Of a DNA stretch of 64,000 nt, positions 1 to 64,000 are shown in pieces. Each line of letters begins with the position of its first letter. Positions within the stretch are counted from its first letter, which is position 1. The stretch spans positions 186,001-250,000 of the forward strand of contig JAHBYP010000003.1 of NCBI GenBank assembly GCA_019635875.1, read 5' to 3'. Made by a program: the position numbers and the translations under genes. This DNA is from Alphaproteobacteria bacterium (GTDB taxonomy: Bacteria > Pseudomonadota > Alphaproteobacteria > Reyranellales > Reyranellaceae). The notes beneath the pieces are model-generated. The model saw only the letters and a program-made list of their open reading frames with translations, was not told where the DNA came from and did no database searches.

Positions 1-1
1 C

Positions 2-58
2 GGCTCGGGTGCGATCGAGGCGCCGATGCGGGCGCATGTCGTCACCGCGCGGCCGTAG
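2..58 (+). CDS. C-terminal end of an upstream gene (partial)
   Basis: The window opens in a frame that reads eighteen codons and stops at TAG (56-58). Composition fits the 3' end of a coding region, and a palindromic repeat follows directly, as it does after other genes here. Too little is present to name a product, and it could be chance. Confidence 0.3.
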   Translation, partial: GSGAIEAPMRAHVVTARP

Positions 59-69
59 AGCCTTACTGC

Positions 70-135
70 TGTCATTCCGAGCGTAGCGAGGAATCCAGTC
101 GCTTCCCTGGATTCCTCGCTGCGCTCGGAATGACA
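70..135. repeat. Palindromic repeat, family 1, copy 1
   Basis: An imperfect inverted repeat of about 66 bases that begins TGTCATTCCGAGCG and ends with its reverse complement. It has the same design as the copies at 4430, 8054, 24271 and 43015 but carries ATTCC where they have ATCCC. It lies between the 3' ends of two apparently convergent genes. Inferred role: REP-like element able to form a long hairpin. Confidence 0.85.
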
Positions 136-146
136 AGAGGTCCCCA

Positions 147-1952
147 TTACGCGAACCACTCGCTCTTCATCGTCAGCGTCGTGTCGTCGAGCCGGTTCAG
201 CAATGCCGCGAGATAAGCCGAGCGCGGCACCTCGTAGGTGAAGAAGTAGCGGCAGGCGGCGAGCTTGCCGTCGCGGAAGGCGCGCTCCGCGTCGCCGGCG
301 GCCGGCGGCAGGTCGTGCACGGCGCTGGCCTGCCACAGCCACATCCAGCCCATCACCAGCAGGCCGAACAGGTCGAGGAAGTGAAAGGCGTTGGCCAACG
401 CCAGCGATGCCTGGCCCTTGCCCATCGCATCCAGCAGGGTGGCGCGCGTCGCCTCGACCGTCTCGACGAGAGCGGCGAGGTCGCGGGCCATCGGCTTGAG
501 CTGATCGTGGGCGCTGGCGATGCCGATGGCGCGCGCAATCTCGGCCTTCACCGCGTTCCAGCCGGCGCCGCCCTTGATCGCCATCTTGCGGCCCAGCAGG
601 TCGATGGCCTGGATGCCGTCGGTCCCCTCGTGGATCGGATTGAGGCGCTGGTCGCGATAATACTGCTCGACCGGATAGTCGCGGGTGTAGCCATAGCCGC
701 CCAGGATCTGCACGGCGTGCTCGTTCGACTTCAGGCAGACCTCCGACAGCCAGCCCTTGACGATCGGGGTGAGCGTGTCGAGCAGCAGCTCGAGCCGCGC
801 CTTCTCCGCCGCGTCAACTGCCATGGCGATGCGATCGACCAGCGAGGCGGCAAAGAGGCACAAATGCAGGCCGCCCTCGCTCACCCATTTCTGGTGCAGC
901 AGCATGCGCCTGACGTCGGCGTGCTCGACGATCGGGATCATCGGCGAGGCCGGATCCTTGCTGTCGGGCGCACGGCCCTGCGGCCGGCCGCGCGCGTATT
1001 CAAGCGAGAACAGATACGCCGCATAGGCCAGCATCACCGCGCCCTGGCCGACGCCGATGCGCGCCTCGTTCATCATCTGGAACATGTATTCCAGGCCGCG
1101 ATGCGGCTGGCCCAGCAGGTAGCCGACGGCGCCGCCCTTCTCGCCGAAATTCAGCACCGTGTTGGTCGTGCCGCGATAGCCCATCTTGTGGTTGAGCCCG
1201 GCCAGCCGCACGTCGTTGCGCTCGCCCGACGAGCCGTCGGGATTGACGACGCGCTTGGGCACGATGAACAGGGAAATGCCCCTCACGCCCGGCGGGCCGC
1301 CGGGGATCTTGGCCAGCACCATGTGCACGATGTTCTCGGAAAGCTCATGGTCGCCGCCGGAGATCCACATCTTGTTGCCGATCACGCGATAGCTGCCGTC
1401 GGGCTGCGGCTCGGCGCGGGTGCGGATGTCGGCCAGTGACGACCCCGCCTGCGGCTCGCTCAGGCACATCGTGCCGAAGAAGCGGCCGGCCAGCATCGGC
1501 GCCATGTAGAGCGCTTTCTGCTCCTGCGAGCCGAAGCTCTCGATCAGGTTGGCGGCGCCCACGGTGAGGAAGGGATAGCCGGCGCTGCCGATATTGGCCG
1601 ACTGGAACATGGCGTTGCAGGCCTGCGCCACGGTCAGCGGCAATTGCATGCCGCCCAGCTCGTAGTCCTTGGTCGGCGCGAAGAAGCCGGCGTCGCGGAA
1701 GGCGGCCAGCGCCTCGGCGACCTCCGGGATCATGCTCACCACCTTGCCGTCGAAGACCGGCTCGTTCTTGTCGGCCTTGGCGTTGTGCGGCTGGAACTTC
1801 TCCAGCGCCAGGCGATGCGCCGTCTCGATCGCCGCCTCGAAGGTCTCGCGGCTGTGATCGGCGTAGCGCGCGTGCTTCGTGAAGCCGCCGACGTCGAGCA
1901 GTTCGTAGAGCACGAAGTCCAGGTCGCGGCGATTGATCAGCGGCGATGTCAT
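147..1952 (-). CDS. Acyl-CoA dehydrogenase, large DmdC-like type
   Basis: A flavoenzyme of about 601 residues that would oxidise an acyl-CoA to the 2-enoyl-CoA. It has the large ACAD architecture: a short N-terminal helical segment, the dehydrogenase core, and a C-terminal extension as in DmdC-like (3-methylmercaptopropionyl-CoA dehydrogenase) proteins. The FAD/substrate loop TMCLSEPQAGSS is near residues 161-172, and the catalytic-type glutamate sits in HEGTDGIQA near residue 442. I chose the ATG giving MTSPLINRRDLDF, because that matches the family N-terminus and AGGTGG lies upstream; a start ten codons earlier is possible. The gene at 30532-32319 is a paralogue. True substrate is unknown; DmdC-like members act on various acyl-CoAs. 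Confidence 0.93.
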   Translation of the reverse strand: MTSPLINRRDLDFVLYELLDVGGFTKHARYADHSRETFEAAIETAHRLALEKFQPHNAKADKNEPVFDGKVVSMIPEVAEALAAFRDAGFFAPTKDYELGGMQLPLTVAQACNAMFQSANIGSAGYPFLTVGAANLIESFGSQEQKALYMAPMLAGRFFGTMCLSEPQAGSSLADIRTRAEPQPDGSYRVIGNKMWISGGDHELSENIVHMVLAKIPGGPPGVRGISLFIVPKRVVNPDGSSGERNDVRLAGLNHKMGYRGTTNTVLNFGEKGGAVGYLLGQPHRGLEYMFQMMNEARIGVGQGAVMLAYAAYLFSLEYARGRPQGRAPDSKDPASPMIPIVEHADVRRMLLHQKWVSEGGLHLCLFAASLVDRIAMAVDAAEKARLELLLDTLTPIVKGWLSEVCLKSNEHAVQILGGYGYTRDYPVEQYYRDQRLNPIHEGTDGIQAIDLLGRKMAIKGGAGWNAVKAEIARAIGIASAHDQLKPMARDLAALVETVEATRATLLDAMGKGQASLALANAFHFLDLFGLLVMGWMWLWQASAVHDLPPAAGDAERAFRDGKLAACRYFFTYEVPRSAYLAALLNRLDDTTLTMKSEWFA

Positions 1953-2012
1953 CTCGATGTTCCACCTATGACGGGTCTGCATCCCGACGCCGTCGGCGCC
2001 GGCTGCCCCTGG

Positions 2013-2504
2013 TCAAAGACCCGCCGATCGCCAGTTCTCGGCGGGCGCGGCGGGATGTGACGCCAAGCCGGCGGCCTGCACGCCCATGATCGCGGCATAC
2101 TCGTCGCGATCGGATGCGTCGCCGCTGATACCGATCGCGCCGATGGCGTGGCCCTGCGCGCCGATCGCCAGCACGCCGCCGGGCACCGGCACGAAGCGGC
2201 CGTCGGAGGCCGCCGCCAGCGCGCCCTGGAAAGCCGGTCGGTTGGCGAGCCGATCGCGCAGGGTACGACTGGAGATGCCCATGCCCAGGGCGCCCCACGC
2301 CTTGCCGAGCGCGATGTCGAAGCGCAGCACGCCGCTTCCATCCTCTCGCTTGTAGGCGACGAGCTGACCGCCGGAATCGAGCACGGCGACGGTGAGCGGC
2401 AGCAGGTCGGCGGCGCGCGCCGCGGCGAGCGCACCGGCAATCATCGCATCGGCCTGCACCAGGGTCAGGCTGGAGTGCACCGGAAACAGGGTATGGTCGC
2501 TCAC
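2013..2504 (-). CDS. GlcG/HbpS-like (DUF336) protein
   Basis: A protein of about 163 residues with the GlcG/HbpS fold signature: an early LTLVQADAMIAGALAAA helix, then VAVLDSGGQLVAYKRED, then a glycine-rich end containing GAIGISGDASDRDEYAA. Family members bind haem or are encoded beside glycolate, propanediol and other oxidative pathways; their biochemical role is often unclear. I chose the GTG at 2504 because GGGAGGA lies just upstream and the protein then begins where homologues do; the reading frame continues to 2636 without an obvious start signal. It lies upstream of the acyl-CoA dehydrogenase on the same strand with a gap of about 60 bases, so the two may be cotranscribed. Confidence 0.85.
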   Translation of the reverse strand: MSDHTLFPVHSSLTLVQADAMIAGALAAARAADLLPLTVAVLDSGGQLVAYKREDGSGVLRFDIALGKAWGALGMGISSRTLRDRLANRPAFQGALAAASDGRFVPVPGGVLAIGAQGHAIGAIGISGDASDRDEYAAIMGVQAAGLASHPAAPAENWRSAGL

Positions 2505-2632
2505 GGTCTCGCGTCCTCCCTCGATCCATATCCCATCAGGTCGGCCGAGACGGCGCGTCGAGGCATGAGCGAACGTCGCACGGACCCGGCTTTGCCTCAA
2601 CCCGCCGCAGGCCGCATTGGCCGCGCCGCTGA

Positions 2633-3172
2633 TCAACGGCGATCGAGGCGCAGCTCGATGGACGGCTCAGTCAAGCCGGTTGCGAGGCAGAAGCGGTCGG
2701 CGCGGCCGATCTCGACGAAGCCCAGCTTGCCGAGCACGCGAGCCGATGCCGGGTTGCCGGCGAAATGGCCCGCGGTGATCGATGTGAAGCCCCCGACTGC
2801 GAAGCCGTAGTCGAGGATCGCACCCGTCGCCTCCGTGGCGAGGCCCCGTCCCCAAAGCGCCGGGGCCAAGTAGTAGCCGAGCTCCGCCACGTCGCCGTCG
2901 TCGGTGGGCGTGAGGCCGGCCATGCCCACCAACCGCGCCGAGGAGCGCAGCGCAAGCGCCCAGACCAGCTCGCGCGGCACGATCTCGTCGAGGAAGAAGC
3001 GCGCATCGGCCTCGCCGTAGGGATGTGGAATGCGCGCCAGCTGCCGCGCGACCCTGAGGTCGCCGACGATGTCGATGATCGCCGGAATGTCCCCGTCGCT
3101 GGGCTGGCGCAGCACGAGTCGCCCGGTCGTCAGCACGGGCCGTTCGCCGGCAAAACGCGTCGCGTCGACCAT
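2633..3172 (-). CDS. GNAT family N-acetyltransferase (RimJ/RimL-like)
   Basis: About 179 residues, the usual size for a single-domain GNAT enzyme that moves an acetyl group from acetyl-CoA to an amine. The N-terminal LTTGRLVLRQPSDGD is typical of the RimJ/RimL subgroup. The acetyl-CoA binding stretch is WGRGLATEATGAILDYGF, and the C-terminal NPASARVLGKLGFVEIGRA is the usual last motif. The ATG at 3172 gives a normal N-terminus; an upstream in-frame ATG at 3262 would run into the divergent amidohydrolase gene. Its substrate cannot be read from sequence. Confidence 0.85.
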   Translation of the reverse strand: MVDATRFAGERPVLTTGRLVLRQPSDGDIPAIIDIVGDLRVARQLARIPHPYGEADARFFLDEIVPRELVWALALRSSARLVGMAGLTPTDDGDVAELGYYLAPALWGRGLATEATGAILDYGFAVGGFTSITAGHFAGNPASARVLGKLGFVEIGRADRFCLATGLTEPSIELRLDRR

Positions 3173-3228
3173 CCCTTCCCCATTTGCATGCCGCGACGCT
3201 ATGCTGGCACGCAGCAAGGAGAGTTCAT

Positions 3229-4422
3229 ATGCCGCATGACGTGTTGGACGCGCTGAAGACATCCGAGGACGAGTTGGTCGCCCTGCGCCGCGACATCCAC
3301 AGGCACCCCGAGACCGCCTTCGAGGAAGTGCGCACCGCCGACATCGTCGCCGCCAAGCTCACCGAATGGGGCATCCCGATCCATCGCGGGCTGGCGACCA
3401 CCGGCGTGGTCGGCACGCTCAAGGGCGCGCGGCCGGGCCAGAAGACCATCGGCCTGCGCGCCGACATGGACGCGCTGCACCTGCAGGAGAAGAACGATTT
3501 CGACCACCGCTCGGTGATCGACGGCAAGATGCATGCCTGCGGCCATGACGGCCATACCGCCATGCTGCTGGGCGCCGCCAAGCACCTCGCCGCCGATCCG
3601 GATTTCGCCGGCACCGTGCACTTCATCTTCCAGCCGGCCGAGGAAGGCCTGGGCGGCGCGCGGGTGATGATCGAGGAAGGCCTGTTCGACCTGTTCCCCT
3701 GCGACGCGGTCTACGGCATGCACAACATGCCCGGCCTGAAGCTCGGCCACTTCGCGATCTGCCCCGGCCCGATGCTGGCCTCGAGCGACTCCTGGACGGT
3801 GACCTTCAAGGGCACCGGCGGTCATGGCGCCATGCCCGATCGCGGCACCGATCCGACGACGCCGGCGGCCAGCTTCATCCTCGCCATCCAGGGCATCATC
3901 GGCCGCAACGTGGCGGCGACGCAGACCGCGGTGCTGAGCGTCGGCCACATCGCCGCCGGCAGCTTCGGCTCGCCCAACGTGATTCCCTCGGACGTCATGG
4001 TGCGCGGCACGGCGCGCAGCTTCAGCGCCGCGACGCGCGACCTGCTGGAGCGCCGCATGGGCGAGATCGCGCGCTCGACCGCCGAGGCCTGGGGCTGCAG
4101 CGCGGAGTACCACTACCAGCGCCGCTACCCGCCGCTGGTCAATGCCGCCGAGCAGACCGCGATCGCCATGAAGGCGGCCGCGGCCACAGTCGGTGTCGAG
4201 CACGTCGACGGCAAGATGGCGCCGATGACCGGCGCCGAGGATTTCGCCTTCATGCTCGAGAAGAAGCCCGGCGCCTACATCGTCATCGGCAACGGCGGCG
4301 AGGCCGAGGGCGGCTGCCACCACGTGCACACGCCGATCTACGACTTCAACGACAAGGCCCTGCTCACCGGCTCGGCCTACTGGGTCAACCTGGTGCAGCA
4401 GGAGCTTGGCGAGGACGCCTGA
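3229..4422 (+). CDS. M20 family amidohydrolase (hippurate hydrolase/aminoacylase-like)
   Basis: A metallo-amidohydrolase of about 397 residues that would release an amino acid from an N-acyl amino acid. Metal-ligand motifs are clear: HACGHDGH around Cys104/His106, FQPAEEGLGG around Glu138-Glu139, and GAEDFAFM near the C-terminus. A dimerisation-domain motif GTGGHGAMPDRGTDP lies between. The start ATG has AAGGAGA eight bases upstream; an earlier in-frame ATG at 3184 lacks this. No signal peptide, so it is cytoplasmic. It is divergent from the GNAT gene and its 3' end faces the MFS gene across palindromic repeat copy 2. Confidence 0.92.
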   Translation: MPHDVLDALKTSEDELVALRRDIHRHPETAFEEVRTADIVAAKLTEWGIPIHRGLATTGVVGTLKGARPGQKTIGLRADMDALHLQEKNDFDHRSVIDGKMHACGHDGHTAMLLGAAKHLAADPDFAGTVHFIFQPAEEGLGGARVMIEEGLFDLFPCDAVYGMHNMPGLKLGHFAICPGPMLASSDSWTVTFKGTGGHGAMPDRGTDPTTPAASFILAIQGIIGRNVAATQTAVLSVGHIAAGSFGSPNVIPSDVMVRGTARSFSAATRDLLERRMGEIARSTAEAWGCSAEYHYQRRYPPLVNAAEQTAIAMKAAAATVGVEHVDGKMAPMTGAEDFAFMLEKKPGAYIVIGNGGEAEGGCHHVHTPIYDFNDKALLTGSAYWVNLVQQELGEDA

Positions 4423-4429
4423 CATACCC

Positions 4430-4495
4430 TGTCATCCCGAGCGCCAGCGAGGGATCCAGGCCGTCACTGGATCCCTCGCTACGCTCGGGATGACA
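4430..4495. repeat. Palindromic repeat, family 1, copy 2
   Basis: Inverted repeat starting TGTCATCCCGAGCG and ending CTCGGGATGACA. It sits exactly between the stop codons of two convergent genes, eight bases after the amidohydrolase stop. Position suggests it acts as a bidirectional transcription-stopping or mRNA-stabilising hairpin; it lacks a T run. Confidence 0.9.
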
Positions 4496-5702
4496 CCGCA
4501 ATCAGCGGCGGGCGCGGCGGGCGGTGCAGCGCGAAGGCGATCTGCGCCGTGCCGCCGAGCAGCCCGAGCATGACCGCGAGCTGCCAGGCGAGATCGTAGG
4601 AGCCCAGCGAGTCGAAGATCACGCCGCCGCCGAAGGCGCCGACGAAGCTGCCGACCTGATGGCCCATGAAGGCCAGGCCGGCGATCATCGCCTGCCAGCG
4701 CAGGCCGAACATCTCGGCCACCGCGCCGGATACCAGCGGGCCGACGCCGAGCCAGACGAAGCCCATCACCGCGGCGAAGACCAGCGTGCCCAGGGGCGTC
4801 GGCGGAAACATGAAATAGAGCGCCAGGGTCAGCGAGCGCACGACGTAGATGCCGCCGAGCAGCGCCAGCTTGTTCCAGCGCCCGCCAGCCCAGCCGAAGA
4901 ACAGGCAGCCCAGCACGTTGAAGCCGCCGATCACGCCCAGCGCCTGGGCGTTGAGCATCGGGTCCATGCCGCACAGGGCGAGATAGGACGGCAAGTGCGT
5001 GGTGAGGAAGATCAGCTGCATGCCGCAGACGAAATAGGCCGTCGCCATCACCACGAAGGGTGCGCTGGAGAAGGCGGTGAGCGCCGCGCCCTTCATGCTG
5101 GCGCTGGCGATGTCGCCGCCGCTCGCCGGCGGCAGCGGCACGCGATCGACGCGGCCGGCGATCCATGCCGCCGGAATCATGATCAACGCCAGCGCGACGA
5201 AGGACGCCACGCCGATGCGCCAGCCGTGCTCGTCGGTCAGCACCTGCCCCAGCGGCGCGGAGATCAGCGCGCCCAGCGAGCCCGCGCCGCTGACGATGCC
5301 CAGCACCGTGCTGCGTGCCGCCGCCGAGACCGAGCGCGTCGCCACCGACAACGAGATCGCCGCGGCCGTGCAGGCCAGCGCCATGCCGATCAGCACACCG
5401 GCGCCGATCAGCACGCCGACGAAGCCCTGCGCCATCGCCATCAGGGCGAGGCCGGCGACATAGAGCACCGATCCAGCCACCATGATCGGCCGGAAACCCC
5501 AGCGCACGGTGAGCGCGCCGGCCAGCGGCTGCAGGAAGCCCCAGGCCAGGTTCTGCACGGCGATCGCCAGGGTGAACTGCGAGACCGTGATGGCGATGTC
5601 GCGCGTCAGCGGCTGCAGGAACAGGCCGAAGCTCTGGCGCAGGCCCATGCTCAGGGAGAGCATCACGGAAACGCCGATCAGGATGGGCAACGCGGCACGC
5701 AT
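4479..5702 (-). CDS. MFS transporter
   Basis: An inner-membrane protein of 407 residues with about twelve hydrophobic segments, of the major facilitator superfamily. The N-terminal part contains SLSMGLRQSFGLFLQPL, typical of a group of small-molecule or monocarboxylate-like MFS carriers. The substrate is not evident. Its 3' end overlaps the right arm of repeat copy 2. It is transcribed divergently from a TetR-family gene, with a palindrome 17 bases before its start codon, so repression by that TetR protein is likely. This divergent repressor/exporter layout is common for efflux systems, but import cannot be excluded. Confidence 0.9.
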   Translation of the reverse strand: MRAALPILIGVSVMLSLSMGLRQSFGLFLQPLTRDIAITVSQFTLAIAVQNLAWGFLQPLAGALTVRWGFRPIMVAGSVLYVAGLALMAMAQGFVGVLIGAGVLIGMALACTAAAISLSVATRSVSAAARSTVLGIVSGAGSLGALISAPLGQVLTDEHGWRIGVASFVALALIMIPAAWIAGRVDRVPLPPASGGDIASASMKGAALTAFSSAPFVVMATAYFVCGMQLIFLTTHLPSYLALCGMDPMLNAQALGVIGGFNVLGCLFFGWAGGRWNKLALLGGIYVVRSLTLALYFMFPPTPLGTLVFAAVMGFVWLGVGPLVSGAVAEMFGLRWQAMIAGLAFMGHQVGSFVGAFGGGVIFDSLGSYDLAWQLAVMLGLLGGTAQIAFALHRPPRPPLIAVSSRA

Positions 5703-5718
5703 GGGACGCTCGCTTGAG

Positions 5719-5740
5719 AATTACACCGATCTGTGTAATT
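5719..5740. promoter_or_regulatory. Probable TetR operator, site 1
   Basis: Perfect 8-base inverted repeat AATTACAC-N6-GTGTAATT in the spacer between the divergent MFS and TetR genes. It is AT-rich in a GC-rich background. Inferred to be bound by the TetR protein encoded next to it. Confidence 0.75.
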
Positions 5741-5772
5741 CCTGATCCCCGTAAGCCCTGCCGTCAATGCAG

Positions 5773-5794
5773 AATTACACAGGTCTGTGCACTA
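5773..5794. promoter_or_regulatory. Probable TetR operator, site 2 (imperfect)
   Basis: A second copy of AATTACAC followed by a six-base spacer ending GTCT and a degenerate right arm GTGCACTA. It starts 54 bases after site 1 and ends at the preferred TetR start codon, so it could mediate autorepression. Confidence 0.6.
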
Positions 5795-6384
5795 TGCGGA
5801 AATCGCCAAAACTGCCTATGAAAGAGCGGATCCTCGAGACCGCCGACCGGCTGTTCTACAGCCAGGGCATCCGCGCCGTGGGTGTCGACACCATCGCCGC
5901 CGAGATCGGCATCAGCAAACGCACGCTCTACAACCACTTCCCGTCCAAGGACGCGCTGATCGTCGCGTATCTGGAGCGCCGCAACGTGCAGACGCCGCCG
6001 TCGGACCGCGAGCCGGCCGACCTGATCCTGCGCTCCTTCGACCGGCTGGAACGCAGTTTCGGCACGCGGGCGTTTCGCGGCTGTCCCTTCGTCAACGCGG
6101 TGGCCGAGCTCGGCGAGGGCGAGCACGAGGCCAAGGCGGTGGCGCTGGAGTTCAAGCTGGGCCGGCAGGCCTGGTTCCACGACCTGCTGGTGAAGCTCGG
6201 GCTGCCCGAGCCCGACCTGCTGGCGGCCCAGCTGGCGATCCTGGTCGACGGCGCCATCGCCACCAACCTGGTGCGCGGCGATCCCGCCATGGCGCGCGCC
6301 GCCAAGGCGGCTGCGATCACGTTACTCAGTCAGGCGGGCGTGGCGATCCCCGGCGAGCATGTTATGACAGTCGCCGGGGAATAA
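5794..6384 (+). CDS. TetR family transcriptional regulator
   Basis: About 196 residues. The N-terminal helix-turn-helix is typical: MKERILETADRLFYSQGIRA, then VDTIAAEIGISKRTLYNHFP. The C-terminal ligand domain is AcrR-like. The start is uncertain: ATG at 5767 would place the second operator inside the gene, ATG at 5794 places it just before, and ATG at 5818 is also possible; none has a strong ribosome binding site. It is divergent from the MFS gene and only 24 bases upstream of an acyl-CoA ligase gene, so it may control both. Confidence 0.9.
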   Translation: MRKSPKLPMKERILETADRLFYSQGIRAVGVDTIAAEIGISKRTLYNHFPSKDALIVAYLERRNVQTPPSDREPADLILRSFDRLERSFGTRAFRGCPFVNAVAELGEGEHEAKAVALEFKLGRQAWFHDLLVKLGLPEPDLLAAQLAILVDGAIATNLVRGDPAMARAAKAAAITLLSQAGVAIPGEHVMTVAGE

Positions 6385-6408
6385 CCGCACGCACCAGAGG
6401 AAACGCCA

Positions 6409-8040
6409 ATGCTCGGCCTGATGCAGGACCGCCCGCTGCTGATCTCGCAGATCATCGACTTCGCCGGCCGCTACTATCCCGATGTCGAGATCGTCTCGCG
6501 TACCGTCGAGGGGCCGATCCATCGCTACGGCTATCGCGATGCGCTGATCAGGGCCAAGAAGCTGGCCGAGGCGCTCCAGGGGCTGGGCATCAAGCTCGGC
6601 GATCGCGTCGGCACGATCGCCTGGAACACCTTCCGCCACTTCGAGTGCTATTTCGGCATCTCCGGCATCGGCGCGGTGCTGCACACAATCAACCCGCGCC
6701 TTGCGCCCGACCACGTCGCCTACATCGCCAATCACGCCGAAGACCAGATCATCTTCGTCGACCTCAACCTGCTGCCGATCGTCGAGGGCGTGATCGATCA
6801 CCTCAAGACGGTGAAGCATGTCGTGGTGATGACCGACCGCGCGCACATGCCGGCCTCGAGCAAGATCGCCAACCTGCTGTGCTACGAGGAGCTGATCGCC
6901 AACCAGCCGGGCACGCTCACCTGGCCGACGTTCGACGAGAAGACGGCCTCGTCGCTGTGCTACACGTCGGGCACGACAGGCAATCCCAAGGGCGTGCTCT
7001 ACTCGCACCGCTCGACGCTCATTCACACGATGATGGCATCGAATGGCTCGGTGATCCCGATGGATCCCGACACCACGCTGCTGCCGGTGGTGCCGATGTT
7101 CCACGCCAATGCCTGGGGCCTGGTCTACGGCGCGCCGATCGCCGGCGCCAAGCTGGTGTTCCCCGGCGCCAAGCTCGACGGCGCCAGCGTCTACGAGTTG
7201 CTCGACAAGGAACAGGTGACGCTCAGCGCCGGCGTGCCGACGGTATGGCTCGCCCTGCTCGACTATTGCGCACAGAACAAGCTCAAGATGTCGTCGGTCA
7301 AGCGCACCCTGATCGGCGGCTCGGCGGTGCCGATCTCGATGATCTCCCGTTTCTGGTATGAGCACGGCGTCGAGGTCGTCCAGGGCTGGGGCATGACCGA
7401 GATGAGCCCGCTCGGCACGACGACGCGCTTCAATCGCGGCGAGCGCCAGCTGCCCGACGCCGAGCGCTTCGCCATCACCGCCAAGGCGGGCCGCCCGGTG
7501 TTCGGCTGCGAGATGAAGATCGTCGACGACGCCGGCAACGACCTGCCGCAGGACGGCAGCGTCTCGGGCAACATGGTGGTGCGCGGGCCGTGGATCGTGA
7601 AGGGCTACATGAAAGGCGACGGCCAGAGCCAGTTCGGCAAGGACGACTGGTTCGCCACCGGTGACGTCTGCAAGATCGAGAAGGACGGCTCGGTGGTGAT
7701 CACCGACCGCTCCAAGGACGTCATCAAGTCGGGCGGCGAGTGGATCTCCTCGATCGACCTGGAGAACGCCGCCATGAGCTGCCCCGGCGTCGCCGAAGCC
7801 GCCGTGATCGGCGTGGCGCATCCCAAGTGGGACGAGCGGCCGCTGCTGATCGTGCATCCCAGGCCCGATGCGAAGGTCACCAAGGAGCAGATTCTCGCCT
7901 TCCTCCAGGGCAAGGTCGCCAAGTGGTGGCTGCCCGACGACGTGCAGTTCGTCGAGGCCATCCCGCACGGCGCCACCGGCAAGATCCTCAAGACCCGGCT
8001 GCGCGAGCAGTTCAAGGACTACAAGCTGCCGACGGCGTAG
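6409..8040 (+). CDS. AMP-forming acyl-CoA ligase (medium-chain/AlkK-like)
   Basis: 543 residues, ANL superfamily: activates a carboxylic acid with ATP, then CoA. The phosphate-binding loop [11 protein letters not shown] is at 185-195, the [11 protein letters not shown] motif follows, then [21 protein letters not shown] and the C-terminal lysine region [13 protein letters not shown]. The full-length arrangement and the absence of other domains resemble AlkK-type medium- or short-chain fatty acid ligases. AGAGGAAA lies eight bases before the ATG. It follows the TetR gene by 24 bases and is probably cotranscribed with it. It would feed the beta-oxidation enzymes encoded in this window. Confidence 0.92.
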
Positions 8041-8053
8041 GCACCGTCTCCTC

Positions 8054-8120
8054 TGTCATCCCGAGCGTAGCGAGGGATCCTGGCGAAAGTGAAAGATCCC
8101 TCGCTGCGCTCGGGATGACA
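8054..8120. repeat. Palindromic repeat, family 1, copy 3
   Basis: Inverted repeat TGTCATCCCGAGCG ... CTCGGGATGACA, 14 bases after the acyl-CoA ligase stop and before the histidine kinase gene. It probably separates the two transcription units. Confidence 0.88.
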
Positions 8121-8214
8121 CGCGTTCGGGGCCCCGTCTGCGACGGTTGCATGTCGGCGCCGCCTCCGTGACAATGCGATCGGGGAAGACGCCGAATAAG
8201 GTCGGGAGACCCGT

Positions 8215-10377
8215 GTGTGGCGGCTATCTAGAGACGTCGCGGCCGAGCCTAAACTGAACCGCGCGCCCCTGACCGCACCCGCCAGGGAACAGGCGCCGCC
8301 GGCCGCGAAGGTCGGCGGGATTCGCATTGCATCGCTCCTGGTTCTGTTCGGCGCCTGCCTGGTCCTGCCCGCGCTCGGAGGCACCGCCTACCTGCTCGAG
8401 CGCCGCTGGACCGACCGTCAGCAGGAGATCGAGCATCGGCTCGAGCAGGTGGCGGGTGCCCTCGCCGGGGAAGTCGACCGCAGTCTCAACCTCCTCGCCG
8501 CCACGCTCACCGTGCTGGCGAGTTCGCCGCAATTCGACGCCGAGCAATACAAGGAGCTGCATGAGGGAGCCGTGCGGTCGCTCAAGCCGTTGGGGCTCGA
8601 TCTGCTTTACCGCGATGCCGGTGGCCAGATGCTGTTCAACACCCGCGTCGCCTGGGGCACCCCCCTGCCGCGCGTCGATGTGCCCGAGATCGACGCCGCG
8701 ATACGCAACACGCTCGTGCCGTACATCTCCAACGTCTACGTCGGCGCCATGGCGCGTCAGCCCTTGGTTAGCATCACCGCGCCGGTGATCCGCGACGGCG
8801 AAGTGCGCGGCTTCCTGCACATGTCGATCGACACCGTCTGGCTGCAGCACATCCTGCGCGCCCAGGGCCTGCCGCCGCAGTGGAACACGGGCCTGTCGGA
8901 CCGCAGGGGCATCATCATCGCGCGCCTGCTGCGCCACGACGACTTTGCCGGCAAACCCCTGCCGCCCGAGCTCGTCGCAGCCAGCCGCAGCCGCAGCCGC
9001 GACAAGGCCTTTCGCACCGTCAGCGTCGAGGGCGTCGAGATCTTTCGTGCCACCAAGGTGTCGCCGAACTCCGGCTGGCTGGCGTCGGCGAACGTGCCGG
9101 TCGCCGTCGCACGCGCCTCGCTCATCGCCGGGGTCTGGGAAATCCTCGGGCTGGCCGTCATCCTGCTGCTGCTCGTGCTGGTTCTCGCGCTGGCGCTGGG
9201 CCGCCTCGTCGCCCGCCCGATCCGCGAGATCGCCGCCATCGCGACGGTGATGGAAGACGAACGCATCCCGCCGGCGCTGCGCTCGTCGGTGCGCGAGGTC
9301 AACGAGGTCGCCGGCGCCCTGCAACTCTCCTCGCAGCGCCTGAGCGAGCGCACGCGGGCGCTGCGCCAGGCGCTCGATCGCTTCAACGTCGCGCTGCGCG
9401 GCGCCGACATCGTCGTTTTCGCCCAGGACCGCCAGCGCCGGCTGACCTGGATCAGCGAAAGCGCCACGCATCGCGGCCAGGAGCTGCTTGGCAGGCGCGA
9501 CGAGGAGCTGCTGCCGGCCGGCTGGAGCGACGAGGCGATCGCGCTCAAGGAACGCGCGATGAAGACCGGCCACGCCCAGGAGGCCGAGCTGAAGATCGGC
9601 GTCGACGAGGAGGCGCGCTACTTCCGCCTGCGCATCGAGCCGGTGCGCGATCTGCACGGCGACACGGTCGGGCTGCTCGGCGTCTCCGCCGACATCACCT
9701 CGCTCAAGCAGTCGGAGCAACGCAACGCCTTCCTGGTGCGCGAGCTGGCGCACCGCTCGAAGAACCTGCTGAGCGTGGTGCAGGCGATCGCCACCGAGAC
9801 GGTGCGCAGCGGCGAGGATCCGGCCGAGCTGGGCGAGCGCCTGGCGCAGCGCATCGCCTCGCTGGCGACCCTGCAGGATATCGCCGTCGCAGGTGCCCGC
9901 GGCGGCGTCGGGCTGCGGCCTCTGGTCGAGGCGCAGCTCAAGCCCTTCGTCGACACCTCGGGCGGTCGGGTGACGATCGAGGGGCCCGACCTGCGGGTCA
10001 AGCCCGAGGTCTCCAACATCCTCGGCATGGCGCTGCACGAGCTGGCAACCAATGCCGCCAAGTACGGCGCGCTGTCGGTGCCCGAGGGCCGCCTGTCGAT
10101 CGCCTGGCGCCTCGAAGGAACCGACGGCGACGATCGGCATTTCCACTTCAGCTGGCGCGAGAGCGACGGCCCGCCCGTCACGCCGCCCACCCGGCGCGGC
10201 TTCGGACGCAAGCTCACGGGAAGGATCACCGCCGCCTCGCTGAAGGCCGATATCAATCTCGACTTCCCGCCCGAGGGCGTGACGTGGCTGGTCGACGCAC
10301 CCGCCTCGGCCGTCCTCGATCCCGCCGGCCAGCCCGCCACGGGATCGGTCCAGCGCCCCGCCACCCTGTCCGTCTGA
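8215..10377 (+). CDS. Membrane sensor histidine kinase, HWE family
   Basis: 720 residues. A first transmembrane helix (about 38-60) and a second (about 303-328) flank a periplasmic Cache-like sensor. A HAMP linker follows, then a PAS domain (about 395-495) containing FAQDRQRRLTWIS. The kinase domain has the H-box RELAHRSKN with His513, the N-box LHELATNAAKYGAL with Asn613, and the WRESDGPPV and GFGRKL motifs characteristic of the HWE family. Start is a GTG with GGGAG upstream. The response regulator gene begins 17 bases after its stop, so they form a two-component pair. HWE kinases commonly serve general stress or light responses; the signal here is unknown. Confidence 0.92.
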   Translation: MWRLSRDVAAEPKLNRAPLTAPAREQAPPAAKVGGIRIASLLVLFGACLVLPALGGTAYLLERRWTDRQQEIEHRLEQVAGALAGEVDRSLNLLAATLTVLASSPQFDAEQYKELHEGAVRSLKPLGLDLLYRDAGGQMLFNTRVAWGTPLPRVDVPEIDAAIRNTLVPYISNVYVGAMARQPLVSITAPVIRDGEVRGFLHMSIDTVWLQHILRAQGLPPQWNTGLSDRRGIIIARLLRHDDFAGKPLPPELVAASRSRSRDKAFRTVSVEGVEIFRATKVSPNSGWLASANVPVAVARASLIAGVWEILGLAVILLLLVLVLALALGRLVARPIREIAAIATVMEDERIPPALRSSVREVNEVAGALQLSSQRLSERTRALRQALDRFNVALRGADIVVFAQDRQRRLTWISESATHRGQELLGRRDEELLPAGWSDEAIALKERAMKTGHAQEAELKIGVDEEARYFRLRIEPVRDLHGDTVGLLGVSADITSLKQSEQRNAFLVRELAHRSKNLLSVVQAIATETVRSGEDPAELGERLAQRIASLATLQDIAVAGARGGVGLRPLVEAQLKPFVDTSGGRVTIEGPDLRVKPEVSNILGMALHELATNAAKYGALSVPEGRLSIAWRLEGTDGDDRHFHFSWRESDGPPVTPPTRRGFGRKLTGRITAASLKADINLDFPPEGVTWLVDAPASAVLDPAGQPATGSVQRPATLSV

Positions 10378-10394
10378 ACCGGGAGCACGACGAC

Positions 10395-10793
10395 ATGCCC
10401 CTCGACGAGCCGCCATCATCCGGATCGGGACGCAGGATACTGATCGTCGAGGACGAGCCGCTGATCGCCTGGTCGCTGGCCGACATGGCAGAGGCTCTTG
10501 GCTACGACGTCATCGGACCGGTGGCCACCGAACGCGAGGCCGTCGACGAGGCCACGCGCCAACAGCCGGACGCGATCCTGATGGATCTGCGGCTGTCTGG
10601 AGGCGGCAGCGGCCTCGCCGCGGCGCGCGAGATCCGCACCGCTGCCCAGACGCCGATCATATTCTGCACCGCCTATGCCGGAGAGAAGGGCCTGCGCGAT
10701 GAGATGATGGCCGTCGCCCGGTCGGCCCTGATCACCAAGCCCGTGCAGCGCAGCCAGCTGCAGCAGGCGCTCGCCGCCGCGCTGGACGGCTGA
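10395..10793 (+). CDS. Single-domain response regulator
   Basis: 132 residues made of one receiver domain. Acidic pocket Glu19-Asp20, phosphoacceptor Asp64 in ILMDLRLSGG, Thr92 and Lys115 in ITKP are all present. There is no DNA-binding output domain, so it probably acts by protein interaction or as a phosphate shuttle, as is common for regulators paired with HWE kinases. GGGAG lies about ten bases before the ATG. Its TGA overlaps the next start as TGATG, so the metallo-beta-lactamase-fold protein is translationally coupled to it. Confidence 0.93.
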   Translation: MPLDEPPSSGSGRRILIVEDEPLIAWSLADMAEALGYDVIGPVATEREAVDEATRQQPDAILMDLRLSGGGSGLAAAREIRTAAQTPIIFCTAYAGEKGLRDEMMAVARSALITKPVQRSQLQQALAAALDG

Positions 10794-11536
10794 TGGCGCC
10801 TGTCGACTTCACCTTCCTCGGCTGCGGCGACGCCTTCGGCAGCGGCGGACGATTCAACACCTGCTTCCATATCAGGGCGCCCAGTGCCACGTTCCTGATC
10901 GACTGCGGCGCCAGCTCGATGATCTCGATCCGCAAGCACGGCATCGATCCCAACGCCATCGATGCGATCCTGATCACCCACCTGCACGGCGATCATTTCG
11001 GCGGTCTGCCCTTCTTCATTCTCGACGCCCAGCTCGGCAGCCGGCGCACCCGTCCGCTGGTCATCGCCGGTCCGCCCGGCCTGCGCGATCGCCTGTTCCA
11101 GGCGATGGAGGTGTTCTTTCCCGGCTCCTCCGGCATCGCGCAGAAATTCGACCTCGACATCGTCGAGCTCACGCCCGATGAGCCGGCGACTCTCGGCGCG
11201 CTGACGGTGAGACCGCATCTCGTGCGCCATCCCTGCGGCGCGCCGCCGCTGGCGCTGCGCGTCGAGGTCGACGGCAAGTCGATGTGCTACACCGGCGACA
11301 CCGAATGGGTGGACGCCATCGTCGCGGCGGCGAAGGGCGTCGATCTCTTCGTCTGCGAGGTCTATTTCGACGACAAGCCGGTGCGCTTCCACCTCAACTG
11401 GCAGACGGTGAAGCAACATCTGCCCGAGATCGGCGCCCGGCGCGTGGTGGTAACGCACATGAGTCCCGAGATGCTTTCGCGCGTCGGCTCGCTGGGCATC
11501 GAGGCGGCCGAGGACGGATTGCGCCTGTCGGTCTGA
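10793..11536 (+). CDS. MBL-fold metallohydrolase (RNase Z-like group)
   Basis: 247 residues of metallo-beta-lactamase fold. The N-terminal FTFLGCGDAFGSGGRFNTC strand is followed by THLHGDHFGG, with metal ligands His63, His65, Asp67 and His68, then a third-histidine region LVRHPCGAPP, CYTGDTEW and VVVTHMSPEM. The layout resembles the RNase Z/ElaC and MBL phosphodiesterase group, but the long tRNA-binding exosite is not obvious, so tRNA processing should not be assumed. Start overlaps the response-regulator stop by one base. Physical coupling to a two-component pair suggests a product linked to that signal pathway, possibly turnover of a small messenger; this is inference. Confidence 0.87.
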   Translation: MAPVDFTFLGCGDAFGSGGRFNTCFHIRAPSATFLIDCGASSMISIRKHGIDPNAIDAILITHLHGDHFGGLPFFILDAQLGSRRTRPLVIAGPPGLRDRLFQAMEVFFPGSSGIAQKFDLDIVELTPDEPATLGALTVRPHLVRHPCGAPPLALRVEVDGKSMCYTGDTEWVDAIVAAAKGVDLFVCEVYFDDKPVRFHLNWQTVKQHLPEIGARRVVVTHMSPEMLSRVGSLGIEAAEDGLRLSV

Positions 11537-11609
11537 GGCGGTACGAGTCCCTCAACGCTCAGAACGCGCTTTCGCGGCGCGGAACGATGCTTCGGAGGGA
11601 AACAGCGAC

Positions 11610-13706
<2,097 letters not shown>

Positions 13707-13745
13707 TCTAGACTGGGATCATCACAAGGATATCCGGAGGGACAC

Positions 13746-14930
13746 ATGGACGCCGTCATCGTATCAACCGCCCGCACGCCGATCGGAAAGGCCTTCCGCG
13801 GCGCCTTCAACGACACCCATGGCGCCGAGATGGGCGCGCATGTCATCAAGCACGCCGCCGAGCGCGCCAAGCTCGAGCTGGGCGAGGTCGAGGACGTGCT
13901 GCTGGGCTGCGCCGCGCCCGAGGGCACCACGGGCTCCAACGTCGCGCGGGTCTCGGCGATCCGCGCCGGCGCGCCGGTCAGCGTCTCGGGCGCGACGGTC
14001 AACCGCTTCTGCTCCTCGGGCCTGCAGACCATCGCCATGGCCGCGCAGCGCGTGCTGGTCGACAAGGTGCCGGTGATGATCGCCGGCGGGCTGGAGTCGG
14101 TGTCGCTGGTGCAGGGCGGCGGCGGCAACAAGCACCGCCTGGTGAACCCCTGGGTGCAGGAGCACGTGCCCGGCATCTACCACAGCATGATCCAGACCGC
14201 CGACACGGTGGCGGCGCGCTACAAGATCAGCCGCGAGTACCAGGACGAGTACTCGCTGCAGAGCCAGATGCGCACCGCGGCGGGTCAGCAGGCCGGCAAG
14301 TTCGACGACGAGATCGTGCCGCTGGAAACCGAGATGCTGGTGACCGACAAGAACACCGGCGAGACCTCGAAGAAGAAGGTCAAGCTGACCAAGGACGAAG
14401 GCAACCGCGCCGACACGACCAAGGAAGGCCTCGCCAAGCTGCAGCCGGTGATGGGTCCCGACAAGTGGATCACCGCCGGCAACGCCAGCCAGCTCTCCGA
14501 CGGCGCCTCGGCCGCTGTCGTCATGAGCGACGCCGAAGCCGCCAAGAGGGGCTTGAAGCCGCTGGGCATCTTCAAGGGCCTGGTGGTGGCCGGCTGCGAG
14601 CCCGACGAGATGGGCATCGGCCCGGTCTACGCCATCCCGAAGCTGCTCACCCGCTTCGGCCTGAAGATGGACGACATCGATTTGTGGGAGCTCAACGAGG
14701 CCTTCGCGGTGCAGGTGCTGTACTGCCGCGACAAGCTCGGCATCCCCAACGACAAGCTCAACGTCAACGGCGGCTCGATCTCGATCGGCCACCCCTTCGG
14801 CATGACCGGCGCGCGCTGCACCGGCCACATCCTGATCGAGGGCCGCCGGCGGAAGGCCAAGAACGTCGTCGTCACCATGTGCATCGGCGGCGGCATGGGC
14901 GCGGCCGGCCTGTTCGAGGTCGTGCAGTAG
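13746..14930 (+). CDS. Acetyl-CoA acyltransferase (thiolase), FadA-like
   Basis: 394 residues, full-length thiolase. Nucleophile Cys89 in [10 protein letters not shown], His349 in [11 protein letters not shown] and the second Cys379 in [12 protein letters not shown] are all present. It would perform the last step of beta-oxidation, thiolytic cleavage of 3-ketoacyl-CoA, with the FadB-like protein just upstream. CCGGAGGGAC gives a strong ribosome binding site. A Rho-independent terminator 28 bases after the stop ends the operon. Confidence 0.96.
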
Positions 14931-14958
14931 GCGCTGCTCAAATGTAGATGCGATCGAA

Positions 14959-14986
14959 GGGCGGAGCCGAAAGCTCCGCCCTTTTT
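14959..14986 (+). terminator. Rho-independent terminator of the fadBA-like operon
   Basis: A nine-base perfect stem GGGCGGAGC/GCTCCGCCC with a five-base loop CGAAA, followed by TTTTT. This is the clearest intrinsic terminator in the window and lies 28 bases past the thiolase stop. Confidence 0.92.
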
Positions 14987-14999
14987 CGCTCTTGGCAAG

Positions 15000-15596
15000 A
15001 TGTCGATGCGCCACCCCTATCAACGCGACGAGCCGAACAACCCGATCGATGTGGAGAGCACGGTCGACGGACTTCGCTTCATCGGCCCCGGTGGCCCGTC
15101 TAAGACGATCCCGTGGGCAGACGTTCGAAGTGTGCGCCTCTATGTTGAGTTTCGGCGTTCAGGTAGATTTATCCTCGGGCGGAAGCCCCGAGCCATCTTT
15201 GTGTGCGAGGTCGGTTTTCGCGGATTTCCAACACTGGCTGTGCCGCACGACTCGATCAATCCGTCATCCGGTGGCGACTATTGCGATCTGGTCGAGGACA
15301 TTCACCGACATCTGGCCCGCGCCGGCAAGCGCTATAGTTTGCGCGCAGGCCTTACCTGGCGACGCTTCATCGCTCTGCACTGGTGGGATTCCATTGCCTT
15401 CTTCACAGAACATTGGGCATGGGCTGGAGTCCTCGTGCTACTTCACCTCGACCGCACTGTTCGTGCCGAGACAGCGGCAGCATTGAGCAATCGGCCGCGG
15501 CAATATCGCGTTGACGCGATACCGCAGGCCCTGCTGCCTGATCGGTCGGCCGCGTATCCCCCTACTTCACCGGCACCAGGATCGCCGCAGCCTTGA
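15000..15596 (+). CDS. Hypothetical protein, lower GC
   Basis: 198 residues I do not recognise. The first 90 residues contain strand-like segments such as GLRFIGPGG, IPWADVRSVRLYVEF and RAIFVCEVGFRGF, a pattern reminiscent of PH-like domains. An aromatic-rich, possibly membrane-facing stretch follows near residue 130. Its base composition is visibly less GC-rich than its neighbours, with more A and T at third positions, which suggests acquisition or weak selection. It starts 14 bases after a terminator and has no clear ribosome binding site. Its last 35 bases overlap the convergent MBL gene. Another ATG lies two codons inside. Confidence 0.5.
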   Translation: MSMRHPYQRDEPNNPIDVESTVDGLRFIGPGGPSKTIPWADVRSVRLYVEFRRSGRFILGRKPRAIFVCEVGFRGFPTLAVPHDSINPSSGGDYCDLVEDIHRHLARAGKRYSLRAGLTWRRFIALHWWDSIAFFTEHWAWAGVLVLLHLDRTVRAETAAALSNRPRQYRVDAIPQALLPDRSAAYPPTSPAPGSPQP

Positions 15597-16347
15597 ACGT
15601 CGCAAGCTCGATCCGGGTCGTCTGCTCGAGGTTGGCGCCGTTCCAGATGGTGATCGCCGCCTCGCGCTTGCCGATGTAGCGCGGCTGGTCGTTCTCCAGG
15701 CTCATCGGCAAATCGTGGCCGGGCACGAGGATGTTGCCGGGCCGCGCGCGCCAGAAGCGCCACATCATGTCGATCGAGCGGCGGGTCTGGCCGGGATCGT
15801 CGGTCATGTCGGCGGTGCGCGACAGCAGCACGGCGCGGTTCTTGGCGGCGTCGCCGGTGAAGATCACGTCGCGCGTGGTGTCCTGCAGGCGGAAGACCAG
15901 GCAGCCCGGCGTGTGGCCAGGCGCGAGGTGCGCGGTGATGCCGGGCATCACCTCTTCGCCGTCCCTGGCGCGCGTCAGCTTCGGCCAGCGGTCGAGCTCG
16001 CGCATATAGAATTCGGGCACCGGCGTCTCGCCGGCCGGCTGCTTCAGCGCCCAGTCGAGCTCGGTGTCGGCGATCACCACGCGCGCGTTGGCGAACATCG
16101 GCCAGTTGATGCTGTGATCGTGATGCGCGTGGGTCAGCAGCAGGTCGGTGACGTCTCCCGGCGCGACGCCGCGCTCGTGCAGGCGTTCGCGGATCAGCTT
16201 GCGCATGCCGATCGGCCCGGTATCGACCAGGGCGACGCGGCCATGGCCGCGCACCAGCACGACGCTGCTCCAGCCCAGCCCGGCATGGCACACCGACTTG
16301 CCCGGGAAGCCCTGCACGACGATGTCGATGTCGTAGGCGTCGCTCAT
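15562..16347 (-). CDS. MBL-fold hydrolase (lactonase-like)
   Basis: About 261 residues of metallo-beta-lactamase fold. The motif THAHHDHSINW supplies the metal-binding HxHxDH, followed by APGHTPGCLV, VIFTGDAAKNR and ILVPGHDLP with the later histidines. This pattern fits the AHL-lactonase/glyoxalase-II-like group of small hydrolases. The ATG giving MSDAYDIDIV has GGAGGA upstream, preferred over an ATG seven codons earlier. It begins 17 bases after the stop of a TctC-type binding protein on the same strand, so both probably share a transcript. Substrate unknown. Confidence 0.88.
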   Translation of the reverse strand: MSDAYDIDIVVQGFPGKSVCHAGLGWSSVVLVRGHGRVALVDTGPIGMRKLIRERLHERGVAPGDVTDLLLTHAHHDHSINWPMFANARVVIADTELDWALKQPAGETPVPEFYMRELDRWPKLTRARDGEEVMPGITAHLAPGHTPGCLVFRLQDTTRDVIFTGDAAKNRAVLLSRTADMTDDPGQTRRSIDMMWRFWRARPGNILVPGHDLPMSLENDQPRYIGKREAAITIWNGANLEQTTRIELATFKAAAILVPVK

Positions 16348-16364
16348 GGCCACCGTCCTCCTGC

Positions 16365-17357
16365 TCAATCGACCGGCTTGATGCCCGCCTCGCGGATCAC
16401 CTTACCCCACTTGACGATCTCGGACCGGATCAGCGCGTCGAGCTGCTCGGGACTGCCGCCGGCGACCGACATGCCAAGAGCGGCGAAGCGGCTCTTGACG
16501 TCGGGCGCGGCCAGCGCCTTGGCCACCTCCGCATTGAGACGCGCCAGCACGTCGCGCGGCGTGCCGGGCGAGGCGGTCAGCCCGAACCAGGTCTCGCCCT
16601 CGAAGCCCGGCAGACCCGACTCGGCGACGGTCGGCAGATCGGGCGCCACCGGCGAGCGCGCCGGGCTGGTGACGCCCAGCGCGCGCAGGGCGCCCGACTT
16701 CACGTGCGGCAGACACACCGAGATGTTGGAGAACAGCACCGGCAGCTGGCCCGACAGCAGGTCGTTGAGCGCCGGCGCCTCGCCGCGATAGGGCACCGAC
16801 GTCATCTTGATGCCGGCCATGGTCATGAACAGCTCGCCGGCCATATGCGGCGTGGTGCCGACGCCGCCCGAGCCGATGTTGATCACGCCGGGCCTGGCCT
16901 TGGCCAGCGCGATCAGCTCGGCCACCGACTTGGCCGCCACCGAGGGATGCACCACCGGCACCAGCGGCGAGGCGCCGAGCAGCGCCACGCCGGCGCAGTC
17001 CTTCTCGGCGTTGAACTTCACCGACCGGTAGAGCACCGGCGCCACGCAGTAGGTCGTCTGCGACGCCACCATCAGCGTGAGCCCGTCGGGCGGCGCCTTG
17101 GCCAGGATGTCGGCGGCGATCAGGCCGCTGGCGCCGGCCTTGTTGTCGACGATCACCGACTGGCCCAGCGACTCGCCCATCTTCTGCGCCAGGATGCGCG
17201 CCACCACGTCGTTGCCGCCGCCGGCGGCAAAGCCGACCAGGATGCGGATCGGCCGACCGCCGCCGATCTGCGCGCGTGCCCCGCCCGCCAGCGCGACGCC
17301 GCCGAGCGCGCCGGCGATGACGGTGCGCCGCTGCAGACGCCCTGCCCGTGTGACCAT
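16365..17357 (-). CDS. TctC/Bug-type substrate-binding protein 1
   Basis: About 330 residues. A twin-arginine-like N-terminus with RRTVIAGALGGVALAGGARA indicates export to the periplasm. The mature part has the Bug fold signature: PIRILVGFAAGGGNDVVARI, then VIVDNKAGASGLIAADILAKAPPDG, then TSVPYRGEAPALNDLLSGQ. These proteins bind carboxylates and similar small acids. No TctA/TctB membrane genes are nearby, which is usual for this over-represented family. GGAGG precedes the ATG. It is upstream of an MBL hydrolase in a likely two-gene unit. Confidence 0.93.
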   Translation of the reverse strand: MVTRAGRLQRRTVIAGALGGVALAGGARAQIGGGRPIRILVGFAAGGGNDVVARILAQKMGESLGQSVIVDNKAGASGLIAADILAKAPPDGLTLMVASQTTYCVAPVLYRSVKFNAEKDCAGVALLGASPLVPVVHPSVAAKSVAELIALAKARPGVINIGSGGVGTTPHMAGELFMTMAGIKMTSVPYRGEAPALNDLLSGQLPVLFSNISVCLPHVKSGALRALGVTSPARSPVAPDLPTVAESGLPGFEGETWFGLTASPGTPRDVLARLNAEVAKALAAPDVKSRFAALGMSVAGGSPEQLDALIRSEIVKWGKVIREAGIKPVD

Positions 17358-17435
17358 GGTGTCCTCCCAGATGCCGCTGTCGCGATCTTGGCGCGAACCG
17401 TACCCAAAGCCCGTCCCGGCCGCTAGACAGCGCCC

Positions 17436-17657
17436 GATGTCGGCAAAGCCGGGCGCGGCACGGGCGTCGGCAGCGCGCTGCTGCGGGGCATGGCGAAGGT
17501 TGCCCGCGACCAAGGCTATTGCCGCGTCGACTGGACGACCGATCGCGGTATTGCCGGCGGGCGGCGCCTCTACCGCCAGCCGGGCGTGCCGCGCCGGGAG
17601 AAGGCGTTCTATCGCCTTGCCGGCGCCAATCTTCTGCGCTTGGCTGCCGACGGGTAA
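17436..17657 (+). pseudogene. Remnant of a GNAT acetyltransferase (C-terminal half only)
   Basis: This frame reads about 73 codons to TAA (17655-17657) and contains RGTGVGSALLRGMAKVAR, the acetyl-CoA binding loop of GNAT enzymes, then a distal region with RLYRQPGVPRREKAFYRLAG matching the family C-terminus. A TAG closes the frame four codons upstream, no start codon precedes the conserved motif in this frame, and the N-terminal half is missing. It occupies the spacer between two divergent TctC-type genes, so a rearrangement or insertion probably truncated the original gene. Confidence 0.75.
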
Positions 17658-17681
17658 GTCGTCGCCGGAGGAATAGCCGTC

Positions 17682-18653
17682 ATGTGTCGCCTTTTTCTGG
17701 CCGTCATCGCCGGCCTGCTCGCGCTGGGCGGCGTCGCGCACGGCCAGGCCTTCCCGACCCGGCAGATCACCCTGATCGTGCCGTTCTCCGCCGGCGGCCC
17801 GACCGACACGCTGGCGCGCATCATCGCCGAGCACATGAGCCGCTCGCTGGGCCAGACCGTCGTGGTCGAGAACACCACGGGCGCGGCCGGCACGGTGGGC
17901 GTCGGCCGCGTGGCGCGCGCCCAGCCCGACGGCTACACCATCGGCATCGGCCACTGGAGCACGCATGTCGTCAACGCCGCGGTCTACCAGCTGAACTACA
18001 ACGTGCTGACCGACTTCGAGCCGCTGGGCCTGATCGCCACCAACCCGCAGATCATCGCGGTGCGCGACGGCTTTCCCGCCGCCGACCTGAAGGAGCTTGC
18101 GGCGCACGTGAAGGCCGAGCCGGACAAGGTGACGGCGGGCACCGCCGGCGTCGGCGCCGCCTCGCATGTCTCGGGCGTCTACTTCGAGCAGAAGACCGGC
18201 GGCAAGCTGCGCTTCATCCCCTATCGCGGCGCCGCGCCGGCGATGCAGGACCTGATCGCCGGGCAGATCGACCTGATCTTCGACCAGGCCGCCAACTCGA
18301 TCCCGCAGGTCAAGGCCGGCAAGATCAGGGGCTTCGCCGTCACCGCCAGGACGCGGCTCGCGGCGATGCCCGACATCCCGACTGTCGACGAGGCCGGCGT
18401 GCCCGGTCTGTACATCGCCATCTGGCACGGGCTGTGGGCGCCCAAGGGCACGCCGAAGGAAGCCGCGGCGAAGCTCAGCGCGGCGATCATGGAGGCGCTG
18501 GCCGATGCGCAGGTGCGCGAGCGCTTCGCGGCACTGGGCCAGGACATCCCGCCGCCGGCGCAGCAGACGCCGCAGGCGCTGGCCGCGCACCACAAGGCCG
18601 AGGCCGATTTGTGGTGGCCGCTGATCAGGGCGGCGGGCATCAAGATCGAGTAG
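17682..18653 (+). CDS. TctC/Bug-type substrate-binding protein 2
   Basis: 323 residues. A clear Sec-type signal peptide (about 1-22, ending AHGQA) precedes the Bug fold: PTRQITLIVPFSAGGPTDTL, VVENTTGAAGTVGVGRVARA, FIPYRGAAPAMQDLIAGQ. It would be a periplasmic receptor for a small carboxylate. GGAGGAAT lies before the ATG. The GST-like gene starts three bases after its stop, suggesting one transcript. It is divergent from a second Bug gene, with a GNAT remnant between. Confidence 0.93.
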   Translation: MCRLFLAVIAGLLALGGVAHGQAFPTRQITLIVPFSAGGPTDTLARIIAEHMSRSLGQTVVVENTTGAAGTVGVGRVARAQPDGYTIGIGHWSTHVVNAAVYQLNYNVLTDFEPLGLIATNPQIIAVRDGFPAADLKELAAHVKAEPDKVTAGTAGVGAASHVSGVYFEQKTGGKLRFIPYRGAAPAMQDLIAGQIDLIFDQAANSIPQVKAGKIRGFAVTARTRLAAMPDIPTVDEAGVPGLYIAIWHGLWAPKGTPKEAAAKLSAAIMEALADAQVRERFAALGQDIPPPAQQTPQALAAHHKAEADLWWPLIRAAGIKIE

Positions 18654-18656
18654 CGC

Positions 18657-19568
18657 TTGATCCTCCACCACTACGATTTCTCCAACTACTCCGAGAAGGC
18701 GCGGCTCGCCCTGGGCTTCAAGCGGCTGGCCTGGGGCTCGGTGATCATCCCGCCGATCGCACCCAAGCCCGACCTGACGCCGCTCACCGGCGGCTATCGC
18801 CGCACGCCGGTGCTGCAGGTCGGCGCCGACATCTACTGCGACACGGCGCTGATCGTGCGCGAGCTGGAACGGCGCGTGCCCCAGCCGACGCTGTTCCCGC
18901 CGCATCTGAGCGCGCTGGCCGAAGCCGTCGCCTACTGGGCCGAGAACCGTCTGTTCCGGCCGATGTCGCTCTACGTCTCGGGCAACAACATGGACGTGCT
19001 GCCGCCCACCCTGCAGGCCGATCGCGCGCGCATGCGCGGCCTGCCCGAGCCCGACGCGGCGACGATGGCCCGCGCCGCGGCGCGCAGCGCCACGCAGTTG
19101 CGGCCGCAGATCGCCGCCGTCGAGTCGATGCTGGCCGACGACCGCGCCTGGATCGCCGGCGACGCGCCGAGCGTCGCCGATCTCGCCGTCTATCATGCGC
19201 TATGGTTCCTCACCGCGCGCACCGACCGGCTGGCGCACGAGCTTGAGCCCTACGGGCGCATCCGCGCCTGGATGGCCAAGGTAAAGGCCTTCGGCCACGG
19301 CACGCCGACGCCGATGAGCGCCGAGGACGCCATCATGGTGGCCCGGAACGCGGCGCCCGAGCCATCGCGGCCCTCCTCGCCGCAGCCCGAGGACCCCAGG
19401 CCCGGCGACTTCGTGCGCATCCGCGCCGACGACTACGGCCGCGATCCGGTCGAGGGCGAGCTGCACTTCATCGACGATCGCGAGATCGCGATCTGGCGCA
19501 GCGATCCGGTCGCCGGCGAGATCGTCGTGCATTTCCCGCGGCTGGGCTACGACCTGCGGCCGCTCTGA
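18657..19568 (+). CDS. Glutathione S-transferase family protein with C-terminal extension
   Basis: 303 residues. The thioredoxin-like N-terminus (LHHYDFSNYSEKARLALGF) and the all-helical C-terminal GST domain with WIAGDAPSVADLAVYHALW are both present. After about residue 240, beyond a proline-rich linker, it carries a tail of about 60 residues that looks strand-rich (GDFVRIRADDYGRD, VEGELHFIDDREIAIW), unlike ordinary GSTs of 200-230 residues. Start is TTG, three bases after the TctC stop; no better start exists without losing the conserved N-terminus. It may conjugate or isomerise an imported compound. Confidence 0.85.
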   Translation: MILHHYDFSNYSEKARLALGFKRLAWGSVIIPPIAPKPDLTPLTGGYRRTPVLQVGADIYCDTALIVRELERRVPQPTLFPPHLSALAEAVAYWAENRLFRPMSLYVSGNNMDVLPPTLQADRARMRGLPEPDAATMARAAARSATQLRPQIAAVESMLADDRAWIAGDAPSVADLAVYHALWFLTARTDRLAHELEPYGRIRAWMAKVKAFGHGTPTPMSAEDAIMVARNAAPEPSRPSSPQPEDPRPGDFVRIRADDYGRDPVEGELHFIDDREIAIWRSDPVAGEIVVHFPRLGYDLRPL

Positions 19569-19580
19569 GCGAGGGCCACC

Positions 19581-20438
19581 ATGGACTTCCAGCACCTCAC
19601 CTGGCACCGCGACGATCGCGTCGCGACCATCACGCTGAACCGGCCCGATCGCCTCAACGCGATCCACCGCGACATGCCCGACGAGATCCGCGAGGCCGTC
19701 GAACTCGCCAACCGCGACGACCTCGTGCACGTCATCGTGCTGCAGGGCGCCGGCCGCGCCTTCTGCGCCGGCTACGACTTGAAGGCCTATGCCGAGGCGC
19801 CGCGGGCCGAGACCGGCACCCAGGACGGCGCCTACGATCCCTTCCTCGACTACCAGTTCATGGACCGCTGCACGCAGAACTTCATGAGCCTGTGGCGCAG
19901 CTACAAGCCGACCATCTGCAAGGTGCACGGCTACGCCGTGGCCGGCGGCAGCGACATCGCGCTTTCCTGCGATCTCGTCGTCATGGCCGAGGACGCCCGC
20001 ATCGGCTACCCGCCGGCCCGCGTCTGGGGCTGCCCCACCACCATGATGTGGGTCTATCGCGTCGGCGCCGAGCGCGCCAAGCGCATGCTCTTCACCGGCG
20101 ACCTGATCGACGGCCGCGAGGCCGAGCGCATCGGGCTGGTCACCAGGGCGGTACCGGCGGACCAGCTCGACACCGAGGTGGCGCGTCTGTGCCATCGGAT
20201 GAAGGGGGTGCCCAAGAACCAGCTGTGGATGCAGAAGACCGCGATCAACGCCGCCTTCGACAGCATGGGCCTGCGCACCACCCAGACCCTGGCGACCGTG
20301 TTCGACGGGCTGACCCGCCACTCGCCCGAGGGCCTGTGGTTCAAGGGCCGCGCCGAGGCGGTCGGCTTCCAGCAGGCGGTGAAGGAGCGCGACAGCGGCG
20401 ATCCGATTCCCGGCAGCAGGCCGCCGCGCAACAACTAG
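19581..20438 (+). CDS. Enoyl-CoA hydratase/isomerase (crotonase) family protein
   Basis: 285 residues with one crotonase domain. [16 protein letters not shown] opens the fold, [15 protein letters not shown] and [20 protein letters not shown] form the oxyanion hole. The usual first catalytic Glu is replaced by Ser/Asp in GGSDIA, so the reaction may not be simple hydration. It follows the GST gene by 12 bases and appears part of the run from TctC to the FMN reductase. Substrate unknown; CoA-ester hydrolysis, isomerisation or hydration are all possible. Confidence 0.9.
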
Positions 20439-20534
20439 GACGGGCGGCCGCGTTGCAAAAACGCCGGCTTGCGGCCAGCCAAGGCGAAGGCTAAGCAGCC
20501 CTGACCAGCATCGGCAGATCGGGGACCGGACCGG

Positions 20535-21389
20535 GTGAATCTCCACGGCAAGACTCTTTTCATCACGGGCGCCAGCCGCGGCATCGGGCTGGCCATCGGA
20601 TTGCGCGCGGCGCGCGACGGCGCCAACGTCGTGATCGCCGCCAAGACGGCGGTAGCCGATCCGCGATTGCCGGGCACCATCTTCACCGCCGCCGAGGAGA
20701 TCGAGAAGGAAGGCGGCAAGGCGCTGCCGATCGCCGTCGATATCCGCGACGAGCAGGGCGTCGAGGCCGCCGTGGCCAGGACGGTCGAAACCTTCGGCGG
20801 CATCGACATCCTGGTCAACAACGCCAGCGCCATCAGCCTCACCGGCACGCTCGCCACGCCGATGAAGCGCTACGACCTGATGCACCAGATCAACGCGCGC
20901 GGCACCTTTCTCGTCTCCCAGAAGTGCATCCCGCACCTGAGGAAGGCGGCCAACCCGCACGTGCTGACGCTCTCGCCGCCGCTCGACTTCTCGGTGCACT
21001 GGTTCGCGCCGCACGCTGCCTATACGCTCGCCAAGTACGGCATGAGCGTCTACGCCTGGTCGATGGCCGAGGAGTTCAGGGCCGACGGCATCGCCTTCAA
21101 TTGCCTGTGGCCGCGCACTACCATCGCCACCTCGGCGATCAGGAACCTGCTGGGCGGCGACGAGCTGATGAAGCGCAGCCGCAAGCCGCAGATCATGGCC
21201 GACGCCGCGCACTTCATCCTCACGCGGCCGAGCCGGGAGTGCACCGGCCGCTTCTTCATCGACGACGAGGCGCTGAAGGAAGCCGGCGTCAGCGATCTCT
21301 CGGGCTACAGCGTCGTGCCGGGCGCCGAGCTCGCCCCCGATTTCTTCGTGCCGGCGCCCGGCTCGAAGAACCTCGTCGGCCGCGCGTAG
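20535..21389 (+). CDS. Short-chain dehydrogenase/reductase, HSDL2-like
   Basis: 284 residues, classical SDR fold. TGASRGIG at 11-18 binds the nicotinamide cofactor, NNASA marks the central strand, and the catalytic residues are Ser147, Tyr163 and Lys167 (YTLAK). The extended substrate region and the C-terminal FFIDDEALKEAGV resemble HSDL2-like SDRs, which are associated with lipid metabolism. Start is GTG at 20535. It is followed nine bases later by an alpha/beta hydrolase gene. Confidence 0.91.
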   Translation: MNLHGKTLFITGASRGIGLAIGLRAARDGANVVIAAKTAVADPRLPGTIFTAAEEIEKEGGKALPIAVDIRDEQGVEAAVARTVETFGGIDILVNNASAISLTGTLATPMKRYDLMHQINARGTFLVSQKCIPHLRKAANPHVLTLSPPLDFSVHWFAPHAAYTLAKYGMSVYAWSMAEEFRADGIAFNCLWPRTTIATSAIRNLLGGDELMKRSRKPQIMADAAHFILTRPSRECTGRFFIDDEALKEAGVSDLSGYSVVPGAELAPDFFVPAPGSKNLVGRA

Positions 21390-21398
21390 AATACTGTC

Positions 21399-22127
21399 AT
21401 GGCAACATTCATTCTGATTCACGGCGCCTGTCAGGGCGGCTGGTGCTGGGAAAAGGTCGTGCCGCTGCTCGAGGCGCGCGGCCACAAGGTGCTGGCACCC
21501 GACCTGCCGGGCAGCGGCGACGATCAGCTGACGCCGCCGGCGGCGGTCAGCCTGCCGCTCTATGTCGACTTCGTCTCCAAGATGCTCGACAAGGAGCCCG
21601 AGCCGGTGATCCTCGTGGGCCACAGCGTCGGCGGGCTCACCATCACCCATGCCGCCGAGGCGCGACGGCGCAAGATCCGCGCCCTGGTCTACGTCACCGG
21701 CGTCGTGCCGCCGCCGGGCAAGACCAACCGCGACATCACCGGCAGCGATCCCGACTCGATGATCCGCCGCGCCTACGAGGCCGGCCCGGGCGGCGTCACT
21801 TACACCTTCAAGCGCTCGATCATCCCGACGCTGTTCTTCAACGACTGCGATCCCGCCGACGTCTATCGCGCCATGTCGCGCATGCGCCCGCAGGCCACCG
21901 CGATCGTCACCACGCCGATGACCTACACCGAGGAGCGCTATGGCGGCGTGCCGCGCTGGTACATCGAATGCCTGCGCAGCAACGCCATCACCCTGCCGAT
22001 GCAACGCATGGTCAACAGCTCGATGAAGTTCAACATCCTGCGGCTCGATTCGGGCCACTCGCCGAACTACTCGATGCCTGAGGAGCTGGTCGAGCACCTC
22101 GAGACCATCGCCCGGGAAACCGCCTGA
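21399..22127 (+). CDS. Alpha/beta hydrolase (esterase-like)
   Basis: 242 residues. FILIHGACQGGWCWEKVVPLL is the oxyanion strand and GHSVGG holds nucleophile Ser76; LDSGHSPNYSMPEEL near the end supplies the catalytic histidine. The pattern is like the plant-type methylesterase/hydroxynitrile-lyase group often annotated EstC-like. No signal peptide. It lies nine bases after the SDR gene and 36 bases before the FMN reductase gene, consistent with one operon. Substrate is unknown. Confidence 0.9.
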   Translation: MATFILIHGACQGGWCWEKVVPLLEARGHKVLAPDLPGSGDDQLTPPAAVSLPLYVDFVSKMLDKEPEPVILVGHSVGGLTITHAAEARRRKIRALVYVTGVVPPPGKTNRDITGSDPDSMIRRAYEAGPGGVTYTFKRSIIPTLFFNDCDPADVYRAMSRMRPQATAIVTTPMTYTEERYGGVPRWYIECLRSNAITLPMQRMVNSSMKFNILRLDSGHSPNYSMPEELVEHLETIARETA

Positions 22128-22163
22128 TATCGGCTCATTGATTCCACTGGGGGAGCAATCGAC

Positions 22164-22724
22164 ATGGCCAAAGTCGTCGCCATCTGCGGCAGCCTGCGCA
22201 AGGCATCGATCAACCGCGCGCTGATGCGCTCGCTGCCGGCGCTGGCACCGGAGGGCATGGAGATCGCCGAGGCACCGCCGATCGACGGCCTGCCGCTCTA
22301 CAATTTCGACATCCAGGCCAAGGGCTTCCCCGAGCCGGTCACAGCGCTGGCCGAAGCGGTCCGCGCCGCCGCCGGCGTGATCATCGTCACGCCGGAGTAC
22401 AATTACTCGGTCCCCGCCCCGCTGAAGAACGCCATCGACTGGCTCTCGCGGGTCCAGAACCAGCCCTTCCAGAACAAGCCGATCACCCTGTTGTCGGCTT
22501 CACCGGGCGCGCTGGGCGGGGCGCGCGCGCAATATCACCTGCGCCAGATCTTCATCTTTCTCGAGGGCATCATCGTCAACCGGCCCGAGGTCATGGTGAC
22601 CATGGCCGGCTCGAAGTTCGAGATGGTCGACAACGCGCCGACGACCCTCAGCGACCAGCCGACCAAGGACGTCATCAAGCAGAACCTCGCCGCCTTCGCC
22701 AGGCTGATCGCCAGGGCGGGCTGA
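22164..22724 (+). CDS. NADPH-dependent FMN reductase
   Basis: 186 residues of flavodoxin fold. The phosphate loop GSLRKASINRAL, the PEYNYSVPAPLKNAIDWLSR motif and SASPGALGGARAQYHLRQI are diagnostic of the NAD(P)H:FMN/quinone reductase family (ChrR/SsuE-like). It could supply reduced flavin to a monooxygenase or reduce quinones. GGGGGAG lies before the ATG. It ends the co-directional run that began with the TctC gene at 17682. Confidence 0.93.
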   Translation: MAKVVAICGSLRKASINRALMRSLPALAPEGMEIAEAPPIDGLPLYNFDIQAKGFPEPVTALAEAVRAAAGVIIVTPEYNYSVPAPLKNAIDWLSRVQNQPFQNKPITLLSASPGALGGARAQYHLRQIFIFLEGIIVNRPEVMVTMAGSKFEMVDNAPTTLSDQPTKDVIKQNLAAFARLIARAG

Positions 22725-22727
22725 GGC

Positions 22728-23252
22728 TCAGGCCGCCTGCGACAGCGGCTCGGGATCGGTGAACTGGGCTTCCCTCTCCCCACGAGAGTGGGGAGACGGC
22801 GGCCGAGGGTCCGATGTCGGACTTCGCGGCGATTCATCATCGATGGCCGTTGCAGGCGAGGCAGAAGGCCCCTCCTCCACCCCGCCGACAACTGGCGACT
22901 TGTCCTGGTTCTCGACCGGCACAGGAAACGGGGGATAGCGGCGCCGCGCGTTCTTGCCGACGCGCTGATATTGCTCCCAATCGACGACTGCCAGGTATTC
23001 CACGCCGTCGACCTGGTAGATGCGCACCAGCTTGCGCGCCGCCAGCTCCTCGATCATCGCGCGCACGTCCTCGTTGTCGAGCGCGTCGCCGGGAAGGACC
23101 TGCAGGCGGATGGTGCGGGGCCGAAGCGGCTGCACGCCGTGATCGTCGGCGAAGTTCCACAGGCCGAGGAACAGGAGGCGCGTCATCGGCTTGCAGTCGA
23201 TGACGGCCTCGCAGGTCCAGAACTCGGGAGGGATGGTGCGATTGCGGGCCAT
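22728..23252 (-). CDS. Orphan phage/plasmid replication-like protein
   Basis: About 174 residues. The N-terminus MARNRTIPPEFWTCEAV and the following LLFLGLWNFADDHGV, LPGDALDNEDVRAMIEEL and YLAVVDWEQYQRV match the helix-turn-helix segment of phage replisome-organiser/DnaT-like proteins as I remember them. The C-terminal 70 residues are low-complexity, and one stretch comes from a palindromic repeat (22776-22795). I chose the ATG giving MARNRT; a start 20 codons upstream is possible. No other phage genes are adjacent, so this looks like an orphan left from a mobile replicon. A distinctive motif lies 60 bases upstream (23313-23334). Confidence 0.7.
   Translation of the reverse strand: MARNRTIPPEFWTCEAVIDCKPMTRLLFLGLWNFADDHGVQPLRPRTIRLQVLPGDALDNEDVRAMIEELAARKLVRIYQVDGVEYLAVVDWEQYQRVGKNARRRYPPFPVPVENQDKSPVVGGVEEGPSASPATAIDDESPRSPTSDPRPPSPHSRGEREAQFTDPEPLSQAA
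22776..22795. repeat. Short palindromic repeat inside a coding region
   Basis: Perfect eight-base stem CTCCCCAC/GTGGGGAG with loop GAGA. It resembles the inner hairpin arms of the intergenic repeats at 28246 but is read in frame as part of the C-terminal tail of the replication-like protein. Confidence 0.8.
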
Positions 23253-23312
23253 GCGAAGGACTCCGGTTGGAAAGACTGCTCCCGGTTTACCGTCGATTCC
23301 CGCATTCTCCAA

Positions 23313-23334
23313 TTTCCACCCCTAGGGTGGTCGA
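23313..23334. other. Shared motif, copy 1
   Basis: TTTCCACCCCTA followed by GGGTGGTCGA, with a CCACCC/GGGTGG dyad at its centre. The same 22-base string with two changes occurs at 58411-58432. It lies 60 bases upstream of the orphan replication-like gene and may mark its promoter, origin or element boundary. Confidence 0.6.
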
Positions 23335-23445
23335 AACGCCCTGCTTTTCACCGGCGCGCGCGGGCTTCTCCTCGTGATTTCAGCGGCTTACGCTTGCGCC
23401 GTATTCGCCCTTATCCGTGTCGGCCCATTGCGTCGTCGGCCCTCG

Positions 23446-24246
23446 TCACCGCCCCTGAAACTTCACCGGCCGCTTCTCGATGAAGGCCTTCAGGCCTTCG
23501 AGGTGATCTGCCGTGGCGGCGCAGGCAGCGAGGTTCTCGGCCTCGCGGTGGGAGTGCTCGTCCCAGGAATTGTCGAGCGAACCCTTGATCAGCAGCTTGG
23601 CCTTGCCCAGTGCGAAGGTCGGCCCGTCGGCCAGCTTGCGCGCCAGCTTCGCAGTCTCGGCGCCGAGCTCGGCGCGCGGCACGATCCAGTTGAGGATGCC
23701 GACGTCCTTCGCTTCGGGCGCCTTGAACCGCTCGCCCAGCAGCGCGATCTCCAGCGCCTTGCGCTCGCCGACGATGCGCGGCAGGAAATAGGTCGCGCCG
23801 CCATCAGCCGACAGGCCGATATGGCGATAGGCCAGGGTGAAGAAGGCATCGTCGCTGGCGATGGCGAGGTCCGACGCCAGGATCAGGCTGAGGCCGAAGC
23901 CGGCCGCTGCGCCCTGCACCGAAGCGACCACCGGCTTCTCCATCCGGCGCAGGTGATAGATCAGCTGGTGCGCCTTGACCACGCGCATCTCGAAGTTGGC
24001 GAGATGGCGCTCGCGATCCTCGGTCAGCGATTTGTGGAAGCCCTTGATGTCGCCGCCGGCCATGAAGTGGTCGCCGGCGCCGCGGATCACCACGCAGCGC
24101 ACGGCGGCGTCCCTCTCGAAGGCGCGCGTGATCTCGATCAGCCCCTCGGTCATCTGCGCGGAGAGCGCATTGAGCACCTCGGGCCGGTTCAGCGTGATGG
24201 TGCCGATGCCGTCCTTCACCTCGGACAGCACGTGTTGCTCGGTCAT
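23446..24246 (-). CDS. Enoyl-CoA hydratase/isomerase family protein
   Basis: 266 residues, single crotonase domain. TITLNRPEVLNALSAQM, DHFMAGGDIKGFH and SVQGAAAGFGLSLILASDL are the standard motifs. The first catalytic Glu position appears changed (GFGLSL) while a downstream LSADGGATYFLPR replaces the usual PEVxLG, so classical hydration is doubtful; PaaG-like isomerases also show such changes. It is followed by palindromic repeat copy 4 upstream and lies downstream of the LLM flavoenzyme gene, likely on the same transcript. Confidence 0.9.
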   Translation of the reverse strand: MTEQHVLSEVKDGIGTITLNRPEVLNALSAQMTEGLIEITRAFERDAAVRCVVIRGAGDHFMAGGDIKGFHKSLTEDRERHLANFEMRVVKAHQLIYHLRRMEKPVVASVQGAAAGFGLSLILASDLAIASDDAFFTLAYRHIGLSADGGATYFLPRIVGERKALEIALLGERFKAPEAKDVGILNWIVPRAELGAETAKLARKLADGPTFALGKAKLLIKGSLDNSWDEHSHREAENLAACAATADHLEGLKAFIEKRPVKFQGR

Positions 24247-24270
24247 GAATCAGATCCTCTTTTCTCTTTC

Positions 24271-24336
24271 TGTCATCCCGAGCGCAGCGAGGGATCCAGG
24301 GCGACGACTAGATCCCTCGCTGCGCTCGGGATGACA
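24271..24336. repeat. Palindromic repeat, family 1, copy 4
   Basis: TGTCATCCCGAGCG ... CTCGGGATGACA inverted repeat, between two genes on the minus strand. Because the genes are tandem, this copy would lie inside a shared mRNA or between two units. Confidence 0.9.
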
Positions 24337-24343
24337 GGGGTGG

Positions 24344-25408
24344 TTACGCCGCCGCGCGCGAGGGTGGGCGGAAGGCCGGCATGACGCGCTCGGCGAAGAG
24401 CCGCAGGCTCTTCAGCGTCTTATCGCGGCCGTAGTACGGGGGATAGTGCAGCAACAGCGAGCTGAGCCCGGTGCGTGCCTGCAGCTCGCGCAGCTTGACG
24501 GTCACCGTCTCGGGCGAGCCGTGCAGCAAGGTGGTCGCCAGCAGGTCCTCGTAGCGCAGCTCGCCCTTCTTCTCCGACACCGAGCCGAGATAGCCCGCGG
24601 TGCCCGAGCCGCCGAAATGCGCGATGTGCCTGATGATGCCGGCCTCGGTGTCGGCGCGCGCCTCCGCGTCGGTGTCGGCGACATAGACCCAGCGCGCGAT
24701 GTCGACGCAGCCGGCGCCGGGATTCTTCTTCAGCTTCTCCGGCGCGTCCTTCAGCGCATCGCGATAGATTGCGATCTGCCTCTCCAGCGTGTCGTGCCCG
24801 CCGAGCGTCGAGAGCATCAGTCCGAAGCCGTGGCGTCCGCAATAGGCGATGGAGCGGTCCGTGCCGCCGGCCATGAACAGCGGCGGATGCGGCTCCTGGA
24901 TCGGCACCGGCAGCATCTCGTACTCGCCCTCGACCGTGCCCCTGAAATGCTTGCCGTCATGCGTCCAGCGCCTTCGATGGAAGGCCTCGAGCATCCAGTC
25001 GACCGCCTCCTCCTGCACGTCGCGGCGCGCGTCGAAATCCTTGCCGAAGCCGGTGAACTCGTAGGGCCGATAGCCCGAGCCGATGCCCAGCATCACGCGC
25101 CCGCCGCTCAGGATGTCGACGAAGGCGGTGTTCTCGACCACGCGAATGGGCTCGTAGAGCGGCAGCGTGATCACCGCCGAGCCGATCTTGATGCGGCTGG
25201 TCTTGGCCGCGAGATAGGCCATGTAGGCGAAGCAGTCCGGCATGATGCCGTAGGTCGTCGAGAAGTGATGCTCGGCGATCCAGGCGATGTCGTAGCCCAG
25301 GCGCTCGGCCTCGAGCACCTCCGCCGTGACACGCGCGTGCACGTCGCGGTGCGGATAGGGCTCGGTCGCCGGATTGGCGTGCGAGGTGAAGAGGATGCCG
25401 AATTCCAT
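24344..25408 (-). CDS. LLM-class flavin-dependent oxidoreductase
   Basis: 354 residues, luciferase-like TIM barrel. MEFGILFTSHANPATEPYP, YDIAWIAEHHFST, IKIGSAVITLPLYEP and VMLGIGSGYRPYEF follow the bacterial luciferase/alkane-monooxygenase family order. It would use reduced flavin, perhaps made by an FMN reductase such as that at 22164. GGGAGGAA gives the start. The enoyl-CoA hydratase-like gene lies downstream after repeat copy 4. Substrate unknown. Confidence 0.91.
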   Translation of the reverse strand: MEFGILFTSHANPATEPYPHRDVHARVTAEVLEAERLGYDIAWIAEHHFSTTYGIMPDCFAYMAYLAAKTSRIKIGSAVITLPLYEPIRVVENTAFVDILSGGRVMLGIGSGYRPYEFTGFGKDFDARRDVQEEAVDWMLEAFHRRRWTHDGKHFRGTVEGEYEMLPVPIQEPHPPLFMAGGTDRSIAYCGRHGFGLMLSTLGGHDTLERQIAIYRDALKDAPEKLKKNPGAGCVDIARWVYVADTDAEARADTEAGIIRHIAHFGGSGTAGYLGSVSEKKGELRYEDLLATTLLHGSPETVTVKLRELQARTGLSSLLLHYPPYYGRDKTLKSLRLFAERVMPAFRPPSRAAA

Positions 25409-25492
25409 GGAACGCTTCCTCCCGACGTTCGTTGACGCAGGTTCCCACAGCCGCTGCTGGCGCAAAAGCCCGCTGGTTCTCATAGTGAAACG

Positions 25493-26743
25493 ATGAGCGA
25501 CTTCGCCGACCTCATGCTGCGTTTCGCCGGCGCGCTGGCCATCGGCCTGCTGGTGGGCGCCGAGCGCGAGCGGCGCAAGGGCGAGGATCAGACGCATTCC
25601 CCGGCGGGCGTGCGCACCTTCGCCATCGCCAGCCTGTCGGGCGCCGTGGCCCTGGAGATCGGCGGCGTGCCGATGCTGATCGCCGCCAGCGTCGCGATCT
25701 TCGGCCTCACCGCCGTCGCCTACTTCCATTCCAGCCGCGAGGATCCGGGTCTCACAACGGAAGCGGCGCTGGTCGCCATGCCGTCGCTGGGCGCGCTGAG
25801 CCTGCGCGAGCCGGCCGCCGCCGGTGCGATCGCCGTGGTGATGACCGTGCTGCTGGCCTTCCGCAGCGACATCCACCATTTCGTGCGATCGGTGCTCACC
25901 GCCGACGAGCTGCGCGACGGCCTCGTGCTGGGCGCCGCGGCACTGGTGATCCTGCCGCTGATGCCCGATCGGCCGATGGGTCCATGGGAGGCAATCAACC
26001 CGCGCACGATCTGGCTGATCGTGATCCTGGTCATGGCGATCGGCGCCCTGGGCCACGTCGCCGTGCGCATCGTCGGCCCGCGTTTCGGACTGCCCATCGC
26101 CGGTTTCGCCGGCGGCTTCGTGTCGAGCACCGCCACCATCGCCGCCATGGGCGAGCGCGCCACCAAGGAGCCGCAGTCGCTGCGCCCGATCGTGGCCGGC
26201 GCCGTGCTGTCGACGGTCGCCACCGTGGTGCAGCTGGCGATCATCGTCGCTGCCTTCCATCGTCCGACCCTGATCGCGCTCGCCATCCCGCTGGCCCTGG
26301 CCGGCGCGGTCGCCGTCCTCTATGGCCTGTTCTTCGCCTGGCACGCCGCGCGGGCCGAGGAGCCGCGCGATGTCGGTACCGACGAGCGCGCCTTCAATCC
26401 GCTGACCGCGCTGCTGCTCGCGGCCATCGTCGCCATCGTGCTGCTGGCTTCGGCGGCATTGAAGGAGTGGCTGGGCGAGGCCGGCCTGGTGATCGCCGCC
26501 GCCGCGGGCGGCCTGGCCGATGCGCATGCCGGCGCGGCATCGGTGACCTCGATGGCGGCGTCCGGCCGCATCTCGCCGCAGGAAGCGTCATGGCCGATCC
26601 TTGCCGCCTTCACCAGCAACTCCGTCGTGAAATGCGTCATCGCCGCGACCTATGGCGGCGCGACCTACGCCTCGCGCGTGGTGCCCGGCGTGATCCTGGT
26701 CTCGATCGCCGCCTGGGCCGGCATGTTCGTGCCATCGTTCTGA
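25493..26743 (+). CDS. MgtC/SapB-N plus DUF4010 membrane protein
   Basis: 416 residues with about ten to twelve hydrophobic segments. The N-terminus, with ALAIGLLVGAERERR, is the MgtC-like domain; the rest, with GFAGGFVSSTATIAAMGE and TSNSVVKCVIAATYGG, matches DUF4010. Proteins of this kind sit in the inner membrane; their transported or sensed ligand is unknown. It is divergent from the LLM gene with 84 bases between start codons. The gene is followed by a complex palindromic region. Confidence 0.88.
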   Translation: MSDFADLMLRFAGALAIGLLVGAERERRKGEDQTHSPAGVRTFAIASLSGAVALEIGGVPMLIAASVAIFGLTAVAYFHSSREDPGLTTEAALVAMPSLGALSLREPAAAGAIAVVMTVLLAFRSDIHHFVRSVLTADELRDGLVLGAAALVILPLMPDRPMGPWEAINPRTIWLIVILVMAIGALGHVAVRIVGPRFGLPIAGFAGGFVSSTATIAAMGERATKEPQSLRPIVAGAVLSTVATVVQLAIIVAAFHRPTLIALAIPLALAGAVAVLYGLFFAWHAARAEEPRDVGTDERAFNPLTALLLAAIVAIVLLASAALKEWLGEAGLVIAAAAGGLADAHAGAASVTSMAASGRISPQEASWPILAAFTSNSVVKCVIAATYGGATYASRVVPGVILVSIAAWAGMFVPSF

Positions 26744-26746
26744 CTT

Positions 26747-26958
26747 GCCTTCCCCTGCGGGCGGGCTGGGCGAACGCATATGGCCCGCAAGAGGCTGGGC
26801 GCGCGCCTCTCCAGTGGCGCGCCTCGAGCAGGCAGCTTCTTTCAAGGCGTTCGGGCCGCGTCGCTCCAGCGACGCATCATGCGCGCCGCTGGAGCGGCGC
26901 GGCCCGAAGACAGCCACCAGATCATCTGCGATCGCCCTTCGTCGGCGGGGGAAGGTAC
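26747..26958. repeat. Nested palindromic element, copy A
   Basis: This fills the 385-base gap before the transglutaminase-like gene. The outer arms, starting CCTTCCCC and containing a GGGCGA-CGCA-ATG pattern (about 26749-26783), are repeated in inverse near 26922-26958. Inside is a strong hairpin at 26850-26908: a 26-base arm beginning TTCGGGCCGCG and its near-perfect complement, with an eight-base segment between. A GGCGCGCC-type palindrome lies at about 26799-26823. No gene is visible in it. Confidence 0.65.
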
Positions 26959-27128
26959 TCGACGGCGGCACTGGACGGCGACGCGCCCGCCGTCCTAGGC
27001 TTGGCCCGCGCAGTCGAGGTCGTCCCGCCAGCGCTGCCCGGTCCGGGCGCCGAGGGATGCACGCCGGTCAATCGGGCTGAAGACGACCTCAATGCCCCGA
27101 TCTTCCCGCCCCCAGGAGGAGAGAGCCC

Positions 27129-28196
27129 ATGCAACGTCGTCTGTTGCTTGCCGCGTCTGCCGCGGCCCCGTTCGCGTCCACCCTCGCGCCATCGCCCGCG
27201 CGCGCCACGCCCAGCACGGCGGCCGGCAAGTGGCGCAGCTTCGACATGACCTATGCGGTCGAGATTCCGGCGAGCAGCGGCGCCACGAAGATCTGGCTGC
27301 CGCTGCCGCACGACGCGCCCTACCAGCGGCTGGAATCGATGAGCTGGAGCGGCAACGCGCCGATCAGCCTGCACACCGATCTCGGCTCCGGCGCGCGCGC
27401 CGTGCACGCCGCCTGGGCCGAGGGCGGCGAGGCGCGCAAGGTGACGCTCAACGTGCGCGTCGGCGTGCTGCCGCGCGCGGTTGCGCTCGCCAGCGGCGCG
27501 CAGGGCGGCGCGATGCCCGATGACGTGGCGAAGTTCCTCAAGCCCAACGCGATGATCCGCACCGACGGCATCGTCAAGGAGACCGCCGACAGGATCGTCG
27601 CCGGCAAGCGCGATCCGCTGCTCAAGGCGCAGCTGATCTACGACTGGATCGTCGAGAACACCTTCCGCGACCCCAAGGTGAAGGGCTGCGGCATCGGCGA
27701 TATCCGCGCCATGCTCACGACGGGCAATCTCGGCGGCAAATGCGCGGACCTCAACGCGCTGTTCATGGGCCTGGCCCGCGCCGCCGGCGTGCCGGCACGC
27801 GGCGTCTACGGCGTGCGCGTGGCGCCCTCGGCGCACTACCCGGCGATGGGCACGCGCAACGTCGACGTCAGCAAGGCGCAGCATTGCCGCGCCGAGTTCT
27901 GGACCGCCGGCACCGGCTGGGTGCCGGCCGATCCGGCCGACATTCGCAAGGTCGTGCTCGATGACAAGCTGGCGCTCGACGATCCGAAGATGCCCGACCT
28001 CAGGCGCTTCCTGTTCGGCTCGTGGGAGGCCAACTGGGTCGCCTTCAACCACAGCCGCGACGTCAGGCTGGCGCCGAGCTCGACGGTGGTGAACTTCTTC
28101 ATGTACCCCGAAGGCGAGACGGCGAAAGGCCCGCTCGACGGCGTCGATCCCGAGGCTTACGGCTACAGGATCACGGTGAAGGAAGTGACCGCCTAG
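27129..28196 (+). CDS. Exported transglutaminase-like protein
   Basis: 355 residues. A twin-arginine-type or Sec signal (MQRRLLLAASAAAPF ... ARA, about 1-26) implies export. A beta-rich N-terminal domain with WLPLPHDAPYQRLE precedes the transglutaminase-like core, whose catalytic triad appears as Cys205 (NLGGKCADLNALF), His252 (QHCRAEFW) and Asp268 (VPADPAD). Such bacterial proteins usually act as peptidases or amidases and not as cross-linkers. GGAGGAGAG gives a strong start. It is flanked on both sides by nested palindromes (26747-26958 and 28201-28421). Confidence 0.9.
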   Translation: MQRRLLLAASAAAPFASTLAPSPARATPSTAAGKWRSFDMTYAVEIPASSGATKIWLPLPHDAPYQRLESMSWSGNAPISLHTDLGSGARAVHAAWAEGGEARKVTLNVRVGVLPRAVALASGAQGGAMPDDVAKFLKPNAMIRTDGIVKETADRIVAGKRDPLLKAQLIYDWIVENTFRDPKVKGCGIGDIRAMLTTGNLGGKCADLNALFMGLARAAGVPARGVYGVRVAPSAHYPAMGTRNVDVSKAQHCRAEFWTAGTGWVPADPADIRKVVLDDKLALDDPKMPDLRRFLFGSWEANWVAFNHSRDVRLAPSSTVVNFFMYPEGETAKGPLDGVDPEAYGYRITVKEVTA

Positions 28197-28200
28197 AATC

Positions 28201-28421
28201 GCTTCCCCCGGAGGGGGCAGGGCGATCGCATATGGGTTGGCCTTCTGCTCCCTCTCCCCGCAAGCGGGGAGAGGGTTGGGGTGAGGGGCTGCCGCAAGCG
28301 ACGCACCACGGCTGTGCGCAACCTGAAACGCCCCCTCACCCCGACCCTCTCCCCGCTTGCGGGGAGAGGGAGGAAAACGCCATGTGCGATTGCCCTGCAC
28401 CTCCAGGGGAAGGTAGTTCAA
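28201..28421. repeat. Nested palindromic element, copy B
   Basis: Outer arms are CTTCCCCCGGAGG-GGCAGGGCGATCGCATATGG (28202-28236) and its imperfect complement ending near 28421. Inner arms are CCTCTCCCCGCAAGCGGGG with AGAGGGTTGGGGTGAGGG at the left and the inverse at 28330-28373. The start codon of the next gene lies only ten bases past the right end, so the GGGGAAGG of the outer arm may form part of its leader. Confidence 0.75.
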
Positions 28422-28430
28422 GATGGCGGC

Positions 28431-30305
28431 ATGCTGAACTCCATCGATATCACCGCCGTCGAGACGCTGGCCGACGGTGCGGCTTTCGGCGATGCCGGGG
28501 CCTATGAACGCGTCGTCGGCGTCGCCCGCGGCGAGCTCGATCCGCAGCACCCCGGCAACCGCGGTATCGCTCTGATCGCCCAGGCGCCGCTGAACGCGCG
28601 CGGCCGCGTCGAGTACGCCACCGACTTCTTCATCCTGCGCCCGGCCGATGCGAAGCGCGGCAACGGCCGCATCCTCTACGAGGTCAACAATCGCGGCCGC
28701 AAGATGCTGGTCGGCAACATCTGCGACGGACCGCAGGGCATGAACGATCCGCGCACCGTCGCCGATCTCGGAAACGGCTTTCCGCTCAGGCGCGGCTACA
28801 CCATCGTGTGGTCGGGCTGGGATCCCGATGCGCCGCGCGCGAATTTCGGGCTCGGCCTCACCGCGCCGGTCGCCACCGACAACGGCCAGCCTATCGTACG
28901 CCGCATCCGCGACGAGTTCGGCTGCGGCACGCGCCCCGGCGGCGCGACCGAGACGTTCCGACTCTCCTATCCCGCGGCGAGCCTCGATCCATCGAAGGTG
29001 CGTGTCACGCTGCGCGAGCGCGAGGCCGAGCCGCGCCGCGACGTCCCCTGGACCTTCATCGACGACCGCACCATCAGGCTGCTGCCCGACGGCACCAAGC
29101 CGACACCGGGCTCGATCTACGATGTCTTCTACGAGGCGACGTCGCCCAAGGTCCAGGGCATCGGCTTCGCCGCGACGCGCGACTTCATCAGCTACCTCAG
29201 GCACGACCCCGGCGGCCGCGCCGCAACGGGCGGGCCGATCACCCATGCGCTGGCGATCGGCTTCTCGCAGGCCGGCCGTTACCTGCGCGACCACGTCTGG
29301 CAAGGCTTCAATCGCGACGAGGACGGCAGGCGCGTCTTCGACGGCATCCACTGCCACATCGCCGGCGTCGGCCGCGTGTTCCTCAACCAGCCCTTCGCCC
29401 AGCCATTCCGTACCAACACCCAGCACGAGGACCACGGCTTTCCCGAGAACGCCTTCCCGTTCTCGACTGCGACCATGGAAGACCCGCTCACCGGCGCGCG
29501 CGGCTCGCTGTTGCGTGGCGACGGCAGCGATCCGCTGCTGATCGAGACCAACACGTCGACCGAGTACTGGCAGAAGGGCGCGTCGCTGCTGCTCACCGAT
29601 CCGCTGGGCGCGCGCGACGCGACGCTGCCGGCGAATTCGCGCGTCTACATGATCGCCGGCACGCAGCATGCCGGCCGCGCCGGCGCGACCACCGATCCCG
29701 GTCCCAACCGCAATCCGCGCAACCCGCACAACCCGATGCCGGCGGTGCGCGCGCTGCTGGTCGCGCTCGACGAGTGGGTCGTGTCGGGCAAGCTGCCGCC
29801 GCCCAGCCGCGCGCCGACGCTCGCGGCCGGCACGCTGGTCGCGCCGGACGCGACGGGCTTCCCGGCGATCCCCGGCGCCGCGATCATCAGGCGCACCAAC
29901 GCCGTCACCCCACCCGGCGACTGGACGGATTTCGTCGAGCCGTCGCGCGCCTATCGCACGCTGGTGTCGGCGGTCGATGCCGACGGCAACGAGGTCGCCG
30001 GCATCCGCCTGCCCGACATCGCCGTGCCGCTCGCTACCTATACCGGCTGGAACGAGTACAAGGCGCCCTATCCCAACGGCGAGCTGGCCGATCGCGACGG
30101 CAGCTGCCTCGCCTTCACCGCGACCGCGGCCGAGCGCGAGTCGCGCGGCGATCCGCGTGCGTCGATCGCCGAACGCTATGCGGATCGCGCGACCTACGTC
30201 GCCGCCGTCGAGGCCGTCGTCGATGCGCTGGTGAAGGATCGGCTGCTGCTGGCCGAGGATGCCGAAGCCTACCTCGCACGCGCGAAGAATATGCGCATGC
30301 CCTGA
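28431..30305 (+). CDS. Large alpha/beta hydrolase-domain protein
   Basis: 624 residues. It matches the family of about 600-residue alpha/beta hydrolase domain proteins of unknown substrate. The nucleophile elbow is ALAIGFSQAGRYL with Ser279; an N-terminal beta-rich domain with ERVVGVARGELDP and YEVNNRGRKML precedes it. No signal peptide is evident. I chose the ATG at 28431, because the upstream frame runs through the palindromic repeat and has repeat-derived sequence. The ribosome binding site is unclear; GGGGAAGG from the repeat ends about 18 bases upstream. Confidence 0.86.
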   Translation: MLNSIDITAVETLADGAAFGDAGAYERVVGVARGELDPQHPGNRGIALIAQAPLNARGRVEYATDFFILRPADAKRGNGRILYEVNNRGRKMLVGNICDGPQGMNDPRTVADLGNGFPLRRGYTIVWSGWDPDAPRANFGLGLTAPVATDNGQPIVRRIRDEFGCGTRPGGATETFRLSYPAASLDPSKVRVTLREREAEPRRDVPWTFIDDRTIRLLPDGTKPTPGSIYDVFYEATSPKVQGIGFAATRDFISYLRHDPGGRAATGGPITHALAIGFSQAGRYLRDHVWQGFNRDEDGRRVFDGIHCHIAGVGRVFLNQPFAQPFRTNTQHEDHGFPENAFPFSTATMEDPLTGARGSLLRGDGSDPLLIETNTSTEYWQKGASLLLTDPLGARDATLPANSRVYMIAGTQHAGRAGATTDPGPNRNPRNPHNPMPAVRALLVALDEWVVSGKLPPPSRAPTLAAGTLVAPDATGFPAIPGAAIIRRTNAVTPPGDWTDFVEPSRAYRTLVSAVDADGNEVAGIRLPDIAVPLATYTGWNEYKAPYPNGELADRDGSCLAFTATAAERESRGDPRASIAERYADRATYVAAVEAVVDALVKDRLLLAEDAEAYLARAKNMRMP

Positions 30306-30314
30306 AACGAAGAA

Positions 30315-30341
30315 AGCCGGTCATCACGGAGATGACCGGCT
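30315..30341. terminator. Hairpin after the alpha/beta hydrolase gene
   Basis: A perfect 11-base stem AGCCGGTCATC/GATGACCGGCT with loop ACGGA, ten bases past the stop. There is no T run, so intrinsic termination is uncertain, although the convergent dehydrogenase gene argues for a stop signal here. Confidence 0.6.
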
Positions 30342-30358
30342 GCTCCATCGAGCGAGAC

Positions 30359-30389
30359 AGGGCCGCAGGGGTTGGGGGAGAGCGGCCCT
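30359..30389. terminator. Second hairpin between convergent genes
   Basis: Eight-base stem AGGGCCGC/GCGGCCCT around a G-rich 15-base loop. Together with the hairpin at 30315 it occupies the space between two convergent genes. No T run follows on either strand. Confidence 0.45.
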
Positions 30390-30531
30390 GAGAGGAGAGA
30401 CGCGCATTGGGGGAGCACATCTCGACGCCAACCATTGCACAGGCTTGGCCGTGCTCGACGTGATAAACACGTCAATGATGCAATCGGCGCGTGAGGAAAA
30501 CGGGAAACCGCGCCGACTGACTGTTCACTAC

Positions 30532-32319
30532 TCAGAACGCCGCGGCGTCGAGCGCCATCATGGTGGATGCGCCCGCCTTGATCTGGTGCGACAGCGACGT
30601 CGTCTGCGGCAGAACGCGCTGCACGAAGAAGCGGCCGGTCATGAGCTTGGCGTTGTAGAAATCGTTGTCGCTGCCTTTTGCAAGGCCGGCATGCGCCGCC
30701 TTGGCGATGCGCGCCCACATGTACGCCATCGCACTGAGCCCCATCAGGCGCAGGAAGTCGGTCGCGGCACCGCCGGCCTCGTCGGGATTCTTCATGCCGT
30801 TCTGCATCAGCCACAGCGCCGAATCCTGCACGCGGCCGATCGCCTTCTCGAGCGGCTCGACGAACTCCGCCATCGCCGCATCGCCCTTGTGGGCCGCGAT
30901 GAAGCCGTTGATCTCGCCCAGCAGGCGCTGCGCCGGCCGGCCGCCCTTCATCGGCAGCTTGCGGCCCACCAGGTCAAGCGCCTGCACACCATTGGCGCCC
31001 TCGTAGAGCATGGTGATGCGCGCGTCGCGCGCCAGCTGCTCGACGCCGTGCTCGCGGATGAAGCCGTGGCCGCCATAGGTCTGGATCGCGAGGTTCGCCG
31101 ACTCGAAGCCCATGTCGGTGAAGTAGGCCTTGGCGATCGGCGTCAGGATCTGGATCAGATCGTCGGCCTTCTCGCGCTCCTCCTGGCTTTCGTGGCGGCG
31201 CGCGACGTCGATCAGCGAGCCGATCCAGTAGGCCATGGCGCGCGCGCCCTCGGCGAACGACTTCTGGATCAAGAGCATGCGGCGAACGTCGGGATGCACG
31301 ATGATCGGATCGGCCGGACCCTGGGCGTTCTTCGGGCCGGTCAGCGAGCGGCCCTGCAGGCGCTCCTTGGCGTAGCTCGCCGCGCTCTGGTAGGCGGTCT
31401 CGGCGATGCCGAGGCCCTGCATGGCGACGCCCAGCCGCGCGGCGTTCATCATCACGAACATGGCGTTGAGGCCCTTGTTGGCCTCGCCCACCATCCAGCC
31501 GCGCGCGCCGTCGAGATTCATCACGCAGGTCGACGAGGCCTTGATGCCCATCTTGTGCTCGATGGCGCCGCAGCGAATGCCGTTGCGCTCGCCGGCCTTG
31601 CCGTCCGCCGTGGGCAGGAACTTCGGCACGACGAACAGGCTGATGCCCTTGGTGCCGCCTGGCGCATCCGGCAGGCGCGCCAGCACGAGATGGATGATGT
31701 TTTCCGTCAGGTCGTGCTCGCCGGCGCTGATGAAGATCTTGGTGCCGCTGATGTCGAAGCTGCCGTCCGAGCGCGGCTCGGCCCTGGTGCGCAGCATGCC
31801 GAGATCGGTGCCGCAATGCGGCTCGGTCAGGCACATCGTGCCTGACCACACGCCCTCGCCCAGCTTCGGCAGGTAGGTCTGCTTGATGGTCTCGTTGGCG
31901 TGCGCGTGCAGTGCCTCGTAGGCGCCGTGCGACAGGCCGGGATACATGCCGAACGACAGGTTCGACGAGGTGATCATCTCCTGCATCACGAAGCCCACCG
32001 TCGCCGGCAGGCCCTGGCCGCCATATTGCGGATCGGTCGTGACGTTGGTCCAGCCGCCCTCGATGAACTGCCTGTAGGCTTCCTTGAAGCCCTTGGGCGT
32101 GCGCACCACGCCGTTCTCGTAGCTGCAGCCCTCCTCGTCGCCGCTGCGGTTGAGCGGCAACAGCACGTTCTCGCAGAGCTTGGCGCCCTCCTCGAGGATG
32201 GCGTCGATCAGGTCGGGCGTCGCCTCGCCATAGCCCGGCAGCGCCGACACGCGCGACACGTCGATCACCTCGTTGAGCACGAAGCGCATGTCCTTCAGCG
32301 GTACCTTGTAGGTCGCCAT
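30532..32319 (-). CDS. Acyl-CoA dehydrogenase, large DmdC-like type (second)
   Basis: 595 residues with the same architecture as the gene at 147-1952. TMCLTEPHCGTD is at 161-172, exactly where the paralogue has its loop, and the catalytic-type glutamate is Glu440 in MLYEGANGVQA. The C-terminal extension of about 130 residues typical of this large subgroup is present. It oxidises an acyl-CoA of unknown chain. It lies 33 bases downstream of a LiuR-like MerR gene, and the dual operator upstream of that gene probably controls both. This suggests a role in branched-chain or fatty acyl-CoA catabolism. Confidence 0.95.
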   Translation of the reverse strand: MATYKVPLKDMRFVLNEVIDVSRVSALPGYGEATPDLIDAILEEGAKLCENVLLPLNRSGDEEGCSYENGVVRTPKGFKEAYRQFIEGGWTNVTTDPQYGGQGLPATVGFVMQEMITSSNLSFGMYPGLSHGAYEALHAHANETIKQTYLPKLGEGVWSGTMCLTEPHCGTDLGMLRTRAEPRSDGSFDISGTKIFISAGEHDLTENIIHLVLARLPDAPGGTKGISLFVVPKFLPTADGKAGERNGIRCGAIEHKMGIKASSTCVMNLDGARGWMVGEANKGLNAMFVMMNAARLGVAMQGLGIAETAYQSAASYAKERLQGRSLTGPKNAQGPADPIIVHPDVRRMLLIQKSFAEGARAMAYWIGSLIDVARRHESQEEREKADDLIQILTPIAKAYFTDMGFESANLAIQTYGGHGFIREHGVEQLARDARITMLYEGANGVQALDLVGRKLPMKGGRPAQRLLGEINGFIAAHKGDAAMAEFVEPLEKAIGRVQDSALWLMQNGMKNPDEAGGAATDFLRLMGLSAMAYMWARIAKAAHAGLAKGSDNDFYNAKLMTGRFFVQRVLPQTTSLSHQIKAGASTMMALDAAAF

Positions 32320-32352
32320 GGCGTCTCTCCCCTGAACAGGCTTTGGCTTAGT

Positions 32353-32799
32353 CTACTCCGATTCCGGATCGGCGCCCTTGTCGCGCAGCATCTGCGCGGC
32401 ATGCGTCTCGACCTCGCGGAACTCGGCGATCTGGGTGCGCAGGTCGCGCAGCTTGGCCTCCAGCTCCGCGACGTGCTCGCGGCTCTTGCGCACCACGGCG
32501 CGCAGCTGCTGCACGCCGGAGCGGTCGGCGTGATAGAGGTCCAGCAGCTCCTTGATCTCCGCCAGGCTGAAGCCCAGCCGCTTGCCGCGCAGGATCCAGC
32601 CCAGCCGCCAGCGGTCGCCCTGGCTGTAGATGCGCGACATGCCGAGCCTGGTCGGCGACAGCAGGCCCTCGTCCTCGTAGAATCGAATCGCGCGCGGCGT
32701 GACGTTGTGCTCGCGCGCCAGCTCGGCGATGGTCCAGGTCTGTGCGGCCGGCGCCTTGGCCTGGCTGCGCGCGGAATCGATCGTCGGCGTCGATGTCAT
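32353..32799 (-). CDS. MerR family regulator, LiuR-like
   Basis: 148 residues. The MerR helix-turn-helix is TWTIAELAREHNVTPRAIRFYEDEGLL and the wing is SRIYSQGDRWRLGWILRGKRLGF; a coiled-coil dimerisation helix follows. There is no cysteine cluster, so it does not sense metals. Members with this sequence style (LiuR/acyl-CoA catabolism group) control leucine, isovalerate and acyl-CoA degradation genes in proteobacteria. The neighbouring acyl-CoA dehydrogenase and the palindromic TTACGTAAAC sites upstream of its start agree with this. It likely autoregulates. Confidence 0.9.
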   Translation of the reverse strand: MTSTPTIDSARSQAKAPAAQTWTIAELAREHNVTPRAIRFYEDEGLLSPTRLGMSRIYSQGDRWRLGWILRGKRLGFSLAEIKELLDLYHADRSGVQQLRAVVRKSREHVAELEAKLRDLRTQIAEFREVETHAAQMLRDKGADPESE

Positions 32800-32817
32800 G
32801 GTGCGAAACTATATGCC

Positions 32818-32856
32818 GTTTACGTAAACGTCAATGAGACCTTACGTAAACGTCAA
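32818..32856. promoter_or_regulatory. Tandem LiuR-like operator
   Basis: The palindrome GTTTACGTAAAC (32818-32829) followed by GTCAA, then a second copy CTTACGTAAACGTCAA (32841-32856). The 15 bases TTACGTAAACGTCAA are repeated with a 22-base offset, two helical turns. They lie between the divergent MerR and DUF454-like genes. From memory, the TTTACGT/ACGTAAA style is like reported LiuR motifs. Confidence 0.8.
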
Positions 32857-32864
32857 GTCACCAT

Positions 32865-33179
32865 ATGGGAGTCATGTCGCCTGCACCTGTGTCCGATCCG
32901 CACCGCAGCTGGTTCCGCAAGGTCATCGTCATCCTGGCGATCGCCGTCTGCCTGGCGCTGGCAACCCTGGGCGGCTTCCTGCCGATCATTCCAGGCTGGC
33001 TGTTCCTGGTGCCGGCGCTCTACCTGCTGGCCTCCGAGTTCGAATGCGGACGCCGCTGGCTCAGATGGGGCCGCGGCCGCTGGCCATGGCTGTCGCGCCA
33101 GATCAAGGCGGCCTGCGAGAGCCGTTGGGCGCCGCGATTCGCGCGCACGCTCGACGAGCTGACCGATCCGCAGAAGTAG
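32865..33179 (+). CDS. Small membrane protein, PGPGW/DUF454-like
   Basis: 104 residues. Two hydrophobic segments, VIVILAIAVCLALATLGGF and WLFLVPALYLLASEF, are joined by LPIIPGW; this resembles the PGPGW/DUF454 family of small inner-membrane proteins. Its C-terminus is basic and cytoplasmic in likely topology. It is divergent from the MerR gene and begins just after the tandem operator. Start may be the ATG at 32865 or one three codons inside. Function unknown. Confidence 0.7.
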   Translation: MGVMSPAPVSDPHRSWFRKVIVILAIAVCLALATLGGFLPIIPGWLFLVPALYLLASEFECGRRWLRWGRGRWPWLSRQIKAACESRWAPRFARTLDELTDPQK

Positions 33180-33233
33180 ACGCATCTACCGCCGCGTTCC
33201 GTGCGTATCGCCGGCAACAAGGGGAGCGTCGTC

Positions 33234-33695
33234 ATGAGCGAGAGACTTGTCGTCGACTACGAGGGCCGCATCGCCCGCCCTGCGGCCGAGGTCGGCGCGC
33301 AGTTCGGCGACATGCGCCACCACGCCTCGCACACCGTGCACAAGGGCATCGTCTTCACCGTCCACTCCGACGACCGCACGACCTGCAGGTTCCGCCAGGC
33401 CGTGCGCCTGCTGGGGATGATGCAGGTCGACGAGGTCGTGCTGACGCGCAACGCCGACGGCAGCCTGACCAGCGACGTCGTGTCGGGCACCAATGCCGGC
33501 ACGCGCTTCACCCAGCGCTTCGAGGGCGGCGGCAGGGGCGGCACCATCGTGCATTTCCGCGCCGACCTGCCGGTCAGCGGCATCAGGAGGTTGCTCAAGC
33601 CGCTGTTCCGCCGCGCCGTCTACGGCACCATCGACAAGGCCTTCCGCGAGGACATCGTCGACCTCGAGCAGAAAGGCTATCCGCGCCAGGCGTGA
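33234..33695 (+). CDS. SRPBCC-like small protein
   Basis: About 153 residues. Strand and helix pattern (DYEGRIARPAAEVGAQFGDM, TCRFRQAVRLLGMMQVDEVV, TRFTQRFEGGGRGGTIVHF) resembles START/polyketide-cyclase fold proteins, which bind hydrophobic ligands. AAGGGGAG lies just before the ATG. It follows the small membrane protein gene by 54 bases. I cannot name a ligand; the fold call is tentative. Confidence 0.7.
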   Translation: MSERLVVDYEGRIARPAAEVGAQFGDMRHHASHTVHKGIVFTVHSDDRTTCRFRQAVRLLGMMQVDEVVLTRNADGSLTSDVVSGTNAGTRFTQRFEGGGRGGTIVHFRADLPVSGIRRLLKPLFRRAVYGTIDKAFREDIVDLEQKGYPRQA

Positions 33696-33761
33696 CTGTT
33701 ACAATTTTGTTGCAACGATCGGCGCGGCGATCAATCGTCCCTCCAACAAGGGAGGGAGCCC

Positions 33762-34790
33762 ATGAGAACCTGGAAGGCCGCGATCCTCGCCATCGCGCCG
33801 ATGGCATTGGTCAGTCCGTCGGCCGTGCAGGCGCAGGGGTCGCTCAACGTCTACTGCTCGGTGCAGGCGGAGTGGTGCACGCTGATCGCCAACGAGTTCC
33901 AGAAGGCGACCGGCGTGAAGGTCTCGATCACCCAGAAGGGCTCGGGCGAGACCATCGCGCAGATCAAGGCCGAGGCGGCCAACCCCAAGGGCGATATCTG
34001 GTTCGGCGGCACCGGCGATCCGCATCTGCAGGCGGCCGAGGAGAACCTCACGGACGTCTACAAGTCGCCGGCGCTGGCCAGCCTGCATCCCTGGGCGCAG
34101 AAGCAGGCCGCCGATTCCGGCTTCCGCACCACCGGCATCTACGCCGGCGCGCTGGGCTTCGGCATCAACACCGAGCTGATCGCCAAGAAGAAGATCGCGC
34201 CGCCGGCCTGCTGGGCCGACCTGCTGAAGCCCGACTTCAAGGGCGAGATCCAGATGGCCAACCCGAACTCCTCGGGCACGGCCTATGTCGCCATCGCCAC
34301 GCTGGTGCAGGTGATGGGCGAGGACAAGGCGTTCGACTTCCTCAAGAAGATGCACGTCAACGTCAACGCCTACACGCGCTCGGGCACGGCGCCGATGAAG
34401 GCGGTGGCGCGCGGCGAGACCACGGTCAGCATCAGCTTCGTGCATGACGGCGTGACCGAGGCGCTGGCCGGCTTCCCGGTGAAGACCGCCACGCCGTGCG
34501 AGGGCACCGGCTACGAGATCGGCTCGATCAGCCTGATCAAGGGCGCGCGCAACCTCGACAACGCGCGCAAGTTCGTCGACTGGGCACTGTCGCCGGCGGC
34601 GCAGAAGCTCGGCGCCCAGGCCAAGCAGTTCCAGGTGCCCTCGCACAAGGACACGCCGGTGCCGCCCGAGGCGCCGAAATTCGCCGACATGAAGCTGATC
34701 CAGTACGATTTCGCCAAGTACGGCAAGGCGAACGAGCGCAAGCGTCTGATCGCGCGCTGGGACACCGAGATCGGCGCGCTGCCGCGGTGA
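33762..34790 (+). CDS. ABC transporter substrate-binding protein, AfuA/FbpA-like
   Basis: 342 residues with a signal peptide (about 1-26, ending VQAQ). The mature protein opens SLNVYCSVQAEWCTLIANEF, then GETIAQIKAEAANPKGDIWFGG, matching the family that includes iron(III) receptors FbpA and sugar-phosphate receptors AfuA. The Tyr-Tyr iron ligands of FbpA are not obvious, so a non-iron ligand such as a phosphorylated sugar or phosphonate is plausible. GGAGGGAG precedes the start. The permease gene overlaps its stop (GTGA), forming a three-gene operon with the ATPase. Confidence 0.92.
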   Translation: MRTWKAAILAIAPMALVSPSAVQAQGSLNVYCSVQAEWCTLIANEFQKATGVKVSITQKGSGETIAQIKAEAANPKGDIWFGGTGDPHLQAAEENLTDVYKSPALASLHPWAQKQAADSGFRTTGIYAGALGFGINTELIAKKKIAPPACWADLLKPDFKGEIQMANPNSSGTAYVAIATLVQVMGEDKAFDFLKKMHVNVNAYTRSGTAPMKAVARGETTVSISFVHDGVTEALAGFPVKTATPCEGTGYEIGSISLIKGARNLDNARKFVDWALSPAAQKLGAQAKQFQVPSHKDTPVPPEAPKFADMKLIQYDFAKYGKANERKRLIARWDTEIGALPR

Positions 34791-37003
34791 GCCGCGTCTC
34801 GCCCACCCGCGCGGTCGCGGCGTGGGCGCTGATCGGGATTGCCGGGTTCCTCCTGCTGCCGTGGTACGCGCAGCAGGAGGGCATCCTCGCTCTCGACTGG
34901 ATCAGTGGCACGTGGTCGCACGCGGACTCCGCCAGCGGCCTGGCGCTGATTGCCACCCACGGAAGCTGGTGGCTCGCGCCGCTGCTGCCGATCCTGCTGG
35001 CCTGCCTTGGCGTCGGCTTCATCGGCGGCGAGCGGCGGCAGCGCGGCACGTTGCTGGTGCTGCTCGCCGGCCTCGGGCTGGCCGTCTTCTGGCTGCAGGC
35101 GCTGAGCATCGGCCTGCGCGGCTGGAACGCCGAGTGGCTCACCCTGGCGCTGGGTACGATCGACGGCCGGCAGGTCGGCATCGGCGGCGGCGCCACCCTG
35201 GTGATGATCGCGCTGCTCGGCCTGCTCTCGCTCGGCCTCGCCCAGCGCGGCGCCTTCGGCGGCGATTCCTTCGTCGCCGGCGCCATGGTCGGCTTGGTCG
35301 CCTGCATCGTGCTGTTCACCGCCTGGCCGGTGCTGCGCATCCTGCTGCAGGCGTTCAACGCCACCGACGGCGCCTTCGCGCCGGCGCTGCTGGTCGAGCG
35401 CCTGACCACGGCGAAGATCTGGAGCCTGCGCTGCCTGAGCGGCGGCGGGCGCTGCGGCGTGGCGTGGAACACGCTCTTCCTGGCGCTGGCCTGCGGCGCC
35501 GGCACGACCCTGCTGGGCCTCGCCTTCGCGCTGATCGTCACCCGCACCGGCTTTCGCATGAAGAGGACGTTGCGCGTGCTGACGGTGCTGCCGATCATCA
35601 CGCCGCCCTTCGTCATCGGGCTCGGCCTGATCCTCGTCTTCGGCCGCGCCGGCATCGTCAACCAGGCGCTCGAGGCCTGGTTCGACGTCGCGCCGACGCG
35701 CTGGATCTACGGCTTCCAGGGCGTGTTCCTGGCGCAGCTCTTCGCCTTCACGCCGGTCGCCTTCCTCGTGCTGATCGGCGTCGTCGAGGGCGTCAGCCCG
35801 ACTCTCGAAGAAGCCTCGCAGACCCTGCGCGCCAATCGCTGGGACACCTTCCGCACCGTCTCGCTGCCGCTGATGAAGCCCGGGCTGGCCAACGCCTTCC
35901 TGGTCGGTTTCATCGAGAGCATCGCCGATTTCGGCAATCCCATCGTGCTGGGCGGCGACTACGGCGTGCTGTCGACCGAGATCTATTTCGCCGTGGTCGG
36001 CGCGCAGCTCGACTACGGCCGCGCCGCGTCGCTGGCGCTGTTGCTACTGGCCTTCGCGCTGGGCGCCTTCTTCCTGCAGCGCCGCCTGGTCGGCACGCGC
36101 TCCTACGCCACCATCGCCGGCAAGGGCGATGCCGGCCTGCCGGTGCCGATGCCCGACGGTCTGCGTCGCCTGGCGCAGTGGATCGCGCTGCCGTGGGCCG
36201 GCTTCACCGCCCTGCTCTACGGCTTCGTGCTGGCCGGCGGCTTCGTGAAGATCTGGGGCCGCGACCACACGCTGACCCTGCAGCACTACGCCAAGGCCTT
36301 CTCCGTCGAGAGCGGACCCGCCGGCCTGATCTGGACCGGCGCGGCCTGGGGCTCGTTCTGGACCACGGTGAAGCTCGCCGCGATCGCCGCGCCGCTGACC
36401 GCCCTGCTCGGCCTGCTCGCGGCCTGGCTGCTGGTGCGCCAGCGCTTCATCGGCCGCTCGACGCTGGAATTTGCCACCATGCTGAGCTTCGCGGTGCCCG
36501 GCACGGTGATCGGCGTCGCCTACGTCTTCACCTTCAACGTGCCGCCGCTGGAGATCACCGGAACGGCGCTGATCCTCGTGCTGTGCTTCGTCTTCCGCAA
36601 CATGCCGGTGGGCGTGCGCGCCGGCATGGCGGCGATGAGCCAGATCGACCGCAGCCTCGACGAAGCCTCCGCGACGCTGCGCGGCCGCGCCTGGCAGACG
36701 CTGGCGCATGTCGTGCTGCCGCTGATGCGGCCGGCGATGGTGGCGGCGCTGGTCTACGGCTTCGTGCGCGCGGTGACGACGGTGAGCGCCGTGGTCTTCC
36801 TGGTCACCGCCGAGTACGAGCTGGCGACGACCTTCATCGTGCTGCGCGTGATCAACGGCGATTACGGCCTGGCCATCGCCTACAGCTGCGCGCTGATCCT
36901 CCTGATGCTGGCGGCGATCCTGCTGATCCAGCTGCTGGTGGGCCAGCGCCGGCTCGGCCGGCGCGCCGCGCCGGCTCCCTTGGCGGCGAGGGCTGGCGCA
37001 TGA
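34787..37003 (+). CDS. ABC transporter permease, fused double-domain AfuB/FbpB type
   Basis: About 738 residues. Two inner-membrane permease domains are fused, each with the EAA loop: SPTLEEASQTLRANRWDTF ... LPLMKPG and DRSLDEASATLRGRAWQTL ... LPLMRPA. The N-terminal 190 residues add about five further hydrophobic segments, making it longer than FbpB (about 500) and close to AfuB (about 690). Start is GTG overlapping the binding-protein stop by four bases; an ATPase gene overlaps its own stop. The extra segment favours an AfuB-like transporter over a classic iron one. Confidence 0.92.
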   Translation: MSRVSPTRAVAAWALIGIAGFLLLPWYAQQEGILALDWISGTWSHADSASGLALIATHGSWWLAPLLPILLACLGVGFIGGERRQRGTLLVLLAGLGLAVFWLQALSIGLRGWNAEWLTLALGTIDGRQVGIGGGATLVMIALLGLLSLGLAQRGAFGGDSFVAGAMVGLVACIVLFTAWPVLRILLQAFNATDGAFAPALLVERLTTAKIWSLRCLSGGGRCGVAWNTLFLALACGAGTTLLGLAFALIVTRTGFRMKRTLRVLTVLPIITPPFVIGLGLILVFGRAGIVNQALEAWFDVAPTRWIYGFQGVFLAQLFAFTPVAFLVLIGVVEGVSPTLEEASQTLRANRWDTFRTVSLPLMKPGLANAFLVGFIESIADFGNPIVLGGDYGVLSTEIYFAVVGAQLDYGRAASLALLLLAFALGAFFLQRRLVGTRSYATIAGKGDAGLPVPMPDGLRRLAQWIALPWAGFTALLYGFVLAGGFVKIWGRDHTLTLQHYAKAFSVESGPAGLIWTGAAWGSFWTTVKLAAIAAPLTALLGLLAAWLLVRQRFIGRSTLEFATMLSFAVPGTVIGVAYVFTFNVPPLEITGTALILVLCFVFRNMPVGVRAGMAAMSQIDRSLDEASATLRGRAWQTLAHVVLPLMRPAMVAALVYGFVRAVTTVSAVVFLVTAEYELATTFIVLRVINGDYGLAIAYSCALILLMLAAILLIQLLVGQRRLGRRAAPAPLAARAGA

Positions 37004-38055
37004 GCGCGGGCGTCGAGTTCCGTGATGTCGTCAAGCGCTACGGCGAGACCACGGCCGTCGCCGGGGTCAGCTTCACCGTCGCGGCGGGCACGCTGACGAC
37101 GCTGCTGGGACCGTCGGGCTGCGGCAAGACCACGGTGCTGCGCATGATCGCCGGGCTGGAAGCCGCCAGCGCCGGCAGCATCCTGATCGACGGCGCGGAC
37201 GTCACCGTGCTGTCGGCCACCGAGCGCGACGTCAGCATGGTGTTCCAGTCCTACGCGCTCTTCCCGCACATGAGCGTGCTGGAGAATGTCTGCTACGGGC
37301 TGCGCCGTTCCGGCGTCGACAAGACCGCCTCGGCGGCCCGCGCGCAGGAGGCGCTGGAGCAGGTCGGTCTCGACGGCTTCGCCCGGCGTCAGCCCAGCGA
37401 GCTGTCGGGCGGCCAGCAGCAGCGCGTGGCGGTGGCGCGCGCCCTGGTGCTGCGGCCCTCGGTGATGCTGTTCGACGAGCCGCTGTCGAACCTCGACGCG
37501 CGCCTGCGCCGGCAGATGCGCGAGGAGATCCGCGAGCTGCAGCAGCGGCTGGGGCTGACCGTGGTCTACGTCACGCACGACCAGCAGGAAGCGCTGGCGG
37601 TGTCCGACCGCATCATCGTGATGAACCGGGGCCGCATCGAGCAGGACGGCGCGCCGCGCGATCTCTACGAGCGGCCGGCCACCGCCTTTGTCGCCAATTT
37701 CATGGGCGAATCGAACCGCCTGCGCGGCACGTCGCGGCGGCTGGACGGCGAGCGCGCCGCAGTCAAGCTCGGCGAGATCGAGGTCATCGTGCCGGTGCGC
37801 AACGCGGCCGAGGGCGAGACCGAGGTCGCGGTGCGGCCGGAGTCGATCACCGTCGAGCCGGCGCCCGGTGCGTCGGGCACGCTCGCCGGCCGCGTCGCCA
37901 AGTCGACCTATGTCGGCACGCATATGGAGTACACGATCGAGACCGCGGCCGGCGCGCTCTTCGCAGTTTGCCCGCGGGTCGATCGTCCGCTGTCGGCTGG
38001 CGATCGGGTGGCGCTGAGCCTGGCGCCGCGCGGCGTCCTCGTCGTCGGGCGTTGA
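37000..38055 (+). CDS. ABC transporter ATPase, AfuC/FbpC/PotA type
   Basis: 351 residues. Walker A GPSGCGKT is at 37-44, signature LSGGQQQRVAVARAL, Walker B VMLFDEPLSNLD and the switch His in VTHDQQEAL are all present. A TOBE-like C-terminal domain (about 240-350, with VRPESITVEP) is usual for the PotA/FbpC/MalK subfamily. Its ATG overlaps the permease stop (ATGA). It powers the importer with the two upstream genes. Confidence 0.95.
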   Translation: MSAGVEFRDVVKRYGETTAVAGVSFTVAAGTLTTLLGPSGCGKTTVLRMIAGLEAASAGSILIDGADVTVLSATERDVSMVFQSYALFPHMSVLENVCYGLRRSGVDKTASAARAQEALEQVGLDGFARRQPSELSGGQQQRVAVARALVLRPSVMLFDEPLSNLDARLRRQMREEIRELQQRLGLTVVYVTHDQQEALAVSDRIIVMNRGRIEQDGAPRDLYERPATAFVANFMGESNRLRGTSRRLDGERAAVKLGEIEVIVPVRNAAEGETEVAVRPESITVEPAPGASGTLAGRVAKSTYVGTHMEYTIETAAGALFAVCPRVDRPLSAGDRVALSLAPRGVLVVGR

Positions 38056-38110
38056 CCGCGCCGCACCCGCGGCATAACCATCGCGGCAAAGAAAGAACGG
38101 GAGAGGGGCG

Positions 38111-39700
38111 ATGGCCGGCAACGAGTACGACTACATCATCGTCGGCGCCGGCTCGGCCGGCAGCACGCTGGCCTACCGGCTGGGCGAGGATCCCGATGTG
38201 AAGATCCTCGTGCTCGAGGCCGGCAAGCCCGACAACCACATGTTCATCCACATGCCGGCCGGAGTCGTCAATCTCGCCGCCACCGGCCAGTTCAACTGGG
38301 GCTACGAGACCGTACCCCAGGCGAACTGCAACAACCGGCGCATGCACTGGCCGCGCGGCAAGACCCTGGGCGGATCCTCGTCGATCAACGCCATGCTCTA
38401 CATCCGCGGCCACGCCTGGGACTACGATCACTGGCGCCAGCTCGGCAACGCCGGCTGGAGCTACGCCGACGTGCTGCCCTACTTCAAGCGGGCGCAGAAC
38501 AACGAGCGCGGCGCCAGCGAGTTCCACGGCAGCGGCGGGCCGCTCAACGTCGCCGACCAACGATGCCCGGCGAAGATCAACGACGCCTTTCTCGCCGCCT
38601 GCGAGCAGGCCGGCCACAAGCGCGTCAGCGATTTCAACGGCGCGGAGCAGGATGGCGTCGGCTACTTCCAGGTGACCCAGAAGGGCGGCAAGCGCTTCAG
38701 CGCCGCCGTCGCCTATCTGCGCCCGGCGATGGCGCGCGGCAACGTCACCGTGCAGACCGAGGCGATGACGCAGAAGGTATTGTTCGAGAACGGCAAGGCC
38801 GTCGGCGTCGCCTATCACCACGACAAGATCGACAAGGCCGCCTATGCCAGCCGCGAGGTGATCCTGAGTGGCGGCGCGATCAACTCGCCGCAGACCCTGA
38901 TGCTCTCGGGCATCGGCCCGGCCGACCATCTGCGCGCCCATCACATCGACGTGGTGGCCGACGTGCCGGGCGTGGGCGGCAATCTGCAGGACCATGTCGA
39001 TGCGGCCACGCTCTATCACTGCAGGACGCGCGACACCTACGACACGGCCAACGAGCTGGTGACGCTCGCCAAGTACCTCTTCGCCAAGACCGGGCCAGGC
39101 ACCTCGTGCATCGCCGAGACCGGCGGCTTCCTGCGCACGTCGGACGGGCTGGCGGCGCCCGACATCCAGCTGCACTTCATCCCGGCCTTCGTGATCGATC
39201 ACGGCAAGACCAAGCTCAAGACCAACGGCATGACCCTGCACATGTGCCTGCTGCGACCGGAGAGCCGCGGCACCATCAGGCTGAAGAGTCCCGATCCGTT
39301 CGACCATCCGGCGATCGACGCCAACTACCTCGCCGAGCGGCGCGACCTCGACGTGCTGGTCAAGGGCACGAAGATGGCGCGCGAGATCTTCGCGCAGAAG
39401 GCCATGGAGCCGTATCGCGGCGAGGAGATGGAGCCCAGCGCCTCGCGCAAGAGCGATGCCGAGATCACCGAGTGGATCCGCGCCCGCTGCGAGACGATCT
39501 ACCACCCGGTCGGCACCTGCAAGATGGGCCCGGACTCCGACCCCGCGGCGGTGGTCGACAACGAGCTGCGCGTACGCGGCGTGCAGGGCCTGCGCGTCGT
39601 CGACGCCTCGGTGATGCCCACCCTGATCGGCGGCAACACCAACGCGCCCACCATCATGATCGCCGAGCGCGTCAGCGACATGATCCGCAAGGCCGCCTGA
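38111..39700 (+). CDS. GMC family oxidoreductase (choline dehydrogenase-like)
   Basis: 529 residues. FAD-binding GAGSAG is at 12-17, GMC signature 1 is PRGKTLGGSSSINAMLYIRG, signature 2 is GGAINSPQTLMLSGIGP, and the catalytic His465 lies in YHPVGTCKMG, with Asn in GGNTNAPT. It would oxidise an alcohol such as choline or a related substrate. GGGAGAGG precedes the ATG. It follows the ABC operon by 55 bases, so an imported substrate could be its target. The next small gene overlaps its stop. Confidence 0.95.
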   Translation: MAGNEYDYIIVGAGSAGSTLAYRLGEDPDVKILVLEAGKPDNHMFIHMPAGVVNLAATGQFNWGYETVPQANCNNRRMHWPRGKTLGGSSSINAMLYIRGHAWDYDHWRQLGNAGWSYADVLPYFKRAQNNERGASEFHGSGGPLNVADQRCPAKINDAFLAACEQAGHKRVSDFNGAEQDGVGYFQVTQKGGKRFSAAVAYLRPAMARGNVTVQTEAMTQKVLFENGKAVGVAYHHDKIDKAAYASREVILSGGAINSPQTLMLSGIGPADHLRAHHIDVVADVPGVGGNLQDHVDAATLYHCRTRDTYDTANELVTLAKYLFAKTGPGTSCIAETGGFLRTSDGLAAPDIQLHFIPAFVIDHGKTKLKTNGMTLHMCLLRPESRGTIRLKSPDPFDHPAIDANYLAERRDLDVLVKGTKMAREIFAQKAMEPYRGEEMEPSASRKSDAEITEWIRARCETIYHPVGTCKMGPDSDPAAVVDNELRVRGVQGLRVVDASVMPTLIGGNTNAPTIMIAERVSDMIRKAA

Positions 39701-39948
39701 TGCCACGGACCGGGCCCGCCGGCCTGCGCGTCATCGCCGTCGCGCTGGCGATGGGCGGCGTGATGATCGGCATCCTGATGCCCGTGCTGCTGTTCCACCT
39801 CGGCATCACGGTCGCGGAGATCGCGCCGGGCTTCGACGTGATCTGGGTGCTGTTTCCCGCCATCGCCATCGTCGACTGGATCGTGGCCTACCATTTCTGG
39901 CGCAAGGCCAGCCCACCGGCCTCGCGCGACGGACCGGTCGTCGGCTGA
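39700..39948 (+). CDS. Small membrane protein
   Basis: 82 residues with two hydrophobic helices (AVALAMGGVMIGILMPVLLF and VIWVLFPAIAIVDWIVAYHF). It starts in the TGATG overlap with the GMC gene, so translation is coupled. Its last 61 bases overlap the convergent LysR gene. I do not recognise it; it could be a membrane partner of the GMC enzyme or an electron-transfer helper, but nothing shows this. Confidence 0.65.
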   Translation: MPRTGPAGLRVIAVALAMGGVMIGILMPVLLFHLGITVAEIAPGFDVIWVLFPAIAIVDWIVAYHFWRKASPPASRDGPVVG

Positions 39949-40865
39949 CGCGGCATCCCTGACCTCGTCGCCGCCGCCACAATGGCGCGGCGCAGCCAGA
40001 CGTGGCGCGGTGCGTCCTGGTGGCGGGCGTGCCAGACCAGGCTCATGGCGAAGCGGCCGAGATCGAGCGGCGGTCGCAGCGCCGCCAGGCGGCCCTTCGC
40101 CGATTCGGTGTGCGCCAGGATCGAGGGCAGCGTCATCACCAGGTCCGAGCGGGCGGCGATCTCCACGGCGGCGAAGAAATTGGGCACGCGCAGCTTCACG
40201 CGCCGCGCGTGTCCCAGGCGCGCCAGCCGTTCATCGAGCGGCGACGGCCCGACGCCGGTGACGCTCACCGCCATGTGCTCCAGCGCCAGGAAGCGTGCGA
40301 GGGTGAGCCGTCCGGCGGTCGCGGGATGGCCCATGCGCATCAGCGTCACCAGCCTGTCGTGGTAGAGGCGGCGGCGGCGAATGCCCGCCGGCGCCTCGTC
40401 GATCACGCCGACAATGGCATCGGCCTCGTCGCGTTCCAGCGCCTCGATCGGGTTGGCGCCCGGCGGAGCGATGTCGAGGTCGAGCCCGGGCGCCTCCTCG
40501 GCGAAGCGCACCAGCAGGTGCGGCGCGAGCGTCGCGGCCAGCAGGTCGGGCAGCAGCAACCGCACGCGGCCCCTCGCCGTCGCCGGATCGAAGGCCGGCG
40601 CCTGCAGCACCTCGCCGATGCAGGCCAGCGCCCGCCGCAGCGCCGGCCGCAGCGCCTCGGCGCGCGCGCTCAGCACGTAGCCGCCCGGGCCGTCGACCAG
40701 CAGCGCGTCCGAAAACAGCGCGCGCAGCCGCCCCAATGCGCGGCTCGCCGCCGGCTGGCTCATGCCCAGCCTGCCGCCGGCGCGCGTGACGTTGCGTTCC
40801 TCGATCAGCGCGTCGAGCGCCACGAGCAGGTTGAGGTCGACGCCGCGTAGATCCACTTCCGTCAT
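39888..40865 (-). CDS. LysR family transcriptional regulator
   Basis: About 325 residues. The N-terminal winged helix-turn-helix is present (LNLLVALDALIEERNVTRA, then MSQPAASRALGRLR), followed by the periplasmic-binding-like effector domain. The ATG giving MTEVDLRGV is preferred; an ATG six codons earlier is possible. It is divergent from the NmrA-like gene, and CATGC-N7-GCATG lies 16 bases from its start, so it probably controls that gene in response to an unknown effector. Confidence 0.93.
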   Translation of the reverse strand: MTEVDLRGVDLNLLVALDALIEERNVTRAGGRLGMSQPAASRALGRLRALFSDALLVDGPGGYVLSARAEALRPALRRALACIGEVLQAPAFDPATARGRVRLLLPDLLAATLAPHLLVRFAEEAPGLDLDIAPPGANPIEALERDEADAIVGVIDEAPAGIRRRRLYHDRLVTLMRMGHPATAGRLTLARFLALEHMAVSVTGVGPSPLDERLARLGHARRVKLRVPNFFAAVEIAARSDLVMTLPSILAHTESAKGRLAALRPPLDLGRFAMSLVWHARHQDAPRHVWLRRAIVAAATRSGMPRQPTTGPSREAGGLALRQKW

Positions 40866-40880
40866 GACCACTATATAACC

Positions 40881-40897
40881 CATGCATTAGACGCATG
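40881..40897. promoter_or_regulatory. Probable LysR operator
   Basis: CATGC-N7-GCATG, a perfect five-base inverted repeat with a seven-base spacer, in the 89-base spacer between the divergent LysR and NmrA-like genes. It has the T-N11-A form typical of LysR boxes. Confidence 0.65.
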
Positions 40898-40954
40898 CCA
40901 ATCCGGCGCTTACCTGTACCCCCATCGAGCGCACCAACGACGGAGGAGCGGGTC

Positions 40955-41815
40955 ATGTACGTAGTGCTGGGGGCGAACGGGCGGGCCGGCGGCGAGACGG
41001 CACGGGCCCTGATCGAGGACGGTGCGGCCGTGCGCGTCGTGCTGCGCCGTGCGGAACAGGGCGCGGCGTGGCGCGCGCGCGGCGCCGAGGTGGCCGTCGC
41101 AAGCATCGACGATGCCGACGCGCTGGCCGAGGCCTTCGCCGGCGCGACGGGCGCCTTCCTGCTCAACCCGCCGCCGGTGTCGGGCGATCCCTACGCCCGC
41201 GCGCAGCAGGTCGGTACCGCGCTCGCCGCAGCCGCGCGGCGCGCCGGCCTGCCGCGGGCGGTGGTGCTGTCGTCGATCGGTGCCCAGCACGCTGCGGGCA
41301 CCGGCGTCATCGCCACGCTGAACCAGATCGAGGCGCTGCTCGACGGCGCGGCACCTTCCGTCGTCTTCCTGCGCCCGGGCTACTTCGTCGAATCCTGGGG
41401 CGAGGTCGCCCAGGCCGTCGTTGCGCAGGGCTTGCTGCCGACCTTCATCGAACCCGAGCATGCCACCCCGATGGTGAGCACGATCGATGTCGGCCGCGCG
41501 GCCGCCGCGCTGCTGCGCGAGAGAGGCACCGGGCGGCGCATCGTCGAGCTGAGCGGGCCGCGCGACTGGAGCGCCGCCGACGTCGCGGCCGCGTTCGCGG
41601 AAGTCCTCGCACGCCCGGTGGCGCCGGCCTTCGTGCCGCCGCCGGCGCGCGCCGCATTGCTCGCCGGCCAGGGTGTTCCCGCCGAGGTGGCTGACGCGCT
41701 GCTCGCCATGTACGAGGGCATCGCCGACGGCCGGGTCGGGCGCGATGCGGCCAGCGAGCAACGGCGCGGCACGGTCGACCTGAAGACCGCTGTCGCGCGC
41801 CTCGTCGCGCCCTGA
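40955..41815 (+). CDS. NmrA-like NAD(P)-binding protein
   Basis: 286 residues with a Rossmann N-terminus (MYVVLGANGRAGGETARAL) and the NmrA/HSCARG-type order of motifs: VVLRRAEQGAAW, AFLLNPPPVSGDPYARA and VVLSSIGAQHAAGTG. Members act as redox sensors or as quinone/isoflavone-type reductases. GGAGGAG lies before the ATG. Regulation by the divergent LysR protein through the dyad at 40881 is likely. Function unproven. Confidence 0.89.
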   Translation: MYVVLGANGRAGGETARALIEDGAAVRVVLRRAEQGAAWRARGAEVAVASIDDADALAEAFAGATGAFLLNPPPVSGDPYARAQQVGTALAAAARRAGLPRAVVLSSIGAQHAAGTGVIATLNQIEALLDGAAPSVVFLRPGYFVESWGEVAQAVVAQGLLPTFIEPEHATPMVSTIDVGRAAAALLRERGTGRRIVELSGPRDWSAADVAAAFAEVLARPVAPAFVPPPARAALLAGQGVPAEVADALLAMYEGIADGRVGRDAASEQRRGTVDLKTAVARLVAP

Positions 41816-41830
41816 TGCGCCAGCTCGGAC

Positions 41831-42469
41831 TCAGTCGCCTTCCTCCGCCTCCAGACGGATATTGGCGAGGCGCTCGACCTCGTTGATCAGGCCGGCGAGC
41901 TCGGGCTCGTTGCCCCACATGTCGAGCTCACGCGTGGCGATCAGGCCCATCGAGAACGGGCCCGGCCGCTCCTCGCGCGGCTCGCCCAGCGCGAACGCAC
42001 GGCACCAGCGCAGCTGGCGCTCGATGCTGTGGGCCGGCGCCCAGCCGGCCTGGGCCATCGGCACGATCTGCGCCAGCGCCGCGTCGAGCTTCGCCAGGAA
42101 GACCGCGTCGTCGCCGCCGGGCCCCGGCAGGTTGGGAAAGTTCCTCGCGTGCTCCTCCCGATAGGCGCGCATCGCCGCCTCGTGATCGTAGGGCGCGGCC
42201 GCGCGCAGGCCAACGCCGACATCCAGCGCCGCCTTGAGGATGCGCCTGGCGCTGTCGGGCTCTGCGGTGCGCTCCGACGCGCGGCGCAGCAACGCCGCGA
42301 CCTGCGGCCAGGCCTGGGGCGGCAACATGCCGAGAAACACGTCAAAGCTCTGCAGCTGGCTTTCCAGGTCGGCGCCGCTGAACTGCGGCAGCACGTCGGC
42401 CAGCTGCCGCAGCACCGGCGGAATCGCGGTCCTGTCCGCGGGGATGCCATCGCGTGGCTTGTCGGCCAT
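41831..42469 (-). CDS. Hypothetical protein
   Basis: 212 residues, mainly helical, with no recognised domain. Segments such as PPVLRQLADVLPQFSGADL and HEAAMRAYREEHARNFPNL are present. No signal peptide or transmembrane helix. It is convergent with the NmrA-like gene (15 bases between stops) and divergent from the lipoprotein gene with 24 bases between starts. The ATG at 42469 is preferred; alternatives lie a few codons upstream. Confidence 0.6.
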   Translation of the reverse strand: MADKPRDGIPADRTAIPPVLRQLADVLPQFSGADLESQLQSFDVFLGMLPPQAWPQVAALLRRASERTAEPDSARRILKAALDVGVGLRAAAPYDHEAAMRAYREEHARNFPNLPGPGGDDAVFLAKLDAALAQIVPMAQAGWAPAHSIERQLRWCRAFALGEPREERPGPFSMGLIATRELDMWGNEPELAGLINEVERLANIRLEAEEGD

Positions 42470-42493
42470 GGCCGAGCCTATCATAGTCATCGC

Positions 42494-43009
42494 ATGCGCA
42501 TCGCCCTCGCCCTCCTTGCCTCGCTCGCCCTGCTGTCGGGCTGCTACGACACCGAGCAGCGCGTGCTGCAGCGCGGCCAGGATGTCGGCATCGCCGCCGG
42601 CACCTGGCAGTGCCGCAACACCGGCGACAAGGATGGCGGCAGCGTCGTGCTGTCGGGTCCGAACCAGTCGTCGCCCGGCGACCACGTCTATCGCGCCATC
42701 GTCGACAACAGCGGCTATGCGCTGCGCATGGAGAAGTCGGGCGACCTGGTCATCGTCGAGGCCGACGAGTCGGGCGGCCGCATCAACCACGTCTTCCTGC
42801 GCCGCGAAGCCGACGGCGCCTACGCCATGCTGGTGCCCGACAATCGACCCATGCTCGAGGCACTGGCGAAGACGCACGGCGTCGCGCTCGCCTTCGACCG
42901 GCTGGGCCCGCCCAAGCCACGCGGCACGCCCGAGAAGCTGCTGGCCTTCCTGCGCGCGCACAAGGGGCCGGAGCTGAAGCAGACCTCGACCTGCCGCAAG
43001 GCCGGCTGA
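42494..43009 (+). CDS. Small lipoprotein
   Basis: 171 residues. A lipobox LALLSGC at about residues 12-18 predicts lipid-anchored export. The mature domain (NTGDKDGGSVVLSGPN, HVFLRREADGAYAML) is not assignable. It is divergent from the gene at 41831, sharing a short promoter gap; the start has no strong ribosome binding site. Repeat copy 5 follows its stop. Confidence 0.72.
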   Translation: MRIALALLASLALLSGCYDTEQRVLQRGQDVGIAAGTWQCRNTGDKDGGSVVLSGPNQSSPGDHVYRAIVDNSGYALRMEKSGDLVIVEADESGGRINHVFLRREADGAYAMLVPDNRPMLEALAKTHGVALAFDRLGPPKPRGTPEKLLAFLRAHKGPELKQTSTCRKAG

Positions 43010-43014
43010 CCTCT

Positions 43015-43079
43015 CTCATCCCGAGCGCAGCGAGGGATCCAGTCAACATCCTGGATCCCTCGCTGCGCTCGGGATGACA
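43015..43079. repeat. Palindromic repeat, family 1, copy 5
   Basis: Inverted repeat CTCATCCCGAGCG ... CTCGGGATGACAG between the stop codons of the lipoprotein gene and the convergent ArsR gene, with a worn left tip compared with other copies. Confidence 0.88.
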
Positions 43080-43087
43080 GAGGGCTG

Positions 43088-43399
43088 CTAAAGATCGCGC
43101 AGCGCCTTCTTCAGCGCGGAGATCGCGCCCTCGTCGCGGCGGTAGAACGTCCATTGCCGGATGCGCTTGCCGCGCAGCAGGCCGGCCTGCACCAGGATCT
43201 TCAGATGCTCGCTGGCGGTCGGCTGGCTCACGCCCAGCTTCTCGGCGATCAGCAGGCCGCAGACGCCGTCCTTCACCAGGTCGCCGTCGACCTGCGGGCG
43301 GAAATGCGCGCGCGGATCGCGCAGCCAGTCGAGGATCGCCAGGCGCCGCTCGCTGGCCAGCGCGCGCAGGGCGGCGCGGGAATTGTCGGCCGAACGCAT
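43088..43399 (-). CDS. ArsR family transcriptional regulator
   Basis: 103 residues. Winged helix pattern ALASERRLAILDWLRDP, then LLIAEKLGVSQPTASEHLKILVQAGLL. No metal-binding CxC motif, so it is not an arsenic sensor. It is divergent from the threonine-dehydratase-like gene, with AATTAG-N8-CTAATT in the 37-base spacer, so it likely represses both. Confidence 0.88.
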   Translation of the reverse strand: MRSADNSRAALRALASERRLAILDWLRDPRAHFRPQVDGDLVKDGVCGLLIAEKLGVSQPTASEHLKILVQAGLLRGKRIRQWTFYRRDEGAISALKKALRDL

Positions 43400-43405
43400 A
43401 TTGCC

Positions 43406-43425
43406 AATTAGCCAAGTGCCTAATT
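43406..43425. promoter_or_regulatory. Probable ArsR operator
   Basis: AATTAG-N8-CTAATT, a perfect six-base inverted repeat, in the 37-base spacer between the divergent ArsR and dehydratase-like genes. It must overlap both promoters. Confidence 0.7.
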
Positions 43426-43436
43426 ATAGTCAAGCC

Positions 43437-44381
43437 ATGCCCGACACGATCGATCGCGCGGCCATCGCCGCCAACTACGCCCGCATCGCGCCCTATGTCC
43501 GGCGCACGCCCGTCATGGAAGTCGCCGGCGGCGATTTCGGGCTGTCCCTGCCCGGCCTGCACCTGAAGCTCGAGCTGCTGCAGCACAGCGGCTCGTTCAA
43601 GCCGCGCGGCGCCTTCACCAACCTGCTGACGCGCGACGTGCCCAAGGCGGGCGTCGTCGCGGCCTCCGGCGGCAACCACGGCGCGGCCGTGGCCTACGCG
43701 GCGATGGTGACGAAGGTGCCGGCGAAGATCTACGTGCCCAGCATCGCCGCGCCGATGAAGATCGCGCGCATCCGCGGCTATGGCGCCGATCTCGTGGTCG
43801 GCGGCGAGCGCTACGCCGACGCGCTGGCGGCCTCCGAGGAGTGGCTGGCGCGAAGCGGCGCGATGGCGATCCACGCCTATGACCAGCCCGAGACCCTGAT
43901 CGGCCAGGGCAGCGTCGGGCTCGAGCTGGAGGAGCAGGTGCCCGGGCTCGACACGCTGCTGGTCGCGGTCGGCGGCGGCGGGCTGATCGGCGGCATCGCC
44001 GCGTGGTTCGGCGGCAAGGTGAAGGTGGTCGCGGTCGAGCCCGAGGCGGCGCCGACCCTGAACATGGCGCTGAAGGCCGGCCGGCCGGTCGAGGCGCCGG
44101 CCGGCGGCGTCGCCGCCGATTCGCTGGCGCCCAAGCAGATCGGCGGCCTGATGTTCCCCATCGCGCAGCGGCATGTCGCGCAATCGGTCCTGGTGAGCGA
44201 CGAGGCCATCCTCGCGGCACAGAAAATGTTATGGGACAGGCTTCGACTGGTTGCCGAACCCGGCGGCGCGGCGGCGCTGGCGGCGCTGACGAGCGGCCGC
44301 TATGTGCCGAGATCGGGCGAAAAAGTGGCAGTTCTCGTTTGCGGCAGCAATCCGACCAGCACGGACTTCGTCGCCGGCTGA
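43437..44381 (+). CDS. Threonine/serine dehydratase-like PLP enzyme
   Basis: 314 residues, fold type II PLP enzyme. Lys55 in HSGSFKPRGAF is the PLP lysine; AASGGNHGAAVAYAA and VAVGGGGLIGGIAA bind the cofactor phosphate and ring. The order and length fit threonine dehydratase or serine racemase-like enzymes; no ACT regulatory domain is attached. The ATG at 43437 follows the AATTAG/CTAATT dyad. Divergent ArsR regulation is likely. It would deaminate a hydroxy amino acid to a keto acid. Confidence 0.93.
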   Translation: MPDTIDRAAIAANYARIAPYVRRTPVMEVAGGDFGLSLPGLHLKLELLQHSGSFKPRGAFTNLLTRDVPKAGVVAASGGNHGAAVAYAAMVTKVPAKIYVPSIAAPMKIARIRGYGADLVVGGERYADALAASEEWLARSGAMAIHAYDQPETLIGQGSVGLELEEQVPGLDTLLVAVGGGGLIGGIAAWFGGKVKVVAVEPEAAPTLNMALKAGRPVEAPAGGVAADSLAPKQIGGLMFPIAQRHVAQSVLVSDEAILAAQKMLWDRLRLVAEPGGAAALAALTSGRYVPRSGEKVAVLVCGSNPTSTDFVAG

Positions 44382-44477
44382 CCACAGATTTCCTAATCGA
44401 TGCGCCGATAATGCTCCTTTGACCCCGGCGGGGCCCGCTCCCATGTTCGGCTCAGCAACTCGAGCCGGGAGCAGCGC

Positions 44478-45332
44478 ATGGACGCCCTGACCGTCACCAC
44501 CAGCACCACCGAAGTGGTGGCGCCGATCAACTACATCGCGCCGACGGCGGAGAAGCCGTTCAGCTACACCTACGAGCCGCCGCCGGGCAAGCCGTGGCGC
44601 AACACACGCTACGAGCCGCAGCCGATGGCGGTGCGCGACGCACGCCGGCTCGCCGAGGAACCGACGCTGGAGAGCGCCGGCTTCACGCTGGTGAATGCGC
44701 CCAGCACCGTGCGCGACTTCCACGACGAGCGGCAGCTCGAGGGCACCTACTACGCCGAGGTCGAGGCGCTGGTGAAGAAGCTCACCGGCGCGTCCAGGGT
44801 CGTGGTGTTCGACCACACGATCCGCGACGGCCGCAACGCCCAGCGCGACGAACGCGGCGCGCGCGAGCCGGTGAAGCGCGCACACAACGACTACACCCTG
44901 AAATCGGGCCCGCAGCGGGTGCGCGACCTTCTGCCGGCCGACGAGGCCGAGCGGTGGCTGAAGGGGCGCTACGCCATCATCAACGTCTGGCGCTCGATCG
45001 CGGGCACCATTGAGCAGTCGCCGCTGGGCATCGTCGATGCGCGCTCTGTGGCGTTCGAGGATTTCATCGCCTCGGACCTGATCTACCGCGACCGCCTGGG
45101 CGAGACCTACGGCGTGCGCCACAACCCGGCGCATCGCTGGTTCTACTACCCGGCGATGACCGCCGATGAGGCGATGGTCTTCAAGTGCTACGACTCGGCG
45201 ACCGACGGGCGCGCGCGCTGGACGGCGCACTCGGCCTTCGACGACCCGACCAGCAGGCCCGACGCCCGCCCGCGCCAGAGCATCGAGATCCGCACCCTGG
45301 TGTTCTTCGACGAGGACAATCCGCAGGCGTAG
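44478..45332 (+). CDS. CmcJ/NvfI-like oxygenase
   Basis: 284 residues. The sequence order (AEKPFSYTYEPPPGKPWRNT, VVVFDHTIRDG, AHNDYTLKSGPQRVRDLL, GRYAIINVWRSIAGTIEQSPL, HNPAHRWFYYPAMTADEAMVFKCYDS) is that of the CmcJ/NvfI family of iron and 2-oxoglutarate-type oxidoreductases. These hydroxylate or desaturate secondary or other metabolites. The stop is ten bases from a 24-base perfect inverted repeat that separates it from the convergent TRAP operon. Confidence 0.85.
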   Translation: MDALTVTTSTTEVVAPINYIAPTAEKPFSYTYEPPPGKPWRNTRYEPQPMAVRDARRLAEEPTLESAGFTLVNAPSTVRDFHDERQLEGTYYAEVEALVKKLTGASRVVVFDHTIRDGRNAQRDERGAREPVKRAHNDYTLKSGPQRVRDLLPADEAERWLKGRYAIINVWRSIAGTIEQSPLGIVDARSVAFEDFIASDLIYRDRLGETYGVRHNPAHRWFYYPAMTADEAMVFKCYDSATDGRARWTAHSAFDDPTSRPDARPRQSIEIRTLVFFDEDNPQA

Positions 45333-45341
45333 TTGCCGGCC

Positions 45342-45406
45342 GGGGCGCGCCACTCCAGTGGCGCGTCTTGTCGATGATCACTCGCGCCACTGGAGTGGCG
45401 CGCCCC
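45342..45406. terminator. Perfect 24-base inverted repeat between convergent genes
   Basis: Arms beginning GGGGCGCGCCACTCC and ending GGAGTGGCGCGCCCC are perfect complements over 24 bases around a 17-base centre. It lies between the CmcJ-like stop and the TRAP permease stop. No T run is seen, so it may work through a large RNA hairpin. A GGCGCGCC-type relative occurs near 26800. Confidence 0.75.
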
Positions 45407-45410
45407 AGTC

Positions 45411-46679
45411 TCAGAACTTCCCGGTCACGAGAAGCATCGCGATCCACGGCTGCCACATCACGACGACCAGGCAGGCCAGCATGATCAGGATGAACGGCAG
45501 CGCGGCGCGGCAGAGCAGGCCGAAGTTCTGCTTGAAGGCGCTCATCGCCACGACGAGGTTGAGCCCGACCGGCGGCGTCAGATAGCCGATCTCCAGGTTG
45601 AGGATCATGATGATGCCGAAGACGACCTTGTCGTAGCCGTAGGCGGCGGCGAGCGGCGCAAGCAGCGGCGCCAGCACGAGGATCGCCTCGCCCGTCGTCA
45701 TCAGGCAGCCGACCAGCAGCAGCAGGACGTTGATGATCAGCATGAACACCCAGGGATTCGTGATGTACCCCTGGACATAGGTCACCATCGACTGCGGCAC
45801 CTGGTGCTCGATCAGGATGATGTTGAGGCTGAGCGCCACCGCGAGCACGGGAAACAGCGAGCCGCCGAGCTTCGAGGCGTCGAGCACGACCTTGTAGAAG
45901 TCGCCGATCTTCAGCTCCTTGTGGACGAAGATCTCGATCACCATGGCGTAGGCCAGCGCCACGGCGGCGGCCTCGGTCGCCGTGAACCACCCGGAGTAGA
46001 TGCCGCCCAGCAGGATCACCGGCATCAGGAAGGCCCAGATGCCGCGGACGCAGGCATTGACGAACTCGTCCAGGGAGAAGCGCTGCCGCGGGATGCGGCG
46101 GTTGTACCAGACGGCGTAGCCCGACAGCGCCAGGGTCAGCAGCAGGCCGGGCCCGAAGCCGGCGGCGAACAGGTCGGTGATCGAGGTCTCGGTCACCAGG
46201 CCGTAGATGATCATCGGGATCGAGGGCGGGATGATGATGCCCAGCGTGCCGCCCGACATGATCGCACCCAGCGTGAACTTGTTGTCGTAGCCGGCCTGGC
46301 GCATGGCCGGATACATCACCGAGCCGACCGCCAGCATGGTGACGATCGAGGAGCCCGAGATCGCGGCGAACACCGCGCACGACAGGATGCAGGCCACCGC
46401 CATGCCGCCGGGCACCGACCGCGTCAGCGCCTGCAGCATGCCGACAAGGCGCTGCGCGATCGAGCCGCGCGTCATGACGTTGCCGCACAGGATGAACAGC
46501 GGGATCGACAGGATGAGCTCCTTGTCGATGCCGACCCACATGTCCTCGACGATGTAGTCGAGCTGGCCCCTGCCCCAGACCATGTGGACATAGGCCGCGA
46601 CCCCCAGGAGGATCACGATCAGCGGCTGGCGCAGGAAGAGCAGCAGCGCGATCAGCGCCGCCAGGACGAGACCGCTCAT
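45411..46679 (-). CDS. TRAP transporter large permease (DctM-type)
   Basis: 422 residues with about twelve hydrophobic segments. FAAISGSSIVTMLAVGSVMYP, GGTLGIIIPPSIPMIIYG and PVGLNLVVAMSAF are typical of DctM. It forms the sodium-driven channel with the DctQ-type subunit encoded just upstream, whose stop overlaps its start (ATGA). The third component is the binding protein at 47358. Substrate is likely a carboxylate. Confidence 0.96.
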   Translation of the reverse strand: MSGLVLAALIALLLFLRQPLIVILLGVAAYVHMVWGRGQLDYIVEDMWVGIDKELILSIPLFILCGNVMTRGSIAQRLVGMLQALTRSVPGGMAVACILSCAVFAAISGSSIVTMLAVGSVMYPAMRQAGYDNKFTLGAIMSGGTLGIIIPPSIPMIIYGLVTETSITDLFAAGFGPGLLLTLALSGYAVWYNRRIPRQRFSLDEFVNACVRGIWAFLMPVILLGGIYSGWFTATEAAAVALAYAMVIEIFVHKELKIGDFYKVVLDASKLGGSLFPVLAVALSLNIILIEHQVPQSMVTYVQGYITNPWVFMLIINVLLLLVGCLMTTGEAILVLAPLLAPLAAAYGYDKVVFGIIMILNLEIGYLTPPVGLNLVVAMSAFKQNFGLLCRAALPFILIMLACLVVVMWQPWIAMLLVTGKF

Positions 46680-47260
46680 TCCTGGAACTCCGGCGGGCGC
46701 GGCCGCGCGCCGGGCCAGGCGGCGAAGACGAAGTAGCGCAGGGCGGCCGACAGGAAGCCCAGCGGGATCGCGGTCTGGATCGGCCAGACCAGCCAGTCGA
46801 GCACCGGCATGCGCAGCTCGGTGGCCGCGGTCGAGCGCACGAACTCGACGCCGAACCAGACGAAGCCGAGCAGGAACAGGCCGGTCAGCACGTCGGCCAG
46901 CCGGTCCATCGCCGGTCCCCACGCCTTGGGAACCCAGCCAAAGCCGACGCGCGGCACCAGGTGGGCGCCCGTCGCGGTCGCGATGCCCACGCCCATGAAG
47001 GCGCCGATGATCAGCCCGATCATGGCGAAGCGCGCTGCGGCGAAGATGCCGGTGGGTCCCACGTCGACGCCGATGGCCGCCAGCACCGGGCCCAGCAACT
47101 CGCGTCCGAACACGTCGACGATCATGATCAGCGCGATGAAGGCGAAGCACGCCACCGCCACCCAGCATTCCACCCGATGCCATATCTCGAGGACGCGGCG
47201 CACGGCCGGCGGCGCGTCGGATCGCGTCGGATCGACGTCGCCCGAAGGGGACAGGCTCAT
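46676..47260 (-). CDS. TRAP transporter small permease (DctQ-type)
   Basis: 194 residues with four hydrophobic helices, larger than minimal DctQ because of an N-terminal cytoplasmic stretch and a long loop. The VDVFGRELL motif is typical. It couples to the DctM subunit by start-stop overlap. Its start is 97 bases after the binding-protein stop. Confidence 0.93.
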   Translation of the reverse strand: MSLSPSGDVDPTRSDAPPAVRRVLEIWHRVECWVAVACFAFIALIMIVDVFGRELLGPVLAAIGVDVGPTGIFAAARFAMIGLIIGAFMGVGIATATGAHLVPRVGFGWVPKAWGPAMDRLADVLTGLFLLGFVWFGVEFVRSTAATELRMPVLDWLVWPIQTAIPLGFLSAALRYFVFAAWPGARPRPPEFQE

Positions 47261-47357
47261 GGGACTCCGCTGGCCAGGGTGCGCGCGGCACGACGGCGGC
47301 GCGCCGGATAGAGAACGGCCGGCGCCACCGGGCGCCGGCCGGACGGGACGCGACGCC

Positions 47358-48374
47358 TCAGGCGCCGCAAGCCTTCTTGCCGTCTTCCATCAGCTTGAAG
47401 AAGGCCGCGGCGTTGCCGCCGACGGTCTTGACGATCTCCGGCCAGGCCGTCGACAGCGCCTTCTGCCACACCGCCCGCTCGGCCGGCGTCAGCGTGACGA
47501 TGGTGCCGCCGTTCTTCACATGCAGCTCGAGGATCTTCTCCTCGAAGCCGCGGATCTCGGCGCGCAGCTGCGAGGCCGGGCGCTTCTCGACCGTGCGGTG
47601 CAGCGCGTTGCGCTGGTCGGCGCTCAGCCCGTCATAGACCCGCTTGGCCATGACGACGACGCCGCCGGAGTCGACGTGGTTGGTGCGCGTGTAGACCGGC
47701 GCGATCTTGCCCAGGCCCGACGGCACGTAATAGGTCACCGGCGCGTCGGAGACGTCGACCAGCCCGGTCTGGTGCGCCGAGGACCACTCGGTGATGCCCA
47801 GCGGGTTGGGATTGGCGCCCAGCGCCACCCAGAACGCCGCCGCCGTCTTGGTCGGCGCCGAGCGCGCCTTCAGCCCCTTCACGTCGGCCGGCGACTTGTA
47901 GGCCTTCTTGCCGACGATGTTCCCCGAGCCGACATGGGTCCAGCCGAGGAACACCACGCCCTTCTGGGCCAGCGCGTTCTTGCTGTAGTTCACCAGGTGC
48001 TGGTCGTAGACGCAGTCCTGCTGCCTGGAGCTGCTGAAATAGAACGGCAGGCTGGTCAGCGACAGCTCGGGCACCAGCGCCGCCGCCGCGGCGACCGAGA
48101 AGCCGCCGAGATCGATACGGCCACGCGCCGTCTGCTGCATGGTGTCCTGCTCGTTGCCGAGCTGGGCGTTGATGAAGGGGATGATCTTCATCGCCGACTT
48201 GGTCTCTTCGTCGAGATCCTTGACGAAGCGGTTGAGCTGCATGACCCAGGGCGTGTTGGGCGGCGCGCCGGTCGTGTAGCGGAACTCCGCCGGCTTCTGC
48301 GCCAGCGCGGCGCCAGATACCGCCATGCTCGCCGCCACCGCGATCGCCGCGGGCAATTTCATCAGGTCGCGCAT
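47358..48374 (-). CDS. TRAP transporter substrate-binding protein (DctP-type)
   Basis: 338 residues with a signal peptide ending SGAALAQ near residue 26. FRYTTGAPPNTPWVMQLNRF and NAQLGNEQDTMQQTARGRIDL begin the DctP fold; the conserved arginine is likely that in ADVKGLKARSAPTK. It is the first gene of a three-gene TRAP operon. GGGAGG lies before the ATG. The 230 bases between it and the dioxygenase gene contain no gene or motif I can name. Confidence 0.95.
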   Translation of the reverse strand: MRDLMKLPAAIAVAASMAVSGAALAQKPAEFRYTTGAPPNTPWVMQLNRFVKDLDEETKSAMKIIPFINAQLGNEQDTMQQTARGRIDLGGFSVAAAAALVPELSLTSLPFYFSSSRQQDCVYDQHLVNYSKNALAQKGVVFLGWTHVGSGNIVGKKAYKSPADVKGLKARSAPTKTAAAFWVALGANPNPLGITEWSSAHQTGLVDVSDAPVTYYVPSGLGKIAPVYTRTNHVDSGGVVVMAKRVYDGLSADQRNALHRTVEKRPASQLRAEIRGFEEKILELHVKNGGTIVTLTPAERAVWQKALSTAWPEIVKTVGGNAAAFFKLMEDGKKACGA

Positions 48375-48604
48375 TCCGTCTCGCCTCCCATTGCATGGCG
48401 CCGCCGACCTCGGCGGGCCTTCACAACCCGGATACGGCTCTTTCGGTGCGCGCGAGACAGGCATGCGTGGCGACATCCGCACGGCGTGCGGGAAAGTTGC
48501 CTCCCCATGCGCCGCCGTTGCGTGCGGTGGCCGCTTCCTTGGTTGAGGCGAATGTCGCCCGACTCGCGGGCGAAGGCCAGCGGAAAGATGACGCCCCGTT
48601 CGTA

Positions 48605-49456
48605 TTACGCTGCGAGCGGCACGCCCTCGATGGTGATGCGATGCATCAGGCGGCGTTCGCCCTGGTAGTCGTTGACCGCGCAGTGCCAGGTGGCGCGGTT
48701 GTCCCAGAAGGCGATCGAGCCTTCGCGCCACTGGAAGCGCGTGGTGAATTCCGGACGCGCGGCGTGCTCGTACAGGAACTTCAGCAGCGGCGCACTCTCC
48801 TGCACCGTCCAGCCCTCGAAGCGCACGGTGAAGGACGAGTTGACGTAGAGCACCTTGCGGCCCGAATCGGGGTGGCGCACGACGACGGGATGGATCGCGT
48901 CCTGGGTCGCGAGCTCGGTGTTGCCCATACGGCCCTTGATGTCGGTCTGCAGGTAATTGGCGCCGGCGCCGAAGACGTGGCGGCTGGAGTGGTGCGCGCG
49001 CATGCCCTCGAGCGTCTTCTTCAGGCCGTCGGACAGCGCGTCGTAGGCCTTGGCCATGCAGGCGAACATCGTGTCGCCGCCGCGCGGCGGCACCTCGCGC
49101 GCCAGCAGGATCGAGCCCAGCGCCGGGATCTGGTCGTAAGTATGGTCCGTGTGCCAGCCGCCGCCGATGTTTGATTTCTGCTCCGGCTCCTTGCGCACCT
49201 CGGCGATCTGCGGATAGCCCGGCGCATGCTGGAAGAAGCGGTTGACGTTGATCGGCCCCATGCGCCCGGCAAAGGCGATGTGCTGCTCGGGCGTCAGCTT
49301 CTGGTCGCGGAAAAAGACCACGCCGTGCTCGGCCAGCGCCTGGCGGATCTCGGCCACGCCACTGTCGTCGAGCGGCTGCGCCAGGTCGATGCCCAGGATC
49401 TCGGCGCCCAGCGCCCCGTTGGTCGGGCGGATGTCGAAACGGCTGTTGCGCAGCAT
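48605..49456 (-). CDS. TauD/TfdA family dioxygenase
   Basis: 283 residues, iron(II)/2-oxoglutarate dioxygenase. The facial triad appears as His102 and Asp104 (GGWHTDHTYD) and His258 (RATWHCAVND), with Arg273 in LMHRITIEG for 2-oxoglutarate. It could release sulfite from a sulfonate or hydroxylate an ether or acid. It is divergent from a TetR gene with a nested dyad between. Start lies 20 bases from that dyad. Confidence 0.94.
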   Translation of the reverse strand: MLRNSRFDIRPTNGALGAEILGIDLAQPLDDSGVAEIRQALAEHGVVFFRDQKLTPEQHIAFAGRMGPINVNRFFQHAPGYPQIAEVRKEPEQKSNIGGGWHTDHTYDQIPALGSILLAREVPPRGGDTMFACMAKAYDALSDGLKKTLEGMRAHHSSRHVFGAGANYLQTDIKGRMGNTELATQDAIHPVVVRHPDSGRKVLYVNSSFTVRFEGWTVQESAPLLKFLYEHAARPEFTTRFQWREGSIAFWDNRATWHCAVNDYQGERRLMHRITIEGVPLAA

Positions 49457-49475
49457 GGCGATCCTCCAGATTGGC

Positions 49476-49506
49476 TCTTAACAAGAACCATAATTCTAGT
49501 TTAAGA
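49476..49506. promoter_or_regulatory. Nested dyad operator between TauD-like and TetR genes
   Basis: TCTTAACAAGAA-N6-TTCTAGTTTAAGA. The right arm is the complement of the left with one extra base. It is AT-rich against a GC-rich background and lies in the 58-base spacer between the divergent genes. Confidence 0.7.
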
Positions 49507-49514
49507 TTGAGTCA

Positions 49515-50159
49515 ATGGACGCCACCCTTGTTTCCCAGCTCGATATCCCGGGCATGCGCCCGGCGCGGCAGAAGCGCAGCCGCGACCTGGTGGCCGAGTT
49601 GATGCGCGCCGGCCTGGAGCTGCTGAAGGATCGCGATTTCGACCGTCTGTCGATCGCCGACCTCTGCGCCGCGACCGGCATCACGGTGGGCTCCTTTTAC
49701 GCCCGCTTCGACGGCAAGGAGGCCTATATCCGCGCCCTGCAGCTGGGCGTGGTCGAGGAATCGCGCCGCGCCATGCGCCGCGACTACCGCCTGGACATTG
49801 CCTGGCCGCGCGGGCTGGCCGGCTTCATCGAGTGGGTGGTAGGCACCTCGGTGACTTGGAACCGACGCTACGAGGGCTTGGTGCGCGCCTCGCTGCGCCA
49901 GGCCGGCAGCGACCCCGCAGCCTGGACGCCGCTGCGCGAGCTGGGCCAGGAGCGCGTCTCGCTGGCCCTGCCGATCGCGCTCTCCCTGCTGGGCCGCGAG
50001 CCGGTCGCCGCTGACGAGGACGCGATCCGCTTCGCCTTCCAGATCCTGTCGGGCACCATGAACAACATGACCCTGATCAACCCCGGTCCCTTCTCGATCC
50101 ACCACGAGGCCACGCCGCGCATGCTCAGCCGCGCGATGCTGAAGCTGATCGAGGGGTGA
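49515..50159 (+). CDS. TetR family transcriptional regulator
   Basis: 214 residues. The helix-turn-helix segment is LVAELMRAGLELLKDRDFDR, then SIADLCAATGITVGSFYARF. It is divergent from the TauD-like dioxygenase gene, and the dyad at 49476-49506 is the probable operator for both. A palindromic repeat begins three bases after its stop. Confidence 0.92.
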   Translation: MDATLVSQLDIPGMRPARQKRSRDLVAELMRAGLELLKDRDFDRLSIADLCAATGITVGSFYARFDGKEAYIRALQLGVVEESRRAMRRDYRLDIAWPRGLAGFIEWVVGTSVTWNRRYEGLVRASLRQAGSDPAAWTPLRELGQERVSLALPIALSLLGREPVAADEDAIRFAFQILSGTMNNMTLINPGPFSIHHEATPRMLSRAMLKLIEG

Positions 50160-50161
50160 GT

Positions 50162-50284
50162 CCTTCCCCCGGAGGGGGAAGGTGCCCGAAGGGCGGAAGG
50201 GGGATGTCGAAGACGGACTCCTGTGTTCGTCTTCGACATCCCCCTTCCGTCGCTGCGCGCCACCTTCCCCCTCCGGGGGAAGGG
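50162..50284. repeat. Palindromic repeat, family 2, copy 1
   Basis: About 123 bases. It starts and ends with CCTTCCCCCGGAGGGGGAAGG-like palindromic tips, which themselves are inverted about a central dyad containing GGGGGATGTCGAAGAC. The same design recurs at 54182, 61074, 62093 and 63243. Confidence 0.93.
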
Positions 50285-50289
50285 AAAAC

Positions 50290-51507
50290 TCACCGTCCCG
50301 CCAGGGTCGCCTTGTCGTACTGCGCCACGCGCTTGTAGCTGTCGGAGATCGCGGCGAGTTCGGCCGGGCTGATCACGTCCTCGATGCGCGCGAAGGGCTT
50401 GTCGCCGGAGCGCACGAAGACCTCGCGCAGGATGGCGTCGGGCGGGTTCTTGCGGTTGGTCAGCACCACGTCGGTCGTGGGCCCGAGCCGCGCCGCCTCG
50501 TAAGCCTTCAGCGCGGCGACGGGATCGGCGTGCTGCCTGAGGCAACGTGCGATGGCATCGGCATCGAGGATCGCCTGCCCCGCCCCGTTCGAGCCGCGCG
50601 GCACCATGGGATGCGCCGCGTCGCCCAGCAGCGTCAGGCGGCCGAAGCTCCAGGCCGGCAGCGGATCCTGGTCGACCATCGGGAACTCGAGCACGACATC
50701 GGCGGCGCGCAGGAACGCCGGCACGTCGAGCCAGTCGAAATGCCAGTCCGCGAAGGCCCAGAGGAAATCCTCGAGCCGCCCGCCGCGGTTCCAGTCGCGG
50801 CTGGTGTCGGCCGGCGTCTCGATCTCGGCCACCCAGTTCACCAGCTGGCGGCCCTCTGCGTCGATCTGCTCGCGGATCGGATAGATCACCATCTTGCCGC
50901 AGGCCAGCCAACCCGCACGCACCATGGTCGCCCCTGACAGGAACGGCCGCCAGCGCGTCACGCCGCGCCACATGTTGACGCCGGCGTAACGCGGTGCGCC
51001 CTCGTGCGGATAGAGCTGCTTGCGCACCAGCGAGTGGATGCCGTCGCAGGCGATGGCGAGCGAGCCGCTCGCGCTCGATCCGTCGGCGAATCGCGCCACG
51101 ACACCCGTGTCGCCGGTCTCGACGGCCATGCATCGACGGTCGAGCGCGATGTCGCCCAGCCTCGCGCGCACGGCCTCGTGCAGCACGCGCTGCAGATCGC
51201 CGCGATGGATCGAGAATTGCGGATGCGCGTAACCCGCGGCGCGGCCCAGGGGCTCGCGATAGATCAGCTGGCCGAAGCGGTTGAAGAACGCCGACTCCGT
51301 CGTCTGCACCGCGACCGCCGCCAGCGCCGGCTCGAGGCCGAGTCGTGCCAGGATCGCCGAGGCATGCGGCAGGACGTTGATGCCGACGCCGATCGGCTCG
51401 ATCGACGGCGCCGCCTCGAACACGCGGCAACGAATGCCGGCTTCGTGCAGGCTGAGCGCCGTGGTCAACCCGGCGATGCCGCCGCCGATGATCAGAACGT
51501 CGTGCAT
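50290..51507 (-). CDS. FAD-dependent monooxygenase, PhzS-like
   Basis: 405 residues. GGGIAGLTTALSLHEAGI binds FAD, GVGINVLPHASAILARLGL and FSIHRGDLQRVLHEAV follow as in PhzS-like hydroxylases, and GDAAHPMVPRGSNGAGQAI is the second FAD motif. It would hydroxylate an aromatic acid with NAD(P)H. Its start is 13 bases from a perfect palindrome whose GGGGGAAGG could act as ribosome binding site. Confidence 0.9.
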   Translation of the reverse strand: MHDVLIIGGGIAGLTTALSLHEAGIRCRVFEAAPSIEPIGVGINVLPHASAILARLGLEPALAAVAVQTTESAFFNRFGQLIYREPLGRAAGYAHPQFSIHRGDLQRVLHEAVRARLGDIALDRRCMAVETGDTGVVARFADGSSASGSLAIACDGIHSLVRKQLYPHEGAPRYAGVNMWRGVTRWRPFLSGATMVRAGWLACGKMVIYPIREQIDAEGRQLVNWVAEIETPADTSRDWNRGGRLEDFLWAFADWHFDWLDVPAFLRAADVVLEFPMVDQDPLPAWSFGRLTLLGDAAHPMVPRGSNGAGQAILDADAIARCLRQHADPVAALKAYEAARLGPTTDVVLTNRKNPPDAILREVFVRSGDKPFARIEDVISPAELAAISDSYKRVAQYDKATLAGR

Positions 51508-51519
51508 GCGATCCCTTTA

Positions 51520-51540
51520 CCTTCCCCCGGAGGGGGAAGG
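51520..51540. repeat. Family 2 repeat tip, isolated
   Basis: A single 21-base perfect palindrome (CCTTCCCCC-GGA-GGGGGAAGG), equal to one end of the family 2 elements. On the minus strand it lies just upstream of the PhzS-like start. Confidence 0.9.
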
Positions 51541-51550
51541 TTAAGAGAGG

Positions 51551-52240
51551 CTAATCGCGCTTGTCGACGACGGCGAACCAGGGGCGGCCGCGCACCGGCC
51601 GCAGGCCGCCGCCGGCATCTGCCGGGAAGAAGCTCATCGAGACGCTGTCGCTGACGTTGCCGCCGACCACGCGCACGCGGCCGTTGCGGTTGTCGATCAC
51701 CACGTCGCAATGCGTGACCTCGCGGTCGACCGCGGCGCGCAGGGCGTGCGCGTCGCGATGGCCGCTCGCGCGCGTGCCGGCGCAGACCAGGTCGCCGCTC
51801 TTGGGCGCGACGTCGCGCCAGTCCCGCACGACATAGCGGCCCGGCCGGCCGGCGAGCTGCAGGTCGAGCATCGCCTTCAGGTAGTAGGCGTGGCGGCCGC
51901 CGCGCCGGAAGTCGCGACCGTTGATGCCGGCGTCCTTCGCCACCCAGCTCACGAAGGCGCCCGACCACGGCTTGTTGCTGCGGCCGTCCCATTCGGGATG
52001 GCCGGCGGCGCGCCAGTAGGTGCCGATGCGCGAGGCCAGCGGATCGCGGCTCTCGTGCCCGCCGCCGTTGCGGCCGTTGCGGCCGCCGTAGTCGATGATG
52101 TTGCCGCCATAGCGCCTCCACTCGTGCCAGGCGGCCGCCGCGACGCGGTCGTCCGGCGGGGATTCGCCCGGCCCGGAGCCGCACGCCGCCACGCCCAGGC
52201 AGAGCGCGGCTGCGAGAAGCGGTCGTCGGCAGGGGATCAT
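51551..52240 (-). CDS. DUF2272-like lipoprotein
   Basis: 229 residues. A lipobox AACGSG near residue 19-20 marks a lipoprotein. The body has PWSGAFVSWVAKDAGIN, HAYYLKAMLDLQ and SGDLVCAGTR, typical of DUF2272 proteins, which may be cell-wall active CHAP-like hydrolases; this last step is inference. It is upstream of the PhzS-like gene on the same strand, separated by the palindromic tip. Confidence 0.82.
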   Translation of the reverse strand: MIPCRRPLLAAALCLGVAACGSGPGESPPDDRVAAAAWHEWRRYGGNIIDYGGRNGRNGGGHESRDPLASRIGTYWRAAGHPEWDGRSNKPWSGAFVSWVAKDAGINGRDFRRGGRHAYYLKAMLDLQLAGRPGRYVVRDWRDVAPKSGDLVCAGTRASGHRDAHALRAAVDREVTHCDVVIDNRNGRVRVVGGNVSDSVSMSFFPADAGGGLRPVRGRPWFAVVDKRD

Positions 52241-52427
52241 TCTCAGTCGAGGGGGCCTTGATTCAACCGTTTGGCGAAATATATCGTAATATCTGACTAT
52301 TGAGAAGTTCTCTTTATGTAACAGCTTAAGTCAAATGGGTAAGCTACCCTGCCTGTTGCGCTTGACCCCTCGCGGGGCCTCAACTCATAGTTCGCGCAAC
52401 GAAATCTGCAGGGCTGGGAGACGTCAG
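52241..52427 (+). promoter_or_regulatory. AT-rich leader of the acyl-CoA ligase gene
   Basis: An unusually AT-rich stretch (about 52260-52320, with repeated ATATATCGTAATAT) followed by the inverted repeat AGCTTA-N11-TAAGCT (52323-52345). It separates two divergent genes and must hold at least one promoter. The dyad may be an operator for a fatty-acid-responsive regulator; no regulator is encoded beside it. Confidence 0.5.
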
Positions 52428-54170
<1,743 letters not shown>

Positions 54171-54181
54171 TAGCCTCTTAA

Positions 54182-54304
54182 CCTTCCCCCGGAGGGGGAA
54201 GGTGCCCGAAGGGCGGAAGGGGGATGTCGAAGACAAACTCCTGCGTTCGCCTTCGACATCCCCCTTCCGTCGCTACGCGCCACCTTCCCCCTCCGGGGGA
54301 AGGG
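54182..54304. repeat. Palindromic repeat, family 2, copy 2
   Basis: Nearly the same as copy 1 over its whole length. It follows the acyl-CoA ligase stop by 11 bases. Confidence 0.93.
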
Positions 54305-54333
54305 AAATTGAACCCATACAAGGTCACGCGCCA

Positions 54334-54357
54334 CCTTCCCCCGCCAGCGGGGGAAGG
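54334..54357. repeat. Family 2-like perfect palindrome
   Basis: CCTTCCCCCGC-CA-GCGGGGGAAGG, perfect over 11-base arms, 29 bases past copy 2 and 34 bases before the aminotransferase start. It looks like another isolated tip of the element, slightly changed at the centre. Confidence 0.88.
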
Positions 54358-54391
54358 TAGAGTGCGGCGTCCCCGCGTGAAGGAGTTCGCC

Positions 54392-55786
<1,395 letters not shown>

Positions 55787-55796
55787 CCGCTTTTCC

Positions 55797-55950
55797 TTCT
55801 CCCCGCGAAGGCGGGGAGAAGGTGCCCGAAGGGCGGATGAGGGGCTTCGCGGAGGTTCAACAGGGGCAGCGTTCTTTGTTGCGCGAGAAGCCCCTCATCC
55901 GCCTCGCTGGCGCTCGGCACCTTCTCCCCGCCTTCGCGGGGAGAAGGGAG
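55797..55950. repeat. Palindromic repeat, family 3
   Basis: About 150 bases. Tips CTTCTCCCCGCGAAGGCGGGGAGAAGG enclose GTGCCCGAAGGGCGGATGAGGGG and its complement. It shares the GTGCCCGAAGGGCGG core with family 2 but has different tips. Confidence 0.9.
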
Positions 55951-55982
55951 ACTCCACGATCCCATCTGCTAAAACACACGCC

Positions 55983-56744
55983 ATGGACATCCGCATCGAG
56001 GGCGTGACGCATCGTTATGACGGGCTGCTCGTCCTCGACGGCATCGATCTGGCGATCGGCGAGGGCGAGACCGTGGTGCTGGTCGGGCCCTCGGGCTGCG
56101 GCAAGTCGACCCTGCTGGGCATCGTCGGCGGTCTGCTGAAGCCGAGCGAAGGCCGCGTCGCCACGCTGGGCGCGCCGCGCCGCGACTCGCTCAACCCCTT
56201 CACCTACGTGTTCCAGGATTTCGCGCTGCTGCCCTGGCGCAGCGTCGCCGCCAATGTCGCGCTGGCGCTGGAGCATCATCGGCTGGGCGCCAGGGAGCGC
56301 GCGGAGCGCGTGAGCGAGGCGCTGGCGCTGACCGGGCTGCGCGACTTCGCGCAGGCGTACCCGAAGCAGCTGAGCGGCGGCATGCGCCAGCGCGTCGGCA
56401 TCGCCCGCGCGCTGGTCGTGCGCCCCTCGGTGCTGCTGCTCGACGAGCCGCTCTCGGCGCTCGACGCGCAGACCCGCGAGCTCCTGATGGAGGACCTGCT
56501 GGCGATCTGGGCGCGCGAGCGCGGCACCCGGCTCTACGTCACGCACAATCTCGACGAGGCGGCGCGGCTCGCCGACCGCGTCGTCGTGCTGTCGCGCAGG
56601 CCCGGCCGCATCCGCGAGGTCGTCGCCATCGAGGAGCCGGTGGCCAAGCGCGGCGCGGCGATCGTCGCCGAGATGCGCGAGCGGCTGTGGCGGCTGATCC
56701 GCGAGGAGGCGCGCGAGGCCGAGCGCGAGGTGCAGCATGTCTGA
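55983..56744 (+). CDS. ABC transporter ATPase, SsuB/TauB/NrtD type
   Basis: 253 residues. Walker A GPSGCGKS is at 35-42, signature LSGGMRQRVGIARAL, Walker B VLLLDEPLSALD, and the H-loop VTHNLDEAARLADRV follow. This matches taurine/nitrate/sulfonate-type importers. The permease gene overlaps its end by eight bases. No substrate-binding protein gene is adjacent. Confidence 0.95.
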   Translation: MDIRIEGVTHRYDGLLVLDGIDLAIGEGETVVLVGPSGCGKSTLLGIVGGLLKPSEGRVATLGAPRRDSLNPFTYVFQDFALLPWRSVAANVALALEHHRLGARERAERVSEALALTGLRDFAQAYPKQLSGGMRQRVGIARALVVRPSVLLLDEPLSALDAQTRELLMEDLLAIWARERGTRLYVTHNLDEAARLADRVVVLSRRPGRIREVVAIEEPVAKRGAAIVAEMRERLWRLIREEAREAEREVQHV

Positions 56745-57531
56745 CGCCCCGCGGCGCGCCGTGCGCTTCCGCGGCGGCGGCTATGAGGTGCGCCCGCGCC
56801 GCTGGGCGCCGTGGCTGATCTTCGCCCTGCTGCTGCTGCTGTGGCACGTCGCCTCGAGCCGCGGCTGGATCTCGCCCTCCTCCCTGCCCAGCCCCGGATC
56901 CGTCGTCCTGGCCTTCGGCGAGATGATCGAGCGCGGCACCCTGCAGAAGCATCTCTGGGAATCGGCGCGCCGCATCGCGCTGGGCTGGGCGCTGGGCACC
57001 CTGGCGGGGCTGGCGATCGGCCTCTCCATGGGCATCTTCTCGCTGGCGCGCGCCGGGCTGCTGCCGCTGGTCTCCGCCCTCTTCCCGATCCCCAAGATCG
57101 CGCTCTTGCCGCTGTTCATCCTGTGGTTCGGCATCGGCGAGGCCTCGAAGGTGGCGACCATCGGCTTCGGCGTGTTCTTCCCCACGGTGATCGCCGCCTA
57201 CGCCGCCTGCGATTCCGTGCCGCGCAACCTGATCCGCATGGCCCAGAGCTTCGGCCTGCCGGCGCGCCACATCGTCTGGAAGGTGCTGGTGCCCGGCGCC
57301 ATGCCCGGCATCCTGGCGGGCTTCCGCATCACCGCCTCGATCGCCCTGATCCTGGTGGTCGCCGCCGAGATGATCGGCGCCGAGTACGGCGTCGGCGCCT
57401 TCATCCTGGCCACCGGCAACCTGATGCAGACCGACCACCTGGTGGCCGGCGTGGCGATCCTCTCGCTCTTCGGCCTGCTGGTGAACTGGCTGCTCAGCGC
57501 GATCGAGAGGAGCGTGCTGCGCTGGCGTTGA
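56737..57531 (+). CDS. ABC transporter permease, SsuC/TauC type
   Basis: 264 residues with about six hydrophobic segments and the EAA-type loop SVPRNLIRMAQSFGLPARHIVW ending with the LVPGAMPGILAG stretch. It pairs with the ATPase upstream. Its last 38 bases overlap a convergent small gene. The absence of a nearby binding-protein gene suggests a receptor encoded elsewhere. Confidence 0.95.
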   Translation: MSDAPRRAVRFRGGGYEVRPRRWAPWLIFALLLLLWHVASSRGWISPSSLPSPGSVVLAFGEMIERGTLQKHLWESARRIALGWALGTLAGLAIGLSMGIFSLARAGLLPLVSALFPIPKIALLPLFILWFGIGEASKVATIGFGVFFPTVIAAYAACDSVPRNLIRMAQSFGLPARHIVWKVLVPGAMPGILAGFRITASIALILVVAAEMIGAEYGVGAFILATGNLMQTDHLVAGVAILSLFGLLVNWLLSAIERSVLRWR

Positions 57532-57823
57532 AGGCGCGGCGCGTCAGCGCGCGGGTGCCCAGCAGCATGCCGCGCACCAGCAGGCCGCTCGCCAGGAAGA
57601 AGAACGGCAGGCCGAGCAGCTCGTAGGCGATCTCGCCGGCGTTGAGCGATACCGGACCGGTGCACCAGCGCGCCGACCAGTCGCCCAGCACGCACGCCAG
57701 GCCGGTCGTCCAGATGCCCATGAACGCCCAGACGCCCGTCATCAGCACCCACAGGCGGAACAGGCGGCGCCACAGGATCGCGCTGTCGTCGGGCGGCGCG
57801 GCCGGCCGGGAATCCGAGCTCAT
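57494..57823 (-). CDS. Small membrane protein
   Basis: 109 residues. Two or three hydrophobic stretches (LWVLMTGVWAFMGIWTTGLA, EIAYELLGLPFFFLASGLLV) predict a membrane protein. Its 3' end overlaps the permease gene by 38 bases. The start is GTG-free ATG at 57823 without a clear ribosome binding site. Function unknown. Confidence 0.6.
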   Translation of the reverse strand: MSSDSRPAAPPDDSAILWRRLFRLWVLMTGVWAFMGIWTTGLACVLGDWSARWCTGPVSLNAGEIAYELLGLPFFFLASGLLVRGMLLGTRALTRRAFNASAARSSRSR

Positions 57824-57900
57824 GCGTCCGTCATGCCCGATGAATCCCCGGCAGACAAGCCGGGGCCGCAGCCTTGCCGCCGCTCCCGCGTTGTCGCGGC

Positions 57901-58125
57901 ATGAAACCGGACGATGACGCCGCCGCCATCCGCGACGCCCTGATCGGCCTCGACGAACTGGTCGACGCCGCCGACGGCATCCTGGCGCGCGCCGCCGATC
58001 CGGCAAGCGGACTGTCACCCGAGGCGGCGCTCGCCGAGTTGGGCGCGCTGCTGACCGGCGAGACCGGCATGGCCGCCCGCGCCGCCGCCGAGGCCGTCCT
58101 CGGCCGCTCCACCGGCGGGGCGTAG
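57901..58125 (+). CDS. Small hypothetical acidic protein
   Basis: 74 residues, mostly helical and alanine-rich (DALIGLDELVDAADGILARA, SPEAALAELGALLTGETG). It ends just before the first repeat array at 58131 and may belong with it. No recognised family. The ATG at 57901 or one nine codons upstream could start it. Confidence 0.45.
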   Translation: MKPDDDAAAIRDALIGLDELVDAADGILARAADPASGLSPEAALAELGALLTGETGMAARAAAEAVLGRSTGGA

Positions 58126-58130
58126 CCGCT

Positions 58131-58164
58131 GACGGTCGATGACGGTGATGACGGTATGGACGGT
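58131..58164. repeat. Direct-repeat array 1 (iteron-like)
   Basis: Four copies of GACGGT at 58131, 58141, 58150 and 58159, spaced 10, 9 and 9 bases. This array runs opposite to the one at 58284-58339. Confidence 0.75.
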
Positions 58165-58283
58165 GCATTCCCCCTCTTTTCTGTTGAAGGGAGGGGGGCC
58201 CGCGCCATCGCAGGCGCGGGGAGGCAGTCCGCGGGCGGCCCTCAGTCCGCTCCGCCATCCCAGCCAGTAAATCGCGCGGAACG
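58165..58283. other. Hairpin-bearing spacer between arrays
   Basis: Contains CCCCCTC and GAGGGGGG arms around a T-rich loop (about 58170-58197), and the perfect stem CCCGCGCC/GGCGCGGG with a six-base loop (about 58199-58220). No gene is visible. Confidence 0.55.
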
Positions 58284-58339
58284 ACCGTCCAAGCCGTCCA
58301 AGCCGTCACAACTGTCAGGGCACCACCGTCACCATCGTC
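58284..58339. repeat. Direct-repeat array 2, inverted relative to array 1
   Basis: Copies of (A/G)CCGTC and one-base variants at 58284, 58293, 58302, 58311, 58325 and 58334. The first four are exactly 9 bases apart. It is the reverse complement of the GACGGT unit. Confidence 0.75.
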
Positions 58340-58410
58340 AGGCCTGTTCTTGCGTGCGTGCTCCTTCTGCCGTTGGCGCACGGAAGGCCACGAACGACGC
58401 GATCTGTCGA

Positions 58411-58432
58411 TTTCCACCCCTACGGTTGTCGA
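58411..58432. other. Shared motif, copy 2
   Basis: TTTCCACCCCTA followed by CGGTTGTCGA, identical to 23313-23334 except for two bases. It lies 25 bases before the FAD oxidoreductase start. Confidence 0.6.
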
Positions 58433-58456
58433 GAAGAGCGGAGTAATGTCGATTCC

Positions 58457-59758
58457 ATGCGGATAAACCTCGTTACCAACATTGTCGGAATCGGCCCCTC
58501 GCCCGCCCCTGTCATCGTCGAGGCCGACCTGGCGGTGCTGGGCGCCGGCGTCGCCGGCGTCTCGGCGGCGGTCGAGGCGGCGCGGCTCGGCCGGCGGGTG
58601 GTGCTGGTCGACGGCGCCCCGACCCTGGGCGGCCAGTCGGTGGCGGCGGCCATCGGCACCTTCTGCGGCTTCTATTCCAACGGCCCGAGCCCCTACCCCA
58701 CGGTGCACGGCATCGCCCAGGAGATCATCCGCGACCTCGACGCCCAGGGCGCGCTCCGGCCGATCCACGGAAGGCGCAACACCATCATCGTGCCCTACGA
58801 CGAGGTGGCGCTGGGCCGCTGGATCGAGCGCAAGGTGGCGTCGCTGCCGCAGATCGTGCCGCTGACCGGCGCGCTGCTGCTCGACGTGGCGCGCGACGGC
58901 GGCCGCATCCGCTCGGCGCGGCTGGCCACGCGCTACGGCATGGTCGAGCTGCGCGCCTCGGGCTGGATCGACGCCTCGGGCGACGCGGCCCTGGCCTGGG
59001 CGGCGGGCTTCGCCTGCCGCGAGCCCGAGACGCCGGTCTGGGGCACCAACATGATGGTGCTGGAGGGCGTCGAGCGCGACGCGCTCGCGGCCATCGACCG
59101 CGCCGAGGTCAAGGCGCGGCTCAGCGCCAAGTCGGCCGCCTACGGGCTGCGCCGCCACGACGGCTTCCTGTTCGCCACCTTCGGCGACGACCGCGCGCTG
59201 GTGAACATGACGCACATCGCCACGCCGCTCGATCCGCTGGGCGCGGCGCGCATGACGCTCGACGGCCGCGACCAGGCCGACCGCCTGCTGCTGTTCCTGA
59301 AGGACGCCTATCCCGCGGCGTTCGCCCGGGCGACGGTGCGCGTTTACGGCCAGCCCGGCATCCGCATGACGCGCTGGATCAAGGGCCGCCATCACCTCAC
59401 CGTCGAGGAGGTGCGCCAGGGCGTGCGCCACGACGACGCCATCGCCCGCTGCTCCTGGCCGATCGAGCTGCACAACCGCCCGGACGACGTGCACTGGGAG
59501 GAGTTCGGCGACGACCACATGCACTGGGTGCCGCTGGGCTCGCTGGTGCCGGAGGGTGCCGACAACCTGCTGGCGGCCGGCCGCTGCATCGACGGCGATC
59601 CGGCGGCGCTGTCCTCGGTGCGGGTGATGGGCCCCTGCATCGCCACCGGCGCCGCGGCGGCGCACGCGCTGGACCTCGCCGGCTCGGGCTCGGTGAGCCA
59701 GATCGACGTCAAGGCGCTGCAGGCGCGGCTGCACGACAATCTCGATCGGCGCGACTGA
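58457..59758 (+). CDS. FAD-dependent oxidoreductase
   Basis: 433 residues. The N-terminal FAD-binding motif is AVLGAGVAGVSAAVEAARLG and is followed by LVDGAPTLGGQSVAAAIGTFCGF, as in the FAD-dependent oxidoreductases with a cysteine near the flavin (PF12831-like). The C-terminus has LLAAGRCIDGDPAALSSVRVMGPC, the usual second FAD-binding segment. I chose ATG at 58457, since further upstream is repeat-like. It precedes the liv genes and may act on the imported substrate. Substrate unknown. Confidence 0.88.
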   Translation: MRINLVTNIVGIGPSPAPVIVEADLAVLGAGVAGVSAAVEAARLGRRVVLVDGAPTLGGQSVAAAIGTFCGFYSNGPSPYPTVHGIAQEIIRDLDAQGALRPIHGRRNTIIVPYDEVALGRWIERKVASLPQIVPLTGALLLDVARDGGRIRSARLATRYGMVELRASGWIDASGDAALAWAAGFACREPETPVWGTNMMVLEGVERDALAAIDRAEVKARLSAKSAAYGLRRHDGFLFATFGDDRALVNMTHIATPLDPLGAARMTLDGRDQADRLLLFLKDAYPAAFARATVRVYGQPGIRMTRWIKGRHHLTVEEVRQGVRHDDAIARCSWPIELHNRPDDVHWEEFGDDHMHWVPLGSLVPEGADNLLAAGRCIDGDPAALSSVRVMGPCIATGAAAAHALDLAGSGSVSQIDVKALQARLHDNLDRRD

Positions 59759-59793
59759 TCCGGGCCTTGCCGCTCCCCGGCGACCTGATTAGT

Positions 59794-59808
59794 TTGGTAC
59801 CCAACCAA
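59794..59808. promoter_or_regulatory. Possible operator upstream of the liv-type operon
   Basis: TTGGT-N5-ACCAA, a perfect five-base inverted repeat, lies 17 bases before the binding-protein start. It resembles GntR/FadR-type half-sites, but no regulator gene is adjacent. Confidence 0.4.
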
Positions 59809-59824
59809 TTCCGGGAGGAATGCC

Positions 59825-61066
59825 ATGTCCAAGCTCTTCACCCTCGGCCGCCGGCGCTTCGCCGCGGTGACCGCCGCCTCCGCACTCGCAGCCCCGCTGC
59901 CGTTGCGCCATGGCTTCGCGCAGGGCGCGGCGCTGAAGGTCGGCCTGTTGCTGCCGACCTCCGGCGTGCAGGCGCTGATCGGCCAGATGTGCGCGCGCAC
60001 CACGGCGCTCGCCAACGACGTGCTGGCCGACTCCAAGGTCCCGGTGAAGCTGGAGATCGCCAGCTACGACACCGAGTCCAACCCCGACATGTCGCGCACC
60101 CAGGCCGAGAAGGCGATCGCGGCCGGCGCGCATGTGCTGGTCGGCGCCTTCGACTCGGGCCAGACGATGGCGATCGCGCAGGTCGCCGAGCAGAAGGGCG
60201 TGCCGATGATCGTAAACATCGCCGCCGCGCCGCAGATCACCGAGTCGGGCTTCAAGTGGGTGGTGCGCAACTTCCCGACCGCGCCGATGCTGGTGACCGG
60301 CGCGCTCACCCTGCAGAAGGATCTGTTCGCCGCCACCGGCAAGACGCCGAAGACCGCCGTGCTGATGTCGGTCAACGACACCTTCGGCGAGGCGATGATG
60401 CGGGCCATCCCCGGCCTGGCGAAGCACCTGCAGATGCCCTACGAGATCGTCGACACCATCGCCTACGATCCGCGCGCCAAGGACCTGTCGGCCGAGGTCG
60501 CCAAGGCCAAGGCGACCAAGGCCGAGCTGGTGATGCCGGTGTCGCGGCTCAACGACGCCAAGCTCCTGATCCAGGAGATGGTCAAGCAGCAATACGAGCC
60601 GATGGGCATCGTCAATCCCGGCGCGCCCGGCCTCTACGAGCCCGACTTCCTCAAGACCATGGGCAAGTTCGCCAATTTCCACGTCTCGAACGTGCCGTGG
60701 GTCAATCCGAAGTCGGCGATGGCCCAGTCGCTGGAGAAGCGCTACGCGGCGAAGTTCAAGGACGGCCAAGTCGACATCAACATCGGCTTCACCTTCGAGG
60801 GCCTGCTGGTCGCGGCCGACGCCTATGTCCGCGCCAAGGCGACCGGCCCGGCCGAGCTGATGGCGGCGATCAAGTCGACCAACATCGCCGAGCACGTCAT
60901 GACCGGCGGGCCGATCAAGTTCGACGAGAAGGGCCAGAACACCGGCATCAAGGCCGCCGCGGTGCAGAACCTCAACAACAAGCCGACGGTCGTGCTGCCG
61001 GCGGAGTTCGCGGTCGCCAAGCCGGTCTTCCCGATGCCCGGCTGGCGGGCCAAGGAACGGGGTTAG
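59825..61066 (+). CDS. Branched-chain amino acid-type ABC substrate-binding protein
   Basis: 413 residues. A twin-arginine-like N-terminus with RRRFAAVTAASALAAPLPLR suggests export. The mature domain has the LivJ/AmiC order: LKVGLLLPTSGVQALIGQM, VLVGAFDSGQTMAIAQVAE, and IVNIAAAPQITESGFKWVVRN. GGGAGGAAT gives a strong start. First gene of the liv-type operon; the ligand could be an amino acid, amide or aromatic acid. Confidence 0.94.
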   Translation: MSKLFTLGRRRFAAVTAASALAAPLPLRHGFAQGAALKVGLLLPTSGVQALIGQMCARTTALANDVLADSKVPVKLEIASYDTESNPDMSRTQAEKAIAAGAHVLVGAFDSGQTMAIAQVAEQKGVPMIVNIAAAPQITESGFKWVVRNFPTAPMLVTGALTLQKDLFAATGKTPKTAVLMSVNDTFGEAMMRAIPGLAKHLQMPYEIVDTIAYDPRAKDLSAEVAKAKATKAELVMPVSRLNDAKLLIQEMVKQQYEPMGIVNPGAPGLYEPDFLKTMGKFANFHVSNVPWVNPKSAMAQSLEKRYAAKFKDGQVDINIGFTFEGLLVAADAYVRAKATGPAELMAAIKSTNIAEHVMTGGPIKFDEKGQNTGIKAAAVQNLNNKPTVVLPAEFAVAKPVFPMPGWRAKERG

Positions 61067-61073
61067 CCGTTTT

Positions 61074-61199
61074 CCTTCCCCCGGAGGGGGAAGGTGCCCG
61101 AAGGGCGGAAGGGGGATGTCGAAGACGGACAACGATGGCGTTGAAACATCCCCCATCCGTCAGCGCTACGCGTTGCCACCTTCCCCCTCCGGGGGAAGG
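61074..61199. repeat. Palindromic repeat, family 2, copy 3
   Basis: Same tips as copy 1 but with a diverged centre. It fills the space between the binding-protein stop and the LivH-type start, ending 12 bases before that ATG with CTCCGGGGGAAGG. Confidence 0.93.
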
Positions 61200-61211
61200 C
61201 AAGAGAGCTGA

Positions 61212-62078
61212 ATGCTGACCGACATCATCCAGGCGACCATCATGGGCCTGCTCACCGGCATGGTGTACGGGCTGATGGCGCTCGGGCTGTCGGTGATCTT
61301 CGGCGTCATGCGCGTGGTCAACTTCGCGCATGGCGAGATGATGGTCGTCGGCATGTACCTCGCCTGGCTGCTGTTCGAGCGGCTCGGCATCGATCCCCTG
61401 CTCGCCGTGCCGCTGGTCGCCGCCGCGCTGTTCGCCGCCGGCTACGGCCTGCAGCGCGGCCTGATCAACCCCTTCATCAACGTCGCCGAGCACATGCAGT
61501 TCATGCTGCTGCTGGCGGTGGCGATCATCATCGTCAATCTCTGCCTGCTGATCGCCGGGCCCGACACCTACGGCGTGCAGGTCGACTACATGTTCGATTC
61601 CTACGCGCTGGGCCCCTTCACCTTCGACGCCGTGCGCGTCTACGCCGCGCTGGCGGCGATGGCGATCGCCGGGCTGCTCTATCTCTTCTTCACCCGCACG
61701 CGCATCGGCAAGTCGATCCGCGCCGCCGCCGACAACCACACCGGCGCGCTGGTCGTGGGGCTGGACGTGCCGCGCCTCTACGCGCTGACCTTCGGCATCG
61801 GCGCCGCCTGCGTCGGTGCCGCCGGCGCGCTGATGATCCTCGTGGTGCAGGCCCAGCCCTTCCTCGCCATCGATTACACGCTGCTGGCCTTCGTCATCGT
61901 CATCGTCGGTGGGCTGGGCAGCATGCCCGGCGCGCTGGCCGGCGGCCTGCTGATCGGCGTCTCGGAGTCGCTGGCCGGGCTGCTGATCCAGCCCTCGCTG
62001 AAGAGCGTCTTCAGCTTCGGCCTGCTGATCCTCGTGCTGCTGCTCAGGCCTCAGGGCCTGTTCGCGCGCCGTGGTTAG
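61212..62078 (+). CDS. Branched-chain amino acid-type permease (LivH-type)
   Basis: 288 residues with about eight hydrophobic segments. GLLTGMVYGLMALGLSVIFGVMRVVNFAHGE is the N-terminal LivH signature region; FVIVIVGGLGSMPGALAGG is the coupling loop. Ribosome binding appears to be the GGGGGAAGG end of the preceding repeat or AAGAGAG after it. Operates with the LivM-type permease. Confidence 0.95.
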   Translation: MLTDIIQATIMGLLTGMVYGLMALGLSVIFGVMRVVNFAHGEMMVVGMYLAWLLFERLGIDPLLAVPLVAAALFAAGYGLQRGLINPFINVAEHMQFMLLLAVAIIIVNLCLLIAGPDTYGVQVDYMFDSYALGPFTFDAVRVYAALAAMAIAGLLYLFFTRTRIGKSIRAAADNHTGALVVGLDVPRLYALTFGIGAACVGAAGALMILVVQAQPFLAIDYTLLAFVIVIVGGLGSMPGALAGGLLIGVSESLAGLLIQPSLKSVFSFGLLILVLLLRPQGLFARRG

Positions 62079-62092
62079 TGCGCGCTTTCATA

Positions 62093-62217
62093 CCTTCCCC
62101 CGGAGGGGGAAGGTGGCGCGCGCAGCGCGACGGAAGGGGGATGCCGCAACGAAGCCGGTGTTCGTCTTCGACATCCCCCTTCCGCCCTTCGGGCACCTTC
62201 CTCCTCCGGGGGAAGGC
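62093..62217. repeat. Palindromic repeat, family 2, copy 4 (reversed)
   Basis: Same tips, but the internal GCGCGCAGCGCGACGG and CCCTTCGGGCACC segments are swapped relative to copies 1, 2, 3 and 5, so this copy is in the opposite orientation. It ends nine bases before the LivM-type start. Confidence 0.93.
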
Positions 62218-62225
62218 AGGTAAGC

Positions 62226-63227
62226 ATGTGGCAACGCCTCACATCGGGCATGACGCCGCGCGGGATGATCGCGCTGGCGGTCGTGGGCGCCGTGCTGCTC
62301 GCCGCGCCGGCCGTGATCGGATCGTACCCGCTGTCGATCCTGATCCTCGTGATCTACTTCGCCTATATCGGCCAGGCATGGAACGTGATGATGGGCTTCG
62401 CCGGCCAGCTGTCGCTGGGGCATGCGCTCTATCTCGGGCTGGGCGGCTACACGGCAGCGGCGCTCGCCTTCCATTTCGGCCTCTCGCCGTGGCTCGGCAT
62501 GGTCGCCGGCGTGCTGGTCGCCATGCTGGCCGGCGGCCTCGTCGGCTTCCTCGGCTTCCGCTTCTCGCTCGCCGGCGTCTATTTCGCGCTGCTGACCATC
62601 GCCTTCGCCGAGTTCACCCGTATCCTGTTCGACCATTTCAAGTGGGTCGGCGGCTCGGCCGGCCTGTTCCTCAAGGTCTCCGGCGATGCGGGCCTGTGGC
62701 ATCTGCGCGGCGGGCCGGTGATGTTCTACTACGTGATCCTGGCGCTGGCGGTGCTGGCGCTGGTCGCCTGTCGCCTGCTGCTGACCAGCCGGCTCGGCTA
62801 TTACTGGCTCGCCATCCGCGAGGACCCCGAGGCGGCGCAGGCCAGCGGCGTCGACGTCCTGCGCTGCAAGATGATCGCCGTGCTGATCTCGTCAGGCATG
62901 GCGGCGGTAGGCGGCGCCTGGGCGGCGTTCTACTACAAGAACCTGTTCCCCGAGACCGCCTTCGCCGTGGGCCGCTCGATCGAGGTGATCCTGGCGCCGA
63001 TCATCGGCGGGCTGGGCACGCTGATCGGCCCCTTCGTCGGCGCCGCCCTGCTGGTCAGCCTGGGCGATCTCTTCACCATCGCCGCCGAGCGCATCGGCGA
63101 GGTCTTCGGCATCAAGACCGCCGGCCTCAAGCAGATCTTCTACGGGCTGGCCCTGCTCTGCATCGTCGCCTTCCGCCGCGACGGCGTGTGGCCCTGGCTC
63201 GCCCGCAAGCTGGGCTTCGTGCGATGA
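62226..63227 (+). CDS. Branched-chain amino acid-type permease (LivM-type)
   Basis: 333 residues with about ten hydrophobic segments. AYIGQAWNVMMGFAGQLSLG and the later LIGPFVGAALLVSLGD are LivM motifs. GGGGGAAGG from the preceding repeat ends nine bases before the ATG, an ideal ribosome binding site distance. Operates with the LivH-type protein. Confidence 0.95.
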   Translation: MWQRLTSGMTPRGMIALAVVGAVLLAAPAVIGSYPLSILILVIYFAYIGQAWNVMMGFAGQLSLGHALYLGLGGYTAAALAFHFGLSPWLGMVAGVLVAMLAGGLVGFLGFRFSLAGVYFALLTIAFAEFTRILFDHFKWVGGSAGLFLKVSGDAGLWHLRGGPVMFYYVILALAVLALVACRLLLTSRLGYYWLAIREDPEAAQASGVDVLRCKMIAVLISSGMAAVGGAWAAFYYKNLFPETAFAVGRSIEVILAPIIGGLGTLIGPFVGAALLVSLGDLFTIAAERIGEVFGIKTAGLKQIFYGLALLCIVAFRRDGVWPWLARKLGFVR

Positions 63228-63242
63228 GGGCGCTCGCTCATA

Positions 63243-63369
63243 CCTTCCCCCGGAGGGGGAAGGTGCCCGAAGGGCGGAAGGGGGATGTCGAAGACGGACT
63301 CCTGCGTCCGTCTTCGACATCCCCCTTCCGTCGCGCTGGCGCGCGCCACCTTCCCCCTCCGGGGGAAGA
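63243..63369. repeat. Palindromic repeat, family 2, copy 5
   Basis: Same orientation as copies 1-3. It ends only about four bases before the ATPase ATG, so the GGGGGAAG of its right tip must be part of the translation start region. Confidence 0.93.
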
Positions 63370-63372
63370 TTC

Positions 63373-64000
63373 ATGACTGCCGGCGGCGCGCATCTCAGCG
63401 TGCGGGCGCTGAGCAAGAGCTTCCGCGGTCTGCGCGCGGTGCACGATGTCGGCTTCGACGTGCCGGCCGGCGCGATCCATGCCCTGATCGGGCCCAATGG
63501 CGCGGGCAAGACCACCACGTTCAACATGATCGCCGGCGTCTTCCCGCCCAGCGCCGGCACGGTCGAGCTTGACGGCCGTACCATCACCGGGCTGAGGCCG
63601 GACCGCATCTGCGACGCCGGCATCGGCCGCACCTTCCAGATCGTCAAGCCCTTCCCGGCGCTCAGCGTGCTGGAGAACGTCATCGTCGGCGCGCTCAAGC
63701 GCGAGCCCCGTGTCGAGGCCGCGCGCGAGAAGGCGCTCGCCGTGCTGCGCGATCTCGGCCTCCACGACAAGCGGGCGATGACGGCGTCGAACCTCACCCT
63801 GCCCGACCGCAAGCGCCTGGAGGTGGCGCGTGCGCTGGCCACCGGCCCGCGCCTGCTGCTGCTCGACGAAGTGATGGCCGGTCTGCGGCCGACCGAGACC
63901 GACCAGATGGTGGCCTTCCTGCGCGAGCTCAATGCGCGCACCGGCCTCACCATCCTGCTGATCGAGCACGTGATGCGTGCGGTGATGGCGCTGTCGCAGC
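63373..64000 (+). CDS. Branched-chain amino acid-type ABC ATPase (LivG-type), partial
   Basis: The first 209 codons are present; the gene runs off the window. Walker A GPNGAGKT is at 40-47, the LivG hallmark GIGRTFQIVKPF follows, and Walker B is RLLLLDEVMAGL. The usual signature LSYGQ is replaced by LTLPDRKRLEVARAL, a variant seen in some members. It ends in LIEHVMRAVMALS before the edge. Its start abuts repeat copy 5. Confidence 0.95.
   Translation, partial: MTAGGAHLSVRALSKSFRGLRAVHDVGFDVPAGAIHALIGPNGAGKTTTFNMIAGVFPPSAGTVELDGRTITGLRPDRICDAGIGRTFQIVKPFPALSVLENVIVGALKREPRVEAAREKALAVLRDLGLHDKRAMTASNLTLPDRKRLEVARALATGPRLLLLDEVMAGLRPTETDQMVAFLRELNARTGLTILLIEHVMRAVMALSQ

Follow-up and report, generated by a model that had tools for sequence, protein, structure and literature searches.

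Arrays, hairpins, and predicted fold at the locus

Two opposed arrays of short repeats lie near the end of the window, i.e., the whole stretch of 64,000 nucleotides that was analysed; these arrays and the features between and beyond them are given without strand. The left array (58131..58165) consists of four GACGGT units starting at 58131, 58141, 58150, and 58159 (spacing 10, 9, and 9 bp). It faces the right array (58281..58340) of six complementary, CCGTC-type units (CCGTC at 58285, 58294, and 58303, CTGTC at 58312, CCGTC at 58326, and TCGTC at 58335), which are spaced by 9, 9, 9, 14, and 9 bp. The initial annotation had described four GACGGT units facing six complementary ones, four of these exactly 9 bases apart; its coordinates were confirmed, and TRF recovered the arrays independently (58130-58165, 58285-58307, and 58321-58340). 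On the minus strand, which is that of the ancestral gene described below, the left array is the distal CCGTC-type array, as judged from the homologous block of a paralogous copy (C2_999 vs L107:10107-10154), and the right array still reads ...LTVVTAWTAWTVVPRDLLA..., similar to VTFMTSVPFWTGTCSDLLA of the ATPase.

Hairpins had been annotated between the arrays and are present there, their number being three rather than two. Hairpin 1 (58170..58198, CCCCCTCTTTTCTGTTGAAGGGAGGGGGG) corresponds on the minus strand to the codons for LSSKGKE in the ATPase relic on contig C8, and is directly followed by hairpin 2 (58199..58221, CCCGCGCC/GGCGCGGGG). Hairpin 3 (58231..58250, GCGGGC/GTCCGC) was identified by eye; its position is kept across paralogs but its sequence is not, and it is weak (3 pairs) in the RNAalifold consensus. 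A conserved core (CAGCCAGTAAATCGC, 58261..58275), found in 4/4 close copies, corresponds on the minus strand to DLLA of the ATPase. Beyond the right array, an operator- or promoter-like motif (motif 1, TTTCCACCCCTACGGTTGTCG, 58411..58431), which in the C8 operon also precedes the start of the primase gene, is followed 56 bp further on by a second, degenerate copy (...ATTGTCG, 58467..58487) that marks the right-hand limit of homology among the four close copies.

In the predicted fold, the two arrays pair with each other to form a single long stem. RNA structure prediction, which had been proposed as a check, gave a far better fold than shuffled sequences (-117.4 kcal/mol, z = -6.4; none of 200 dinucleotide shuffles folds as well), and the DNA fold reached z = -4.6. 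A small ORF of 74 aa adjoins the element (57901-58125, plus strand); its coding status is uncertain, and searches against Pfam and PHROGs returned no match. None of the neighbouring genes that were examined was recognised as a replication gene.

Related elements in the same genome

Paralogs were searched in the window's own genome (6.2 Mb, 17 contigs). With the window region as query, three close copies were found (C10:79.6k, C2:999k, and C2:907k), and a covariance model built on the four close copies recovered three further ones (C4:405k, C8:145.5k, and C8:24.1k). The genome hence holds about seven related elements at unrelated sites, six of them solo intergenic copies; the copy at C8:24.1k coincides in part with the 3' end of a primase-ATPase operon that carries a frameshift. 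In the close copies, which are flanked by unrelated chromosomal genes, one array is followed by hairpins 1 and 2, CARCCAGYAAATCGC, and the complementary array; motif TTTCCACCCCTACGGTTGTCG lies about 60-100 bp further on, with a second motif 56-58 bp past the first, after which homology ends. Since the complete unit is present at three more places in the genome, the arrangement is not due to chance.

The array unit varies by copy (TGACGGTGA, TGCCGTTTG, TGCCTGTGG, and TGACGGCTC), and left arms fit the right arm of their own copy better than the right arms of the others (observed sum reached in 80/5040 permutations, with one arm, in L105, poorly chosen). RNAalifold on the copies yielded 7 pairs with changes on both sides. 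The fold is conserved and the sequence is not, with arms covarying both between copies and between lineages. Every copy found in the genome appears decayed. Phage and plasmid sequences gave no blastn match to the element, and exact-pattern scans for the core CCAGYAAATCGC in the genome and in viral contigs retrieved chance matches only, without arrays. Matches of the covariance model in other genomes (L090-L096, E 0.002-0.08) were rejected, as on reading they look like chance.

Collinearity with a decayed primase-ATPase operon

The operon on C8 (L107:10089-12850, corresponding to C8:24088-26849) lies on the L107 minus strand and encodes a CHC2/Toprim primase followed by an ATPase with the end ...VTFMTSVPFWTGTCSDLLALLEARAGERTVKSRDWPGNARKLGNRLRRIATALREAGTDIRFERTDGARVIHLSSKGKEAETTSETARTSWSMEL. 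The ATPase is frameshifted near its N-terminus, so that no intact ATPase copy was found in the genome. In the codons of this relic, the right array corresponds to VTFMTSVPFWTGT, the core to SDLLA, hairpin 1 to LSSKGKE, and the left array to ETTSETARTS. As the C8 copy overlaps the 3' end of the operon, the source of the element was identified.

The connection to the solo copies runs through C2_999, which shares 83% identity with C2_907, is clearly homologous to the window copy, and is collinear with the C8 operon in three blocks. Left array and hairpin 1 match L107:10107-10154 (75%, E 3e-4), core and right array match L107:10321-10386 (74%, E 3e-4), and motif 1 matches L107:12935-12949, just upstream of the primase; these solo-to-operon matches are short (48 and 69 bp for the first two), and the E-values of about 3e-4 derive from a small search space. 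Compared directly, the window copy and the C8 operon share only motif 1 and, weakly, the core, the remaining link being provided by the homologs. Traces of DLLA and other ATPase codons remain on the minus strand of all four close copies. Given the collinear blocks and these codon traces, the close copies are best read as operator plus 3' arrays from which the genes were deleted.

The statement that no listed gene explains the arrays was not borne out: a deleted gene does explain them. In the window copy the putative initiator gene is deleted; in relatives, the arrays sit immediately 3' of the ATPase gene. On the best reading of these comparisons, the window copy would be a dead or parasitic internal-deletion derivative of an element organised as operator, primase, ATPase, and 3' iterons. 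A working origin at the locus was not borne out, given that no replication gene was found among the neighbours examined and all copies in the genome look decayed, and we infer that the window copy is no longer active. It is unlikely that the solo operator-plus-iteron elements are alive as MITE-like replicon parasites that primase-ATPase elements multiply or mobilise in trans; if true, this would explain four copies sharing one deletion structure, the occurrence of several array-only copies, and the fact that each array-only copy has its own matched arms.

Opposed arrays at the 3' ends of homologous ATPase genes

Viral contigs and genomes of the same class or phylum supplied the ATPase homologs, whose 3' zones were screened for two 9-periodic 18-mers that are mutual reverse complements (scored as present at ≥14/18). 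This detector replaced an earlier one that needed almost three units and missed shorter arrays. Opposed 9-bp arrays were detected in the 3' zone at 16/26 loci, and with the same detector in none of the 26 control zones of the same genes and in none of 780 shuffles. The count of 16 is descriptive, since detector and cut-off were chosen after arrays had been seen by eye and the stricter version had missed several; moreover, the 26 loci are not all independent (several share one unit), and L144, among the 16, carries a long palindromic pair rather than a clean 9-bp array. The detector found no array in the other 10 homologs, among them the C8 relic and L116; in L116, a second array is visible by eye despite the miss.

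Units differ by lineage and both arrays shift together (CCGTCCGCA, ACCGTCAGC, AGCGTTCCC in L131, CAATGTTCA in L138, and AAGTCCTGA in L140). Facing arrays at the 3' ends read (ACCGTCAGT)n ... (ACTGACGGT)n in L120 and (ACCGTCCGC)n ... (GCGGACGGT)n in L122, and matched unit pairs are AGCGTTCCC/GGGAACGCT in L131 and CAATGTTCA/TGAACATTG in L138. These distinct lineage-specific units are stronger evidence than the count of 16/26, as the sequence drifts and the match between arms persists. Drifting low-complexity sequence without conserved spacing had been named as the outcome that would speak against the initial annotation; the opposite was found, with matched 9-bp arrays recurring across lineages. 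The arrays are in frame at some loci; in L118 and L122 they lie wholly past the stop codon, and those of L117 and L120 do so in part. Hence, it is the DNA and not the peptide that is kept, and selection appears to act on the array DNA.

The distance between the two arrays reaches about 150 bp in relatives. The spacer is GC-rich, with an A+T content about equal to that of the gene at most loci, clearly above it only in L117, L128, and L144, and slightly above it in L121 and L122. In gene direction, GACGG-type units precede CCGTC-type units in the window lineage, whereas other alphaproteobacterial loci have CCGTC followed by GACGG; the winged-helix codons of the C8 relic have one array on either side rather than both arrays after them. 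Both the reversed order and the placement around the winged-helix codons count against the best reading.

The ATPase family and its plasmids

No model in Pfam, NCBIfam, or PHROGs names the ATPase. Its C-terminal domain was predicted with a mean pLDDT of 87 and has the element order of a winged helix, for which Foldseek gave no significant match (best E 0.36); the full-length AlphaFold model was poor (pLDDT 50) and was used only for the C-terminus. Homologs sit on small plasmids of Methylobacterium, Methanothrix, and Streptomyces. Opposed arrays were found downstream of the ATPase in 4/9 plasmid records examined (pM44602, pFP11, pSTS2, and a Chlorohelix plasmid, the latter with a period of 8), placing an iteron-linked putative initiator gene on autonomous plasmids; in the other five, the detector found none after the ATPase gene. 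This P-loop ATPase family, whose C-terminus is predicted to form a winged helix, is represented by loci L125-L131 and L145-L152 and occurs on bacterial plasmids and on those of one archaeon.

Alternative explanations

If the arrays were the closing stem of a transcribed multi-hairpin RNA, or part of a transcription terminator, the fold (z = -6.4), the covarying pairs among copies, and the tolerance of U-G in hairpin 1 on the plus strand would be accounted for. An Rfam search of the region, however, gave no match below E 0.13 and none near gathering, a T-run is absent after the hairpins, and the arrays keep a 9-bp periodicity that a plain stem does not need. In relatives, moreover, the arrays may be coding and stand as much as about 150 bp apart, so that a structured RNA or terminator is improbable. 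The periodicity is what a low-complexity coding tail would produce, 9 bp being three codons, and several homologs do read the arrays in frame, as if these merely reflected C-terminal repeat peptides of the ATPase (TVSTVSTVS, DGADGADG). Such a tail is nonetheless very unlikely: L118 and L122 have their arrays wholly beyond the stop codon, L117 and L120 have part of theirs there, the Chlorohelix array has a period of 8, and arrays that are mutual reverse complements encode different peptides.

A repressor- or recombinase-binding array serving neighbouring genes, as also suggested by the initial annotation, would fit the operator-like motif, which has 54-60 genomic copies and does sit about 70 bp downstream. 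The array, however, recurs beside unrelated genes and tracks the ATPase rather than a recombinase or regulator, which makes this explanation highly improbable; a recombinase or repressor array as such found no support. The resemblance to plasmid or phage origin regions, in contrast, is backed by homology. Close copies are collinear with a mobile-element primase-ATPase operon at its 3' end, and viral contigs, chromosomes, and plasmids carry lineage-specific opposed 9-bp arrays where homologous ATPase genes end.

Comparison with known replication origins

Origins of PICIs lie just 3' of rep and have two iteron sets around a possible melting region (PMC6092414), and the C-terminal domain of SaPI Rep recognises the iterons (PMC6092414, PMC7581432). 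Likewise, relatives of the window copy have a spacer between two sets of short iterons at the 3' end of the putative initiator gene, and the two-sided arrangement of iterons around a spacer, as in PICI origins, is found in the window copy as well. Unlike in PICIs and SaPIs, no Pfam, NCBIfam, or PHROGs model recognises the ATPase, the coding 3' end often contains the iterons, and the window copy has no genes; the spacer is also mostly not AT-rich, in contrast to PICI origins. PICIs as an element family are characterised by int, alpA/rpr, and pri-rep in this order and by phage-dependent induction; the comparison here covers origin layout, and the element is not classed as a PICI.

In the actinobacterial plasmid pWTY27, the RepA footprint is a 105-bp inverted repeat overlapping opposed 7-8-bp repeats, and the RepA proteins of pFP11 and pWTY27 were reported to bind iterons (PMC3583192). 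As in our family, a replication gene adjoins an iteron locus in these plasmids, namely that of RepA, joined in pWTY27 by that of the primase-polymerase RepB; the opposed short repeats of pWTY27 form a long RepA-bound inverted repeat. This comparison is by layout, and homology of RepA to the ATPase family is putative. One ATPase of pFP11 is a homolog of the family and has opposed arrays after its gene, its identity with the published RepA being putative. Unlike most loci described here, both plasmids are actinobacterial, with the array 570-800 bp past the gene.

For pRN1, an essential stem-loop 3' of the replication gene was described, in which structure but not sequence is conserved (PMC4234260). 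With our family it shares the position of a stem-loop, about 100 bp in size, past the gene of a replication protein that ends in a winged helix, and the drift of sequence under a kept structure, whereas pRN1 has no iteron arrays and an SF3 helicase fused to an archaeal-type primase. Iterons aside, no sequence relationship was found to the ori1/crr system of phage P4, in which crr is located near the alpha gene. The winged-helix domain of the P4 alpha primase-helicase binds origin repeats, according to work cited in PMC4234260.

Proposed origin function and its derivative in the window

From sequence comparison, the window element is probably a gene-less internal-deletion derivative of the iteron origin of a plasmid- or provirus-like element, an origin that would be recognised by the winged helix of the ATPase. 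In intact relatives, the ATPase, a member of an unnamed P-loop family, would most likely bind both arrays via its C-terminal winged helix, assemble on each side of the spacer, and melt it, possibly as a stem-loop, upon which the primase could start synthesis on the opened spacer; array binding, spacer melting, and replication initiation are thus inferred functions. The window element is best read as a relic, or possibly a parasite, of the iteron origin of this unnamed primase-ATPase replicon family.

The window copy by itself is modest, and the main result is the family-level pattern, which ties an unannotated oddity to an initiator family that is unnamed in Pfam, NCBIfam, and PHROGs. Members of this family are found in bacteria, on small plasmids and viral contigs, and on one archaeal plasmid, and origin positions are predicted for these replicons. 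Because the arrays differ by lineage yet stay matched, a specificity code between winged helix and iterons becomes testable.

Operator-like motif and other repeats

Motif 1 has 54-60 copies in the genome (up to 3 or 2 mismatches), compared to 0 for a reversed control pattern. The motif (TTTCCACCYCTACGNNTGTCG, 58411-58431; e.g., in L028, L034, L037, L039, L042, and L045) often has a second copy 56 bp away. At least nine paralogous genes have the motif about 60-110 bp upstream; they resemble phage replication initiation proteins, and the one tested matched PHROG 1408. The motif is also found upstream of other genes and is nearly absent in related genomes; its sites look like a mobile-element operator network. 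The arrays were also considered as the 3' end of these motif-sharing phage replication-initiation (FWT) genes, which was rejected, as those genes end without arrays. A further, abundant dispersed repeat (translation LPPPGEG / PSPSGGR) occurs in the window at about 54178-54430, 55648-56007, 62044-62250, and 63140-63350 as well as in L023 and L107, between genes and at gene edges, and also beside the primase relic.
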